DNA of 43,451 nucleotides, taken from NCBI GenBank assembly GCA_000739535.1, contig DF820465.1, positions 620,035-663,485 of the forward strand, read 5' to 3'. This DNA comes from Candidatus Vecturithrix granuli. Its GTDB lineage: Bacteria; Moduliflexota; Moduliflexia; Moduliflexales; Moduliflexaceae. This document shows positions 1 to 43,451 of this stretch, one piece after another. The notes under the pieces are model-generated. The model was not told the origin of the DNA and searched no databases. It was given only the letters and a program-made list of their open reading frames with translations. Made by a program: the position numbers and the translations under genes. How positions within the stretch are numbered: the first letter of the stretch is position 1; every line of letters begins with the position of its first letter.

Positions 1-67
1 GAGCTAACACAGTTAAAAACAATGTATAATATCTGACTTTTTTATATGAGTGCGTAATGTGAGTTAT
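1..67. repeat. Left copy of 67 bp inverted terminal repeat
   Basis: The first 67 bases are the exact reverse complement of the last 67 (43385-43451); identity stops immediately inside on both sides. Both ends of the contig therefore run outward into the same sequence. It may be the edge of a dispersed element at which assembly stopped, the terminal repeat of a mobile element, or a k-mer-length assembly overlap. No transposase is visible in the window. Confidence 0.9.
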
Positions 68-266
68 GATGTTAGATGTATTTTCTCGACGCTTCTATTT
101 ATAGCACAGCCTATGCCAATGTTCTCAAAAAGCGTGTTCCATACACACTCATAAACCTGTATCTCTTTTAAAAATAAGGAGATCTTTTTTCATTTTATTA
201 TCAATCGCTGGTATTTTTGCAAGAGACTTGAAGAAAAACAGGAAGTGAGAATACAGAAAAATCCAA
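68..266. other. Gene-free stretch
   Basis: AT-rich sequence with no open frame that looks coding, no tRNA and no clear promoter. It lies between the terminal repeat and the 110 bp direct repeat pair. Confidence 0.5.
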
Positions 267-476
267 AAGGTGCGCAAATGCTGCGCAGTCCCTGAATACA
301 TGATGACAAATTTTTCGCAGAATGACCTCTAAAAATGGAGCTTTTCAAAAACTCGGTTTTTTGTTGCAAATGCATTAAGGTGCGCAAATGCTGCGCAGTC
401 CCTGAATACATGATGGCAAATTTTTCGCAGAATGACCTCTAAAAACGGAGCTTTTCAAAAAACTCGATTTTTTTGC
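267..476. repeat. Two direct copies of a ~100 bp intergenic repeat
   Basis: The sequence starting AAGGTGCGCAAATGCTGCGC at 267 recurs at 377 (offset 110 bp) with only a few substitutions, up to about 366 and 476. Each copy ends in a CTCGRTTTTT run and contains the small palindrome TGCGCAAATGCTGCGCA. The two long minus-strand open frames across it are near-identical to each other only because the DNA is repeated, so I do not read them as genes. Confidence 0.85.
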
Positions 477-534
477 TGACTCCTCTGAAAATTCCTCATC
501 GAAGCATCCGTCAAAAACATCAGTATGCGGTCTA

Positions 535-738
535 TTGCAACAAATCCGCGTTGCAAAAGCGCCGGACGTGACCGTGCAGCGTCCGCTGCCGCTGGAGGCC
601 CCGGCCGATATGCGTTCGCAAGCCATACAGCAGTTGAGAGAAACCAACATCGCCATTCAGCAGCAAAGCGGCGAGTATTTGCGCCAAAACCTGTATCAGA
701 ACACCCTCACAGGCGTAGAAGTGCAGAGTACGTATTAA
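535..738 (+). pseudogene. Small hypothetical ORF, probably the 3' remnant of a gene
   Basis: A 67-codon frame with a TTG start and no clear Shine-Dalgarno. It is much richer in G+C than its AT-rich surroundings and has plausible coding composition (QQLRETNIAIQQQSGEYL is an amphipathic, Gln-rich helix-like segment). The frame is open upstream only to about 436, where it runs into the second copy of the direct repeat. I do not recognise a family. It could be a genuine small protein, but the abrupt change of composition at the repeat edge suggests the 5' part of a gene was lost when the repeat arrived. Confidence 0.3.
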
Positions 739-760
739 GCGTTAACCCGTAGTAGTTACT

Positions 761-795
761 TAAACACCGAGTTTCTCCCAGAAACTCGGTGTTTA
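761..795. terminator. Perfect stem-loop, bidirectional terminator candidate
   Basis: Arms TAAACACCGAGTTTCT and AGAAACTCGGTGTTTA (16 bp, perfect) around a CCC loop. It lies just 3' of the substrate-binding gene on the minus strand and of the small plus-strand ORF, so it can serve both. It belongs to the CCGRGTTT hairpin family seen elsewhere in the window. Confidence 0.75.
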
Positions 796-803
796 CATGC
801 TGT

Positions 804-2555
804 TTATTTTGGTTCTTCTTTGGAGAGTCGGAACAGCCATTCGGTATCGCCGGCGTCTAATGGATTGCCGACAAAGCCTTTGACCCAATCGCGATAGAAG
901 CGCACTTCAGTGGATTGATACACGCCTAATCCAATGGCTTTTTCATACCACAGATGTTGCAGTTTTTCGTAAATCTCTGCGCGTTTCAGCGGATCGGTGG
1001 TCGAAATGCCTTCTGTAATCATCGCATCTGTCTCAGGGCTTGGCATGCCTAAATAGCGACCATGGCTACCATTGCTGTGCATGAAGGGGTGCGCAAAATT
1101 ATGAGGGTCAGGATAATCGCCGACCCAGGAGATCAGGGAAACCGGGAAGCGGAACTGACGATATTGGTTCAGGTAGTCGCGCCATTGCATGTCTCCGACT
1201 TCGATCTGGAATTTCGGATTCAAAGACATGATGTTTTCCGCCAGCATCACCGCGGCTGCTTCGCGCATGGTATTGCCGGTGTTGTACATGATCGTCATTT
1301 TAAAGCCTTTTTCCCAGACCTGCCCATCCCATGCCTTTTTCATGTATTCCGCCGATTTTTCCAGGTCAAATTCATAGACCGGCACGTCAATCGCATAGGG
1401 TAAACCCTGAACAATCGGATTGGACGGCACAATACTGATGCCTTGTAGTACATCTTCGGCGTAAACGTCACGATCAAAGGCATGCAGAAAAGCTTTACGC
1501 ACGTTGATATCCGTGAAGAAATCCGGCGGAATTCCAGCGCCGTCAAGCTGGCCGCTGCCAATGTAGGGATTGCCGGTTGTGTCAATCTTCTGACAGAACA
1601 TGGCGCAGCTAATCGCTAATTGCGGCAGTTTATACATCGTCAGACCGGGAATTTCCATCATTTCCTTCACATATTGATCTTCAACGGTGGCAGAATCCAC
1701 ATCGCCATTCACCAGCATCAACTTACGCGTGCTCCATTCCGGTACGTATTTAAAAATCGCATATTTCAGAGCCGGTTTTGGTCCCCAATACTCTTCAAAG
1801 CGTTCAAATACAAACTCTTTCGAGGGTTCCCAGGCTTTCATGAAGTATGGGCCGGTGCCGTTGGCAATGTGGTGCAGGACTTCATCGCCGGAATTCGGTC
1901 TGTGATGTTTGGGGGCGTTTTCCAATGTGCCATCCCAACCGCCCTGTTCAATTACCCATTCTTTATCCGTAATGGAGGCCCAGGATTTCGCCATGAGGCC
2001 CAGAAACGGCGGATACGGATTGGGCAGATGAAACACGATGGAATCGCCTTGCACTTCGACTGAATTCATGATCGCCTCGAAAATACCGGGTATGATCTGA
2101 TCATCTTTGTCGGTGGTGGTATCACTTCCGGTTAAAGCTTCCAGCAGCATCCAGGCTGGCCCTCCGTTTTGATCAAGCACCATGACGCGCTCAATCGAAT
2201 ATTCCACATCTTCCGGCGTCAGATCGCCGCCCTGCTGGAATTTGATCCCCTTCCGCAGTTTGAACGTATAGGTTTTGCCGTCAGCAGAAATCCCGCCATT
2301 TTCCAAACTGGGAACTTCTTCGGCTAACAGAGGCAGGAATTTGTCAGTATAGGGGCCGTCGAAGACGATCAGTTTTTCATAGATATTTTCCACTTTCTGC
2401 ATAGACGCCATGTCATAGGCCGCGGCTGGATCAATTGAACGAACCGTCGAGACTGTGGCTTTGATGAACGTATCCGGATTCTTAACCTCGGCATATCCGG
2501 CAGTGGCGCACAGGACGAACGCACAGCATACGAGAAAACTCACAACTTTTTTCAT
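804..2555 (-). CDS. ABC transporter substrate-binding protein, family 5 (peptide-type)
   Basis: 583 residues, normal for the SBP_bac_5 (DppA/OppA/NikA) family, which captures peptides or other small ligands in the periplasm for an ABC importer. A signal peptide is visible (MKKVVSFLV, hydrophobic core, TAGYA cleavage region). The mature part has the family pattern: NIYEKLIVFDG near the N terminus, YTFKLRKGIKFQQG and LTPEDVEYSIERV in domain I. Start supported by AGGAAAGG upstream of ATG. No permease or ATPase genes are in the window, so its transporter lies outside or is shared. It is a close paralog of the protein at 4406-6154. Ligand not predictable; the neighbours suggest peptides containing proline or hydroxyproline. 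Confidence 0.9.
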   Translation of the reverse strand: MKKVVSFLVCCAFVLCATAGYAEVKNPDTFIKATVSTVRSIDPAAAYDMASMQKVENIYEKLIVFDGPYTDKFLPLLAEEVPSLENGGISADGKTYTFKLRKGIKFQQGGDLTPEDVEYSIERVMVLDQNGGPAWMLLEALTGSDTTTDKDDQIIPGIFEAIMNSVEVQGDSIVFHLPNPYPPFLGLMAKSWASITDKEWVIEQGGWDGTLENAPKHHRPNSGDEVLHHIANGTGPYFMKAWEPSKEFVFERFEEYWGPKPALKYAIFKYVPEWSTRKLMLVNGDVDSATVEDQYVKEMMEIPGLTMYKLPQLAISCAMFCQKIDTTGNPYIGSGQLDGAGIPPDFFTDINVRKAFLHAFDRDVYAEDVLQGISIVPSNPIVQGLPYAIDVPVYEFDLEKSAEYMKKAWDGQVWEKGFKMTIMYNTGNTMREAAAVMLAENIMSLNPKFQIEVGDMQWRDYLNQYRQFRFPVSLISWVGDYPDPHNFAHPFMHSNGSHGRYLGMPSPETDAMITEGISTTDPLKRAEIYEKLQHLWYEKAIGLGVYQSTEVRFYRDWVKGFVGNPLDAGDTEWLFRLSKEEPK

Positions 2556-3051
2556 AGATTTTCCTTTCCTGATTAATATGATGTTAAACGTGAATCGTGT
2601 TTTGTCAACCTCGCTGCAACTCTAAAGCGTTGACTACAAACCTGTCAATCAATTTTGACAAAATAAGCATAGAATAATGAGACAACAAGAGTTTTTTGAG
2701 AATGACATCACCTCCTTACCAAAATTTTTTCAAAAATGAACATGCATTCACCCCCCTCACCCATCCCAGGAGGGAAATTTGGGGATCGGCACGAATCCTC
2801 TTCTTCCCCTCCTGGGAGGGACTGACAAGGGTAGGTATTTGGTGCTGATGCCTCGTCCGCCCAGCCATCAATGGCCGGTCTCAAAGCCGAAGCAGGCTGA
2901 AGCCCGCTACTGAATTCCAGAGGGCGCTTCAGCGTCTTTCCGCTTTGAGACTGGCGATTGATCGCCAGGAGACGGGTCGCACGTACTTGTAACCCAAGTT
3001 ATACCTACCCCTGCCAGCCTGGGAGGGGTGAGGGGTAGGGTAAAAACTATG
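2556..3051. other. 496 bp gap holding a nested palindromic repeat
   Basis: Apart from the SBP upstream region, this gap is filled by nested inverted repeats. The outer parts are C-rich/G-rich (CCTCACCCATCCCAGG near 2755 against CCTGGGAGGGGTGAGGGG near 3020; GGGTAGGTAT at 2830 against ATACCTACCC at 3001). At the centre is the 110 bp palindromic unit listed separately. No coding frame of interest. Confidence 0.7.
2861..2970. repeat. 110 bp REP/MITE-like palindromic repeat, copy 1
   Basis: Begins GCCATCAATGGCCGGTCTCA and ends in the complementary TTTGAGACTGGCGATTGATC region, with an inner stem GGCTGAAGC/GCTTCAGC. The same 110 bp unit occurs at 7786-7895 with few differences. It looks like a dispersed, hairpin-forming intergenic repeat rather than a gene. 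Confidence 0.85.
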
Positions 3052-4227
3052 TTAGGTACTGAACACGGCGTTCATAAGATGTTCTTCAATGTCGTAAAAC
3101 CCGCTGGCGGCCTGTTCGAAACGTCCTCCATTCATCAGAAAAATGACGCCGAATTGATATTCCCGGTCGCAATACATATTGCCGATCAAACCGTAGGCGT
3201 CTCCGGCATGACCAAGCAAATTGACGCCTGACACCAGATGATCCGTCAGATGAAATTGCAGCCCTTTCTGGCGATAGCGTCCCTGTTCGCCGTAACCGCT
3301 CCAGTGAACCTGGTGCATCAGGGCAACCGTTTCCGGCCGCAAAATTCGCACTCCGCAATATTCGCCTCTGTTCATCTGCATCAGCAAAAAATGGCTGAGA
3401 TCGTTAACGCTGGCGCGTAATCCGCCCTGGGGCGAATAGAGGCTGCCATTATACCCCAGAGGAAATTCATAATAGGGAATTCTGACCGGAGGTCGCTGGG
3501 TATAATCATCATAGGTAGAAGAAAAATGCCCGGCGTCTTCATCATAACGATAGATTGTTGCTAATATGGTATCCGGTGGTAAATCTTGCGGCAGATACGC
3601 ACATGTCATGCCGAGAGGGTCAAAAATATGTGTCTTGCAATAGGGTTGAAAATATTCGCCTGATATACGTTCAATTATAGTAGCAAGCACCCCGGAGGCC
3701 AGATTACAGTATTCCCACCCATCAGGATCGCCGGGCGCAAAATCCGGCGACCAGAGATCTTCGTGATAAAATCGGCCTTCTGGCAGTAAAATGTCTGTAA
3801 TGGGACCAGGCTCAGGTTGCAGCGTCGTCTGCAATAAAAACTCATCATAAGTGCTGCCATCGCGCAAACCAGAGGTATGGGTCAGCAGATGTTTCAACGT
3901 GATCGGAATGTCGGAAAAGTTGGGATTTCGGAATGGAAAACCCAGATATTGACTCACATCCACGTTCAGATCAAGTTGACCTTGCTCATACAATTGCATC
4001 AGGGCTGTGGCGGTGACTGGTTTCGAGATTGAAGCCACGCGGCATTTCGTATCGGCGGTCATCGGAACCTGCCTTTCTCTCTGAGCCAGCCCGTAACCTT
4101 TGGTAAAAACGACTTCCCGATCTTGTATCACGAGCAGGGACAAACCGATAATTTGGTGTTGGGTCATCAGTTCTTCAATGCTTGAATTCAGCGCAATGTT
4201 GTCAAAAGATGTTTGCACGAGATTCAC
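3052..4227 (-). CDS. Beta-lactamase-fold serine hydrolase (class C / S12-like)
   Basis: 391 residues with the class C beta-lactamase/DD-peptidase family motifs: SxxK at Ser66-Lys69 (VASISKPV), the YxN motif in GWEYCNLASG, and HAG as the third-motif equivalent near the C terminus; also LLTHTSGL, typical of this family. No signal peptide is evident, so it is probably cytoplasmic. A GTG start is chosen because AGAGGA sits 6 bases upstream. Family members include D-aminopeptidases, esterases and peptidases; true antibiotic resistance is unlikely. Its position between two peptide-binding proteins suggests peptide or amide hydrolysis, which is inference. Confidence 0.85.
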   Translation of the reverse strand: MNLVQTSFDNIALNSSIEELMTQHQIIGLSLLVIQDREVVFTKGYGLAQRERQVPMTADTKCRVASISKPVTATALMQLYEQGQLDLNVDVSQYLGFPFRNPNFSDIPITLKHLLTHTSGLRDGSTYDEFLLQTTLQPEPGPITDILLPEGRFYHEDLWSPDFAPGDPDGWEYCNLASGVLATIIERISGEYFQPYCKTHIFDPLGMTCAYLPQDLPPDTILATIYRYDEDAGHFSSTYDDYTQRPPVRIPYYEFPLGYNGSLYSPQGGLRASVNDLSHFLLMQMNRGEYCGVRILRPETVALMHQVHWSGYGEQGRYRQKGLQFHLTDHLVSGVNLLGHAGDAYGLIGNMYCDREYQFGVIFLMNGGRFEQAASGFYDIEEHLMNAVFST

Positions 4228-4245
4228 TATTCCTCTGGCCGTGTT

Positions 4246-4335
4246 GGAACTACAGGGATGAGATAAGAAAAGGATATGTTTTGATGATCAATATTCCCAG
4301 AACATCCTTTTCTTATCTCTTATCCTTGTAGTTCC
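4246..4335. repeat. Long inverted repeat (GGAACTACAAGG family)
   Basis: Left arm 4246-4275 (GGAACTACAGGGATGAGATA...) pairs almost fully with right arm 4304-4335 (...TCTTATCCTTGTAGTTCC). The same core ATCCTTGTAGTT occurs in the inverted repeat at 8895-9005 and at 10373-10387, so this is a small family of palindromes in this gene cluster. Confidence 0.8.
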
Positions 4336-4337
4336 TA

Positions 4338-4370
4338 AGAAACCGGGTTCTTGTCAAAAACCCGGTTTCT
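4338..4370. terminator. CCGGGTTT stem-loop downstream of the second binding-protein gene
   Basis: AGAAACCGGGTT and AACCCGGTTTCT flank a 9-base loop. It is about 36 bases past the stop codon of the minus-strand gene ending at 4406, with a further small hairpin ATATCCC/GGGATAT between (4377-4397). No strong U-tract on the minus strand, so termination is likely but not certain. Confidence 0.6.
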
Positions 4371-4405
4371 GTCCTGATATCCCTTTACAAGGGATATTTA
4401 CAAGG

Positions 4406-6154
4406 TTATTGAACTTCTTCTTTCCTGAGTTGATAGAGCCATTCCGCGCCATCGTCATCCAACGCATTCAGGGCATAGCCTTTCACCCAATCGCGATAAT
4501 GGCGCACGACGGTCGTTTGTGAAATCAACAAACCAATCGCCTCTTCATACCACAGATATTGCAGCTTTTCATAGATTTCGGCGCGTTTGACGGGATCAGG
4601 CTCAGAGATACCAGCGTCAACCAGCTTATCTACTTCCGGATTCGAATAGGCCGATTTGCTGCCGTAATAACCATTACTGTGCATATAGGTATAAGTAAAA
4701 TTATGCGGATCAGGATAATCGGCGGTCCAACCGAGCACCCAGACTGGGTACATCATTTCTTTCGCCGCAACCAGATAATCGCGCCAATCAACTCCGCGAA
4801 CTTCGATCTGGAATTTGGGATTGAGAGCCATGATATTTTCAGCTAACATTAACGCGATTGACTCGCGCAGCAAATTGCCAGTATTGTGCGTAATCGCCAT
4901 TTTAAAGCCTTTTTTCCACACTTGTCCGTCCCAGGCTTTTTTCATGTATTCTGCTGCTTTTTCCAGATCAAACTCATAATATGGGGCTTCGATATGATAC
5001 GGCAACCCTTCAATCACGATGCTGGTAGGCACAAAACTCACGCCCTGCAGAATGTCCTCAGCAAAGGTATCGCGGTCAAAGGCGTGCATAAAGGCTTTAC
5101 GCACATTCACATCTGAGAAGAAATCCGGCGGAATGCCTTCGCCATCCAGTTGGCCGCTGCCAATATTCGGATTCGCCGTCGGATTGACTTTCTGGGTAAA
5201 AGTGACGGTTCCCACGGCTAATTGTGGCACATTCACCTGGACAATCCCAGGCAGATTTGCCATTTCACTGACATATTGTTCCTGCACAGAGACATAATCG
5301 GCGTCGCCGTTCAGTAGCATCAGTTTTCTGGTGCCCCATTCGGCAACCGTTTTCACAATTGCATATTTCAGGGCTGGCTTTGGTCCCCAGTACTCTTCAA
5401 AGCGTTCAAAGACGAATTCTATGGATTTATCCCAGTTTTTCATTTTATATGCGCCCGTGCCGTTCATGATTTCAAACAAGGGCTCTTTACCCGCGGTCGG
5501 ATTGTTAAATTGGGCGGCAGTTTCAGGCTTACCGTCCCAGCAGCCGTGCTCCATCGCCCATTCCTTATCAATGATCGAGGCCCAACCTTTGGTCAAAATC
5601 CCTAAAAGCGGCGGATAAGGTTTGGGAAGATGGAGGATGACCTTGTCGCCGTCAACTTCTACGGAATTCATGATCTTTTCAGTTATCTCAGGAATGAAGT
5701 TGCCATCGGCGTCACGCGTCGTGCCCTCGCCAGTGAGGGCTTCCAACATCATCCACATCGGGCCGCCATCGGGATCAAGGAGCATGTGGCGTTCAAAAGA
5801 ATATTCCACGTCTTCCGGCGTCAAATCGCCGCCCTCATGGAATTTCACGCCTTTTCTGATGATGAACGTATAGGTTTTCCCATCAGCCGAAATTCCGCCA
5901 TTCTCGATGGAAGGAACTTCTGTGGCCAGGCACGGCACAAATTGATCCGTATGAACGCCATCAAAACGGATCAGCGGTTCATACACGTTTTCCACACGTT
6001 GGGCTGAAGTCGTGTCATACGTCACCGCCGGATCAAGCGTGCGAACCGTATTATACACCACTTTAATAAAGGTGTCAGGATTTTTGATTTCAGCGGACGC
6101 AGCCACGCTGAACATGAAAACAAAACAGCAAAGAATACTCCCGAATTTTTTCAT
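4406..6154 (-). CDS. ABC transporter substrate-binding protein, family 5 (paralog)
   Basis: 582 residues and co-linear with the protein at 804-2555 along its whole length (shared YTFxxRKGxKFxxGGDLTPEDVEYS, NVRKAFxHAFDRD, SNGxxG blocks), so the two arose by duplication. Signal peptide: MKKFGSILCCFVF hydrophobic core ending at AASA. AAGGAGTAAAATCATTT precedes the ATG. Its probable role is the same as the paralog's, capturing peptides in the periplasm for an ABC importer; divergence at ligand-facing positions may give it a different specificity. No transporter subunits are nearby. Confidence 0.9.
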   Translation of the reverse strand: MKKFGSILCCFVFMFSVAASAEIKNPDTFIKVVYNTVRTLDPAVTYDTTSAQRVENVYEPLIRFDGVHTDQFVPCLATEVPSIENGGISADGKTYTFIIRKGVKFHEGGDLTPEDVEYSFERHMLLDPDGGPMWMMLEALTGEGTTRDADGNFIPEITEKIMNSVEVDGDKVILHLPKPYPPLLGILTKGWASIIDKEWAMEHGCWDGKPETAAQFNNPTAGKEPLFEIMNGTGAYKMKNWDKSIEFVFERFEEYWGPKPALKYAIVKTVAEWGTRKLMLLNGDADYVSVQEQYVSEMANLPGIVQVNVPQLAVGTVTFTQKVNPTANPNIGSGQLDGEGIPPDFFSDVNVRKAFMHAFDRDTFAEDILQGVSFVPTSIVIEGLPYHIEAPYYEFDLEKAAEYMKKAWDGQVWKKGFKMAITHNTGNLLRESIALMLAENIMALNPKFQIEVRGVDWRDYLVAAKEMMYPVWVLGWTADYPDPHNFTYTYMHSNGYYGSKSAYSNPEVDKLVDAGISEPDPVKRAEIYEKLQYLWYEEAIGLLISQTTVVRHYRDWVKGYALNALDDDGAEWLYQLRKEEVQ

Positions 6155-6211
6155 AAATGATTTTACTCCTTTTGTGAGCGTATCTGGTTTTTAAAAAAAA
6201 GTTGTGATTAG

Positions 6212-6383
6212 ACTATTTAGCACGTAGTACTTCAAGTATTGTAGGAAGAACAATCGTTCCTCTCATCTCCCTGCCTGCCGCGTAGTGATTGTGGATCGCC
6301 TCCGGCGAAGAAGAAGTATGAGAGAAAAATCTTCTGTTACTACAATACTCTATCGCCTACGGCGAAAAGATGAGCTAAATAGT
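6212..6383. repeat. Imperfect 172 bp inverted repeat
   Basis: Outer arms ACTATTTAGC (6212) and GCTAAATAGT (6374), then AGTATTGTAG against CTACAATACT, then inner GCCTCCGGCGAAGAAGAAG and GCCTACGGCGAAAAG blocks. It may be a non-autonomous mobile element in the gap. Confidence 0.65.
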
Positions 6384-6503
6384 AACTTGTAAGTAACAAC
6401 TATACATTCATAAGCTTCCAGGACATCCCTCCTTTCTTCCAGGTTGAACCCGGATAGAGATTGAACTTCTGTCTGAGTCAAGAATGGAGCGTCAAAGCTC
6501 TGC

Positions 6504-6569
6504 TTTGACAGCGAAAGCAGAGCTTTCGCACTCCTAACTTTGACAGCAAAAGCAGAGCTTTCGCACTCC
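6504..6569. terminator. Two tandem 31 bp hairpin units after the M24 gene
   Basis: TTTGACAGCGAAAGCAGAGC at 6504 and its near copy at 6539 each contain the palindrome GCGAAAGC-AGA-GCTTTCGC. The same palindrome forms the core of the hairpin at 14608-14658. The last copy abuts the peptidase stop codon, so it may end that transcript. Confidence 0.6.
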
Positions 6570-6570
6570 C

Positions 6571-7755
6571 TCAGGGTCGAATAATCAACAACTCTTTCTG
6601 CGGCGTTGAGAGAAATTCCGCGCCGTCAGTTGTGATGATCACCATTTCTTCCAGCGTGGCCCGGCCATAACCGGGCGCATTCACATAGGGTTCCAGCGTG
6701 AATACCATGCCGGGTTCAAGGCATTCAAAGGGCTTTTGTCCGTATTTTTCCCAGGCCGGGCCAAGCAAAGCCGTGCCATCGTGAGCAAAGCGACCGACCT
6801 GATGCCCTAAACCGCAATGAAACTCTTCATAACCACGAGACGTCAGGTATTCACGGGCAATGGTATCAATCTCTATTCCCTGTATTCCCGAACGTATGGC
6901 TTGTTTGGCTTGTTCGACCGCATTCATGACATCCTCAAAGGCTTTTTGCGCTTCCGCTGGCGCGACAGTTTCATTGGGACATAAAACGTAGAATGTTCGC
7001 TGTAAATCGGAACAATACCCGTTATACCGGACACCGAAATCTATGTTGATCAGGTGTCCCGGTTTAATGATTCGATCTGTGGGTTTGTCATGACCACCGA
7101 CAGCTTCAGGCCCGGAAAAGACCGCCGGACAGTACTGTTCGTTCCAGGCGGTGGTCAGGTTCAGCTTGCGGACTTCATTCTTCATGAATTCCGCAAGTTC
7201 CCGTTCGGTTATTCCCGGACGAATAAACGCGGCTGCCTGCTCAAAAATCTGTTCGGTGTAGAAAATAGCGGCTTTGATATACTCAAGTTCCGTCGCGGAT
7301 TTGCGCTGGCGCAGAGCCGACACCAGCTTTTCCGCAGAAATGAGGCGGTTTTCAAACCCAACCTCTTGCAGCAGCTTATACAGGGTCAGATACATCCCGT
7401 GCGTGATGCCGTCGCAGATTTCACTGCCTTCGGAATAATTGACCGCAATCTGCGCAGGGTTGATTTCTTGCAGACACTTAACCAGCGGCTCTTTAAAGCT
7501 TTTCACAAAGCTGAGAACCTGTGTGTATGCGCCGGTATCCTCGACCGCATGACGGTCAAATTCCCCGACAATTGCGTAGGTTTGGCCTGAAGCGTTGAGA
7601 ATAAAGGCTGAATGCCACGTGACTGACGAACCTAAAATATAATCCAGTGTGGGGTCGCCATTTAATTCACTTTCGCGGACAAAGGTCATCCAGCAATCAA
7701 CTCCGAATTCCTGTAAAATTTCAACTGCCTGCCTCACTTTTTCCTGAACTAACAT
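6571..7755 (-). CDS. M24-family metallopeptidase, X-Pro dipeptidase-like
   Basis: About 394 residues, with an N-terminal creatinase/prolidase domain followed by the pita-bread catalytic domain. All five metal ligands are visible: Asp in NIDFG, Asp in YCSDLQR, His in GLGHQVG, Glu in FTLEPYV and Glu in ATLEEMV. This family splits X-Pro peptides or related amides. I place the start at the ATG at 7755, because AAGGAGTATTTCACT precedes it; the longer frame would run into the palindromic repeat. Next to a hydroxyproline dehydratase and a pyrroline carboxylate reductase homologue, release of proline/hydroxyproline from dipeptides is the likely role. Confidence 0.88.
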   Translation of the reverse strand: MLVQEKVRQAVEILQEFGVDCWMTFVRESELNGDPTLDYILGSSVTWHSAFILNASGQTYAIVGEFDRHAVEDTGAYTQVLSFVKSFKEPLVKCLQEINPAQIAVNYSEGSEICDGITHGMYLTLYKLLQEVGFENRLISAEKLVSALRQRKSATELEYIKAAIFYTEQIFEQAAAFIRPGITERELAEFMKNEVRKLNLTTAWNEQYCPAVFSGPEAVGGHDKPTDRIIKPGHLINIDFGVRYNGYCSDLQRTFYVLCPNETVAPAEAQKAFEDVMNAVEQAKQAIRSGIQGIEIDTIAREYLTSRGYEEFHCGLGHQVGRFAHDGTALLGPAWEKYGQKPFECLEPGMVFTLEPYVNAPGYGRATLEEMVIITTDGAEFLSTPQKELLIIRP

Positions 7756-7785
7756 AGTGAAATACTCCTTAAAACATGAATACGC

Positions 7786-7895
7786 CCGGCCATCAATGGC
7801 CGGTCTCAAAGCCGAAGCAGGCTGAAGCTTGCTGCTGAATTTCAGAGGATGCTTCAGCGTCGTTCCGCTTTGAGACTGGCGATTGATAGCCAGGA
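7786..7895. repeat. 110 bp REP/MITE-like palindromic repeat, copy 2
   Basis: Second copy of the unit at 2861-2970, same orientation, with a handful of substitutions. It fills the gap between the reductase and peptidase genes and could fold into a long stem in their mRNA. Confidence 0.85.
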
Positions 7896-7902
7896 AATTT
7901 CT

Positions 7903-8886
7903 TTACAGTTCGACAATAGTTCCTAAGTTGAGACTTTCAGCCTCTTTGAGCACGTCACTGGCGGCGACTAAATCTTGCACCGCATTACCGACCGATTTAT
8001 ACAGAGTAACTTCCTGTCCCGAGCTTCTCCCTGGTTTTTCTGCGAGAATGAGTTCGCCCAGTTCAGCCGCAATATGATCTTCAGTGAATAACCCTGCTTG
8101 CATTGGAATCAGGATATCCCCGGCTTCCTTCAGGCAAGAAGGGCGATGATCAACAACGACTTTGGCTCGCGCCACAGTTTCACCCGGAATTTCACGGATA
8201 TGCGGTTTGTATGATCCAATGGCGTTGATGTGTACGCCGGTTTTGATTTGTGTATCAGCAAAGATCGGTGTGGACGCAGTGGTCGCCGTACAAATAATAT
8301 CGGCCTCAGATAACACATCCTGAGAAGTGGGAACATCCACTGCGATGTGCAGGTGCGCGCTCATCTCTTGAGCAAAGCGTTCTGCTGTCTGCAAATTGGC
8401 GTCAAAAATATAGGCGCGCTCAAGCGGACGCACGGCGCAAACAGCCTCAAGTTGGGTTCTTCCTTGCGCACCTGCGCCAAAAATGGCGGCAACTCGTGCA
8501 TCTTGACGAGCCAGCAAATCCGTTGCCGCGCCAGATCCCGCGCCGGTGCGTAAAGCGGTTAACACTGCGCCATCCATCAAGGCGAGAGGAGTGCCATGAA
8601 CCGCATCTATCACCAGCACAATCGCCTGAATGGTCGGCAAGTCGTACTGCGGATTCTCGCCGAACAACGAAAGAAATTTCAACCCGATTTGTTTGAGTTC
8701 AGGAATATACACCGGCATGGTGAGCGTTGCGCCATGATTTTCCGGCAAATCCAGATGGATGCGCGGCGGAACGATGGCTTGGTTGGCTGACATCAAAACA
8801 AAAGCCTTCTTCATCGCCTCAATGGCCTGTTTCATGGGTAAGGCTTGCTTAATGTCTTTTGCTGAAAGCACTCGAAAGGGCATCAT
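7903..8886 (-). CDS. Ornithine cyclodeaminase/mu-crystallin family, probable pyrroline-2-carboxylate reductase
   Basis: About 327 residues with the family layout: N-terminal dimer domain, conserved TALRTGAGSG, and a Rossmann segment with GAGAQGRTQLEA. Some members deaminate ornithine; others (LhpI-type) reduce delta-1-pyrroline-2-carboxylate to L-proline with NAD(P)H. The neighbouring gene encodes an apparent trans-3-hydroxyproline dehydratase, whose product is exactly that imine, so the reductase role is favoured by context. Start: two adjacent ATGs (8886, 8883) preceded by AGGAG; either can be used. A long inverted repeat (8895-9005) sits directly upstream of the ribosome site. An alanine or ornithine-acting enzyme cannot be excluded from sequence alone. 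Confidence 0.8.
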   Translation of the reverse strand: MMPFRVLSAKDIKQALPMKQAIEAMKKAFVLMSANQAIVPPRIHLDLPENHGATLTMPVYIPELKQIGLKFLSLFGENPQYDLPTIQAIVLVIDAVHGTPLALMDGAVLTALRTGAGSGAATDLLARQDARVAAIFGAGAQGRTQLEAVCAVRPLERAYIFDANLQTAERFAQEMSAHLHIAVDVPTSQDVLSEADIICTATTASTPIFADTQIKTGVHINAIGSYKPHIREIPGETVARAKVVVDHRPSCLKEAGDILIPMQAGLFTEDHIAAELGELILAEKPGRSSGQEVTLYKSVGNAVQDLVAASDVLKEAESLNLGTIVEL

Positions 8887-8894
8887 AGTCTCCT

Positions 8895-9005
8895 ATGAAA
8901 CTACAAGGATTTTCTGTAGGAAGGATTCTCAGAGGCATGGTTCGGTGCCACGCCAATCAATTCGCTGTCAGGAATCCTCCCTACAGAAAATCCTTGTAGT
9001 TTCAT
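8895..9005. repeat. 111 bp inverted repeat with 34 bp arms upstream of the reductase gene
   Basis: Left arm 8895-8928 (ATGAAACTACAAGGATTTTC...) and right arm 8972-9005 (...AAATCCTTGTAGTTTCAT) match at 33 of 34 positions. It is immediately 5' of the ribosome-binding site of the minus-strand reductase gene, so an RNA hairpin would form in the leader. Same core as the repeats at 4246 and 10373. Confidence 0.85.
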
Positions 9006-9043
9006 CGTACCAGGTGAGCGTACACTCATGAAAACTCCTTTAA

Positions 9044-9114
9044 AAATGTACCGCGAAACTCCAGTTTCGCGCCTTAATGATACGCCCGCGAAAACGGAGT
9101 TTCGCGGTACATTT
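9044..9114. terminator. Inverted repeat abutting the dehydratase stop codon
   Basis: AAATGTACCGCGAAACTCC at 9044 pairs with GGAGTTTCGCGGTACATTT ending at 9114, with an inner GTTTCGCG/CGCGAAAAC pair. The TAG stop of the dehydratase is at 9115-9117, so the hairpin starts with the first base after the gene. It is probably a terminator or 3' mRNA stabiliser. Confidence 0.7.
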
Positions 9115-10188
9115 CTATCGCAGAATAAAGCCGTGTTGCAAGGGATCAGCAGGATCAAGGTAGAATTCGTGCTTTCCGGTGATGTGCGCTGTTCCTTCGA
9201 CTTCGGGAATAACTGCTGAATATGGTCCAAACGTGGTTGTCTCGACTATGCTGCCGGTAAAGCTGCTGCCGATAATACTTTCGATGACCATCTTTTGCCC
9301 GATACTGATTTCGCTGCGGGCGTGGTGCAGCGCCATGCGCGCACTGACGCCGGTGCCGGTCGGACTGCGATCAACTTCGCCTTCGGCAAAAATGCAGACA
9401 TTGCGGCTGTCAGCCTGTTTTCCGATTGGCGGACCAATAAAAATGGTCCCGTACAGAAAACTCAAGTCTGCATCAAAAGGATGCGGAATCGGGCGGCTCT
9501 GCATAATTGCCCGTTTGATCGCCATGCCTTTCTCAATCAGGAGGCGAAAATTGTCCGGCGTACAGGTCAACCCCACATCTTCAGCCTGCACAAAGGCATA
9601 AAACGCGCCGCCAAAGGCAATATCATAACGTACGCTTCCTAATCCCGGAACTGCGATGGTTTCATCCAATGCCAGCACAAAAGAGGGCACATTATGAAAA
9701 GAGACGCTTGTCACCTGCCCTTGCTCCACTTTGGCATACGCGGTCACTAATCCGGCGGGAGTATCAATTTTGACAGTGGTGACAGGTGTCTGAACCGTTA
9801 CCATCCCGGTTTCGACTGCAACCTTGGTGATCGCAATAATGCCATGCCCGCACATAGTGCTAAAGCCTTCGTTGTGCAGAAATAAAATGCCGAAATCAGC
9901 GTCCGATGTGACTGGCGGCGTCAGAATCGCACCATACATATCGGCGTGGCCGCGAGGCTCCCACATTAACGCGGTTCGCAGATGATCGTAGTGCTCTTTG
10001 GCGTAACGCCGGCGGTCTAAAATTGTTGCGCCGGGCAATTCCGGATAGCCGCCAGTAATCACACGCAGCGGCTCGCCTTCGGTATGGGCGTCAAGAGTGG
10101 TGATTTTAATCCAGGTTGACGGTGGATTCCAGTTGGGCAACGTGTGCAAGCTGTTTGAAAAATGAATTGTATCCATCAGTTTGATCAT
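9115..10188 (-). CDS. Proline racemase-fold enzyme, probable trans-3-hydroxy-L-proline dehydratase
   Basis: About 357 residues with the family start KITTLDAHTEGEPLRV and the first catalytic Cys in NEGFSTMCGHG. At the second catalytic position the motif reads DRSPTGTG: Thr replaces the Cys of SPCGTG in proline racemases and 4-hydroxyproline epimerases. That Cys/Thr pair is the known signature of trans-3-hydroxy-L-proline dehydratase, which makes delta-1-pyrroline-2-carboxylate. The adjacent reductase-type gene could then give L-proline. The start is uncertain: ATG at 10188 has GGGAG only one base away, ATG at 10176 has it 13 bases away, and a TTG lies at 10203. Substrate is inferred from the residue pair and context, not proven. 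Confidence 0.85.
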   Translation of the reverse strand: MIKLMDTIHFSNSLHTLPNWNPPSTWIKITTLDAHTEGEPLRVITGGYPELPGATILDRRRYAKEHYDHLRTALMWEPRGHADMYGAILTPPVTSDADFGILFLHNEGFSTMCGHGIIAITKVAVETGMVTVQTPVTTVKIDTPAGLVTAYAKVEQGQVTSVSFHNVPSFVLALDETIAVPGLGSVRYDIAFGGAFYAFVQAEDVGLTCTPDNFRLLIEKGMAIKRAIMQSRPIPHPFDADLSFLYGTIFIGPPIGKQADSRNVCIFAEGEVDRSPTGTGVSARMALHHARSEISIGQKMVIESIIGSSFTGSIVETTTFGPYSAVIPEVEGTAHITGKHEFYLDPADPLQHGFILR

Positions 10189-10225
10189 TCTCCCATCAGG
10201 CAAAAGTCCGAAAATCCTTGCTTAT

Positions 10226-10366
10226 ACTCGATGTTCAAGTTTTTGAGTTGTTTCGGGAATGGAGCGAAGCGGATTTCCCGAAACAGTGGGCGTTTCGGGA
10301 ATTTCATCCCTCATTCCCGAAACAACGATACTACGAAGCATTTCAGGAAAAACTTGAACATCGAGT
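10226..10366. repeat. Inverted repeat with inner TTTCGGGAAT palindromes
   Basis: Perfect 19 bp outer arms ACTCGATGTTCAAGTTTTT (10226-10244) and its complement (10348-10366). Inside are repeated TTTCGGGAAT/ATTCCCGAAA blocks. It is flanked by AAAATCCTTG on both sides (10211-10220 and 10373-10382), which could be a target duplication or part of the wider repeat family. Positions 10248-10285 match 23855-23893 in opposite orientation. Confidence 0.8.
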
Positions 10367-10388
10367 TATAAAAAATCCTTGTAGTTAT

Positions 10389-11090
10389 TTAAATCGTCAA
10401 AATTTTCTTTTCTTCGACCATGCGTTCTAAGCCCATGATGACCAATTTTCTTGAATCGGAAATGTGCATGGTAAGCAGCTTCTGGGCCTTTGAAAGTTCT
10501 CTGGCTGTAATCGCTTCAAATAGCTGTTCATGATTCGGGTCGGTCATTTCCATGGAAGTCAAATAAATGACTCCACTTCGATATTTTAAGTTCATCAGGT
10601 CAAACAAATTTTGGAGAACTTTTTGGTGAATGCTGCACTGCGAAAGCGAAGCAAGCGTCAGGTGGAATTCGACATTTTTCAGCAGCCGTTCGCTCGGATA
10701 GATGGAATTCGATGTCGCCAGATGGGCTTCATACGCTTTCTTCAGGCGTGTAATTCCTTTTTCATCCAAATTTTCCAACGCTCTGGGCAGCAGCGACACT
10801 TCAAGCATTTCGCGTAATTCAAAGACTTCTCGAACTTCTATGAGGCTGATCGGTTCAGTGTAATATCCCCGGTTTGGTTCACGCCGGACTAAACCTTGAA
10901 ATTCTAAAAATTTAAGAGCTTGAATCACAGGAGTCGGACTCATTTCCAGGCGTTCTGCCAAATCGCGATAGGCAATTTTTTGCCCGGGAACGATTTCATT
11001 GTGGAATAACATCTGGCGAATACCAAGATATGCTTTCTGAGCAAGATCGGTCTGATCAGTCGTAGTTTTCTTTTTTTTCGATGTATTCAT
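10389..11090 (-). CDS. GntR-family transcriptional regulator with FCD ligand domain
   Basis: 233 residues. Winged-helix GntR domain at about 15-80 (IVPGQKIAYRDLAERLEMSPTPVIQALKFLEFQGLV), then an all-helical FCD domain. The FCD metal/ligand histidines are visible in VEFHLTLAS, DPNHEQLF and LTMHISD. FadR-subfamily regulators of this kind usually repress catabolic genes until the substrate or an intermediate binds. It lies upstream of, and in the same direction as, the hydroxyproline/peptide cluster, so local control is likely. A palindrome TTAGAT-CAAT-ATCTAA upstream is a candidate self-operator. Confidence 0.9.
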   Translation of the reverse strand: MNTSKKKKTTTDQTDLAQKAYLGIRQMLFHNEIVPGQKIAYRDLAERLEMSPTPVIQALKFLEFQGLVRREPNRGYYTEPISLIEVREVFELREMLEVSLLPRALENLDEKGITRLKKAYEAHLATSNSIYPSERLLKNVEFHLTLASLSQCSIHQKVLQNLFDLMNLKYRSGVIYLTSMEMTDPNHEQLFEAITARELSKAQKLLTMHISDSRKLVIMGLERMVEEKKILTI

Positions 11091-11118
11091 CAGGCTTTTG
11101 GAACAATTCTTGTTAAAA

Positions 11119-11134
11119 TTAGATCAATATCTAA
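11119..11134. promoter_or_regulatory. Palindromic operator candidate for the GntR regulator
   Basis: TTAGAT-CAAT-ATCTAA is a perfect 6+4+6 palindrome 29 bases upstream of the regulator's ATG, between the gene and a TTGACA box (minus strand, near 11193-11198). GntR proteins bind short palindromes in such positions. Assignment is by location only; I saw no other perfect copy in the cluster. Confidence 0.45.
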
Positions 11135-11228
11135 ATTAAATTAAAAATTGCACATATAATTATAAGGCAGCATAGCTTGCTATTTTAGATTTTTGTCAAG
11201 CTATTTTCCGTGTTGTATTGACTTTTAT

Positions 11229-11261
11229 AAAAACCGGGTTTCTTTAAGAAACCCGGTTTTT
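11229..11261. terminator. Perfect CCGGGTTT hairpin after the FAD-protein gene
   Basis: AAAAACCGGGTTTCTT and AAGAAACCCGGTTTTT (16 bp arms, perfect, one base between). On the minus strand it follows the stop codon at 11289 and ends in a T-run, as a Rho-independent terminator would; on the plus strand it ends in TTTTT too. Confidence 0.75.
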
Positions 11262-11288
11262 CCTGTTGGAAATTTTTTAACCGGGTAT

Positions 11289-12953
11289 TTATGTTTCTGT
11301 TTTTCTGGTTGCAGGTGTTCCGGTCAAGATTGTCTCGGCCAGGCGCAAGCCATCCAGAGCGGCCGAAGTAATGCCCCCGGCATAACCTGCGCCTTCTCCG
11401 GCGAGGTACAATCCGGGCAGCGAACTGCTCAGGGTCTCGGGATTGCGTTCAAAGCGTACCGGACTTGATACCCGCGTTTCAACGCCAATCAGGACGCCGT
11501 CACGTAAAAATCCCGCTATCAGTTTTTCAAAGTATTGCAAGGCTTCTCGCAAAGCATGTACTGTGGCAGAGGGTAGGAGTTGATCCAAACGGACGGCGGT
11601 GATTCCTAAGCGATAACTGGTTTTTTGCGAGGCTAAACCGGCCTCGCCGCGCACAAAAGCCCGCGCGCTTTGCGCCGGACAACGATAAGCAAACTCCTGG
11701 TCTGTTCCGCATCCTAAAGTAAAGGCCTGTCGTTCCAGCGTTGCGAGCATCTCAAAAGCCTGATCTGCTCCAGAAAATTGCGCGGCAGACTGATTGACGA
11801 TCAGTCCAGCGTTAGCGTAGCTCCCGTTGCGCAAGAAAGGACTCATCCCATTTGTGCAGAGATGTCCGGGATCGCTGGTGGCGGCGATAATTTCCCCGCC
11901 TGGGCACATGCAAAATGTCGTGGCTTTCGCGGCGCGAGACGCTGCTGATGGGCGGCTGGTAAATTGATATTCTGCCGCGCCCACAATCTGGCGCGGCGGA
12001 ATCCAACCATATTGCCCCTGATCGATCAACTGCTGCGGATGTTCAATCCGACAGCCAAGTTGAAAATCTTTCAACCAGTGTCGAATTCCACGTTGCACAA
12101 GTTGTTGAATCAGCTCACGAGCGCTGTGCCCACAGGCGATCAGCGTCAATGGCGACTCAATCAGTTCTCCGGTATGCAGCCTGACCCCCTGACATTTTCC
12201 ATTTCGGATCAAAATATCCTTCACCAGAGCATTCCAGCGAAACATCCCGCCCCAGGCTTCAATCTGACGGCGCAGGCGTTTTACCATAAAGGGGAGAATA
12301 TCGGAACCAATGTGCGGATGCGCATCATACAAAATCCGGCGCGGCGCTCTGGCAGCGACATAAGCGTCTAATAAAAATTTGATGCGATGATCTTTGATCC
12401 GGGTATAGAGTTTCCCATCGGAATAGGTTCCTGCGCCACCTTCACCAAATAGGTAATTGCTCTCAGGATTGAGTTGGCGAGTGTGTAAAAAATGTTCGAT
12501 GTCAGCGCGGCGCTGGTCAACATTGGTTCCGCGATCAAGGATAAGCGGCTTACAGCCATATAACGCCAGTAGATAGGCCGCCATCAATCCGGCCGGGCCT
12601 GTGCCGACAATCACAGGATGCTCAGGCGCAGGCAAGCGTATTGGCAGGTGATACAAAGGATGCTCATGATCCGGTTCAGGAGTAGAGACAACTGTGTTTG
12701 CGTCTTCATGAACCGGGCTGTCTGCCCGCACTTTGACGTCAAGTTGATAAATATACTTGATATCCGGTTTTCGACGGGCATCCAGACTGCGGTGACGAAT
12801 TTCGTAGCTCAGGACATCCTGCTCGTTAATCCTGCATTGTTTTGCAATCCAGAGATGCAAACGTCGCTCCCAGGAAGCGGAGGAGATTTCTGCTAACTCT
12901 TTTACCGGAATGTCCAGATTTGAAATTCTGATCTGTTGTTCGGAATGATTCAT
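11289..12953 (-). CDS. FAD-dependent dehydrogenase of the COG2509 family
   Basis: 554 residues. An N-terminal ~95-residue domain precedes the dinucleotide-binding motif VIVGTGPAGLMAAYLLA; further on are FGEGGAGTYSDGKL, CMCPGG and a C-terminal FAD-closing segment PGLYLAGEGAGYAGGITSAALDGLR. These are hallmarks of the uncharacterised FAD-dependent dehydrogenase family found widely in bacteria; the substrate is unknown. Length is normal for the family. It precedes a hairpin terminator and is 11 bases downstream of the HD gene, so the two probably share a transcript. Confidence 0.88.
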   Translation of the reverse strand: MNHSEQQIRISNLDIPVKELAEISSASWERRLHLWIAKQCRINEQDVLSYEIRHRSLDARRKPDIKYIYQLDVKVRADSPVHEDANTVVSTPEPDHEHPLYHLPIRLPAPEHPVIVGTGPAGLMAAYLLALYGCKPLILDRGTNVDQRRADIEHFLHTRQLNPESNYLFGEGGAGTYSDGKLYTRIKDHRIKFLLDAYVAARAPRRILYDAHPHIGSDILPFMVKRLRRQIEAWGGMFRWNALVKDILIRNGKCQGVRLHTGELIESPLTLIACGHSARELIQQLVQRGIRHWLKDFQLGCRIEHPQQLIDQGQYGWIPPRQIVGAAEYQFTSRPSAASRAAKATTFCMCPGGEIIAATSDPGHLCTNGMSPFLRNGSYANAGLIVNQSAAQFSGADQAFEMLATLERQAFTLGCGTDQEFAYRCPAQSARAFVRGEAGLASQKTSYRLGITAVRLDQLLPSATVHALREALQYFEKLIAGFLRDGVLIGVETRVSSPVRFERNPETLSSSLPGLYLAGEGAGYAGGITSAALDGLRLAETILTGTPATRKTET

Positions 12954-12964
12954 TATGATATTCC

Positions 12965-13555
12965 TTATGGCGCTAAATAGCCTGATTCTACGGAACGTTC
13001 AATCAGGGTTTGCGCATATTCCCAGAGAAACGGCGATCCTGCTTGCATTTGCTGTCCGCGCTGCAGCACCTGTTCGCATCTGATGCCGTGTTGTTTCCAG
13101 GACGCTCCCTGGGTTTTGTAGTTATGGAACAAGGGTTGAAACCGGTCAAGGGCGGCCGCGAATTTGGCTTCAGGCGTGTCGCGCTGTTCAAATTCCTCCC
13201 AGAGTGCTCTGAATTCCTGCGCCTGATCGCCAGGAAGCAGCGCAAAAATTCTCTCTGCCGCCTTTTGCTCCCGTTCGTCTTTGTCCAGGGCGGCCTGTTC
13301 ATCATACAAATAGGTATCGCCGGCGTCAATTTCCACGACGTCGTGAATGAGCACCATTTTCACAACACGGGCAATATCAAGCGATGGCGTTGCGGCATAT
13401 TCCCCTAAAATGATCGCCATGACCGCTAAATGCCAGGAATGTTCGGCGTCGTTTTCGGTCCGCGATTGATCCATCAGAAGGGTTCTTCTGAAAATCTGTT
13501 TGACTTTATCTATTTCAACAAGAAATTCAAGCTGTTGTTCGAAACGAGCATTCAT
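12965..13555 (-). CDS. HD-domain phosphohydrolase (YfbR/HDDC2-like)
   Basis: About 196 residues. The HD metal-binding set is visible: His in NDAEHSWHLA, His-Asp in LIHDVVEIDAGD, and Asp in AAALDRFQP, as in 5'-deoxynucleotidases of the COG1896 group, which remove phosphate from dNMPs. I take the ATG at 13555 because GAGGA lies eight bases upstream; the longer frame has no such site. It is transcribed away from the dihydrouridine synthase gene, with about 78 bases between starts. The precise nucleotide substrate is not evident. Confidence 0.85.
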   Translation of the reverse strand: MNARFEQQLEFLVEIDKVKQIFRRTLLMDQSRTENDAEHSWHLAVMAIILGEYAATPSLDIARVVKMVLIHDVVEIDAGDTYLYDEQAALDKDEREQKAAERIFALLPGDQAQEFRALWEEFEQRDTPEAKFAAALDRFQPLFHNYKTQGASWKQHGIRCEQVLQRGQQMQAGSPFLWEYAQTLIERSVESGYLAP

Positions 13556-13633
13556 TGGTGTTCCTCGAAAATTCAGTAATATCTCCATAAAAGGCTTTGA
13601 CAAAACGCTCTCATAAAAATATTGGGGCTCATC

Positions 13634-14608
13634 ATGATACAGATTGGATCAGTACAGATTGCTACGAATATTTTTTTAGCGCCGTTATCGGGCTGTTCTG
13701 ACCTGGCCTTCCGGCTGATTGCCCGGGAATGCGGCGCTAAATTCTGTTTCTTTGAGATGGTGGACGCGCATTCATTATTGCGTCCGCATCCGAAACGGTT
13801 TGACATTCTCAGAAGTTCTGAGCAGGATCGACCGATTGCCGGGCAGCTTGTCGGTGAAAAACCTGAACTGATACGCGATGCGGCTCAGATTCTCATCGAG
13901 CAAGTTCCGATCATGTTTTTGGATATTAACAGCGCCTGTCCGGTCAAAAAAGTTGTCAAAAAAGGCGCGGGCGCTGCGTTATTACAAGAGCCGCAGAAGT
14001 TAGTGCAGATACTTTCCCTCTTAGCTTCAAGCCTGTCAATCCCAATTACCGTCAAACTGCGGATCGGATACTATCAGGTCGATATGCCAGCCTTACTCGA
14101 TCTTGTCAAGAGTTGTGAAGCTAATGGTGCATCTGCGATCTTTCTGCATGGCCGGACGCGCGATCAGCTCTATAGCGGCGACGTCAATTATGAGGCGATC
14201 CGGGCTGTGAAAGCAGCCGTTACAATTCCTGTCTTCGGCAGCGGCAATATATTGACGCCTGAACTCGCCAAACAGATGTTCGATTTGACTGGTTGCGACG
14301 GAATTCTGGTAGCGCGAGGGGCATTTGGCAACCCCTGGATTTCTCGTGATATTGCGTATTACCTTGAACACGGAACCTTGCCGCCGGAAATTTCGTTTGA
14401 GGAGAGAAAATCGGTGTTAAAACGGCATTTAGCCTATCTGCGAGAATTCCGAATGTGTTCCCCTGCCGGAAAAATCGGTTTTATGCGTAAAGTGACGCTC
14501 TGGTATCTGAAAGGGTTTCCAAATGCTTCACGGCAGCGGGGACTTATCAACACCATTCCTGATTATGAGACCTTGATTCGTTTTATTGACGAGCACATGC
14601 CGCAATAG
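13634..14608 (+). CDS. tRNA-dihydrouridine synthase (Dus family)
   Basis: About 324 residues with the flavin TIM-barrel pattern: FLAPLSGCSDLAFR at the start, catalytic Cys in NSACPVKKV, VKLRIG, FLHGRTRDQLYSG and GCDGILVARGAFGNPW. It reduces uridines in the D-loop of tRNA using FMN and NADPH. Most similar in layout to DusB-type enzymes. The first ATG (13634) is preferred over a TTG 12 bases earlier. It is convergent with mutS, with a perfect hairpin between them. Confidence 0.9.
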   Translation: MIQIGSVQIATNIFLAPLSGCSDLAFRLIARECGAKFCFFEMVDAHSLLRPHPKRFDILRSSEQDRPIAGQLVGEKPELIRDAAQILIEQVPIMFLDINSACPVKKVVKKGAGAALLQEPQKLVQILSLLASSLSIPITVKLRIGYYQVDMPALLDLVKSCEANGASAIFLHGRTRDQLYSGDVNYEAIRAVKAAVTIPVFGSGNILTPELAKQMFDLTGCDGILVARGAFGNPWISRDIAYYLEHGTLPPEISFEERKSVLKRHLAYLREFRMCSPAGKIGFMRKVTLWYLKGFPNASRQRGLINTIPDYETLIRFIDEHMPQ

Positions 14609-14658
14609 GAGTGATTCCGGAGTGCGAAAGCAGAGCTTTCGCACTCCGGAATCACTCC
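14608..14658. terminator. Perfect 24 bp-arm hairpin between convergent genes
   Basis: Left arm 14608-14631 and right arm 14635-14658 are exact reverse complements around an AGA loop (GGAGTGATTCCGG... / ...CCGGAATCACTCC). It lies between the Dus stop and the mutS stop, so it probably terminates both. Its inner GCGAAAGC-AGA-GCTTTCGC core is shared with the repeats at 6504-6569. Confidence 0.8.
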
Positions 14659-14668
14659 CGAATCTTTA

Positions 14669-17371
14669 TTATCTGACATCCTGTTGAAATTTGTGCAGCA
14701 GATTCAGAGCTTCGAGCGGGGTGAGCGCGTTGACATCAAGGGCTTGCAGGATTTCGATCACCGGGTGGATTGGCGGTTCGCCAAACAAAGATAACTGTGA
14801 GGAGAGACGGCTGCGAATTCTTCTCGCCGGTTTTTTCGAGGGAGGAAGATCGAATTTAGCGTCCGTTCTTGGGGTAAAAGCCCCGTGTTCGTGCAATTTT
14901 GTTTGTTCCAATTCCTGCAAAATTTCCTGGGCGCGTTGGATTACGGCTAAGGGGAGTCCGGCGAGTTTTGCCACGTGAATACCATAACTCTGGTCAGCGC
15001 CGCCTTCAACAATTTTTCGCAGGAAAATCACCTGATCTTGCCATTCGCGTACCGCAACGTTGTAGTTTTTCACGCCAGAGAGCATGGAGGCTAATTCCGT
15101 GAGTTCGTGGTAATGGGTGGCAAACAAGGTACGTGCGCCGATGGTTTCTTGCTGACAGATGTATTCCGCCACAGCCCAGGCAATGCTCATGCCGTCAAAG
15201 GTGCTGGTGCCGCGCCCGATTTCGTCGAGAATCAGTAAGCTTTTGCGGGTCGCATTATTCAGAATATTGGCGGTTTCGTTCATTTCGACCATAAAGGTGC
15301 TTTCCCCGCGACTTAAATTATCGGAAGCGCCGATGCGCGTAAAAATGCGATCAACCACTCCGATCATCGCCTTTTTGGCCGGAACAAAACTGCCAAGCTG
15401 CGCCATCAGGGTAATCAAAGCAACCTGCCTGATATACGTGGATTTCCCGGCCATATTGGGTCCGGTAATAATGAGGAATTGATTCTCCTGGCAATCCAGC
15501 AGCGTATCATTGGGAATGAAGGGTTCCCCGAGCTTCATCTGTTCGATGACCGGATGGCGGCCCTCCGTGATCTCGATGCAGTCGTTTGCATTGACTTCCG
15601 GTTTGACATAGCGGTTGTGGTCAGCCACTTCTGCTAGGGCTGCCAGCACGTCCAGAATGGCGATGTTTTCAGCCGTTCGCATCACGCGATCAACTTCCTG
15701 CGCGACCGCCTGTCGGATTTCTTGAAAGAGCGCATATTCAAGTTCAAGAATTTTATCTTCAGCGCCAAGCACTTTTTCTTCGTATTCTTTGAGTTCGGGT
15801 GTAATATAGCGCACCGCATTGACCAGGGTTTGTTTGATGATATAGTCGTCAGGCACAAGGTGCAGGTTCGGCCTGGTGATTTCGAGAAAGTAACCAAACA
15901 CTTTATTGTATTTGATTTTCAGCGAATTAATTTTTGTGCGTTGGCGTTCTTTGCGTTCCAGACTAGCGATCCAGGTTTTACCTTCTCTGCTGATCGTGCG
16001 CAGTTCATCCAGTTCCTCGTTATAACCTGCACGAATCAATTTCCCGTCTCGCAATGTGACCGGAGGTTCATCCTCGATAGCATGACTGATCAATTGCGCA
16101 ACATCCTGTAATTCATCGCAGGCTTGCACTAAACGGGTGATCAGAGGCGAACGGGCGGATTTCAAGAGCGTTCGCAGTTCAGGGATACGAAAAAGGGATA
16201 ACTTAAGCGCGACCAAATCGCGGGCGTTGGCTGCGGATAGCGTTAAGCGGGTGATTAAGCGTTCCAGGTCGTGAATTCCTCGGAGTTGTTCACGCAGATC
16301 GCCTCGCAAAATGATATCATCTTTCAGTTCCTCGACCGCTTCCAGACGTTCGTGAATTTCCAGGACATTGACCAGCGGATAGCGCATCCATTTTTGCAGC
16401 ATGCGCCCGCCCATTGAGGTCATGGTTTTATCCAGCAAACCTAACAGAGAACCTGAGCGCGCGTGGTCGGCAATAGTTTTATACAATTCGAGATTACGCT
16501 GCGTGGCGTAATCAATCAGCATGAAATTCTCAGACCGTAAGATGCTCAGTTTTCTGATATGCGGTAAAGCAGTTTTTTGGGTGGTCTGAATATATTGAAG
16601 TAAAGCCCCGGCGGCAGAGACGCCGTGCGGTGTATCTTGACAACCAAATCCGGCCAGCGAATACACTTGAAAATGATCCAGCAATACTTTTTTCGCGGTT
16701 CGATATTGAAAAGCCATGTCGCTAAAGGTGGTCAAACAGGCGGTATTATATGCTTCCATCACGCGGCGTTCGGCGAGAGTGGCGGCTTGTTCATGACTTT
16801 CCGGAATCAATATTTCTTTCGGCTCAAATCGTTGTAATTCATCGAGCAATTTTTGAAAGCGCTGTGCGCCTGAAAATTCCCCTAAAGAAAATTCCCCGGT
16901 TGACAGATCTAAAACCGCCAGGCCGATGATCTGGGCGCGCGCGTCGGATTTTTTTTGATGATCCGGGGCAGAGGAAATGATGGCAGCAATAAAATTGTTT
17001 TCTTTCGCTTCTAAGACCGAGGTGTCAAGTACCGTTCCGGGCGTGACGACCCTGACAACTTCCCGTTTGACAATTCCTGTGGCGTGTTTCGGATCTTCAA
17101 CCTGTTCACAGATTGCGACTCGAAATCCTTGCTTGATCAGACGCGCCAGGTAGGTATCAACAGCATGATAGGGCACCCCACACAGAGGAACATCCTCGCC
17201 CTGTTTCGTCGTCTTTCTGGATGTCAGCGTAATTTGAAGGGCCTTTGAGGCGATTTCCGCGTCCTGGTAAAACATTTCATAAAAATCCCCCATGCGGAAA
17301 AACAGAAGTGTATCGGGATATTCCGCCTTAATCCGCAAGTATTGTTTGATCATCGGGGTTGGTTCAGGCAT
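14669..17371 (-). CDS. mutS: DNA mismatch repair protein MutS
   Basis: About 900 residues, typical of MutS. The N-terminal mismatch-reading motif is FRMGDFYEMF; the ATPase has Walker A GPNMAGKSTYIRQ at about residue 640, Walker B LLILDEIGRGTSTFDG and FATHYHEL. MutS binds mismatches and recruits MutL; no mutL is in the window. A second ATG at 17386 would overlap the upstream channel gene by 13 bases; the ATG at 17371 leaves a two-base gap after that gene's stop and has GGAAAG upstream. Either way the two genes are translationally close and probably one transcript. Confidence 0.97.
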   Translation of the reverse strand: MPEPTPMIKQYLRIKAEYPDTLLFFRMGDFYEMFYQDAEIASKALQITLTSRKTTKQGEDVPLCGVPYHAVDTYLARLIKQGFRVAICEQVEDPKHATGIVKREVVRVVTPGTVLDTSVLEAKENNFIAAIISSAPDHQKKSDARAQIIGLAVLDLSTGEFSLGEFSGAQRFQKLLDELQRFEPKEILIPESHEQAATLAERRVMEAYNTACLTTFSDMAFQYRTAKKVLLDHFQVYSLAGFGCQDTPHGVSAAGALLQYIQTTQKTALPHIRKLSILRSENFMLIDYATQRNLELYKTIADHARSGSLLGLLDKTMTSMGGRMLQKWMRYPLVNVLEIHERLEAVEELKDDIILRGDLREQLRGIHDLERLITRLTLSAANARDLVALKLSLFRIPELRTLLKSARSPLITRLVQACDELQDVAQLISHAIEDEPPVTLRDGKLIRAGYNEELDELRTISREGKTWIASLERKERQRTKINSLKIKYNKVFGYFLEITRPNLHLVPDDYIIKQTLVNAVRYITPELKEYEEKVLGAEDKILELEYALFQEIRQAVAQEVDRVMRTAENIAILDVLAALAEVADHNRYVKPEVNANDCIEITEGRHPVIEQMKLGEPFIPNDTLLDCQENQFLIITGPNMAGKSTYIRQVALITLMAQLGSFVPAKKAMIGVVDRIFTRIGASDNLSRGESTFMVEMNETANILNNATRKSLLILDEIGRGTSTFDGMSIAWAVAEYICQQETIGARTLFATHYHELTELASMLSGVKNYNVAVREWQDQVIFLRKIVEGGADQSYGIHVAKLAGLPLAVIQRAQEILQELEQTKLHEHGAFTPRTDAKFDLPPSKKPARRIRSRLSSQLSLFGEPPIHPVIEILQALDVNALTPLEALNLLHKFQQDVR

Positions 17372-17373
17372 CG

Positions 17374-17997
17374 TCACACTTTCCATTCGTCTCGCTGACC
17401 TTGCGACAGAATCTCGGTCAGTTCCATCGAGTTTTTTTCCATGTTGAGGATTAAACGGTCTGCTCGTTCTGCAAAAATATTATGAAAGACAAGAGTGGGA
17501 ATTGCAACCGCTAACCCGGCGGCCGTCGTGATCAGCGCTTCCGAAATACCACCAGCCAGCTTGTCGGCATGGCCAATCCCTTCCATGGAAATCACATTGA
17601 ATACTTTAATCATACCCCAGACTGTTCCAAGCAAGCCGAGCAGCGGGGTAACGCCGGCAATCGTGCTTAAAATATTCAAATAGCGTTCCAGATAGGCAAT
17701 CTCATGGCGGCCAGCATCTTCAATCGCTTCTTTAATTTCGTCACGTCCAAAATAATATTTCATAATTCCGGCCTCAATAATTTTGGCAATGGGTTTATTG
17801 CTTTTGGAACAGATCGAGAGGACTTCATTAATATGACCTTCAAGTAATAAGCCTTTAATGCGGTTAAAGAAGTCTTTGGGAATGACTTTATCTTCACGTA
17901 AATTGATGAACCGTTCGATAATAATTGCGAGGGCGATGATGGAACAAAGCAGAATCGGAAACATCAAATAGCCGCCCTTGGCAAGAAAACTAATCAT
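17374..17997 (-). CDS. MotA/TolQ/ExbB-family proton channel protein
   Basis: About 207 residues with three membrane segments: near the N terminus (GGYLMFPILLCSIIALAIII), and two later ones (STIAGVTPLLGLLGTVWGMI; ITTAAGLAVAIPTLVFHNIF) with the family's conserved Pro/Gly/Thr pattern. Such proteins use proton flow to drive TolA/TonB or flagellar partners. I prefer the ATG at 17997 (GAGG eight bases upstream). No ExbD/TolR-type partner is adjacent; the next gene is mutS, almost overlapping. Exact system cannot be told from sequence. Confidence 0.88.
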   Translation of the reverse strand: MISFLAKGGYLMFPILLCSIIALAIIIERFINLREDKVIPKDFFNRIKGLLLEGHINEVLSICSKSNKPIAKIIEAGIMKYYFGRDEIKEAIEDAGRHEIAYLERYLNILSTIAGVTPLLGLLGTVWGMIKVFNVISMEGIGHADKLAGGISEALITTAAGLAVAIPTLVFHNIFAERADRLILNMEKNSMELTEILSQGQRDEWKV

Positions 17998-18313
17998 AGA
18001 CATAACCTCATTCGTTCGAATATGCTCTGGTGAAAGAGTCTTTATCCAGCACAATCCATATATTTTTCATCAAGATATTTATTCAGAGGCTATACTTCTC
18101 AAGGTTTTGTCTTGTCAAGAAATTTTAGAACGGATGTTCTTGCTGGGAAACTTTCGTTCCAGAAGAATATTGGTATTGTTCTATGGTCCGTGCTGTTCTT
18201 TATACAGGTTGTTTTGGGAATGAATCTTTGAAATTCCCGAAATCTGGGTGTTCCTTCTGTTTTGAGAATTTCGAAGATTCATTTCTGAAATGACCCGATA
18301 TTGAGATATTTTC
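17998..18313. other. Divergent intergenic region with an inverted repeat
   Basis: Holds the start regions of the channel gene (minus) and the CheW-like gene (plus). An inverted repeat at 18219-18283 (AATGAATCTTTGAAATTC / GAATTTCGAAGATTCATT, imperfect) sits before the plus-strand gene. A TTGTTTTGGGAATGA...ATTCCCGAAA segment resembles the TTTCGGGAAT repeats at 10248 and 23855. No clear promoter. Confidence 0.55.
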
Positions 18314-18838
18314 ATGAGTATTGCTCTGCATACGAAAGAATTAGCGATTTTTTCGATCGATCATTTTACATTCGGCGTCGAAACCAATCAGATTCAGGAA
18401 ATTTTGACAGTGAAACTATCAGATTTTCCTGGGAAAACAGACCCTGCCTTACCATTTCGGGTGCTTCAGTATCGCCAACAATCTCTGCCAGTATTTGATT
18501 TACGGCGACGATTTTGCCTCACTCCCCTTGCTGTTGAAGTTCTTCAACAAGATTTTCCTTCTTCTCTTATTACCTTTTATGCTGCCGGCCTTCTTGCTGC
18601 TTGTTCGGTCACATCTGTCGAAGATATGATCACCGTCTCGTCGCATTCATTAAAGTCCGTACCCGCCGTTCTCACGAAAATTGCGTATAAAAATCATGTT
18701 TGGGGCTTTTATGAAATTTCAGGAAATCTTCTGCCTCTGATAGATCTTGAACGCATAATTTCCCCTCAGGATATTGATCTCTATACGGCATTTTTATCGG
18801 GATTGGAAGCTGAATCTGGCTTGAAGAGAAGATTTTAA
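18314..18838 (+). CDS. Stand-alone CheW-like domain protein
   Basis: 174 residues forming a single CheW-like fold: AIFSIDHFTFGVETNQIQEI at the start, the first-barrel motif LPVFDLRRRF and the second-barrel motif LLPLIDLERI. CheW proteins scaffold receptor-CheA arrays. Sequence is divergent and no CheA, receptor or CheY is nearby, so it may be a receptor-cluster accessory or serve a non-flagellar signalling chain. Start ATG follows a weak GAGAT site. Confidence 0.8.
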   Translation: MSIALHTKELAIFSIDHFTFGVETNQIQEILTVKLSDFPGKTDPALPFRVLQYRQQSLPVFDLRRRFCLTPLAVEVLQQDFPSSLITFYAAGLLAACSVTSVEDMITVSSHSLKSVPAVLTKIAYKNHVWGFYEISGNLLPLIDLERIISPQDIDLYTAFLSGLEAESGLKRRF

Positions 18839-18942
18839 TATTTCTTTTTTAACCTTTTTTGCCGAAAAACTTCTAACTAATGTCTTGTAAACAATAATTC
18901 TAACATTTTATCATTTAGTTTTTCAGAAGGGAGAACAGTTGT
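18839..18942. other. AT-rich leader before the first micro-lipoprotein
   Basis: AT-rich, no ORF. It precedes the 28-codon lipoprotein ORF, whose ribosome site AAGGGAG begins at 18928. No promoter boxes stand out. Confidence 0.4.
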
Positions 18943-19029
18943 ATGCAACGTTTATATATTTTCTTACAAATTCTTTGTGTTCTTTTCATAACCATATTCC
19001 TTTTGGCCGGGTGTACGCCGCTTTATTGA
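18943..19029 (+). CDS. Micro-lipoprotein, 28 residues (candidate)
   Basis: ATG preceded by AAGGGAGAACAGTTGT. The product starts MQRLYIFLQ, has a single hydrophobic stretch and ends in a lipobox LLAGC followed only by TPLY and stop. Cleavage by signal peptidase II would leave a lipidated pentapeptide, C-TPLY. It is far below usual annotation cut-offs. A second ORF of the same design lies at 20784-20855, on the other side of the XRE regulator, which argues against chance. Function unknown; entericidin-like toxic lipoproteins and signal-peptide-derived pheromones are analogies only. Confidence 0.6.
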   Translation: MQRLYIFLQILCVLFITIFLLAGCTPLY

Positions 19030-19236
19030 TTTCAGAATTAGTAAAGCGAAGAAAAGGCAGGGAGAAGAGCGGCGGATCTAATATTCGTTTTTCAATGAAA
19101 TGGATTTTGTAGGTCAAGACAAATGAGTTATTACTATTTTTTCTATAGATATTTTTAACTTTTGTTTTTTGAGGGTGTCTGATGGTCATAGAAATTGTGG
19201 TTGCAAAATAAATAGAGAAGAATGTAAAAAAAATTA
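19030..19236. other. AT-rich sequence upstream of the regulator promoter
   Basis: No convincing gene. Leads into the promoter/operator region of the XRE regulator. With the preceding micro-ORF it makes a nearly 500-base stretch without a conventional gene. Confidence 0.4.
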
Positions 19237-19265
19237 TTGACAGAAAAACGTTTATATATTACATT
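19237..19265 (+). promoter_or_regulatory. Sigma-70-type promoter of the XRE regulator
   Basis: TTGACA (19237-19242), 17-base spacer, TACATT (19260-19265) as -10 box. The -10 box overlaps the first bases of the TTAAC-ATTT-GTTAA palindrome, an arrangement expected for repression. Prediction by pattern only. Confidence 0.6.
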
Positions 19266-19277
19266 AACATTTGTTAA
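19264..19277. promoter_or_regulatory. TTAAC-N4-GTTAA operator candidate, copy 1
   Basis: TTAAC-ATTT-GTTAA, perfect, overlapping the promoter of the XRE gene. Directly after it is a second, related palindrome CTAACTAAC-AGTA-GTTAGTTG (about 19279-19300). Identical half-sites recur at 20016 and 20749. Confidence 0.65.
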
Positions 19278-19334
19278 ACTAACTAACAGTAGTTAGTTGA
19301 AATTGACAGCCTCTAGTCAGGAAAAGGTGACATT

Positions 19335-19925
19335 ATGAAATTCCATGAATTTGTCACGTCAAGACGCGCTAAATTAAATCTGAACAAAAAAGAATTGGCG
19401 AAAAAGGCCAAAATCTCTGATGCGTACATCAAGCACATTGAAGATGGCATTCGCATTCCCAAGGATATGATTATCTTGTATAATCTGGCGGATGCCCTTC
19501 AGGTTGACCGGGAATGGTTTCGCGATTTTGCCTATCTCAATCGTGATCATCAGAAAGCTGTCACCTACATTGATGAAGAAAAAGTGATCCAATCACCGAA
19601 CACAGGAAGTTCATACAATACTGCAAACAGTCTCTCTTCTAAAGAGAAAGAAATCCTGTCGTTGTTTCGAAAAATTGACGAAGAAGACCGTCAGACACTT
19701 CTCAATGTTCTGCAAAAAAATTCATTTTCTGACAGCCTTATTTTTCAGGGGAAGATGTACGATTCCCATCATGCATTATACAAGATCATGAGTGAGATTA
19801 AGGATAAAAATGAGAAATTTCTCAAAAAAATGTTGGACTACATTGTCGCAATGGTATTTATCGAAACTCACGATCAAAAGAGTCCTTTACGAGAACTCCT
19901 GGGAGATATTTTGAACATTCAATAA
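19335..19925 (+). CDS. XRE-family helix-turn-helix regulator
   Basis: 196 residues. Residues 1-65 form a Cro/CI-type HTH (LNKKELAKKAKISDAYIKHIEDGIRIP ... LYNLADALQVD). The remaining part is a charged, helical region without a recognised enzyme domain (SSKEKEILSLFRKIDEEDRQTLLNVL resembles the linker often found in XRE regulators). An AGGAAAAGGTGAC site precedes the ATG. It is flanked by repeated TTAAC-N4-GTTAA sites, so it probably represses itself and the downstream membrane/lipoprotein genes. A hairpin terminator follows it. Confidence 0.88.
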   Translation: MKFHEFVTSRRAKLNLNKKELAKKAKISDAYIKHIEDGIRIPKDMIILYNLADALQVDREWFRDFAYLNRDHQKAVTYIDEEKVIQSPNTGSSYNTANSLSSKEKEILSLFRKIDEEDRQTLLNVLQKNSFSDSLIFQGKMYDSHHALYKIMSEIKDKNEKFLKKMLDYIVAMVFIETHDQKSPLRELLGDILNIQ

Positions 19926-19938
19926 CAATCAGAGATTT

Positions 19939-19972
19939 AAAAAACCGAGTTTTGAAAAACTCGGTTTTTTTT
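19939..19972 (+). terminator. Rho-independent terminator after the XRE regulator
   Basis: AAAAACCGAGTTTT-GAAA-AACTCGGTTTTTTTT: GC-containing stem followed by an eight-T run, 14 bases after the stop codon. Same CCGAGTTT family as at 761 and 35527. Confidence 0.85.
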
Positions 19973-20003
19973 AGTGTAAATGTGATTATGAAAAAATTTT
20001 TTG

Positions 20004-20032
20004 TTGACAAAATATTTAACGTATGTTAATAT
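20004..20032 (+). promoter_or_regulatory. Promoter with operator in the spacer, upstream of the membrane-protein gene
   Basis: TTGACA (20004-20009), 17-base spacer and TAATAT (20027-20032). The palindrome TTAAC-GTAT-GTTAA (20016-20029) fills the spacer and overlaps the -10 box, so bound repressor would block polymerase. Confidence 0.65.
20016..20029. promoter_or_regulatory. TTAAC-N4-GTTAA operator candidate, copy 2
   Basis: TTAAC-GTAT-GTTAA, perfect 5+4+5 palindrome inside the promoter of the four-TM gene; same half-sites and spacing as copies 1 and 3. Confidence 0.65.
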
Positions 20033-20099
20033 ATTTTTTGTATAAAGAATAATTTTCACTCATTCATTTTGTTCAGATATTCGATAAATAGGCTTAATA

Positions 20100-20531
20100 G
20101 TGTCATATAACGTCATGCGGCATCTTTATGAAATTCTTACAAAATATGAAGCAGTTTATTTATTTTATCTGGTACCGATCGCCTATTTTATGTCGATTGT
20201 CGCCAGGTTGATCTATTATAAATTAAAATATCACCAAAAATTGTCTTATGGCGATGTGATGGCCGCAGCGACAATGCTCATTATCGGAGTAGATTATGTG
20301 AATTATTTGTACCTCCTTATTAGCGGAACCGGAAAGGTTTTGCCATTGGCGGCATTTTTGATTAAATATACCTTTGGGTTTTTATTGTGGACATGGATGT
20401 TCTGGTATAGTTATAAGGTACATATACAACGAAATTTAGTAGACCATCACATCAAGAAAGGGCACGTGATTCTCATTTGCGTCATTTCAATGCTGTTTAT
20501 TCTTCTGGTAATTGGGATTGTGGTTTCATAG
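20100..20531 (+). CDS. Small integral membrane protein, four predicted TM segments
   Basis: 143 residues from a GTG start, or 138 from the ATG at 20115; neither has a strong ribosome site. Four hydrophobic segments are visible at about 19-40 (YLFYLVPIAYFMSIVARL), 54-77, 82-105 and 123-142. I do not recognise a family. It is preceded by its own promoter containing the TTAAC-N4-GTTAA site and followed by the micro-ORF region, suggesting joint control with the XRE regulator. Inner-membrane location is expected. Confidence 0.7.
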   Translation: MSYNVMRHLYEILTKYEAVYLFYLVPIAYFMSIVARLIYYKLKYHQKLSYGDVMAAATMLIIGVDYVNYLYLLISGTGKVLPLAAFLIKYTFGFLLWTWMFWYSYKVHIQRNLVDHHIKKGHVILICVISMLFILLVIGIVVS

Positions 20532-20589
20532 TGAGGAGTGTATATTTTTTTGTTAATAAAATATATAAACGTTAATCAAAATAAAATAT

Positions 20590-20655
20590 ATGAATTACAT
20601 AGGTTTGTTTATCATATTTCTCTCTTTTATCTCTGTAGCTTGGCGATTATTTTGA
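20590..20655 (+). CDS. Hydrophobic micro-ORF, 21 residues (weak)
   Basis: ATG frame encoding MNYIGLFIIFLSFISVAWRLF, a single membrane-type helix. No Shine-Dalgarno upstream, only AT-rich sequence with GTTAAT half-sites at 20552 and 20571. It could be chance in AT-rich DNA; listed because the region has several similar small frames. Confidence 0.2.
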   Translation: MNYIGLFIIFLSFISVAWRLF

Positions 20656-20671
20656 AAGAAAAGGAGATACA

Positions 20672-20728
20672 ATGGCAGTTTTTCAGAGGATTTCGAGTTT
20701 TCGAAGGGTAGATGTGACAGGAGTGTAG
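20672..20728 (+). CDS. Micro-ORF, 18 residues, with strong ribosome site (weak)
   Basis: AAGGAG lies seven bases upstream of ATG; the product is basic (MAVFQRISSFRRVDVTGV). A leader peptide for the following lipoprotein ORF is possible. Only the ribosome site supports it. Confidence 0.25.
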   Translation: MAVFQRISSFRRVDVTGV

Positions 20729-20748
20729 ATATTTTTTTCTGCAATCAA

Positions 20749-20762
20749 TTAACTTACGTTAA
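20749..20762. promoter_or_regulatory. TTAAC-N4-GTTAA operator candidate, copy 3
   Basis: TTAAC-TTAC-GTTAA, perfect, only nine bases before the AAGGAG ribosome site of the 23-residue lipoprotein ORF. Same half-sites and spacing as at 19264 and 20016. Confidence 0.6.
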
Positions 20763-20783
20763 TTACTCATAAGGAGAATAACC

Positions 20784-20855
20784 ATGTTATACTATTGGAT
20801 GATTGTTGTCTTATCGGTTATAATCATGCTGTTAACAGGATGTACTCCGTATTAA
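20784..20855 (+). CDS. Micro-lipoprotein, 23 residues (candidate)
   Basis: AAGGAGAATAACC precedes the ATG, a near-ideal ribosome site. The product runs MLYYWMIVVLSVIIM, then lipobox LLTGC, then only TPY and stop, so the mature form would be a lipidated tetrapeptide. It shares the design and the CTP..Y tail with the ORF at 18943-19029. An operator candidate lies just upstream. Not explained by a truncated larger gene: the frame after the stop is not coding. Function unknown. Confidence 0.65.
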   Translation: MLYYWMIVVLSVIIMLLTGCTPY

Positions 20856-21007
20856 AAACATACGTGTAACAAAACGATAACGATTTACTGCTACAGCATC
20901 AATTGTCAACGTAAGAGGGGTATGAACAACATGCCCCATGTTCGAAAAAGGTGAAGCGTCATAAAAATTGTTAGAGCATAATCTTACGCTGATCGTTGAA
21001 AAGAGAT
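20856..21007. other. Leader of the ATPase gene
   Basis: No gene. A small hairpin-prone segment (GGGGTATG...CATGCCCC, about 20917-20937) lies here; a nine-codon ATG frame at about 20922 is too short to judge. No TTAAC-N4-GTTAA site. Confidence 0.4.
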
Positions 21008-23335
21008 ATGAAACTCATAAAAACAACTCAATTATTTTCATTGTGCAAGATGCTTGTACTGATGTTTTTCCTCTTAAATTTGAGTAGCGCGCTATGGGGG
21101 TTTGTGTACTCTGATCCTCAGCCTGGCCGCCTTTTCCCATCAACATCATCTCAAGCTGATGACTCCGTTAAAGGGATGCTGACGCATCTCAAACATGTGC
21201 TTTCATACCAATTTCTTCCTTTGGCAGAAGGTGATGAATCAACCCCGATCTCCTTTGAACAAGATACCGACCAGGGCCCCCAGACCACCGATCATTCGTT
21301 GTTGATTCAGATCGCTCGTTCCTATAATACTTTTGAACAGAGGAATCTGACACCTTCATCTCCTGGCAAGATCTTAACCAGATTCCCAGGAATCACAAAA
21401 CAGATTCAACTTCTTTTGATTGGCGGGGTGTTGCTGACAATCGGCACCATTTTTATTCCTACGTTCTTACCTCAACTCCATCAACATCCCGCAAAAATTT
21501 TTCGTGCGTTTCACCGATCACATTCTCAGCATTCAGCGGAAATCCGGCAAAAAAAACGCCGGAGGTCGTATGCCTCTCTGAGGCTCACGGATTCTGCAGT
21601 AGCCGAAAGGCTGCTTCGAACGAAAATCTCTACGCAGCAACAAGAGCGTATTTCCGATACTGTTGACGCAGAAAAAGACTGTTTGGAAGAAATTTGGGAA
21701 TTGGAAGAATATGATATGAATCGGAATAATCATGAAATGATCTCTTCACCTTCTGTGTCCCAGAAACCTTTTGATGCTCCCGAAAACACGATACGCACAT
21801 TTTTTCAACAAAGCGGATTTGAATTTGTCTCTCAGAACAATAATCATCAGGTACTTCATGCGACACATATTCCTTATAATCGTTATGGTGCCATTCCTCT
21901 TTTTATCATGACAGATACTGTGCTCGATGCTTCAGCCATTCAACAAATTTGCGCTGCGATAGCTCCTCGAAATGATTCGAACACCCTCCAACTAGCGTTT
22001 ATCATTGTTGATACGATCCCCTCTTCTGACGCATATACGTCCATTTATACATGTAAATCGCAGACTAATATGCTGTTGATTCCTATCGCAATTCAGTTGA
22101 TAAACAAAGCCTTACGACAAAGAACCCCCGCCCACATCTTGGAAAAATTGCTCAGTACCGCTTTAAAAGGGAACAATCTGTATGATACAAATACACCTGT
22201 GGAAAATCCCTTAGATTTTTTTGGACGTGAAGATATGATCAATACCTTACTTGATGCCGTGAGCCGTTTACAACATATCGGATTATTCGGACTTCGAAAA
22301 ATTGGAAAAACCTCAATGATCTGGCAGGTTCGAGAAAAGCTTGCGCGTCATATTGTCGCCTACATTGATCTACAACACATTTCCCAGGAGCTTTCCTCGG
22401 TCTATCAAGCCATTCTCGCAGAGTGTCTTCGAGAAGCGTCGTATAAATATCCCGAAGTGATCCTACCAGATTTCAGCCTTTTGGCGCAAGAAGTCGCGAG
22501 CGATCCAGGCGCACAACTTGGACAGATGCTTGTCAGCCTGTGGGAATGTCTGAAACCCTGCTGCCATGATCTGAAAATCATTATCTTGTTTGATGAAGCT
22601 GAACACCTGATTCCGGCAGTGCGAGATTCCTTACCCGGATTTTCAGGATTTCATCAATTGGTTGGAACCATTCGAGGTATTTCCCAACAATATGGTTTTC
22701 TCGTGTCGCTAATGGTGTCTTCGAGTCCGGATATTTCACGCATCGATACCTGGAAAGGACAAAATAATCCGGGGTTTCAGTATTATAAAGAAGTGTTTGT
22801 CTCAACGCTTTCTGAAGAGGAATGTAATCGTATGATTACGACACTTGGCATTCAGGTCGGTTTAAGATATACTGAAGAGTCATTATCCAGAATTTATTAT
22901 GAAACCGGCGGGCATCCTTATGTCACACGGCAATTGTGCAGCCTCATTGTAAAAAAATTACTGAATAATCAGGCTGCTCATGCCCGGCATACTTCAAAGA
23001 TGAAAGAAAATTCCGACCTATGCGATACGTCCTTTCTTGTTGAAGTGAAAGATGTTGAATATGCGGTCTCTGAGTATCTGGAATACAAGCGTGATTATCT
23101 TGAAAGTATTTGGCAGCGACTTCCGCAAACAGAACAAGAAATTCTCCTGATTATCATAAAAAACGAGAGCTGTGCGCTCGATGATCTGATTGCCAGGCAT
23201 CACAGCCATCAGATCAAACGAGAACGCAGAAAGGTGATATCAACATTAATAGAAAATGAAATCATCGAGAAATGTGAAAACAAATATTCGATTAGAATGG
23301 GCTTGTTTGCACGATACCTTTTGACAACCAACTAA
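21008..23335 (+). CDS. Membrane-anchored STAND/AAA-like ATPase
   Basis: About 775 residues. An N-terminal hydrophobic segment (about 12-37) and a second at about 130-155 (IQLLLIGGVLLTIGTIFIP) enclose a presumably periplasmic part, leaving the rest in the cytoplasm. Next comes a globular domain with AFIIVDTIPSSDAYTS and NMLLIPIAIQLINKAL, then NPLDFFGREDMI, Walker A GLRKIGKTS at about 430 and Walker B IIILFDEAEHLIP at about 530. The C terminus looks like a winged helix. This architecture matches signalling/conflict NTPases of the STAND type. A TTG 12 bases upstream is an alternative start. Partner and trigger unknown; its location beside the XRE/lipoprotein genes suggests a common system. Confidence 0.8.
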   Translation: MKLIKTTQLFSLCKMLVLMFFLLNLSSALWGFVYSDPQPGRLFPSTSSQADDSVKGMLTHLKHVLSYQFLPLAEGDESTPISFEQDTDQGPQTTDHSLLIQIARSYNTFEQRNLTPSSPGKILTRFPGITKQIQLLLIGGVLLTIGTIFIPTFLPQLHQHPAKIFRAFHRSHSQHSAEIRQKKRRRSYASLRLTDSAVAERLLRTKISTQQQERISDTVDAEKDCLEEIWELEEYDMNRNNHEMISSPSVSQKPFDAPENTIRTFFQQSGFEFVSQNNNHQVLHATHIPYNRYGAIPLFIMTDTVLDASAIQQICAAIAPRNDSNTLQLAFIIVDTIPSSDAYTSIYTCKSQTNMLLIPIAIQLINKALRQRTPAHILEKLLSTALKGNNLYDTNTPVENPLDFFGREDMINTLLDAVSRLQHIGLFGLRKIGKTSMIWQVREKLARHIVAYIDLQHISQELSSVYQAILAECLREASYKYPEVILPDFSLLAQEVASDPGAQLGQMLVSLWECLKPCCHDLKIIILFDEAEHLIPAVRDSLPGFSGFHQLVGTIRGISQQYGFLVSLMVSSSPDISRIDTWKGQNNPGFQYYKEVFVSTLSEEECNRMITTLGIQVGLRYTEESLSRIYYETGGHPYVTRQLCSLIVKKLLNNQAAHARHTSKMKENSDLCDTSFLVEVKDVEYAVSEYLEYKRDYLESIWQRLPQTEQEILLIIIKNESCALDDLIARHHSHQIKRERRKVISTLIENEIIEKCENKYSIRMGLFARYLLTTN

Positions 23336-23428
23336 CTTATAAGGCAGGCCATACGCAGACCTTGATTTGACGGTCGCTCTCGTTTTTGATCAAAGACAAG
23401 GATTCCGGGTATAGCTCTGCACAACACG

Positions 23429-23830
23429 ATGAAAATTTTTATTGACGGAGATGCGTGTTCACCGAGGACAGTGCGACGAAGATTTGGAAATAAACGAGGG
23501 ACTCAGGTTGTGACCGTGGTTTCAATTGAAAATTGCGCTGATTTTCACGATACAAAAGATACGATTGTGGTTGACTCATCTCCTCAAGCGACGGATATTG
23601 AAATTTTTAATCGGATGAAACAAGGAGATATGGTGATTACCAAAGATTATGGATTAGCCTCGTTAGTGCTCGGGAAAAATGGCAAAGCAATCTCGCCTAA
23701 TGGCTTTGTCTATACCAAAAAAAATATCGAAATGCTACTTCAACAGCGGTACGTGAATGGCGTACTTCGCAATGCAAACATGCGGAGAAAGAAAAAATTG
23801 GCAAAATACCAGCCGGAACCTCTTTTATAA
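23429..23830 (+). CDS. UPF0178 (YaiI/YqxD) family protein, PIN-like
   Basis: 133 residues with the family core: KIFIDGDACSP at the start, VDSSPQATDIEIFNRMKQGDMVITKDYGLAS in the middle, and SPNGFVYTKKNIEMLL toward the end. The DUF188 fold is a PIN-like nuclease relative; its biochemical role is not established. It is slightly shorter than typical members (about 150), with a Lys/Arg-rich tail. It is separated from the ATPase gene by 93 bases with no evident ribosome site. Confidence 0.85.
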   Translation: MKIFIDGDACSPRTVRRRFGNKRGTQVVTVVSIENCADFHDTKDTIVVDSSPQATDIEIFNRMKQGDMVITKDYGLASLVLGKNGKAISPNGFVYTKKNIEMLLQQRYVNGVLRNANMRRKKKLAKYQPEPLL

Positions 23831-23854
23831 CATGTCAAAAAAACACGTGCCCAG

Positions 23855-23893
23855 TTGTTTCGGGAAATCCACTCCGATCCATTCCCGAAACAA
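23855..23893. repeat. TTTCGGGAAT palindromic repeat
   Basis: TTGTTTCGGGA ... TCCCGAAACAA hairpin between convergent genes. Its reverse complement matches 10248-10285 with about three differences in 38, so it is a dispersed element; it may also act as a terminator here. Confidence 0.75.
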
Positions 23894-23934
23894 CCCAAAT
23901 TCGGAATGATGAGACCCTGCAACTTACCTATTGT

Positions 23935-24726
23935 TCAACCCTTTCGGCATCTTTTTTCGTCAATGTGGCTTTGAATAAAATCGAGCACCTGCTCATGCTC
24001 TGTATCACCTCGTCCTTGAACCCGGAGAGGAGGACCAAAAGCAAGATGAACAGATTTCGTTGGGTCGATTTTTCCAAAATCTTTGATCAGTTTGCCTATC
24101 CCCCAGGCCTCACTCACCAGTCCAATCGGAATTACTGGTACCTGCGCTCGTTTTGCCAGTTTAATCCCAATCGTATTAAACTGCCCCGGTTCAAACTCGG
24201 TCGTCCGCGTTGTTTGAGGAAAGACCACAATAGAAATTCCTGCTCGAAGTTTTTCAGATCCCTCTTCCAGCACCCGCTTGAGATCTTCGCGTGGATGTTT
24301 CCGCGTCACCGCAATCGGATTTCGAGCGGATAAGATATGTTTGAACACCGGATATTCAAGTAAATTTTGTTTCACTATAAAGGTAACATCCTTGATTGGT
24401 TGAATGATTCCTGGCAAGACGACGGTTTCCAGGGTACTCATGTGATTGGCAATAAACACACAGGGGCCATCAATCGTTCGAAAATAATCAACCCCTGTAA
24501 TATCAAAGGATACGCCTACCGATTCTAACGCACGGAGGATGGCGATGCTGCTCAAACTCCATCGCGTCCCATCATATTGCCCACGCTTCGCCTCCATGTA
24601 TGATGTGAAGACGATATGCAGAAATTTCACGTAAAATCTCAACGAAGGAACACGAACGCCGCTTCGTGAAAGACCAGAAAGAGGACTATGATAGATTCCA
24701 TTGGTATAACTCAAGTGCATTATCAT
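23935..24726 (-). CDS. Lysophospholipid acyltransferase (PlsC-like)
   Basis: 263 residues. Acyltransferase motif I reads ANHMSTLETVV, i.e. HX4E rather than the usual HX4D; motif III reads FPQTTRTTEF instead of FPEGTR; then NTIGIKLAKRAQVPVIPIGL. These variants occur together in a subfamily of lysophospholipid acyltransferases, so the enzyme is probably active, adding a fatty acid to a lysophospholipid at the inner membrane. No strong membrane anchor is visible. Divergent from the HIT-lpt operon, fitting an envelope role. Confidence 0.85.
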   Translation of the reverse strand: MIMHLSYTNGIYHSPLSGLSRSGVRVPSLRFYVKFLHIVFTSYMEAKRGQYDGTRWSLSSIAILRALESVGVSFDITGVDYFRTIDGPCVFIANHMSTLETVVLPGIIQPIKDVTFIVKQNLLEYPVFKHILSARNPIAVTRKHPREDLKRVLEEGSEKLRAGISIVVFPQTTRTTEFEPGQFNTIGIKLAKRAQVPVIPIGLVSEAWGIGKLIKDFGKIDPTKSVHLAFGPPLRVQGRGDTEHEQVLDFIQSHIDEKRCRKG

Positions 24727-24887
24727 GCGAATCTCCCTCGTTTTTTAGAGTCGTAAATATGTTACTTGCAACAGTCGTTCTTTTATTCGATCGTGTTGAG
24801 TTTCGTCAAGGAAAATCAGGTGAGGTTCGGTTGAGACATTTGGAATAAGTATGTCGGTTTTGACCGATAAAGTCTCAACAAAATCAC

Positions 24888-24915
24888 TTGACAAAACTAT
24901 CGGTACAAATATCAT
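24888..24915 (+). promoter_or_regulatory. Promoter candidate for the HIT-lpt-rpoN-pts operon
   Basis: TTGACA (24888-24893), 16-base spacer, TATCAT (24910-24915), 60 bases before the HIT start. All later genes to ptsI follow on the same strand with short gaps, so this may drive the operon, with internal promoters possible. Confidence 0.5.
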
Positions 24916-24975
24916 TACTACTGCTATGCATAAGTTATGCCTACATAACGAATTGAAGGGAAAGTTTTTTGTTGT

Positions 24976-25473
24976 ATGCAAACAATTTGGGCACCCTGGA
25001 GAATAACATATATTTTGGGCGAGAAAGAGCAAGGCTGTTTTTTGTGTCAAAAAGCAAGGCAGGTTGAGCATGATGAGGAGAATTTTGTGTTATGCCGCAA
25101 AACCCATGCGTTTGTCTTGATGAATGTGTACCCGTATAACAATGGTCATCTCATGATCGCACCCTATGCCCATGTTTCCAGTCTAACAGAATTACATCAC
25201 GATCAATTGGAAGATATGTTCCGATTAGCCCAACTTTGTGAATCTGTGTTAACGCTGGTCATGCAGCCTGAAGGCTTCAATATTGGCATAAACCTGGGAA
25301 AAGTTGCCGGGGCTGGTGTTGAGGATCATCTGCACCTTCATATTGTGCCTAGATGGAATGGGGATACCAATTATATGACCACGATCGCAGATACCCGCAT
25401 CATTCCTCAACAACTCGAAGAGACCTGTGAATTATTGCGATCGGGTTTTCTTTTGGAACAAAAAGAGCGATGA
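24976..25473 (+). CDS. HIT-family nucleotide hydrolase/transferase
   Basis: 165 residues. The histidine triad is visible as DHLHLHIVPRW; an upstream CxxC pair (CFLC) and NNGHLMIAPYAHVSSL are typical of the Ap4A-phosphorylase-like HIT branch. These act on dinucleoside polyphosphates or adenosine-phosphoramidates. The stop codon overlaps the lptC start (ATGATGA), so the genes are coupled. Confidence 0.88.
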   Translation: MQTIWAPWRITYILGEKEQGCFLCQKARQVEHDEENFVLCRKTHAFVLMNVYPYNNGHLMIAPYAHVSSLTELHHDQLEDMFRLAQLCESVLTLVMQPEGFNIGINLGKVAGAGVEDHLHLHIVPRWNGDTNYMTTIADTRIIPQQLEETCELLRSGFLLEQKER

Positions 25474-26108
25474 TGAATACGATGAATATAGCAAGAATTA
25501 AGCGGCTCCTTCTGATTATGATAGGAGGGATGACCACCTTAATGGTTTATTATATCTGGGCCTACAATCAGGAAAATCAAGGCGTGAAAATGAAGCCTCT
25601 TCTCCCGGAGAAGCTCGCATCCGATCCCGTGGTACCGGACGTCGTCGTCAACGATGTGGACCTGACTGAAATGTCTGTAGAGCGAATCTTATGGACCTTA
25701 CACGCCAAAGAAGCCCGGGTGTATAGTTCCCTGAAAGAAACTCGACTCAAGGCTGTTGAAGTACAATTTTTTGATGAATACGGGGAGAAAAGTTTATTTT
25801 TAACGAGTGACCGAGGAATGAAAGATGATAAAACTGGGAATATTACCGCTTCTGGCAATGTCGTGGTCATATCGTTACAAAAAGAGGCGACCTTGAAAAC
25901 GAATGAGTTAATTTATGATGCCAATCAAAAAATGATCCGGACGGATGAACAGGAGCATGTGATTATTGAACAAGGCGATATTATTACCAGTGGATACGGA
26001 TTAGAATCGGATCTGAGTTTGTCAAAACCGCGAATTTTACGAGATGTCACGACATCTTTCGCTGTTCAACAGGAAGTCAAACAAGGAGGTGACAGTACGC
26101 AGGAATGA
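25470..26108 (+). CDS. lptC: LPS export protein LptC-like
   Basis: 212 residues. One N-terminal membrane helix (RLLLIMIGGMTTLMVYYIWAY) followed by a beta-rich periplasmic LptC/OstA-like domain (MSVERILWTLHAKEARVYS; KTGNITASGNVVV; ITSGYGLESDLSL). LptC joins the inner-membrane LptBFG transporter to LptA. It overlaps the HIT gene by four bases and is followed by lptA and lptB. Low conservation is normal for this family; context makes the call firm. Confidence 0.88.
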   Translation: MMNTMNIARIKRLLLIMIGGMTTLMVYYIWAYNQENQGVKMKPLLPEKLASDPVVPDVVVNDVDLTEMSVERILWTLHAKEARVYSSLKETRLKAVEVQFFDEYGEKSLFLTSDRGMKDDKTGNITASGNVVVISLQKEATLKTNELIYDANQKMIRTDEQEHVIIEQGDIITSGYGLESDLSLSKPRILRDVTTSFAVQQEVKQGGDSTQE

Positions 26109-26144
26109 ACCACTGGCAATGGTCTTTCTGTGATCTGTCTGCTT

Positions 26145-27293
26145 ATGCTTATGAGAAGAGGGGAAAAAAATTTTCACGTATATACTGCGTGGATCTGCTG
26201 TGTTATGATGTCTCTCCTGATCCTGATTGGCATTGCCAATTCCTCTGAAGCGCAAACTTCAGCCAAATCTGGCTCTCAAACCCCATCGGTCATGTCACAA
26301 CAGGGAGGGGAGGGGGTCATTACGGGTGATGGCTTTCAGATGGATCTTGACAAAAAAGTGGTCACGTATTTTGGCAATGTCAAAGTTGTTCAAGGGGAAA
26401 GTACGCTGTTTTGCGATAAATTAGATGCGTTTTACGAAGAGTTTGGAAAATGGAAACGCATTGTGACCACCGGAAATGTGCGATTAGTGGATGGAACATT
26501 CACGGCTACTGGTGAGGAAGGAATCTTTCATCCCGAAGAACAAAAAGTCGAAATTAATACCCATGCAAAAGTTTGGCAAGAGAATAATACCATTACCGCC
26601 CATCAAATTGTCGCCTACATTGCGCAGGATGTGGTTGAGGGGTATGGCAGTGAGGCGACTGAACGAGTCATTATGACAGTCTATTCAGGAGAAAGTATGA
26701 GTTTGCCGGGAACAACGCCTACACCCCGTGAAAGTCCCCGGGCTGAAGAGGAAAGCAAGTCGCCAATCGTGATTATTTCCGATACCTTAAAATTTGAAAA
26801 CCTGAAGCAACTTGCCAGATTTACGGGAAATGTTATTGCCACGCAAGATAAAGATGAAATCAAAGCCGATGAAATGCTCGTGTATCTGACCAAAACAGAG
26901 CAAAATCAGAACGATGTGGAGCGACTTGAATTATACCGCAATGTGAATATCACGCATGAGCAGTATTTAATCCTCGGGGATACCGGCGTGTATCACAAAG
27001 TAGAACAATACGCTGTGGTCACAGGCACAAAACAAGAATTTGCCCGGATTGTAGATACAACCGATAATATCACCCGGATTCAAGCCTATGGCATCCGTTA
27101 CAATTTAGCGAATAATCTGGTTGAATCTATCCCGCTGGAAGGGTCGCGGGTCGAAACAAAATTTGAAACAGAGCAAGGCGGATCCTTGTTGGTGCCGGAA
27201 AAGCCAGTCTCAACGCCAACCCCTGAGGCGACTCCGCAAGTGAATCGGGAAAAAATGCCGTCTGCCACAGTGTATCCTGGCAAAAAGAAATGA
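26145..27293 (+). CDS. lptA: LptA/OstA-family LPS periplasmic bridge protein
   Basis: About 382 residues, roughly twice the length of E. coli LptA. A signal-type segment (ICCVMMSLLILIGIA) precedes two OstA-like repeats: one around GFQMDLDKKVVTYFGNVKV ... NVRLVDGTFTATGEEG, the other around SDTLKFENLKQLARFTGNVI ... MLVYL. The C terminus is a low-complexity Pro/Thr tail. LptA forms the bridge that carries LPS across the periplasm. The start is unclear (GTG 26130, ATG 26145 or 26151), none with a good ribosome site. No lptD here. Confidence 0.85.
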   Translation: MLMRRGEKNFHVYTAWICCVMMSLLILIGIANSSEAQTSAKSGSQTPSVMSQQGGEGVITGDGFQMDLDKKVVTYFGNVKVVQGESTLFCDKLDAFYEEFGKWKRIVTTGNVRLVDGTFTATGEEGIFHPEEQKVEINTHAKVWQENNTITAHQIVAYIAQDVVEGYGSEATERVIMTVYSGESMSLPGTTPTPRESPRAEEESKSPIVIISDTLKFENLKQLARFTGNVIATQDKDEIKADEMLVYLTKTEQNQNDVERLELYRNVNITHEQYLILGDTGVYHKVEQYAVVTGTKQEFARIVDTTDNITRIQAYGIRYNLANNLVESIPLEGSRVETKFETEQGGSLLVPEKPVSTPTPEATPQVNREKMPSATVYPGKKK

Positions 27294-27345
27294 GAGCCTG
27301 CGGCGAAAATGATCTTGGTAGCAGCAGCTTTTGGAAAAGAGGCTT

Positions 27346-28068
27346 ATGGCGAGACTGATTGCCCAGAATTTACAAAAAACCTATAAAGGTCGTTCAGTAG
27401 TGAACGATGTGAGTTTTTACATCGACCAGGGAGAAGTTGTTGGTCTGCTCGGACCGAATGGGGCCGGGAAAACCACAACATTTTACATGGTCATCGGACT
27501 GGTAACGCCTGAACAAGGCACAATTCTCCTGGAACAGGAAGATATTACCCATGATCCGATGTATGCTCGTGCGCGGAAAGGCTTGAGTTATTTACCTCAG
27601 GAACCTTCAGCGTTCCGAAAACTCACAGTGCAGGAAAATATCATGGCGATCCTGGAAACCCTTGATATTCCGGTTTATGAACGCGAACAGCGTCTGGAAG
27701 AACTGTTAGATGATTTGGATATTTCGCATTTGAGAAAAAGCAAGGCTTATACCCTGTCTGGCGGAGAACGGCGACGCTTAGAAATCACGCGGGCTCTGGT
27801 GAGTTCCCCGTCATTTATCTTGTTGGACGAACCCTTTGCCGGAATTGATCCCAAAGCAATTGCGGATATCCAGAAAATTATTGACCGGTTAGCACAAAAA
27901 AATATCGGAATCCTGATCACCGATCATAATGTGCGCGAAACCCTGAAAAGTACAGATCGAGCATATATTATGACCGATGGTGAAATTCGATTTTCCGGTA
28001 CCCCGATCGAATTGGCATTTAATGAAAAGGCGAAAGAACTGTATCTTGGAGAAGGATTTATGTTATAA
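27346..28068 (+). CDS. lptB: LPS export ABC ATPase LptB
   Basis: About 240 residues, full-length LptB: Walker [11 protein letters not shown]-loop [17 protein letters not shown] (the LptB-specific segment), signature [10 protein letters not shown], Walker [14 protein letters not shown] and switch His in [10 protein letters not shown]. It powers LPS extraction from the inner membrane. ATG at 27346 follows AGAGG; a TTG 15 bases earlier is less likely. Confidence 0.95.
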
Positions 28069-28121
28069 ATCTGGATGTTTTCTTTATGAAGATTCTAATC
28101 CAGAATTGTTGACCTGGCCCT

Positions 28122-30434
28122 ATGAATGTTGATGCACGCATAAACCTCAATCTCTCTCAGCGTCTCGTTATGACGCCAATGTTGCAACAAGCGATTAAAC
28201 TGCTCCAAATGTCGCGGTTAGAGCTTGTCGATTTGGTGAAACAAGAGATGCTAGAGAATCCGGTGCTTGAGGAATTGGAGGAGGGGCTAGAATCGCAGCC
28301 TGAGCGTCAAGACGAGCAAGAAGGCTATATGAATACTGACGACTCTCTCAATGATGATGCTTGGCAAATGCCGCAGGATAACACCTCTGTCTCCGAACCT
28401 CTCCAGGAAGAACGCGGGCGGCAGCAACAAGATTTTCCCGTGAATTGGGAAGAATATTTCCATGATAACCCTTCAACGTTAGGGTATTATGGGGAATATG
28501 AACCCGACGAAGGGTCCCCATCCTATGATAGTTTACTCAAACAGCCATTATCCCTTTCGGAACACCTGCTGTGGCAATTACAAATGTCTCAGGTGCCTGA
28601 ACGTCCCATGAAGATCGGTCGATTTCTGATCGGTCAGATTGATGATAATGGCTATCTTAACTGCGATGACCTGCAAGAAAGTTCTATAGTAAACAGACAG
28701 GCAACGAGTCTGAGATCTAACGACCTCAAAGAATATCGTGGGGCTTTGATTACTGGCTTGTGTCAAAAAATTCATGCTGAGTTTGAACGAGATTATATGA
28801 TATCATCTTTACACATTCCTGGTAAGGAAGGGATGTTAGCGCGCGTGCTCATCCAGGAATACTATGAAGACCTTATTAGTGCACGGTATGAAGAACTCGT
28901 TCGTCGTTTACAACATTTCAGTTTAGAAGAACTTGAAACCATCGCTAAGTATCTGTGTGAGATTCCTCTGGTAGAGATGGAACAATTCACAGGGATTCCC
29001 GCCTCAGAAATTACACAGGGGTTTGAGCACATTTGGAAGATCTGTACTGAGTTGCAACAAATCATCGAAGGACACTTTCATCTGTTATTAGGACAGGATT
29101 ATGCAACAAAGCTCGAAAAACTCGGGCTGTCTCCTGAAGAATTTTACCTGGTCGAATATTTGCTCTTACAACTTTCAGCCGAGGAAATTGCCTATATTGC
29201 CAGTCGAGAAAACACGACAAAAGCTACAAAATACGAAAAAGAGGTTGAGGAGTTTCTTGGCAGGCTCCAACAATCATACTCCCATATTGACCAATTAAAG
29301 TCGCATCGATACTTTTTGGTGCAATTATATACGGTTGGAATTGAATTTATTGCTGACAAGATTGTAACAGATCATGGGGGCCGATTGCAGAAGCTGGGGG
29401 TGAAGCTCTTGCATGTCACAGAAGCAGATGTGGCCCAGATTGCCAAACAGGTGTCAGCGCAGCTCGACGGCTTTTATCAGACAGTCCAAGAGGTTTCACC
29501 GAAAGAAGTTGAGCATATTCTCCAACACATTCAGACGTTTACTCCATCAGGCGTTGGTGCGCGCGATCTGAACGAATGTTTGCTGATCCAGGCCAGAAAC
29601 CTTGGGCTTCAAGAAACCCCAGTCGAGGCCATTATTTCCGATTATCTTGAAGAATTGAATCAACAACAGTATCAAAAAATTGCCGATCACCTTGAAATTT
29701 CTGTTGAAGACGTTGAGGCAATGCATAAAATTATCGTAAATATGTCACCTCGCCCCGGGGCAGATTTTAGCTATGAGCGTCCTGAATACATCGTCCCGGA
29801 TATTTACGTCTATAAAGTTGACGAAGAATATGAAGTGGTGTTAAATGATGATGATCTGCCAAATTTACGCATTAACCCGCTATACCGGAAATATTTGACC
29901 GGTAATAATCATGATGTACCGTCGACGACAAAACAATATGTTGATCAAAAGCTTCGTTCTGCGATGTGGTTTATTCGAAGTGTTGAACAACGGAAACGGA
30001 CAATTTATAAAGTCGGGAAAAGTATCGTCAAATTTCAAAAAGAATTTCTTGAACATGGCGTATCACACCTGAAACCCCTGGTGTTACGAGATGTCGCCGA
30101 TGATATTGCGATGCACGAATCAACGGTGAGTCGCGTAACGACGAATAAATATATTCACACGCCCCAGGGGGTTTTTGAATTGAAATTTTTCTTTCATAGT
30201 GGTTTAGAAAGTACTTCGGGCGATGATGTCTCATCAATTGCGATTAAAGACAAAATTCGACAAATGATCGAAGAAGAAGATCCTGAACATCCGTTGAGCG
30301 ATAAAACGATCGAAAAAAAGATGACGGCCGCTGGTGTCGCTATCGCGCGGCGAACGATAGCAAAATACCGCGAAGAACTCGATATTCCGTCGTCAATTCA
30401 ACGTAAGCGGAAAAGAACGAGTAATGGACAATGA
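28122..30434 (+). CDS. rpoN: RNA polymerase sigma-54 factor with a large internal insertion
   Basis: 770 residues against about 480 in typical RpoN. Region I (NLSQRLVMTPMLQQAIKLLQ) binds activators; the core-binding region begins at about 145 (SLSEHLLWQLQ ... IDDNGYL at 173-179). In known RpoN about 13-25 residues follow before the next conserved block, but here VSPKEVEHILQHIQTFTPSGVGARDL starts only at 458. The HTH (RDVADDIAMHESTVSR, about 656-671) and the RpoN box (ARRTIAKYRE, about 742-751) are intact, so the protein should recognise -24/-12 promoters. The extra part is uninterrupted and mostly helical. Placement after lptB and before hpf is the classic one. Confidence 0.95.
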   Translation: MNVDARINLNLSQRLVMTPMLQQAIKLLQMSRLELVDLVKQEMLENPVLEELEEGLESQPERQDEQEGYMNTDDSLNDDAWQMPQDNTSVSEPLQEERGRQQQDFPVNWEEYFHDNPSTLGYYGEYEPDEGSPSYDSLLKQPLSLSEHLLWQLQMSQVPERPMKIGRFLIGQIDDNGYLNCDDLQESSIVNRQATSLRSNDLKEYRGALITGLCQKIHAEFERDYMISSLHIPGKEGMLARVLIQEYYEDLISARYEELVRRLQHFSLEELETIAKYLCEIPLVEMEQFTGIPASEITQGFEHIWKICTELQQIIEGHFHLLLGQDYATKLEKLGLSPEEFYLVEYLLLQLSAEEIAYIASRENTTKATKYEKEVEEFLGRLQQSYSHIDQLKSHRYFLVQLYTVGIEFIADKIVTDHGGRLQKLGVKLLHVTEADVAQIAKQVSAQLDGFYQTVQEVSPKEVEHILQHIQTFTPSGVGARDLNECLLIQARNLGLQETPVEAIISDYLEELNQQQYQKIADHLEISVEDVEAMHKIIVNMSPRPGADFSYERPEYIVPDIYVYKVDEEYEVVLNDDDLPNLRINPLYRKYLTGNNHDVPSTTKQYVDQKLRSAMWFIRSVEQRKRTIYKVGKSIVKFQKEFLEHGVSHLKPLVLRDVADDIAMHESTVSRVTTNKYIHTPQGVFELKFFFHSGLESTSGDDVSSIAIKDKIRQMIEEEDPEHPLSDKTIEKKMTAAGVAIARRTIAKYREELDIPSSIQRKRKRTSNGQ
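28662..29486 (+). other. Insertion within RpoN core-binding region
   Basis: Codons about 181-455 of rpoN. In frame, no stops, rich in Leu/Glu/Gln helices (LVRRLQHFSLEELETIAKYL; FYLVEYLLLQLSAEEIAYIA). No similarity to the flanking sigma-54 domains that I can see and no catalytic motif. Composition resembles the flanking gene, so it is not an obvious recent mobile insertion. Confidence 0.75.
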
Positions 30435-30455
30435 ATCAACCTAAAACTGAGCTAA

Positions 30456-30525
30456 AGTGACTAATGTGACAAGCAACGAAAGTTCAAAGTTCTTCAAACG
30501 TTCATCACTTGTCATGTTAGTCACT
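30456..30525. repeat. Inverted repeat upstream of hpf
   Basis: AGTGACTAATGTGACAAG (30456-30473) and CTTGTCATGTTAGTCACT (30508-30525) pair with one mismatch around a 34-base loop. It sits between the rpoN stop and the hpf ribosome site and could act as an attenuator or RNA-processing site. Confidence 0.65.
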
Positions 30526-30546
30526 TACAAACTAAGGAGGCATATT

Positions 30547-31086
30547 ATGCAAATTACAGTCACAGGTAGACACTTTGAAATCACCGACCCATTAAGACAG
30601 CATATTGAATCCAAACTGAATAAATTGGATCGTTACCTTGATGGAATTACCGATGTACATGTCGTCTTATCTGTTGAAAAACACCGTCATCTTGCCGAAA
30701 TTAATCTTCAGGCGAATGGCAGTTCGATTCGAGGAGTGGAAGAAAAACATGATATGTACTTAGCGGTTGATGCTGTGATTGAGAAACTCGAACGGCAAGT
30801 CAAGCGTCAGAAGGATAAAGATGCCGATCGTAAAGGACGGTTTGCTATTAAAAGCACAGATATGGTACCGACCGAAACCGTTGATGCAGAAGAGTTTAAA
30901 ACACCTCCTAAAGTCATCAGAACCCAACGGATGGCGATTAAGCCGATGTCTATTGATGAAGCCGCAATGCAATTGGGATTAGCAAAAGAAGATTTTCTCG
31001 CGTTTTTGAATTCGGAAACAAACCAGATGAATGTGATGTATAAACGACGCGATGGGAACTATGGGTTAATCGAACCTGAATTTTGA
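30547..31086 (+). CDS. hpf: Ribosome hibernation promoting factor, long form
   Basis: 179 residues from the ATG preceded by AAGGAGG. N-terminal S30AE domain (MQITVTGRHFEIT, SKLNKLDRYL, EKHDMYLAVDAVIEKLERQ) and a C-terminal dimerisation domain (MSIDEAAMQLGLAKEDFLAFLN ... MYKRRDGNYGLIEP). Long HPF joins two 70S ribosomes into inactive 100S dimers. Adjacent to rpoN, as in many Gram-negatives, though these usually have the short form. Confidence 0.93.
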   Translation: MQITVTGRHFEITDPLRQHIESKLNKLDRYLDGITDVHVVLSVEKHRHLAEINLQANGSSIRGVEEKHDMYLAVDAVIEKLERQVKRQKDKDADRKGRFAIKSTDMVPTETVDAEEFKTPPKVIRTQRMAIKPMSIDEAAMQLGLAKEDFLAFLNSETNQMNVMYKRRDGNYGLIEPEF

Positions 31087-31148
31087 GTTGTGGGTTTGGA
31101 GTTCAGAGTTCTGAAGAGCTCAGCACTCGAGACCGCGATAGGGAAATC

Positions 31149-31610
31149 ATGAAATTAACAGATATTCTTGCTGAATCGTCAATTGTCGCAGACTTACGAG
31201 CCAATAATAAAACAGAAGCTCTGGAAGTGCTGGTAGATGCGATGATCAAGAGTAATCCTGGCATTGAGAAACACACGATTCTGAAAGTGTTGTTGGATCG
31301 AGAAGAATTGGGAAGTACAGGCATTGGCGATGGCATTGCGATTCCGCATGGCAAAGTTCCTGATCTGCCTCAGATTATCTCAGGGTTCGGACTTTCGAAA
31401 ACGGGAATCGATTTCGACTCATTGGATGGGAAACCGGCATATTTATTCTTTTTACTGGTGGCTCCGGAAAATTCTGTGGGAACCCATTTAAAAATGCTTG
31501 CGAGAATTTCACGGATGCTCAAAAACACTGATTTTCGGAATAAATTGTTGCATGCCAACTCCCAGAAAGAGATTTACCAGATCATCTCTGAGGAAGACGC
31601 GAAATATTAA
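31149..31610 (+). CDS. ptsN: PTS EIIA, nitrogen/fructose type (PtsN-like)
   Basis: About 153 residues from ATG 31149 (AGGGAAATC upstream). Contains the phospho-acceptor His in IGDGIAIPHGKVP and the family helices (LTDILAESSIVADL, LVDAM, LLDREELGSTG). PtsN proteins accept phosphate through a PTS chain and control other proteins rather than import sugar. It lies between hpf and further PTS genes. Confidence 0.9.
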   Translation: MKLTDILAESSIVADLRANNKTEALEVLVDAMIKSNPGIEKHTILKVLLDREELGSTGIGDGIAIPHGKVPDLPQIISGFGLSKTGIDFDSLDGKPAYLFFLLVAPENSVGTHLKMLARISRMLKNTDFRNKLLHANSQKEIYQIISEEDAKY

Positions 31611-31668
31611 ACAAGGAGAGAAGAGAACGCCAAAGGAATAAGACCATTGATAAAAAGGTGTGCTGGAA

Positions 31669-31714
31669 GACACCGGGTTTGTGGCAATACCCCGGTGTCG
31701 TGCCAATCTTTTTT
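31669..31714 (+). terminator. Hairpin with T-run between ptsN and EIIA(Man)
   Basis: GACACCGGG and CCCCGGTGTC (31669-31699) followed by a TTTTTT run near 31708. It could partly end transcription inside the operon. Confidence 0.55.
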
Positions 31715-31768
31715 GTCCTGTTTAACAGAGACAGCCCTTGTTCCTTTTCCCTCTCTTATGTATCCGTC

Positions 31769-32179
31769 ATGGTAGGTGGAGTGATTGTATCACACGGCCA
31801 GTTAGGCAAAGAACTGATAGCCACTGCTGAGATGATTGTCGGGAAAATCCCCAATATTACCTCTGTATCAATTGATGTCACCAGCGATGTCGAAACCTCG
31901 CGTGAACAAATTCGGCAAGCGATTAAATCCGTGAATAATGGAGCAGGAGTGGTCATTTTTACTGATATGTTTGGGGGAACTCCCTCGAATATCAGTTTAT
32001 CCTTTTTAGATGAAGCGAACATTGAAGTGATTACCGGAGTGAATCTTGCGATGCTCCTCCAGCTTTCTACATCAGGTAAAGCAGAGCCGTTCCAACAAAT
32101 CGTCCAATCATTAAAACAGCGTGGGCAAGAGAATATTCATATTGCGAGTGAATTTTTGAAACAACGAGGCAAAAAATAA
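31769..32179 (+). CDS. PTS EIIA, mannose family
   Basis: About 136 residues. Phospho-acceptor His near the start in GVIVSHGQLGKEL; GVVIFTDMFGGTPSNIS is the conserved family block. No EIIB, EIIC or EIID genes of the mannose family are nearby, so it is probably regulatory (like DhaM- or PtsN-linked EIIA). The longer frame to 31658 runs across a hairpin and lacks conservation, so ATG 31769 is preferred although its ribosome site is poor. Confidence 0.85.
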   Translation: MVGGVIVSHGQLGKELIATAEMIVGKIPNITSVSIDVTSDVETSREQIRQAIKSVNNGAGVVIFTDMFGGTPSNISLSFLDEANIEVITGVNLAMLLQLSTSGKAEPFQQIVQSLKQRGQENIHIASEFLKQRGKK

Positions 32180-32200
32180 AAGGACGTGAAGAGAAAGGTC

Positions 32201-32473
32201 ATGGCGGAAATTCGAGTCGCGACGATTAAGAATGAATTAGGATTACATGCGCGGGCTGCCGCGCAGTTTGTGCAAACAGCAAATCAGTTTTGCGCTGAGA
32301 TTACTGTGCTGAAAGATGGCGAAGAAGTGAACGGTAAAAGTATTTTGAGTTTAATGATGCTTGCAGCCCCTATTGGTTCTGAAATTGTGCTCAAAGCCGA
32401 AGGAGAAGATGCCGTTGCGCTACTCGACAAGCTCATTCAACTCATTAATAATAAATTTGGGGAACCCAAATGA
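32201..32473 (+). CDS. ptsH: HPr phosphocarrier protein
   Basis: About 90 residues. The phospho-acceptor His lies in LGLHARAAAQFV, and the Ser corresponding to Ser46 of regulated HPr in NGKSILSLMML, so both phosphorylation sites are present. HPr passes phosphate from Enzyme I to EIIA proteins. A Ser46-type site implies an HPr kinase, but no hprK is in the window. ATG 32201 is chosen over GTG 32186 (AGAAAGG upstream). Confidence 0.92.
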   Translation: MAEIRVATIKNELGLHARAAAQFVQTANQFCAEITVLKDGEEVNGKSILSLMMLAAPIGSEIVLKAEGEDAVALLDKLIQLINNKFGEPK

Positions 32474-32527
32474 GCACAGGAGTCAATTGTCACTTGTCAC
32501 TTGTCAATTGACAATTGGTAAAGATTT

Positions 32528-34291
32528 TTGGAATTTCGAGGCATTGGCGTCTCATCAGGAATTGTGATCGGCAAAGTCTTTCGCCTGGAAAAAATCACCT
32601 ATGACATCAAACCGAACTGGGTGCGAGATACTGAGGTTGACGAGGAGGTCGCCCGTTTTCTGAAGGCGATTCATACCTCAAAGGAACAACTGCTGAGTAT
32701 CCGCAAAAAGATTGAGTCCTTAGCTGATACAGCACAGTTGCAGATTATTGACGCTCATCTGTTGATTTTGGATGATCAGATGTTGGTGAATGAAACCGTC
32801 GAGTACATCAAACGGCACCGGCTCTCGGCCGAATGGTCGTTAAAACGCGTGCTGGATAAAATCGGTGAACAGTTTGATAAGATGGGCGATGCGTATCTCA
32901 AAGAGCGCAAAGACGATCTGAGCCATATTGGCAATCGCATCTTTAACAATCTGTTTGGGTATGGACATACCAATCTGGCCGATTTAAAAGAAGATGTCAT
33001 CGTGGTAGCGCACGATCTTTCGCCTGCTGATACCGCCCAGATGCGCAAGGAACGGGTGATCGGGTTTGTCACCGAAATTGGCAGTAAAACCTCGCATACC
33101 GCGATTATGGCGCATTCTCTGGAAATTCCTGCCGTTGTAGGGGTCACTGGTATTTATGATGCGGTCACAACCGGAGAATCTTTGATTGTTGACGGGATCG
33201 ATGGCATTGTGCACGTTTCTCCTCCTCAGCCGACCTTTATCGCGTATCTCAATAAACAACGGCGCTATAAATACTATGAACGTGAATTATTGAAAATGAA
33301 AGATCTGCCAGCCATCACGACCGATCAGAAAAAAGTGACGCTGCTGGCGAATATTGAATTTATCGGCGAAGTCAAATCCGTACTTGAGCGGGGAGGTGAA
33401 GGCATTGGGTTGTATCGGACGGAATTTTTATATATGAATCGTTTTTATCCTCCGACAGAAGCCGAACATTTCAGAGTCTATAAAAGTCTGGCAGAACAGC
33501 TTTCAAGTTATCCTTCTATCATTCGCACGCTCGATCTTGGCGGCGATAAATTTATTTCGCAGCTCGACGTGTATGAAGAATTGAATCCGGTGTTAGGATT
33601 ACGTGCTATCCGTTTGTGTTTAGAGCATATTGATCTGTTTAAAACCCAATTGAGAGCGATCTTAAAAGCCAGCCATTACGGCAAATTGAAAATTATGTAT
33701 CCGATGATTTCCGGCCTCGATGAATTGCGCGAAGCGAATGCCGTATTGAAAGAAGTGATGGATGAACTCCGGAAAGCCAATATCCCCTTTGATGAAGAGA
33801 TTGAAGTGGGAATTATGATAGAAATTCCGTCAGCGGCGATTACCAGCGATATTCTTGCGGAAGAAGCCGATTTTTTCAGTATTGGCACCAATGATTTGAT
33901 TCAATATTCGATTGCGATTGATCGCGTGAATAAAAATGTGTCTTACTTGTATGAACCCCTGCACCCCGCCATTTTACGCCTGATTGCCAGGGTGATCGAA
34001 TCTGGCCATGCCAAAGGGATTTTGGTCGGCATGTGCGGCGAAATGGCGAGCGACCCGAAATATACATTGTTATTGCTGGGACTGGGGTTAGATCAATATA
34101 GCACCAATTCCGATGCGTTATTAAAAATTAAAAAAATCATCCGCTCCGTCTCGTATGCCGAAGCCAGGGAAATCGCCCAACAAGCCTTAACGTATTGCTC
34201 AGCCTCCGAAACAGAAAAGTTCATTACGAATTTGATGGAAGAACGCTTTCCTGATGTCTTCTGTTACTTTGGCGATGGCGACGAAGACTAA
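32528..34291 (+). CDS. ptsI: PTS Enzyme I
   Basis: 587 residues, normal for Enzyme I. Phospho-acceptor His190 in GSKTSHTAIMAHSLEIPAVVG; PEP-binding block LGLRAIRLCLEH; catalytic Cys in LVGMCGEMASDP. It takes phosphate from phosphoenolpyruvate and gives it to HPr. Start is TTG (MEFRGIGVSSGI is the family N terminus), with a weak ribosome site. A short palindromic TCAATTGTCA/TTGTCAATTGACAA region separates it from ptsH. Confidence 0.95.
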   Translation: MEFRGIGVSSGIVIGKVFRLEKITYDIKPNWVRDTEVDEEVARFLKAIHTSKEQLLSIRKKIESLADTAQLQIIDAHLLILDDQMLVNETVEYIKRHRLSAEWSLKRVLDKIGEQFDKMGDAYLKERKDDLSHIGNRIFNNLFGYGHTNLADLKEDVIVVAHDLSPADTAQMRKERVIGFVTEIGSKTSHTAIMAHSLEIPAVVGVTGIYDAVTTGESLIVDGIDGIVHVSPPQPTFIAYLNKQRRYKYYERELLKMKDLPAITTDQKKVTLLANIEFIGEVKSVLERGGEGIGLYRTEFLYMNRFYPPTEAEHFRVYKSLAEQLSSYPSIIRTLDLGGDKFISQLDVYEELNPVLGLRAIRLCLEHIDLFKTQLRAILKASHYGKLKIMYPMISGLDELREANAVLKEVMDELRKANIPFDEEIEVGIMIEIPSAAITSDILAEEADFFSIGTNDLIQYSIAIDRVNKNVSYLYEPLHPAILRLIARVIESGHAKGILVGMCGEMASDPKYTLLLLGLGLDQYSTNSDALLKIKKIIRSVSYAEAREIAQQALTYCSASETEKFITNLMEERFPDVFCYFGDGDED

Positions 34292-34356
34292 GCTGGGGGA
34301 ATACTCTGCACTTAAAGGTCCGCGCCCTCTTTTCTCCCACAAAAGAAATGGGCTGA

Positions 34357-35214
34357 CTACCGTTCACCCCATTTGAGTTTTCTGCGTAACACCTCAAAAT
34401 AATTCCTTTCAGGCGGACGAATCAACCGGATCATATAGTCCGCTTTTTTCACATCCACCACATCTTGATATCTTAGTGCAAAGCCAACCTGCCCATCTAA
34501 GGTTAAAAACACTCCTTCATTTTCAGATTTGAGAGTAATTTGAATTTGCGCGCTATCAGGAATCACGGTAGGGCGGTTGGTTAAAGTGTGCGGACAAATC
34601 GGCGTCATGACCAGGGCGTGCATATCAGGATGGATAATAGGACCGCCGGCTGCAAGATTGTACGCTGTCGAGCCGGTTGGCGTGCCGATAATAAGTCCAT
34701 CAGCTTGATAGGTAGTGACGTACTGACCGTCAATATAGGTTTCCAGGTGAATCATTCTGGCCAGCGTACTTTTGGTCATTACCACATCATTGAGAGCCGA
34801 ATATTGGGCGATGTGCTCGCCTTCACGAGAGACGCTTGCCGTGACAAGTAAACGCTGCGAAGTGCTAAACTCATGACAATGGACTTGCTCAAGCGCAAAA
34901 TACATTTCTTCGAGGGTAATTTCCGTGAGAAAACCGAGACTCCCCAGATTCACTCCTAAAATAGGCACATCCCGGTCGCCAATGAGTCTGGCAATGCTTA
35001 ACAGGGTTCCGTCTCCGCCAAGCACAAGAATACAATCAACCAGAGCAGGAATTTTGGCTTTTGAGTGAACTTCGATTGGCTGATCAATAAGTTCGCCAGT
35101 TGTTTGATCTACAAACATCTGTATCTGGCGTTCTGACAGCCATTGGTGCAGATCTTTCAGAATTTCCCGGATTCCAGGGGTATGTGCCTTTGCAATAATG
35201 CCTACTCGTTCCAT
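34357..35214 (-). CDS. nadK: NAD kinase
   Basis: 285 residues. GGDG motif in LVLGGDGTLLSIARL; NLGSLGFLTEI; conserved TPTGSTAYNLAAGGPIIHP; NRPTVIPDS. It makes NADP from NAD and ATP. Convergent with ptsI, 65 bases apart, with no obvious terminator between them. Confidence 0.96.
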   Translation of the reverse strand: MERVGIIAKAHTPGIREILKDLHQWLSERQIQMFVDQTTGELIDQPIEVHSKAKIPALVDCILVLGGDGTLLSIARLIGDRDVPILGVNLGSLGFLTEITLEEMYFALEQVHCHEFSTSQRLLVTASVSREGEHIAQYSALNDVVMTKSTLARMIHLETYIDGQYVTTYQADGLIIGTPTGSTAYNLAAGGPIIHPDMHALVMTPICPHTLTNRPTVIPDSAQIQITLKSENEGVFLTLDGQVGFALRYQDVVDVKKADYMIRLIRPPERNYFEVLRRKLKWGER

Positions 35215-35353
35215 ATCGGTCTATGTATTCAGAAAATTTTCCCTTGTCAATAAAAAAGCAGAGGAATGAATCGTTCACACGAAGAAAGTTGAGGAAAATG
35301 CGAGAAAGTAAACTGTTATAAAAATTTTAAAAGGCGAGAATAAAGACAAAAAA

Positions 35354-35427
35354 TCGGGGTGAGAGGATTTGAACCTCCGACTCCTTGCTCCCGAAGCAAG
35401 TGCGCTACCAGGCTGCGCTACACCCCG
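35354..35427 (-). tRNA. tRNA-Pro (anticodon CGG)
   Basis: Read on the minus strand: acceptor CGGGGTG paired with CACCCCG, D-arm GCGCAGCCTGGTAGCGC, anticodon arm CTTGC-TTCGGGA-GCAAG giving anticodon CGG, T-arm GGAGGTTCAAATCCTC, discriminator A. 3' CCA is not encoded. A T-run follows directly and may terminate the transcript. Confidence 0.95.
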
Positions 35428-35526
35428 AAATTCCAATTTCAAACGTACACCATAAAAAATGCGGGATACAAAAAATGTCAAGTCAAAAATACATTGGATG
35501 ATAGATTTTCAAAAATTTATGACAGG

Positions 35527-35556
35527 AAAACCGAGTTTTTCAAAACCTCGGTTTTT
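35527..35556. terminator. CCGAGTTT stem-loop
   Basis: AAAACCGAGTTTTT-CAAAACCTCGGTTTTT, 30 bases past the stop of the minus-strand YqaA gene, with T-run on the plus side. Same family as the hairpins at 761 and 19939. Confidence 0.7.
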
Positions 35557-35585
35557 ATATGCTGACATACTATCTATAACGTCTG

Positions 35586-36236
35586 TTACCAGAGATATTT
35601 TACCACCACAAACCCACCAACCAGAGCAATGGTGAACAGGACAACCAGCAGATTAAAATATTTGTCAATAAACCCTTTAATGGTGGGTCCAAAGAACCAG
35701 ATAAAGGTTGACACCAGGAAAAATCGAGCCGAACGGCTGACAACTGACGCTAACACAAATTTGACAAACTGTAACTGAAAGACTCCTGAAGCGATCGTAA
35801 AAATTTTATACGGAATAGGAGTGAATCCGGCGATAAACACCGCCCAGGTGCCATATTGCTGATATAACAGTTCTACCTCGTGAAATTTGGCCTGCCCCTG
35901 ATAAAACTCAACAATGGGTTTCCCGATAAGCTCATAAAATTGCCAGCCGATCACGTAGCCGAACATCCCGCCCAACACCGAGCCAATGGAGCAAATGAAG
36001 GCATAACGAAACGCCCTGGCCGGAATCGAAATCGCTAAGGCAATCAAAAGCACATCAGGAGGAATAGGAAAAAACGACGACTCTGCAAAAGCGAGGATAA
36101 ATAATGCTGGGATTCCATACGGTGTTTCAGCCCAATGGAGCACCCATTCATATAATCTGTGCAATAGATGAAACGGATTCCAACGTGTTTGTTCATTTTT
36201 CAAAATAACCTTTTCCATAAAGCCTAGTGTTCCCAT
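35586..36236 (-). CDS. YqaA/DedA-type (SNARE-associated) membrane protein
   Basis: 216 residues with four or five hydrophobic segments and the DedA/VTT pattern: AFAESSFFPIPPDVLL near the N terminus, GSVLGGMFGYVIG, FIAGFTPIPYKIFTIASG, SRSARFFLVSTFI. DedA proteins are thought to move lipids or be needed for envelope homeostasis. The frame overlaps the end of pcm by 13 bases; a start at 36218 would leave a five-base gap. The two genes are one transcript. Confidence 0.88.
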   Translation of the reverse strand: MGTLGFMEKVILKNEQTRWNPFHLLHRLYEWVLHWAETPYGIPALFILAFAESSFFPIPPDVLLIALAISIPARAFRYAFICSIGSVLGGMFGYVIGWQFYELIGKPIVEFYQGQAKFHEVELLYQQYGTWAVFIAGFTPIPYKIFTIASGVFQLQFVKFVLASVVSRSARFFLVSTFIWFFGPTIKGFIDKYFNLLVVLFTIALVGGFVVVKYLW

Positions 36237-36889
36237 CCTTCTTGACCAATCAATCTAACAAAAACACAGGGACAAGAAGTGGTCGTGTGGAGTTGTCCTT
36301 GTTGTTTGGTGAGTATGTGTAACATTTGAGACATCCGGCTGCCCACAGGAATCACAAGTTTTCCCCCGTCAGTAAGTTGTTCAACTAATGGTTTAGGCAC
36401 TAAGGGCGCTCCAGCCGTCACCAGAATCCGGTGGTAAGGCGCATATTCTTTCCACCCGACCGTTCCGTCGCCGACTCGCACCTGGATATTGGCATAGTGT
36501 AATTGCTCAAATCGTGTTTGAGCCGCATTGGCCAGCGAAGTAATTCGTTCAACCGTATAGACTTCCCGGGCTAATTCAGCCAGGATGGCCGTTTGATACC
36601 CGGAGCCGGTTCCTATTTCAAGCACACGCTGGTCAGGGTGGACGTCCAATAATTCTGTCATCAACGCCACCATATACGGTTGCGAGATCGTCTGATCTGC
36701 TCCAATTGGAAGCGGATGATCGCCGTAAGCATCTCCATGAAAATTCTGGTCAATAAACAGATGGCGCGGTACTTTACGCATAGCTGCCAACACGTCCGCC
36801 GATTGAATTCCTCTCGGAATCAATTGTTCTTCGACCATCAGGGTTCTGGCCCGGGGGAAATCCACAAAATCACCTTCTCTATTCTTCAT
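36224..36889 (-). CDS. pcm: Protein-L-isoaspartate O-methyltransferase
   Basis: 221 residues. Family N-terminal region VEEQLIPRGI ... VLAAMRKVPRHLFI, ADQTISQPYMVALM, SAM-binding motif I VLEIGTGSGYQTAIL, and ILVTAGAPLVPKPL. It repairs isoaspartyl residues in aged proteins. Length is normal. The downstream membrane protein is co-transcribed. Confidence 0.95.
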   Translation of the reverse strand: MKNREGDFVDFPRARTLMVEEQLIPRGIQSADVLAAMRKVPRHLFIDQNFHGDAYGDHPLPIGADQTISQPYMVALMTELLDVHPDQRVLEIGTGSGYQTAILAELAREVYTVERITSLANAAQTRFEQLHYANIQVRVGDGTVGWKEYAPYHRILVTAGAPLVPKPLVEQLTDGGKLVIPVGSRMSQMLHILTKQQGQLHTTTSCPCVFVRLIGQEGWEH

Positions 36890-37093
36890 ACAACGATTTT
36901 ACCTACACGTTTCTATCAGACCAGTTCTGTCAATAAAATTGTACGCCAAATATACATTATGTGAAGAACCTGAAAAAGTCAAATAAAAGTTCGAGGTTGC
37001 CCCTTGACGTTTCCTGTTTTGAATCAAATTATAAAATAAGAGCTGGGTAAATATACAATAATAATCATTTGATTGAACAAGGAGGAACGACGT

Positions 37094-37612
37094 ATGGCAC
37101 AGAAGCAACAGTTGGATATTTTTGATTTTGCCATTAACGCTGAACGCGATGGCATGAATTTTTACATCAAAGCCACAGAAAAATTTGACAACAAGGCCGT
37201 AAAAGACTCCTTTCGCCGCCTGGCAGAGGAAGAGGGCAAACATATTCAGACCTTTCTCAACATCAAAGCCAAATTGGAAAAAAGTGGCAAGGTTGATCCA
37301 TTCACAATTGGGAATGTGGATGAATACCTGGAAACCATCATTCACGACGGACTGTTTCCGCAAGGCGAAGCAGCAGAAAAACGTCTGGAAAAAGTCGAAG
37401 ATGTAGCTTCGGCCTGCGCAGTCGCTATGGAAGCTGAAAAAAATGCGATTCTGCTCTATTCCGAACTCGCCAAAACCGCGAAAGACGCTGAACACCGCGA
37501 AGCCTTTGAGAAACTTGCCAAAGAAGAAAAAACTCATATCGTGATGCTCAAACAGGTTCGCGCCGATAATGATCCCCGCTACGCTGCCCTGGCCTTTGGT
37601 CGCTTTTTTTAG
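37094..37612 (+). CDS. Ferritin-like diiron protein (rubrerythrin-type)
   Basis: About 172 residues. Two helix-pair repeats carry the diiron ligands: Glu in NAERDGMNFY and ExxH in EEEGKHIQTF; Glu in AMEAEKNAILLY and ExxH in KEEKTHIVML. No C-terminal rubredoxin domain (no CxxC), so it is a 'sulerythrin-like' or peroxide/iron-handling protein. Strong ribosome site AAGGAGG before ATG 37094. A terminator follows. Typical of anaerobes or microaerophiles handling oxidative stress. Confidence 0.88.
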   Translation: MAQKQQLDIFDFAINAERDGMNFYIKATEKFDNKAVKDSFRRLAEEEGKHIQTFLNIKAKLEKSGKVDPFTIGNVDEYLETIIHDGLFPQGEAAEKRLEKVEDVASACAVAMEAEKNAILLYSELAKTAKDAEHREAFEKLAKEEKTHIVMLKQVRADNDPRYAALAFGRFF

Positions 37613-37632
37613 GCTGTTCAGTTTTTGGACAA

Positions 37633-37660
37633 CAGACGTCGCCTTTTACGGCGGCGTCTG
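37633..37660 (+). terminator. Rho-independent terminator after the ferritin-like gene
   Basis: CAGACGTCGCC-TTTTAC-GGCGGCGTCTG, GC-rich stem 20 bases after the stop codon, followed by GCTTTTATCG. Confidence 0.75.
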
Positions 37661-37717
37661 GCTTTTATCGCAAAAAGACGATTCATCAACTGCCCTATCA
37701 GTGTATATCCGGCGATA

Positions 37718-37894
37718 ATGCCACACTCACAGACATTCCCCCCCCTTTCCAGTGTCAAAAATAATGACCCTGCTGAAATATTTCTTGCCTCATTTCAGCA
37801 GGTTTGTCAACGTTTGCAATTACTTAAAAAAATGAGCGAACAAACATCAAAATTGTTAAAAAAAACAACAAGAAAACGGAGGGTATCAATATAA
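37718..37894 (+). CDS. Small ORF coupled to the AbrB-type gene (weak)
   Basis: 58 residues (MPHSQTFPPLSS ... FQQVCQRLQLLKKMSEQTSKLLKKTTRKRR), helical and basic at the end. Its stop codon overlaps the next ATG by one base (TAATG), which suggests coupling. No ribosome site before its own ATG, and the longer frame crosses a terminator. Family not recognised. Confidence 0.35.
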   Translation: MPHSQTFPPLSSVKNNDPAEIFLASFQQVCQRLQLLKKMSEQTSKLLKKTTRKRRVSI

Positions 37895-38391
37895 TGCAGG
37901 TATGTATCGGATTAGTGTTTTACATAGGCTTTGGCGTCGTCGGAGGATTGCTCGGTTCTCGCTTGAGATTTCCCGGAAGCGTACTCATAGGGGCCATGCT
38001 CAGTGTCATTGCAGCCAAACAGGTATTAAAAGTTGATTGGGAGTTGCCAAAAGAATATGGATTTATTCTGTATGTCCTTGTTGGAATTACGGTTGGCGCA
38101 TCCTTTAAGCCTGAGATGCTGCACCTCCTTCCGAAAATTGCCATTCCGGTCGCGCTTTCAACCTTCACGCTGGTTGGCATGGGGCTGCTGCTTGCCGTCA
38201 TCTTCGCAAAAATAGGAATTTTGGATCGGAGTACAGCGTATATTGCGACCAGCCCGGGAGCCATGTCATCCTTGATCGCCCTGGCACTGGACAGCGACGC
38301 GAAGACGCTGATTGTTATCTGTTTTCATTTTTTCCGATTGTTGTTTATTATTCTTACTGCTCCATTTGTCCTGAAATATTTCTTACATTAA
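37894..38391 (+). CDS. AbrB-family membrane protein, single repeat
   Basis: 165 residues, about half the usual 350 of the AbrB/COG3180 family, corresponding to one copy of the duplicated domain: GFGVVGGLLGSRLRFPGSVLIGAML, GFILYVLVGITVGASF and ATSPGAMSSLIALALDSDAKTLIVICFHFFRLLFI. About five TM segments. It may work as a dimer. GGAGGG lies upstream. Function of the family (possibly regulatory, possibly transport) is unsettled. Confidence 0.8.
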   Translation: MQVCIGLVFYIGFGVVGGLLGSRLRFPGSVLIGAMLSVIAAKQVLKVDWELPKEYGFILYVLVGITVGASFKPEMLHLLPKIAIPVALSTFTLVGMGLLLAVIFAKIGILDRSTAYIATSPGAMSSLIALALDSDAKTLIVICFHFFRLLFIILTAPFVLKYFLH

Positions 38392-38404
38392 CGCCCGAAC
38401 ACAT

Positions 38405-38428
38405 CCCCGGTTTTCAAAAAAACCGGGG
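38405..38428. terminator. CCCCGG hairpin between convergent genes
   Basis: CCCCGGTTTT-CAAA-AAAACCGGGG, 14 bases after the AbrB-type stop and 35 bases from the 3' end of the minus-strand gene at 38463. Confidence 0.7.
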
Positions 38429-38462
38429 TCTTCAATCTTCCATTCATTGAATATTTTTACCC

Positions 38463-38861
38463 TCACACAGCCGTATTTTTCAGGTTTTGCCAGTTCTCGC
38501 GATACGCTTGTTGAAGCTCTTTTGTCGTTCTGATGACATCCTCAGTCGCATCTCTGCACACAGCAGGCTCAAGATCTGTATCAAACAGATACATCTCAGT
38601 CCAACTCAACCCTTCTTTTTCGCTGCGTACAATTAAGGGCAAATCCATGGCTTGCAGCGTCAAACTGTCCCAGGCCACTAAATAGACAACATGTTCTCGC
38701 TCTGACTCCGGGTCAATTTCCTTAATTCGTCCCTGCCAGCCGCTGATATCATTACCAAAATCAGGATCAGCCGTGCCAGCTTTTACTTTCACATTGTCGT
38801 GCAGATGAAAATTGATCATTTTCAACCGATGAGATTGAGAATCTTGTGCTTGTGTTGGCAT
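38463..38861 (-). CDS. Hypothetical protein with SH3/KOW-like N-terminal segment
   Basis: 132 residues as drawn; the better start may be the Met at 38819 (MINFHLHDNVKVKAG). The segment VKVKAGTADPDFGNDISGWQGRI resembles small SH3-like 'gating' motifs in hypothetical proteins of cyanobacteria and others. The rest is acidic with ELQQAYRENW near the end. No recognised enzyme motif. Role unknown. Confidence 0.6.
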   Translation of the reverse strand: MPTQAQDSQSHRLKMINFHLHDNVKVKAGTADPDFGNDISGWQGRIKEIDPESEREHVVYLVAWDSLTLQAMDLPLIVRSEKEGLSWTEMYLFDTDLEPAVCRDATEDVIRTTKELQQAYRENWQNLKNTAV

Positions 38862-38879
38862 AATATCTGAAAACTATGA

Positions 38880-38982
38880 ACGTGGATTTTCCGATACTTC
38901 CTTTGGGAATCATCCGGTCCGAAAAATCACTTTCAAGATCAACCCGTGTTTGTATTTTGGTGTGAATCTGTATATTTTCCAT
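38880..38982 (-). pseudogene. N-terminal fragment of a DUF4926-like small protein
   Basis: Minus-strand frame beginning MENIQIHTKIQTRVDLESDF, matching by memory the beginning of DUF4926-type small proteins up to the Gly-Thr-Ile-Gly turn (here KGSIGK); after that the sequence loses resemblance and runs into the 5' part of the next gene. Probably a truncated remnant. The family match is from memory, so confidence is low. Confidence 0.35.
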
Positions 38983-39052
38983 GATGTTACCGATTTTTAG
39001 CTCCTACGAAGCTCAAAAGGGGAACTGTCGCTGGTATCGCTATCAGGGACAT

Positions 39053-39346
39053 TCAGGTTGATTGCCGGGTTTGGCGCTGAGCTTCCATGTAGGCTCTGAG
39101 CAGCGTGTTAATGAGAGCTTGATAATGCTGGCCTTGCGCCTGAAACCAGTCCAGGACATCCTGATCAATCTGTAAGGTCACTCGCGAAGTTGGCCGAATA
39201 GTTCGCAGACCGCGCCGTACCACCGCCCGTTCAAACATTTCCGGAGTAATTTCAGGACAATCTGAAAAATCAATGTCATGATCTTCCATTGCATCCACCC
39301 GCGCCCAATCAGTAAGCGATGTTTTCGAAATAGGTTCGTTCTTCAT
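39053..39346 (-). CDS. BrnA-type antitoxin, apparently without its toxin
   Basis: 97 residues. C-terminal ribbon-helix-helix-like end VTLQIDQDVLDWFQAQGQHYQALINTLLRAYM is typical of BrnA antitoxins; the acidic N-terminal part carries SDCPEITPEMFERA. BrnT toxin genes normally lie just upstream of brnA; here the upstream 280 bases hold no frame on this strand. So it is orphan or the toxin has been lost. It could still act as an autorepressor. Confidence 0.8.
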   Translation of the reverse strand: MKNEPISKTSLTDWARVDAMEDHDIDFSDCPEITPEMFERAVVRRGLRTIRPTSRVTLQIDQDVLDWFQAQGQHYQALINTLLRAYMEAQRQTRQST

Positions 39347-39627
39347 AACCTGAGAACAATGTATTTGGCATGGATCTATTCATAGTCTGTTCTAAAAACA
39401 TGATACGACTTCAAACAAAATCTGTCAAATACTTCTTCACATAAAAACAGCACCGCCCGTACATATCATATTTGTCGTTTTTCACAAACGATCCGCAAGA
39501 ACCAAAATTTTCATTGCCGTTGCAGAAGTACTTGACTTTTCTGAAACCGCCAGAATACACGTCCTGATTAGAAGGTAAGGCGAACTATCATCAAATAACC
39601 TGTTGTGGGAAGAAGAGGAGTGAAACT
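39347..39627. other. Intergenic region before the restriction-modification locus
   Basis: No gene. TTGACT at 39532-39537 is a possible -35 box for the methylase gene, with AATACA about 16 bases downstream, weak. An AGAAGAGGAG ribosome site lies just before the GTG at 39628. Confidence 0.4.
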
Positions 39628-41703
39628 GTGGATGTATTAACAGAGGTTCTCAAGGATTCCGATTATGCACTGAGTGTGTTTGATCAGGCGGAGATTGAGG
39701 AGTTGAAAGCGCGGGTGATGCTGCGCGACGTGCGGGGTGTGCAGAAGCCGTATGTTTCTTGCTTGATTCGAGAAAAGGAGATTCTGCTGAAACCCGAGGA
39801 AATCGTGCGCCAATTGTATCTTGCCAAATTGCTGCGGCAGTACAAGTACCCCAAAGACCGGATTACCGTGGAACATCCGGTCAGCTTCGGACGTGAGAAA
39901 AAGTCGGCCGATATTGTGATCTTTGATAAGGATCGTCCGACCGTTGAATATATCATCGTCGAACTTAAAAAACCGAAACTCCAGGAGGGCAAAAATCAAC
40001 TGCGCTCCTACTGCAACGCCACCGGCGCGCCGATCGGCGTCTGGACCAACGGCAGCCAGATTTCCCATTATCACCGCAAAGACCCGAATTACTTTGAAGA
40101 TATTACGGACATTCCCAACGCGACCCAGACCCTGGCGGATATTCTGCAAGAACGCTTTACCCTGAAAGACCTGATTATGCGGGATAAAATTCCTAATGAA
40201 GGCAAAACCCTCAAGGCGATCATCACGGAGATGGAGGATGAAGTCTTAGCCAATGCCGGTGTGGATGTGTTCGAGGAGGTCTTTAAGCTGATTTTCACGA
40301 AACTCTACGATGAATTGAAAAGCCAGAAGGATAAAACCATCATCAATTACTTTCTCGAAGGTCAGCACTTCCCGCGGGTGGAAGAAACTCCTGAGAGCTA
40401 TATCGCGCTCAAAGGGAGCGATTTCGAAGCGATCAAACAGGCGGTGGCGCGCATTGACGACAGCCGCTTCCGCGTGCTGGAATTCAGAAACACGGGACAA
40501 TCGGAAAGCGAATTGGCACACAAAATCCAGAAACTTTTTGACGAAGCGAAAACCAAATGGGGTGGGGTGTTTCCGAAGGACAGCACCATCCAACTCAGCC
40601 CCTCGCACCTCTCCATTTGCGTATCCAGTTTGCAGGACATCAAGCTCTTCAATTCCAATTTGCAGATCATTGATGAAGCCTTCGAATATCTGGTCAATAA
40701 ATCGGCCAAAGGGGAAAAAGGACAGTATTTCACCCCGCGCCATGTGATTGATATGTGCGTGAAAATGCTGAATCCACACAAAGGAGAATACATGATCGAC
40801 ACGGCCGCCGGGTCTTGCGGGTTTCCGGTGCATACGATTTTTTACATGACCGGCCATCTGTTCTCCAATGACGAAATCCCGGAAGAGGAAAAAGAGGATG
40901 TGCTCAAGGTGTTTGGGATCGATTTCGATGAAAAAGTCGTGCGTGTGGCGCGAACCCTGAACTTGATCGCCGGAGACGGAGAAACCAATGTGCTTTATCT
41001 GAACACCCTGGATTATGAACGCTGGAACGAGCGCACTCAGGATCGTTCCTGGCTCAACACCTACGGCAAAGGCTTGAACCGTTTGGAAGGTCTGAAAAAA
41101 GAGCCGAACTCCAACAAGGAATTTCTGTTTGACATTCTGATGGCCAATCCCCCGTTTGCCGGCGATATCAAGGAATCGCGCATTATCCACAAGTATGAAT
41201 TAGGGTACAACCAGCAGAACAAGCCGCAGTCCAAAGTCGGGCGCGACATTTTGTTTATCGAGCGCAATCTGGATTTTCTGAAACCTGGCGGCCGCATGGC
41301 AATCGTGCTGCCCCAGGGACGTTTTAACAACACCTCCGACAAACAGATCCGTGAATTTATCGCGGAACGGGCGCGGATTTTAGCGGTAGTGGGTTTGCAT
41401 GTCAATACCTTTAAACCGCATACCGGCACGAAAACCAGCGTGCTGTTTCTGCAAAAGTGGGATGACAAGAAGTGTCCGAAGGTCGAGGATTACCCGATCT
41501 TCTTTGCGGTCTCCGACAAACCGGGCAAGGATAATTCCGGCGAGTACATCTTTGTCAAAAACGGCGATGGCAAGCCCAAATTAGATCGCAACGGCCATTT
41601 TATTGTGGATCACGACCTGCACAATCACGGCGGCGAATTGCCGGACGGCATTGCCGAGGCGTTTCAGGAATTCGCCAAAAAGGAACAGTTCTCTTTTTTC
41701 TGA
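39628..41703 (+). CDS. hsdM: Type I restriction-modification methylase with N-terminal nuclease-like domain
   Basis: 691 residues. Residues 50-160 form an HSDR_N-like PD-(D/E)XK domain with Asp95 (SADIVIFD) and Glu112-x-Lys114 (VELKKPK) in place. From about 300 on there is an N6-adenine methylase of the HsdM type: motif I DTAAGSCGFPVH at about 391 and motif IV ANPPFAGD at about 507, then GGRMAIVLPQGRFNN. Normal HsdM lacks the nuclease part, which is usually on HsdR; the fusion is a known variant. No separate hsdR is in the window. Start is GTG at 39628 with GAAGAGGAG upstream. Confidence 0.9.
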   Translation: MDVLTEVLKDSDYALSVFDQAEIEELKARVMLRDVRGVQKPYVSCLIREKEILLKPEEIVRQLYLAKLLRQYKYPKDRITVEHPVSFGREKKSADIVIFDKDRPTVEYIIVELKKPKLQEGKNQLRSYCNATGAPIGVWTNGSQISHYHRKDPNYFEDITDIPNATQTLADILQERFTLKDLIMRDKIPNEGKTLKAIITEMEDEVLANAGVDVFEEVFKLIFTKLYDELKSQKDKTIINYFLEGQHFPRVEETPESYIALKGSDFEAIKQAVARIDDSRFRVLEFRNTGQSESELAHKIQKLFDEAKTKWGGVFPKDSTIQLSPSHLSICVSSLQDIKLFNSNLQIIDEAFEYLVNKSAKGEKGQYFTPRHVIDMCVKMLNPHKGEYMIDTAAGSCGFPVHTIFYMTGHLFSNDEIPEEEKEDVLKVFGIDFDEKVVRVARTLNLIAGDGETNVLYLNTLDYERWNERTQDRSWLNTYGKGLNRLEGLKKEPNSNKEFLFDILMANPPFAGDIKESRIIHKYELGYNQQNKPQSKVGRDILFIERNLDFLKPGGRMAIVLPQGRFNNTSDKQIREFIAERARILAVVGLHVNTFKPHTGTKTSVLFLQKWDDKKCPKVEDYPIFFAVSDKPGKDNSGEYIFVKNGDGKPKLDRNGHFIVDHDLHNHGGELPDGIAEAFQEFAKKEQFSFF

Positions 41704-41735
41704 AGCGCCCGTTCGATGAAGCCAGATATCAGGCT

Positions 41736-43273
41736 TTGTTGAGCGGGCTGACAATCTCAATAGTTCATTATAACAACTTAGAAAAATATAAGGATTTCAG
41801 ATTCGATGCTGAATTCTTCAAGCCTGAATATTTAGCCCTTGAAACTATCCTCCAGCGCAGCAATTATACGTTGTTTGGCGATGTAGTGAAAGAGATCCGG
41901 TGTGGACCTTTCGGTTCTACTTTATTAGCGGATACTTATTTAAAAGATGGCGTCATCGTTGCAAGACCATTCAATATTAAACAATTTACATTAGAGCGTG
42001 ACAATCGGTTTATATCAACCAAAGGGATTGTATCGACAAGAATCTTAGATTCTATGTGTATTGACACGTCAGATTATGGTCAAATTTTCAAGAACCATTT
42101 TGTGCAAAATCAGACGAATTGACCATGAGAATCTGACCATAACCTTGCTGGTCAATACATCTATGAAGAAGGCGATATATTTTTCTCTCGCGTTGGTGAT
42201 ATTCGCTGTGGAATAGTTCCACAGATAGCTTCTAAATTAACGATTAGCCCCAATATTATAGCCGTAAAGCCTGACAAAAAACATTGAACCCTTATTATGC
42301 GACCATCTTTTTCAACTCAAGATTTGGTCTTCCGCAGATCGAAAGAGGTTTGAAGGTTGTTGCTCAGCCTACTATTCAGACCGATTTAGTCGCTGAGCTA
42401 AAAATCGTGTTATTAAGTGCTTCTTTTCAACGATTGATAGAGCATCTTTTTTCTATGTTTCTCGAATTAGATGAAAAAGCAAAGATATTGTATACTAATG
42501 CTGAGCAATTTCTCCTCTCCAAACTTGGACTTGCCGACTGGCAGCCGACGCAGCAGACCACCTTTGTCAGGAACTTCTCAGAGTTCCTACATGCCGACCG
42601 CCTTGACGCCGAATATTTTCAGCCGAAGTATGAACATATCATCAACACGATTAAAAACAAAACCCACTGTGTGATCAAGGATATTCAGGAATCTAACCGG
42701 CGAGGAGTTCAACCTACATACATTGAAGATGAACCGATAAAAGTTGTCACAAGCAAACATATAGGCTCTGAAGCCATAGAGTATGATCAACTTGACCATG
42801 CGACAGAGGAAGAATGGCGCAAAAACCCTCTTGCTCACATTAAACTGATGGATATTTTGATTTATACGACAGGGGCCAATATTGGTAGAACCCAGTGTTT
42901 TTTAGAACATGAGCGCGCTATCGCAAGTAATCATGTCAATATCTTGCGCGTGAGAGAACTCAACCCAGTTTATACGGCGCTGTTTCTCAATTCCTTGGTC
43001 GGCCAGATGCAGGTACAGAGAATGGTGAGTGGTTCTGCCCAGGTTGAACTCTACCCTTCTAATATCGCTCAGTTTGTCATCTGGAATGCGCCCCGGGAAA
43101 TCCAGGCAGAAATTGCCCGCCTGGTTCATACCTCACACACAGCCCGGAAGCACTCAAAACTCCTGCTCGACATCGCCAAACGCGGCGTGGAACTGGCGAT
43201 TGAGCAGGATGAACAGCGCGCTGAAGCCTGGATACAGAGCCAGATCCGGACACTTGACATTGAGATAGACTAG
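41736..43273 (+). pseudogene. hsdS: HsdS specificity subunit, disrupted (two in-frame stops and a frameshift)
   Basis: The reading frame begins (TTG 41736, or earlier, since DEARYQALLSGL continues upstream in frame) with FRFDAEFFKPEYLALE. It meets TGA at 42120 and 42126, then continues in the same frame as EEGDIFFSRVGDIRCGIVP before ending at TGA 42267-42290 region after KPDKKH. Continuing coding sequence, from about 42284, is in another frame (LNPYYATIFFNSRFGL and onward): one A missing in the A6 tract at 42276-42281 restores it. The second target-recognition half (AEYFQPKYEHI to IQSQI) is intact to 43273. The stops lie in a small palindromic insert (42072-42144). Truly broken or assembly error cannot be told; see findings. 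Confidence 0.85.
42072..42144. repeat. 73 bp palindromic insert in hsdS
   Basis: Terminal arms GATTATGGTCAAATT (42072-42086) and AATCTGACCATAACC (42130-42144) are inverted repeats with two mismatches; TTATGGTCA/TGACCATAA is perfect. It carries both premature TGA codons and breaks the expected run from ...TKGIVSTRILDS to AGQYIYEEGDIFF. No other copy seen in the window. Confidence 0.55.
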
Positions 43274-43384
43274 CAAGGCTGAATTTCGCGGCGTTTCAGG
43301 GATGTGGTCTGCCGGGCTTGTTTGTCTGCCGTTCAGTTTTTTTTCTTGACACTCATCTCCATGTTGATCATATATTGAATATGG
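43274..43384. other. Short gene-free end region
   Basis: After the hsdS stop only AT-rich sequence with no hairpin terminator and no frame of interest, leading into the terminal repeat. Confidence 0.4.
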
Positions 43385-43451
43385 ATAACTCACATTACGC
43401 ACTCATATAAAAAAGTCAGATATTATACATTGTTTTTAACTGTGTTAGCTC
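43385..43451. repeat. Right copy of 67 bp inverted terminal repeat
   Basis: Exact reverse complement of bases 1-67. The preceding sequence differs from that inside the left copy. Confidence 0.9.

Follow-up and report, generated by a model that had tools for sequence, protein, structure and literature searches.

To our knowledge, the typical small lipoproteins of bacteria have tens of mature residues. Colicin lysis and bacteriocin release proteins are small lipoproteins under the control of a repressor, and enterococcal pheromones derive from lipoprotein signal peptides. The entericidin Atu8019 has a mature part of 32 residues (PMC7296081), and LptM one of about 48, of which the N-terminal part next to the lipidated cysteine contacts LptD (PMC10567701). 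Rgg-SHP systems exist as well (PMC3150281, PMC9765709), and RRNPP systems have been described in Firmicutes (PMC9765709). Among the open-access papers that we searched for very small bacterial lipoproteins, none describes one comparably short to those considered here.

KSB3 is a little-studied, filament-forming bacterial phylum, of which we know no cultivated members. Here we analyse a stretch of 43,451 nucleotides from Candidatus Vecturithrix granuli (the window), for which a preliminary description had reported two micro-lipoprotein frames around an XRE regulator gene. Its statement that known small lipoproteins are longer after the cysteine agrees with the sizes cited above.

Results

Direct reading of the window reproduced both frames as described, with 28 and 23 codons, a ribosome site, a lipobox and a TPLY or TPY end. 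ORF1 (18943-19029, plus strand) encodes a 28-residue micro-lipoprotein, MQRLYIFLQILCVLFITIFLLAGC-TPLY, with the predicted mature pentapeptide CTPLY, and ORF2 (20784-20855, plus strand) one of 23 residues, MLYYWMIVVLSVIIMLLTGC-TPY, with the predicted mature tetrapeptide CTPY. The ribosome site of ORF1 is AAGGGAG (18927-18933, plus strand), and that of ORF2, read directly and from an alignment with a related genome, AAGGAG (20771-20776, plus strand). In both, the lipobox (LLAGC in ORF1, LLTGC in ORF2) follows a hydrophobic run near the N-terminus. Neither frame has a meaningful match in Pfam, NCBIfam or PHROGs, nor do they match the entericidin family model (Pfam at E 0.1; NCBIfam) or the LptM profile PF13627 (Pfam, NCBIfam), and for all these searches such short queries limit the power. 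A possible sigma-70-like promoter lies upstream of ORF1 (18885-18914, plus strand), with 9 of 12 consensus positions and no operator-type TTAAC site at this region; this candidate is weak, as its score is no better than the shuffle rate.

The two frames do bracket the XRE gene, as had been claimed, although that picture was incomplete: the gene of a 143-residue membrane protein also lies between them, as does an operator, both of which had been missed. The XRE-type regulator (19335-19925, plus strand; 196 residues) carries an HTH_3 domain (Pfam, 4.8e-8) and has weak DicA- and RstR-like matches. Its C-terminal part of about 110 residues, of unknown fold, is short for a TPR array and has no TPR match in Pfam, and the structure model of this part is unreliable (block means of pLDDT 31-54). 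The gene is followed by a likely terminator (19943-19971, plus strand), an inverted repeat with a T-run that was read directly and is not listed by the scan that gave the putative promoters. The small membrane protein (20100-20531, plus strand; alternative start ATG at 20115) has predicted long helices; searches of Pfam, NCBIfam and PHROGs gave no match to it, and its structure model (pLDDT 68) has no PDB match below E 1. Downstream of ORF2 lies an AAA/STAND-like ATPase gene (20996-23335, plus strand) with a weak AAA_16 match, the product of which has a signal-like start and a second hydrophobic segment before the weak AAA/STAND domain. A 21-residue hydrophobic frame, MNYIGLFIIFLSFISVAWRLF (20590-20655), following a AACGTTAAT half-site, was discarded, since the alignment showed it not to be conserved in the related genome G001.

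How often would frames of this design arise by chance? Our strict scan demanded a ribosome site, a start codon, a hydrophobic run without charged residues, a lipobox and a tail of no more than eight residues up to the stop. In the window it returned exactly two frames, ORF1 and ORF2. It returned none in a 400-kb sample drawn from 20 other places of the source genome (G000; 8.38 Mb in 21 contigs) to estimate the genome-wide background, none in 60 randomised windows, and a single one in Markov-random sequence totalling 2 Mb. Across the 8.38 Mb, the tail pattern has six matches at the DNA level, of which two form such frames, again ORF1 and ORF2. We also searched a panel of 385 genomes from about 260 families for a ribosome site and ATG followed by 40-70 bases and [G/A]CTPY-stop, and found two matches, the ORF2 loci of G000 and of a relative, G001; the corresponding pattern with 42-72 bases and [G/A]CTPLY-stop matched only the ORF1 loci of these same two genomes. 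The earlier view that coincidence is unlikely is thereby borne out: the design is far rarer in background and random sequence than the preliminary description's refuting case, frames as common as in shuffled sequence, would have it, and it is conserved in relatives.

This conservation was traced in three relatives, all of the KSB3 group: G001 represents another genus of the same family as G000, and G002 and G003 belong to another family. In G001, MQRMFTAIRSIVYSLALLVLLVGC-TPLY lies upstream and MRYYWMFIAVAIILTLLSGC-TPY downstream of its XRE gene, at the same places as in G000, with AAGGAGG where ORF1 has AAGGGAG. Within the equivalent cassette, G002 and G003 have MRARYLLLLVGLILILSGC-TPYVPW and MRTTYLLLLICLILILSGC-TPYVPW, with the tail CTPYVPW; ORF1 is found in G000 and G001 only, and the ORF2 type alone reaches the other family. 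The lipoboxes of the relatives' copies read LLVGC, LLSGC and ILSGC, and an arginine in the n-region is present in ORF1, both G001 frames and the copies of G002 and G003; ORF2 of the window (MLYYW) has neither lysine nor arginine there. The search of related genomes that had been proposed therefore did find such frames, with tail, lipobox and ribosome site all kept, and the proposed ground for refutation, a lack of conservation in close relatives, fell away with both frames present in G001 and the CTPYVPW form in G002 and G003.

The pattern of substitution points to the peptide itself. Three ortholog pairs, compared over the tail codons and the stop, show eight nucleotide differences, and all eight are synonymous. 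The part upstream of the tail shows 9 synonymous and 31 amino-acid-changing differences over the same pairs, and if an equal number of substitutions is placed at random, all three tails remain unchanged with a probability of about 3e-6. As the tails differ only synonymously and the upstream part drifts, the target of selection is the peptide Cys-Thr-Pro-(Leu)-Tyr and, ahead of it, hydrophobicity rather than sequence. Between G000 and G001, identity in the intergenic DNA surrounding ORF2 is no higher than about 50%, except for the operator and the ORF. Taken together, these comparisons indicate that ORF1 and ORF2 are real, conserved genes, a stronger finding than was first stated. Another very short conserved frame, MDKTIFYLMVVIVVACKIMELIQYFK, with a close variant, was seen in G002 and G003 (L017:7484, plus strand; L018:11588, minus strand); it is hydrophobic, does not encode a lipoprotein, and lies near the micro-lipoprotein on the opposite strand.

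The neighbouring genes are conserved to a different extent. The XRE ortholog of G001 is 81% identical, and a profile of the membrane protein finds relatives in the four KSB3-group genomes only, among the 385, and none in the viral contigs, plasmids or phages searched. In G002 and G003, the XRE gene, the membrane-protein gene and the CTPY-type lipoprotein gene stay together, with all surrounding genes different. The ATPase gene is at the same place in G001 and absent from G002 and G003, and its link to the cassette is uncertain. A paralog of the membrane protein, 37% identical, is encoded elsewhere in the source genome (L047:9672-10091, minus strand; G000:C20), with neither a micro-lipoprotein nor an XRE gene beside it. 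A divergent multi-helix membrane protein next to a distant, weak XRE homolog (L048:5766-6902; G000:C20, about 32 kb) was set aside as a likeness of layout only, having no profile similarity to the cassette membrane protein.

An operator-like palindrome, TTAACNNNNGTTAA, occurs three times without mismatch in the 43-kb window, at 19264, 20016 and 20749, and thus once each at the XRE gene, the membrane-protein gene and ORF2. The first, TTAACATTTGTTAA (19264-19277, plus strand), lies at the -10 and start of a putative XRE promoter (TTGACA-17-TACATT; 19237-19265, plus strand) and is followed by a second, related palindrome, CTAACAGTAGTTAG (19283-19296, plus strand). At the membrane-protein gene, TTAACGTATGTTAA (20016-20029, plus strand) lies in the spacer and -10 of a putative promoter (TTGACA-17-TAATAT, with TG before the -10; 20004-20032, plus strand), a place that it also has in G001-G003. 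The third, TTAACTTACGTTAA (20749-20762, plus strand), lies upstream of ORF2 and is identical in G001. G001 has sites at equivalent places, as do G002 and G003 at their membrane-protein and lipoprotein genes; we found no perfect site upstream of the cassette XRE genes of G002 and G003. Of the A/T-flanked form, WTTAACNNNNGTTAAW, there are four copies in the 8.38 Mb of G000, three of these at the cassette, and two in G001, both at the cassette. In G000, WTTAAC sites are no more numerous than matches to a reversed-pattern control, and what stands out is how they cluster, four random sites being expected to give about 0.002 pairs within 1.5 kb. The regulator thus combines an HTH_3 domain with a palindromic site at its own putative promoter, as is the case in XRE-type autoregulation, and since the site overlaps the -10 region of both promoters, it would imply a repressor that also represses itself, with binding predicted.

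The fourth WTTAACNNNNGTTAAW site of G000, with a near-copy beside it, precedes a small ORF and a gene of the NB-ARC/TPR (STAND) type (L047:14444-17466; G000:C20, about 64.4 kb), and may belong to the same regulon as the cassette. WTTAAC sites elsewhere in G002 and G003 were rejected as a regulon, being in or near unrelated genes without micro-lipoproteins.

Genes for Lgt (PF01790) and LspA (PF01252) are present in all four KSB3-group genomes, which makes processing to Cys-Thr-Pro-(Leu)-Tyr plausible. Every copy retains the lipobox, and the simplest reading, a plausible one, is that the products would be processed to acylated CTPLY, CTPY or CTPYVPW. Each of the four genomes has two genes for Lgt, the prolipoprotein diacylglyceryl transferase (in the source genome at G000:C18:110076 and C20:494338).

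Matches to the two tail patterns in viral contigs numbered 22, of which 21 are not micro-lipoproteins. The one that fits, MKYIYWFVFVFVVFVILFMNSGCTPY, is on a large phage-type contig (L079; IMGVR_UViG_3300042731_007944; minus strand, about 5170-5263), where MKYIYWFVFVFVVFVILFMNSGC-TPY, preceded by a strong GAGGAGG ribosome site, is packed tightly between two genes. Its lipobox is imperfect, with asparagine at -3; no copy of the membrane protein was detected in this contig, and the search for a relative to compare conservation with gave none. We take it as a lead only that this frame could be a phage-encoded copy of the design.

Discussion

What is new here is that the XRE regulator appears to be part of a cassette, with a membrane protein and a shared operator-like palindrome. 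We propose that we are dealing with a chromosomal envelope cassette controlled by an autorepressor of the XRE type, which would bind TTAAC-N4-GTTAA at its own promoter, at that of the gene for the small, presumably inner-membrane protein, and just upstream of ORF2. Once a signal lifts repression, the membrane protein and the ORF2 pre-lipopeptide would be made, Lgt would add lipid to the cysteine, and LspA would remove the hydrophobic part, leaving acylated Cys-Thr-Pro-Tyr in the membrane. ORF1 would supply the sister peptide Cys-Thr-Pro-Leu-Tyr from a promoter without an operator, which could make ORF1 the constant form and ORF2 the inducible one. The working part would be the conserved tail and not the signal peptide, and it would most probably act on an envelope protein, as a lipid-anchored ligand or plug. 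The first candidate for this partner is the co-regulated membrane protein; only co-regulation points to it, because it belongs to no recognisable family and its structure model is of low quality. Under the sorting rule of E. coli, threonine after the cysteine would not hold the peptide in the inner membrane. We give this XRE-repressed cassette, with a lipid-anchored tetrapeptide, a membrane protein and a related lipopeptide outside operator control, about an even chance of being correct. Several points count against it: the cassette XRE genes of G002 and G003 have no perfect upstream site, WTTAAC sites are no commoner than the control pattern, and both frames together are conserved in one other genus only. 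A chain of 23-28 residues would also be too short to span the ribosome tunnel, and could only be exported post-translationally.

Could the locus instead be a signalling system like Rgg-SHP or PrgX-cCF10, in which a cut fragment of the exported signal peptide re-enters the cell and binds the adjacent XRE protein? The placement of an XRE regulator beside short hydrophobic, lipoprotein-like precursors fits this, as does the origin of enterococcal pheromones. Such a pheromone predicts that the signal peptide is conserved, and the opposite is seen, with 31 amino-acid changes there and a fixed tail after the cysteine; the hint at pheromones in the preliminary description is weakened accordingly. As the C-terminal part of the regulator is also short for a TPR array, and RRNPP systems are described from Firmicutes, we consider this reading unlikely. 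Slightly less unlikely is a membrane-active or lysis peptide, in the manner of colicin lysis lipoproteins, entericidins or small hydrophobic toxins, held under a phage-like repressor and with the membrane protein as a holin-like partner or protector. The weak phage-type matches of the regulator, the operators over promoters, and the combination of tiny hydrophobic products with a multi-helix membrane protein would all suit it. However, ORF1 stands outside operator control, the mature part of entericidin-type proteins is long, and the sequences searched gave the membrane protein no context in phages or plasmids; here, as for the LptM-like reading below, profile matches are missing in Pfam and NCBIfam.

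A leader or arrest peptide, in which stalling at the Pro-Tyr end controls a downstream gene by attenuation or by export monitoring as in SecM and VemP, would account for a signal peptide with a short, conserved, proline-containing end directly before the stop, and for the place of ORF2 upstream of the ATPase gene in two genera. Such a peptide needs a downstream gene, and in G002 and G003 there is none nearby on the same strand, the next gene being convergent, so that it fits less well. ORF1, moreover, is about 300 bp from an XRE gene that has a putative promoter of its own, and the lipobox, for which stalling has no use, is retained; we regard this reading as improbable. We hold to much the same degree of doubt an LptM-like maturation factor, a minimal lipoprotein the anchored tail of which enters an outer-membrane machine, for instance LptDE. 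It gains from the contact that LptM makes next to its lipidated cysteine, from Lpt-type genes about 5 kb away in our reading of the translations, and from a Pro-Leu-Tyr stretch in LptM that we presume to resemble CTPLY. Against it, the ORF2-type tails lack leucine, and co-regulation with the XRE and membrane-protein genes is left unexplained. Finally, the frames are very short and few genomes are available, which leaves some room for chance frames or non-coding regulatory DNA. Conservation in frame, tails that change synonymously only, and surrounding intergenic DNA of such low identity already strongly disfavour this last reading, the least probable of those considered.

The envelope cassette is therefore the reading we retain. 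Should its products be formed as we predict, functional lipoproteins would reach down to four residues, below the size limit known so far, and a lipid joined to a short peptide would qualify as a gene product under selection. In its widest form, the proposal is that these are genes whose only lasting product is lipid-anchored Cys-Thr-Pro-(Leu)-Tyr, which would make them the shortest genetically encoded lipoproteins known, acting as regulated envelope ligands or signals in KSB3 and possibly with a phage copy too; we put this forward tentatively, at somewhat below an even chance. Micro-lipoprotein genes fall below normal annotation limits, and similar ones may thus have escaped notice elsewhere. 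For KSB3, the cassette provides a defined regulon candidate together with a predicted operator, and it is compact, comprising one regulator, one membrane protein and one or two lipopeptides, such that it could be moved to E. coli and tested directly.

How, then, do these frames compare to the systems already described? Judged by their sequences, they are probably a kind of bacterial lipoprotein, for which we can only propose a function. With the lipoproteins of the Lgt/LspA pathway they share a short N-terminus, a hydrophobic run, the lipobox L-[AT]-G-C and encoded processing enzymes, and they differ in a mature part of 4-5 (or 7) residues and, for ORF2 of the window, in the absence of lysine or arginine from the n-region. 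Colicin lysis proteins, for their part, have a longer mature part, are under SOS control, and reside on plasmids with a colicin gene. Entericidins (EcnA/B, Atu8019) are likewise very small lipoproteins of diderm envelopes, but with a far longer mature part (PMC7296081), a different tail and no sequence match. LptM (YifL, PF13627) is also a small lipoprotein in which the residues that immediately follow the cysteine are conserved, whereas its mature part was modelled as residues 20-67 (PMC10567701), its tail differs, and there is no profile match. Like the RRNPP regulators, the cassette pairs an XRE-type HTH regulator with very short hydrophobic precursor genes; unlike them, it belongs to another phylum, its regulator has no recognised TPR domain, and the part that is conserved is the tail after the cysteine.

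Follow-up and report, generated by a model that had tools for sequence, protein, structure and literature searches.

Colicin lysis lipoproteins have approximately 28 mature residues, and the product of enterococcal pheromone prolipoprotein genes is mostly lipoprotein signal peptide. LptM is a very small outer-membrane lipoprotein that works through its lipidated N-terminus (PMC10567701). A literature search retrieved no description of extremely small lipoproteins or of XRE-STAND sets. The locus presented here is part of a window of 43,451 nucleotides (the whole stretch of DNA analysed) from a candidate-division KSB3 bacterium and apparently constitutes a previously undescribed module. KSB3 bacteria are diderm and possess LPS synthesis genes; the phylum is characterized by many signalling genes and is a cause of bulking in anaerobic reactors (PMC4312070). 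The KSB3 sample consisted of four genomes (G000 - G003), two of them from one genus; G000 and G001 represent the family of the window, in which the ATPase gene adjoins the module, and G002 and G003 represent another family. The features of the locus are as follows.

18943..19029, plus strand: micro-lipoprotein 1 (MQRLYIFLQILCVLFITIFLLAGCTPLY; 28 amino acids), lipobox LAGC, predicted mature peptide CTPLY
19237..19265, plus strand: promoter-like site of the XRE gene (TTGACA-17-TACATT; 10/12 matches), promoter-like matches as a class being not above chance
19264..19277, plus strand: candidate operator O1 (TTAACATTTGTTAA), overlapping the -10 of the XRE promoter
19283..19296, plus strand: variant candidate operator O1b (CTAACAGTAGTTAG), core of the palindrome AACTAACTA-ACAG-TAGTTAGTT
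19335..19925, plus strand: XRE-family regulator (196 amino acids) with an HTH_3 domain
19939..19974, plus strand: intrinsic terminator after the XRE gene (stem of 12-13 bp, T run)
20004..20032, plus strand: promoter of the four-TM gene (TTGACA-17-TAATAT), with O2 inside
20016..20029, plus strand: candidate operator O2 (TTAACGTATGTTAA), inside the four-TM promoter
20100..20531, plus strand: four-TM protein (143 amino acids from GTG, with a later start also possible)
20749..20762, plus strand: candidate operator O3 (TTAACTTACGTTAA); an identical site precedes micro-lipoprotein 2 in G001
20784..20855, plus strand: micro-lipoprotein 2 (MLYYWMIVVLSVIIMLLTGCTPY; 23 amino acids), lipobox LTGC, predicted mature peptide CTPY
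20996..23335, plus strand: predicted membrane-anchored STAND/AAA+-type ATPase (779 amino acids from TTG; ATG at 21008 is a possible start)

An earlier note on this DNA had described plus-strand genes in an AT-rich island between a CheW gene and housekeeping genes, with peptides predicted to be lipidated, shared operators, and an ATPase with two TM segments, a P-loop NTPase and a winged helix, and the present analysis agrees with it on each of these points. Indeed, the GC fraction is 0.33-0.35 across 19-21 kb versus 0.41-0.51 in most of the surrounding window, and the module is flanked by a CheW gene on its 5' side and by YaiI/DUF188 and PlsC-type acyltransferase genes on its 3' side. LptC- and LptA-like genes are located 2 kb downstream (25470-27290). 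Neither the CheW nor the LptC/LptA neighbours are kept beside the module in G001, and CheW was dropped as a module member on this account. An Rfam search returned tRNAs only.

All four KSB3 genomes share the order XRE, operator, four-TM, operator, micro-lipoprotein, conservation of which the earlier note had named as a check; in the family of G002 and G003, it occupies another chromosomal location. Judged by their sequences, the micro-ORFs are real genes. A homologue of micro-lipoprotein 1 (MQRMFTAIRSIVYSLALLVLLVGCTPLY) occurs at the equivalent location in G001 (L028:5286), and homologues of micro-lipoprotein 2 follow the XRE and four-TM genes in G001, G002, and G003; the micro-ORFs of these three genomes have good ribosome-binding sites. 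Each of the four modules encodes a lipobox peptide of 23-28 amino acids ending in G-C-T-P-(L)Y. The codons of this tail display seven synonymous and no non-synonymous changes, and the joined micro-ORFs are under purifying selection (dN 0.32 versus dS 0.95). Spurious reading frames are ruled out because of the four-genome conservation and the synonymous-only changes in the tail. The products have the characteristics of type II signal peptides, namely a positively charged start, a hydrophobic core, and lipoboxes (LAGC, LTGC, LVGC, and LSGC across the four genomes) matching the pattern [LVI][ASTVI][GAS]C, the N-terminal charge being weak in micro-lipoprotein 2 of the window (MLYYW). Lipidation of the cysteine is predicted, and the mature peptides would be CTPY, CTPLY, or CTPYVPW (4-7 residues). 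Other matches to GCTPY micro-lipoproteins in these genomes appear to be due to chance, one of them being situated within a CRISPR-like array.

The XRE protein matches HTH_3 with an E value of 4.8e-8 (33.4 bits versus a cut-off of 23) and has a conserved C-terminal part of approximately 110 residues without assigned family. It is 81% identical to the G001 protein and 47-53% to those of G002 and G003, and its close relatives were restricted to KSB3 among the genomes searched. Rare, clustered palindromes precede the genes of the XRE regulator, the four-TM protein, and micro-lipoprotein 2. The pattern YTAACNNNNGTTAR has four matches in the window (19264, 19283, 20016, and 20749) versus 0.07 expected in shuffles. 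Exact TTAAC-N4-GTTAA occurs three times in 18839-20995, inside 1.5 kb, a number reached in none of 3000 shuffles, and six times genome-wide (8.38 Mb) versus 17 for a reversed-pattern control; the sister genome contains just two exact copies, both inside the corresponding module. Furthermore, the O1b variant form CTAACATATGTTAG also precedes the micro-lipoprotein gene in G002 and G003. No operator was found upstream of micro-lipoprotein 1 in either genome carrying the gene, and none was clear upstream of the primary XRE gene of G002 and G003. The XRE protein may bind these sites; since they overlap the -10 or fall between the -35 and -10, it most likely acts as a repressor. Sites at G000:C1 and C13 have no neighbouring module genes in support, and other TTAAC-N4-GTTAA sites in G002 and G003, many of them intragenic or apparently due to chance, were left out of the regulon.

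Residues 13-31 and 139-157 of the ATPase form hydrophobic segments, giving a predicted layout of TM, loop of approximately 105 amino acids, TM, and cytosolic P-loop region, while the G002 and G003 proteins lack the periplasmic loop and carry N-terminal TPRs instead. The four orthologues have Walker A (GLRKIGKT(S)), Walker B (ILFDEAE), and GxP-type (ETGGHP) motifs in common, which, together with a winged helix and fold matches over the AAA+ and C-terminal regions, place them among the STAND NTPases; Pfam matches to AAA_16, ATPase_2, and nSTAND6 are all under the curated cut-offs. No sequence relatives were found in the PDB. The ATPase family was seen in KSB3 alone among the 385 genomes searched, and the four-TM family in 4/4 KSB3 genomes and 0/381 others. 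The four-TM protein had no match in Pfam or NCBIfam, no convincing match in a fold search with a low-confidence structural model, and no viral relatives.

The earlier note had considered the ATPase the weakest link, as no palindrome precedes it, and had regarded genes lying apart without shared regulation as an argument against the grouping. In the window, no palindrome is indeed present directly before the ATPase gene, and in G002 and G003 this gene is located away from the module, but there it carries an operator with one mismatch in its own promoter (TTGACA-N6-TT(T/G)ACGTATGTTAA), the distance between -35 and operator being that of the four-TM promoters. As G003 possesses only four operator sites at one mismatch or fewer genome-wide, approximately 1e-4 would be expected per given 150 bp. 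The presence of this operator where the ATPase gene is unlinked supports its connection to the operator set, and an XRE regulon, coherent and conserved across the sampled KSB3, is well supported. In G002 and G003, additional sites lie upstream of genes for a response regulator-PAS-GGDEF protein and a secreted DUF4384-PEGA protein. Paralogues of the four-TM gene adjoin a response regulator-PAS histidine kinase and CheA (G000:C20) and a response regulator-PAS-sigma54 protein (G001:C19). This context, with the additional operator sites, counts in favour of envelope signalling. For a second small membrane protein, by a second XRE gene at G000:C20, homology to the four-TM family was not supported (hhalign probability of 3.5%). 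A second operator target in G000 comprises a 119-amino-acid protein, weakly matching a candidate family of PADLOC, and an NB-ARC-TPR gene, the latter fitting an immune function better than envelope signalling.

Tentatively, an XRE regulon specific to KSB3 and serving envelope-linked signalling can be proposed, with the module as its core. The regulator, whose own gene lies behind operators, would bind the TTAAC-N4-GTTAA sites and repress, until a signal relieves repression and the set of four-TM protein, lipopeptide, and ATPase is released. The four-TM product would be a small inner-membrane protein. The lipoprotein maturation enzymes would reduce the prolipoprotein, nearly all signal peptide, to a peptide of 4-7 residues carrying lipid, presumably routed to the outer membrane because of a threonine at position +2 and no aspartate retention signal. 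Lipopeptide and four-TM protein may then indicate or alter the state of the envelope, and the STAND-class ATPase, probably spanning the membrane twice in the family of the window, with its periplasmic loop, and carrying TPRs in the other family, may be the switch that reads it. As the loop is absent in G002 and G003, this sensing step would not be universal. That the gene-encoded lipidated tetrapeptide is a dedicated KSB3 envelope signal, read by a membrane-spanning STAND ATPase, is a doubtful extension; if true, this lipoprotein, with a repressor and a membrane partner of its own, would be the smallest one used as a regulated ligand in signalling.

The earlier note had left the choice between envelope monitoring and an immune module; a coherent set with shared operators is supported, for which the envelope-linked reading is tentatively preferred, an immune role having a lower probability. 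Such a conflict module, in which the ATPase would detect a threat, the envelope would be damaged by the four-TM protein and lipopeptide, and the XRE protein would silence the set, is on balance unlikely. XRE control and the G000 target with the NB-ARC-TPR gene speak for it. Similarly, ATPase residues 263-390 are predicted to adopt an alpha/beta fold with a restriction-endonuclease-like element order (alpha-beta-beta-beta-alpha-beta), which in front of an ATPase is the domain order of Avs3, and the fold matches include Avs3 (Z 11.4) and RdrA (Z 11.7) among many AAA+ proteins. However, the best fold matches are ORC/archaeal MNS-type ATPases, the predicted third strand in the four-sequence alignment shows no catalytic signature of the ExK/DxK type, and PADLOC gave no match to known Avs or other defence models for the four-TM protein or, at E 0.01, for the ATPase. 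Moreover, the ATPase is single-copy in 4/4 KSB3 genomes and not patchy, within a small phylum sample, and neither the plasmid collection (window DNA) nor the phage collection (XRE protein) yielded a match. The earlier note had proposed a check for phage-defence islands nearby; the closest defence genes are a type I R-M locus approximately 16 kb away.

It is improbable that the lipopeptide, in the manner of a minimal LptM, is a cofactor of an outer-membrane machine and is made on demand during disturbances of LPS transport or lipoprotein traffic. The small lipoprotein LptM imitates LPS within LptDE through its tri-acylated N-terminus (PMC10567701), and the downstream LptC/LptA-like genes would fit, but these are not kept in G001. 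A Pfam scan at E 1, of reduced sensitivity for very short queries, gave no PF13627 match for the micro-ORFs, the best being a non-significant Lysis_col match of micro-lipoprotein 1 (E 0.7; 10.2 bits versus a cut-off of 27). Still less probable is a peptide signal, a fragment of the micro-ORF signal peptide read by the XRE or four-TM protein in the style of enterococcal sex pheromones; the micro-ORF encodes almost a lipoprotein signal peptide alone and adjoins an XRE gene, but the last 7-8 signal-peptide residues are not conserved (VIIMLLTG, IILTLLSG, and ILILSG in G002/G003), selection keeps the CTP(L)Y tail instead, and no TPR-type peptide-binding domain was recognized in the XRE protein. Equally improbable is a small hydrophobic toxin under an antitoxin-like XRE repressor, with the four-TM protein and ATPase as immunity or execution factors, as suggested by a short hydrophobic ORF behind a repressor and the Lysis_col resemblance, since a pore-forming peptide would not need an exact lipidation site and four-residue tail, and the gene occurs in every sampled KSB3 genome, with one copy per module position, and is stable in each family.

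The envelope-linked XRE regulon would be the first regulon for KSB3. Prolipoprotein genes of 23-28 residues that leave 4-7 residues are far below the usual gene-calling limits, and their recovery here, in four genomes and with a dedicated operator, indicates that the search for such genes can rely on regulon and synteny instead of length. With this module, it can also be tested directly whether a lipidated tetrapeptide is able to function as the product of a gene.

Compared with known systems, the KSB3 peptides, as predicted very small lipoproteins, resemble LptM (YifL; PF13627), in which the lipidated N-terminus is the functional part, but LptM is tri-acylated, has a mature mass of approximately 5.9 kDa, and has other neighbours. 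The colicin lysis/bacteriocin release lipoproteins (Lysis_col; PF02402) are likewise short and have an envelope role; the KSB3 locus contains no colicin genes, and micro-lipoprotein 1 falls under the family cut-off. The enterococcal pheromone prolipoproteins share a signal-peptide-dominated product next to a regulator, whereas in KSB3, a diderm host, selection acts on the tail predicted to be lipidated. The XRE protein has the HTH_3 domain in common with DicA/CI-434-like repressors, and its candidate operators are likewise palindromic and within promoters, but its match to the DicA model is 38 bits versus a cut-off of 101, and it is not phage-borne in the collections searched. Finally, the ATPase shares a P-loop, a C-terminal winged-helix region, and an alpha/beta domain in front with STAND/MNS-type AAA+ proteins (archaeal ATPase_2, SSO1545, PABY2304, Avs3, and RdrA), from which this KSB3-only family differs by its Pfam scores under cut-off, its lack of a recognized catalytic nuclease motif, and its two predicted TM segments with periplasmic loop or N-terminal TPRs.

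The XRE regulator, the four-TM protein, the micro-lipoproteins and the STAND/AAA+-type ATPase very probably constitute one regulon. In the window (G000:C19:620035-663485; genome size 8.38 Mb), micro-lipoprotein 1, XRE, four-TM protein, micro-lipoprotein 2 and ATPase follow one another between CheW and DUF188, on the plus strand throughout, and the GC content dips to 0.33-0.35 at 19-21 kb. The closest relative with a name is the KSB3 genome DOLJORAL78_50_49 (XRE 81% identical), which places the host in candidate division KSB3, a phylum of diderms whose genomes are large and have a GC content near 50% (PMC4312070). The features concerned are:

18314-18838, CheW, upstream flank of the module
19264, 20016 and 20749, putative operators O1, O2 and O3 (TTAACN4GTTAA)
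23429, YaiI/DUF188 gene, downstream flank
38466-43270, BrnA-type antitoxin and type I restriction-modification locus
L033:14444-17466 (G000:C20:64443-67465), tandem operator-like sites, 119-aa protein and 843-aa NB-ARC-TPR protein
L033:9672-10091 and L034:8029-8448, four-TM paralogues

The grouping claimed in the earlier note was borne out by its recurrence. Indeed, the sister genome G001 carries the complete order (micro-lipoprotein 1, XRE, four-TM, micro-lipoprotein 2, ATPase, DUF188, PlsC), and G002 and G003, from another KSB3 family, carry XRE, operator, four-TM, operator and micro-lipoprotein in a different chromosomal context. The four-TM family and, at E 1e-20, the ATPase each occurred in 4/4 KSB3 genomes, a set from one phylum with two members from a single genus, and in none of 381 others. 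When the XRE alignment was scanned against genome_contigs, a search limited to relatives that have two short motifs in common, matches came only from KSB3 and the G002 genome. A tRNA gene, of which the same sequence was seen in G002, lies directly 5' of the G003 XRE module (L029:6542-6614) and may mark a site of insertion; an integrase was not seen.

The micro-ORFs are real genes. Both are present in G001 (MQRMFTAIRSIVYSLALLVLLVGCTPLY and MRYYWMFIAVAIILTLLSGCTPY), and G003 (MRTTYLLLLICLILILSGCTPYVPW) and G002 (MRARYLLLLVGLILILSGCTPYVPW) each have one, in the same position after the four-TM gene. Codon changes in the tail G-C-T-P-(L)-Y(-VPW) were synonymous only (seven versus zero), and dN was 0.32 versus a dS of 0.95 over three joined pairwise comparisons (rough rates, the sequences being short); selection therefore bears on the Cys of the lipobox, for which lipidation is predicted, and on the residues that follow. 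Additional GCTPY-pattern matches elsewhere in the four KSB3 genomes were read as chance.

The window contains four matches to the pattern YTAACNNNNGTTAR, where 0.07 would be expected, and every one of them falls within 19264-20762. Exact TTAACN4GTTAA occurs six times in the whole G000 genome, three times in the module, and twice in the 3.4 Mb of G001, both times inside the corresponding module, which holds a third site with one mismatch. O1 shares bases with the -10 of the XRE promoter, O2 lies inside the 17-bp spacer of the four-TM promoter (TTGACA-17-TAATAT), and micro-lipoprotein 2 starts 21 bp after O3, a placement that would suit repression. Micro-lipoprotein 1 is without an operator and may be controlled by other means.

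The ATPase, described earlier as the weakest link to the operator set, appears to belong to the XRE regulon as well. In G002 and G003 its single orthologue is TPR-fused and located elsewhere, yet it is preceded by a site one mismatch from the operator (TTGACATCTTGATTGACGTATGTTAATTA and TTGACATCTTGATTTACGTATGTTAATTA, respectively), with the same six-base gap from TTGACA as in the four-TM promoters; homologues thus lie apart, but under an operator-type promoter, so that the refutation named in the earlier note (separation with no shared regulation) applies only in its first half. Only four such composite sites with at most one mismatch occur in all of G003, so that about 1e-4 is expected in any given 150 bp. 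In G002, the promoter is at the end of contig C12 and the ATPase at the start of C31; these contigs are presumably neighbours, given the sequence match to G003. In G000 and G001 the ATPase follows micro-lipoprotein 2 after about 140 bp without a clear terminator, making co-transcription from the O3 promoter likely.

Further candidate members are nominated by their sites. In G000, the 119-aa and NB-ARC-TPR proteins, which have the N-terminal motif SxxVGDQTQ in common, stand behind a tandem pair of operator-like sites (TTAACTAACGTTAA and TTAACTAACGTTAT). In G002 and G003, sites lie upstream of a secreted DUF4384-PEGA protein (L079, L088; operator-bearing promoter) and of a response regulator-PAS-GGDEF gene. 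The four-TM paralogues of G000 and G001 adjoin response regulator-PAS hybrid proteins (in G000 also CheA), which hints at a signalling role for this family. Signal transduction is the theme that all these share. Elsewhere in G000 (C20:31765-32901; L035:3766-4902), a second XRE gene and the gene of a small membrane protein of 155 aa point away from each other on either side of palindrome ATAACTATATAGTTAT, and a tRNA-like gene follows closely downstream; homology of the 155-aa protein to the membrane protein of the module was not detectable, and the two genes form a parallel pair. A CRISPR-like array (repeat GTGAAAACCCTAATAAAACCCTGGAAGGGATTAAAAC) was seen in L070 (G000:C4 near 37000).

The window ATPase has two hydrophobic segments (residues 13-31 and 139-157) with a basic stretch behind the second, suggesting an N-in topology with about 105 periplasmic residues and a cytosolic ATPase; in the G001 orthologue only the second segment exceeds the same threshold. 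Residues 263-779, modelled from four sequences (pLDDT 69.7, pTM 0.43), include an alpha-beta-beta-beta-alpha-beta-alpha-beta order at 263-390, as in restriction-endonuclease-like folds; no ExK-type motif is conserved among the four. The four-TM model was weak (pLDDT 66.7) and its fold search gave no matches.

Of the envelope-monitoring or immune function proposed earlier, the first half fares better: a regulon for envelope-linked signalling is tentatively favoured. An immune role, for which the class of the ATPase and the presence of an NB-ARC gene among the G000 operator targets would speak, is rather unlikely, as the module is present throughout the four-genome phylum sample, defence-model matches are absent and defence genes are distant. 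The restriction-modification locus itself encodes a methylase with an HSDR_N domain and an HsdS apparently split over two frames. A pheromone system, a toxin system or an LptM-like micro-lipoprotein is less likely than envelope-linked signalling. In fold comparisons the ATPase part resembles ORC subunits, archaeal ORC2, PABY2304 and SSO1545, and also Avs3 and RdrA, which, given large rmsd over multi-domain alignments, shows its class only.

What the first reader, a model, noticed from the sequence alone, without database searches (positions are those of the whole stretch)
28662..29486. Sigma-54 with an extra ~260-residue block in the core-binding region
Seen: IDDNGYL at residues 173-179 and TPSGVGARDL at about 474-483 of the same open frame, whereas in ordinary RpoN they are about 40 residues apart. 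The block is helical, Leu/Glu/Gln-rich, in frame and without stop. Regions I, HTH and RpoN box are intact. It may alter core binding or take another partner.
Basis: partly seen in the sequence, partly recalled or inferred. Interest (0 to 1): 0.7.

Follow-up and report, generated by a model that had tools for sequence, protein, structure and literature searches.

The report
Sigma-54 with repeated core-binding units
In one family of uncultured filament-forming bacteria, the protein that steers RNA polymerase to certain genes carries a real, conserved 270-residue extra piece that looks like three worn copies of its own polymerase-gripping part.

Summary
The single rpoN of 'Candidatus Vecturithrix granuli' (KSB3/Moduliflexota) encodes a 770-aa sigma-54 with 266 extra residues between IDDNGYL and TPSGVGARDL. 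It is no assembly artefact: the independently assembled KSB3 genome of the same family carries the same insert (46% identity, no gap over 257 residues). The two other KSB3 genomes held (same order, other family) lack it.

The insert is probably not a foreign domain. Compared profile to profile with 21 ordinary RpoNs, it gives three successive, non-overlapping matches, all to the same ~90-residue helical unit of the core-binding domain (CBD). None of 200 shuffles reaches its best or summed score, and none of 81 natural segments shows even two such matches. AlphaFold2 places the same helix/turn pattern in copies A, B and (less exactly) C as in the native unit D. So the CBD probably holds four units: three degenerate, one canonical. 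Each copy alone is weak, and Pfam sees none.

Function is inferred. Units A-C probably form a helical arm at the RNA-exit side, where the CBD contacts beta flap, beta' zinc finger and alpha-CTD. The same family also has two divergent RNA polymerase alpha genes; the sister family has one.

The parts
28122..30434 (+). rpoN, sigma-54, 770 aa; only rpoN match in the genome held
28140..28274 (+). activator-interacting domain (region I), residues 7-51
   Evidence: Pfam PF00309 E 4.7e-16; 92% identical to G001 over residues 1-50
28539..28661 (+). first helices of the CBD up to IDDNGYL (residues 140-180)
   Evidence: alignment with L003/L004; helices 145-155 and 160-171
28662..28967 (+). insert copy A (residues 181-282): variable junction 181-198, then CBD-unit-like
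   Evidence: hhalign score 32.1, P 3.5e-4 to L003 169-277; helix pattern 234-280
28968..29177 (+). insert copy B (residues 283-352)
   Evidence: hhalign score 23.8, P 0.005 to L003 179-277; helices 283-290, 294-323, 327-334, 338-350
29178..29486 (+). insert copy C (residues 353-455)
   Evidence: hhalign score 27.4, P 0.0022 to L003 178-286; helices 353-360, 365-385, 395-417, 423-429, 434-454
29487..29759 (+). native CBD unit D (residues 456-546), with the canonical TPSGVGARDLNECLLIQ motif
   Evidence: hhalign P 3.2e-26 to L003 186-282; Pfam CBD stretch 438-588
29934..30410 (+). DNA-binding domain (residues 605-763) with RpoN box 30345-30371
   Evidence: Pfam PF04552 E 2.6e-63; box position
25470..28068 (+). 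lptC, lptA-like (LptD_N domain) and lptB-like ABC gene upstream: usual rpoN neighbourhood
   Evidence: Pfam; syntenic in G001
30457..34291 (+). hpf (S30AE), ptsN (PTS_EIIA_2), EIIA-man gene, ptsI-like gene downstream
   Evidence: Pfam; syntenic in G001

Best explanation
This is the only sigma-54 found in the organism and probably its working one. An ancestor of this KSB3 family enlarged the CBD by tandem copies of its own ~90-residue helical unit, inserted at the loop after the DDxGYL turn. Three copies (A, B, C) have since lost the signature FDPxGVxARDLxECLLIQ motif but keep helices and length, while the last, native copy (D) keeps the motif and presumably the ordinary grip on core RNA polymerase. 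Copies A-C then form a helical arm on the CBD, which in known structures sits over the RNA exit and touches beta flap, beta' zinc finger and alpha-CTD. The likeliest effect is a wider contact surface on RNA polymerase, giving firmer holoenzyme binding or slower sigma release, possibly through alpha-CTD. Shown: the insert, its conservation, its family-level distribution and the statistical resemblance to the CBD unit. Inferred: tandem duplication as the route, the arm's placement and its effect. Confidence is about 0.75 for the self-derived origin and 0.3 for the specific function; the figure below is for the whole.
For: (1) Three non-overlapping insert stretches match one CBD unit of the 21-sequence ordinary RpoN profile: scores 32.9, 29.7, 25.5. 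(2) 200 column shuffles: best 28.5, best sum of three 47.2 against 88.1; reversed insert 17.2. (3) Natural control: 81 segments from 59 other gene pairs of the same two genomes; best score 28.0, best sum 54.2, 0 of 81 with two or more unit matches of score >=20. (4) Each part cut out alone again has the unit as its top match, and A, B and C each align better with D than with each other. (5) Extra length 266 residues, near three units of ~90. (6) AlphaFold2, given no repeat information, shows helix-3-helix(8 or 9)-3-helix(12 or 13) in A, B and D at the positions predicted by the sequence alignment, C less exactly; block means of pLDDT are 80-93 over 211-380, lower (66-86) over 381-455. (7) Residues 199-455 are 46% identical between genera with no gap, pN 0.37 with saturated synonymous sites; native unit D 51%, pN 0.32. 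(8) The sigma-54 system is in use: 30 GAFTGA-coding sites in G000 and 15 in G001, reversed control 0. (9) The CBD's contacts and place at the RNA exit are from passages of PMC7057263 and PMC10786286.
Against: Each single copy is weak (HHalign probability 7-37%). Pfam finds no CBD in the insert or its parts. The insert profile rests on two sequences. AlphaFold2 of the insert alone is poor (mean pLDDT 53) and its structure searches gave nothing; the full-length model has pTM 0.47. Copy A lacks a clear first half (one long helix instead). Nothing here tests where the arm lies or what it touches. With one gain on one branch, no functional correlation can be tested.
Confidence: 0.55

Rival explanations
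1. The insert is an unrelated helical domain gained from elsewhere; its resemblance to the CBD unit is only that of one helical repeat to another.
For: No Pfam hit to the CBD in the insert; weak single-copy scores; the same loop takes unrelated insertions in other phyla.
Against: Three matches to one unit, absent from 200 shuffles and 81 natural segments; helix and turn positions agree with the sequence register. The insert is found nowhere else in its own genome even at E 10, and a scan of 84,980 species' genomes gave only the relative's rpoN (two peptide patterns).
Confidence: 0.2
2. The arm does not touch RNA polymerase but docks a lineage-specific partner (regulator, RNA-binding or chaperone-like protein) near the RNA exit.
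For: The copies lost the canonical CBD motif while keeping length and helices; KSB3 has very large regulatory networks (PMC4312070 passages).
Against: No partner gene is evident; the neighbourhood is the usual one.
Confidence: 0.3
3. The insert is a neutral by-product of duplication, tolerated because it lies in a permissive surface loop.
For: Insertions of about 30-107 residues occur at this loop in other phyla; the insert evolves faster than the DNA-binding domain (46% against 82% identity).
Against: No gap in 257 residues and constraint close to that of the native unit, whereas region II has gaps.
Confidence: 0.12
4. Assembly or frame artefact.
For: Metagenome bin; reads were not examined.
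Against: Same insert in an independent assembly, KSB3 isolate DOLJORAL78_50_49, open frame in both, synteny intact.
Confidence: 0.01

Closest known systems
Canonical sigma-54 / RpoN (Pfam PF00309, PF04963, PF04552; E. coli-type chain 8f1k_M)
   Same: AID, CBD and DBD present, RpoN box, usual lpt-rpoN-hpf-ptsN neighbourhood; model aligns to 8f1k_M with Z 21.5, 390 residues, rmsd 15.6 (domain arrangement differs)
   Different: 266 extra residues in the CBD; four CBD-unit-like segments instead of one
RpoN of the sister KSB3 family (G002, G003; 497 and 503 aa)
   Same: 54% identical to the window protein over aligned positions
   Different: no insert; one rpoA gene instead of two
RpoNs of other phyla with an insertion at the same loop (L093, L025, L120-L123)
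   Same: same insertion site after the DDxGYL turn
   Different: roughly 30-107 residues, no match to the CBD unit
Catalogued RpoN domain architectures (PMC12316311, passages and table legend only)
   Same: same three Pfam domains
   Different: [quoted passage not shown] KSB3 is not mentioned in that text
Lineage-specific insertions in other sigma factors, e.g. the non-conserved region of sigma-70 (recalled, from no call)
   Same: helical insertion in a sigma factor that keeps its core function
   Different: not described as copies of the factor's own core-binding unit (recalled)

Membership tests
Sigma-54 (RpoN) | N-terminal activator-interacting domain | tested here: met
   PF00309 E 4.7e-16
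Sigma-54 (RpoN) | core-binding domain | tested here: met
   PF04963 E 3.7e-56, two stretches
Sigma-54 (RpoN) | DNA-binding domain with RpoN box | tested here: met
   PF04552 E 2.6e-63; ARRTIAKYR at 742-750
Sigma-54 (RpoN) | NCBIfam equivalog rpoN_sigma above its cut-off | tested here: met
   TIGR02395 404.6 bits, cut-off 277.35; six narrower sigma-54 models fell short of their own cut-offs
Sigma-54 (RpoN) | activators with GAFTGA in the same genome | tested here: met
   30 sites, reversed control 0; PF00158 matches in all 4 genomes
Sigma-54 (RpoN) | binds core RNA polymerase and opens promoters only with an activator | not testable with these tools
   needs biochemistry
Insert segments A-C as Sigma54_CBD (PF04963) | match to the Pfam model | tested here: not met
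   no CBD match for A, B, C or the whole insert
Insert segments A-C as CBD-unit derivatives | profile-profile similarity above chance to the CBD unit | tested here: met
   as a set of three; single copies are weak
Insert segments A-C as CBD-unit derivatives | canonical FDPxGVxARDLxECLLIQ motif (expected of an intact CBD unit, not of a degenerate copy) | tested here: not met
   absent from A-C, present in D
Insert segments A-C as CBD-unit derivatives | same three-dimensional fold as the native unit | tested here: inconclusive
   helix pattern agrees in the full-length model; insert-only model too poor; coordinates not at hand

The most novel reading that the evidence does not exclude
RNA polymerase of this KSB3 family was rebuilt at two touching places. 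The alpha subunit split into two divergent paralogues (a likely alpha1-alpha2 heterodimer, as known in Francisella), and the sigma-54 CBD, which touches alpha-CTD, grew to four units. The arm of extra CBD units would read out one particular alpha, so that sigma-54 chooses between, or orients on, unlike alpha subunits: a core-polymerase-selective sigma factor.
Probability: 0.12. Interest if true: 0.8.

Novelty: new variant of a known kind. Interest (0 to 1): 0.58.

Why it matters
RpoN architecture is otherwise very uniform, and its CBD blocks the RNA exit, so its size bears on how sigma-54 holds and leaves the polymerase. A natural sigma-54 whose core-binding part was multiplied gives a direct test of what the CBD does in holoenzyme stability and promoter escape. 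The two alpha genes in the same family add a testable idea about co-evolution inside RNA polymerase.

Tried and rejected
Assembly artefact: rejected, since an independent genome carries the insert. A domain found elsewhere in the genome: the insert has no second match in its own genome up to E 10. Known domain by Pfam: only sub-threshold chance names. Phage origin: two scans of viral contigs, with the RpoN alignment and the insert alignment, found no relative. A recoding or RNA structure at the junction: z-score 0.40, nothing. Structure of the insert alone: mean pLDDT 53; Foldseek and VIA-align gave no match above the background, so nothing is concluded from that, and families not listed there are not excluded. 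Partner changes in RNA polymerase: beta has one 17-residue insertion shared by G000 and G001 only; beta' lacks stretches of 21, 13, 26 and 34 residues that G002 and G003 have; none could be placed against the CBD. Strict -24/-12 promoter pattern: 1 or 2 exact sites per genome, uninformative, and no excess in the window. Similar insertions elsewhere: (240 of 289 genomes matched; not all matches are listed) I followed four listed genomes whose match starts only at query residue 173-180 (G083, G124, G209, G247), plus G042 and G056 noted; none of the six is CBD-like. A seventh, G185 (L124, a fragment), was fetched but not examined. These insertions were tested as single sequences cut by a fixed rule, a weaker test than for the window. 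Literature: full-text searches listed no paper on a repeated sigma-54 core-binding domain; subscription journals are mostly not held. PMC4312070 holds no mention of sigma or RpoN in its main text.

Rows dropped: the ordinary RpoN profile holds 21 of the 28 loci L003-L030; seven (L016, L017, L019, L021, L026, L029, L030) fell out of an ORF filter. The AlphaFold alignment holds 19 of the 25 viral-contig loci with an RpoN match; six (L037, L042, L043, L048, L055, L058) were left out as near-copies or fragments. The natural control left out 1 of 60 pairs, rpoN itself.

Full report
What is there. The window's only rpoN is the open frame 28122-30434 on the + strand, 770 residues. Pfam recognises the activator-interacting domain, the CBD in two stretches and the DNA-binding domain, and NCBIfam's rpoN_sigma model scores 404.6 bits against a cut-off of 277.35. 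IDDNGYL starts at 173 and TPSGVGARDL at 474; in L003, a same-order relative, the two motifs start 35 residues apart against 301 here, so 266 residues are extra. The neighbourhood is the usual one: lptC, an LptA/LptD_N gene and an ABC gene upstream, then hpf, ptsN, an EIIA-man gene and a ptsI-like gene, syntenic in the relative.

Whose genome. The genome held has 8,384,694 bases in 21 contigs. These are the figures given for 'Candidatus Vecturithrix granuli' UASB270 in Table 1 of PMC4312070 (passages read), a filament of candidate phylum KSB3 from a wastewater reactor, average coverage 38. The relative G001 is KSB3 bacterium DOLJORAL78_50_49, by the matching contig of 248,493 bases.

It is real and lineage-specific. 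Of the 4 genomes of the phylum held, the two of this family (G000, G001) have the insert and the two of the sister family (G002, G003) do not. Between G000 and G001, residues 199-455 are 46% identical with no gap and pN 0.37, while synonymous sites are saturated (pS 0.83); the native unit 456-546 is 51% identical with pN 0.32, the DNA-binding part 82%. Only the first 18 residues of the insert are unalignable (6% identity). A scan of genome contigs with the insert alignment gave that one relative only; the scan used two peptide patterns, so diverged copies could be missed, and records near the window's own genome may be left out.

What it is made of. I aligned 21 ordinary RpoNs, without the two insert-bearing ones, and compared the two-sequence insert profile with theirs. 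Three successive stretches of the insert (43-115, 132-173, 183-267) matched the same region of the ordinary protein (L003 217-289, 235-277, 184-275) with scores 32.9, 25.5 and 29.7. Shuffling the insert's columns 200 times gave at most 28.5 for the best match and 47.2 for the sum of three, against 88.1; the reversed insert gave 17.2. As a natural control I took 59 other gene pairs from the same two genomes, cut into 81 segments: best score 28.0, best sum 54.2; 3 of 81 had one match of score 20 or more to the CBD unit and none had two. Cut apart, each of A, B and C has this unit as its best match (P 3.5e-4, 0.005, 0.0022), and each aligns better with the native unit D than with the other copies. 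HMMER's profile of the unit also finds three stretches in the G000 insert, only the first with a good domain score, and two weak ones in the G001 insert. Against this: single copies are weak (probability 7-37%), Pfam sees no CBD in them, and copies A-C have lost the FDPxGVxARDL motif.

Structure. AlphaFold2 on the full protein with 21 aligned sequences, only two of them covering the insert, gave block means of pLDDT of 80-93 over residues 211-380 and 66-86 over 381-455, with pTM 0.47. Laid out in the register that the sequence comparison had given, the last three helices of each unit agree: D has helix, 1, 5, 3, 8, 3, 12; A has helix, 1, 5, 3, 9, 3, 13; B has helix, 3, 8, 3, 13; C has helix, 5, 7, 4, then a longer helix. 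I could not superpose coordinates. The insert alone folded poorly and its searches were empty. The full model's best matches among solved chains are the known sigma-54s, best 8f1k_M with Z 21.5 over 390 residues at rmsd 15.6, meaning that domains agree but their arrangement does not.

How unusual. Searched with an ordinary RpoN, 240 of 289 genomes matched (the list of matches is cut). I followed four listed genomes with late-starting matches and two noted; all six have an insertion at the same loop, roughly 30-107 residues, with no resemblance to the CBD unit. So the loop tolerates insertions, but the KSB3 insert is the largest seen and the only one of this kind. A survey of RpoN architectures (PMC12316311, passages) names no repeated CBD, and my searches for such a report listed none.

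How it may work. In known structures the CBD sits where RNA leaves the polymerase and touches beta flap, beta' zinc finger and alpha-CTD (PMC10786286 and PMC7057263, passages). The insertion comes after the first CBD helices and before the unit that carries the canonical motif, so the extra units should form an arm on the CBD. The system is in active use: 30 GAFTGA-coding sites in this genome and 15 in the relative, with none for the reversed pattern. I think it most likely that the arm adds contacts to the polymerase; a docking place for another partner is nearly as likely. Neither is shown.

A second oddity in the same family. Both insert-bearing genomes have two rpoA genes: one in the ribosomal-protein operon, one elsewhere beside the same neighbours; the sister family has one. 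The paralogues are 42-45% identical overall and 76-77% in the C-terminal domain. Francisella is the known case of unlike alpha subunits forming a heterodimer (PMC3294249, abstract). Two or more rpoA matches are not rare as such: 12 of 192 genomes, fragments included. Since both changes may have happened once on the same branch, their coincidence is suggestive only.

Verdict. [quoted passage not shown] It is a new variant of a known kind, with an untested function.

Noticed in passing
G000:C15:107800-108702 and G000:C21:816609-817499 (L112, L113); G001:C47:12660-13565 and G001:C37:25478-26368 (L115, L114): Two divergent RNA polymerase alpha genes (42-45% identical) in both genomes of this KSB3 family, one in the rpsD-rplQ operon and one elsewhere; the sister family has one. 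Possible alpha heterodimer as in Francisella.
   Followed up: partly
L096/L097 against L094/L095 (rpoB): A 17-residue acidic insertion in beta shared by the two insert-bearing genomes only.
   Followed up: no
L116/L117 against L118/L119 (rpoC): Stretches of 21, 13, 26 and 34 residues in beta' present in the sister family and missing in this one.
   Followed up: no
L093, L025, L120-L123: RpoNs of other phyla carry unrelated insertions of roughly 30-107 residues at the same CBD loop, so the loop is permissive; the longest, in L093, is not visibly low-complexity and may be a small domain.
   Followed up: partly
L002 (G001 RpoN), just before the insert: The otherwise conserved DDxGYL turn is changed to GDDAYI in the relative.
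   Followed up: no
L035-L060 (IMG/VR contigs): 25 of 26 contigs classed as viral that match an RpoN-box pattern encode an RpoN, many about 435 aa with a short CBD region; host contamination or real viral carriage was not examined.
   Followed up: no
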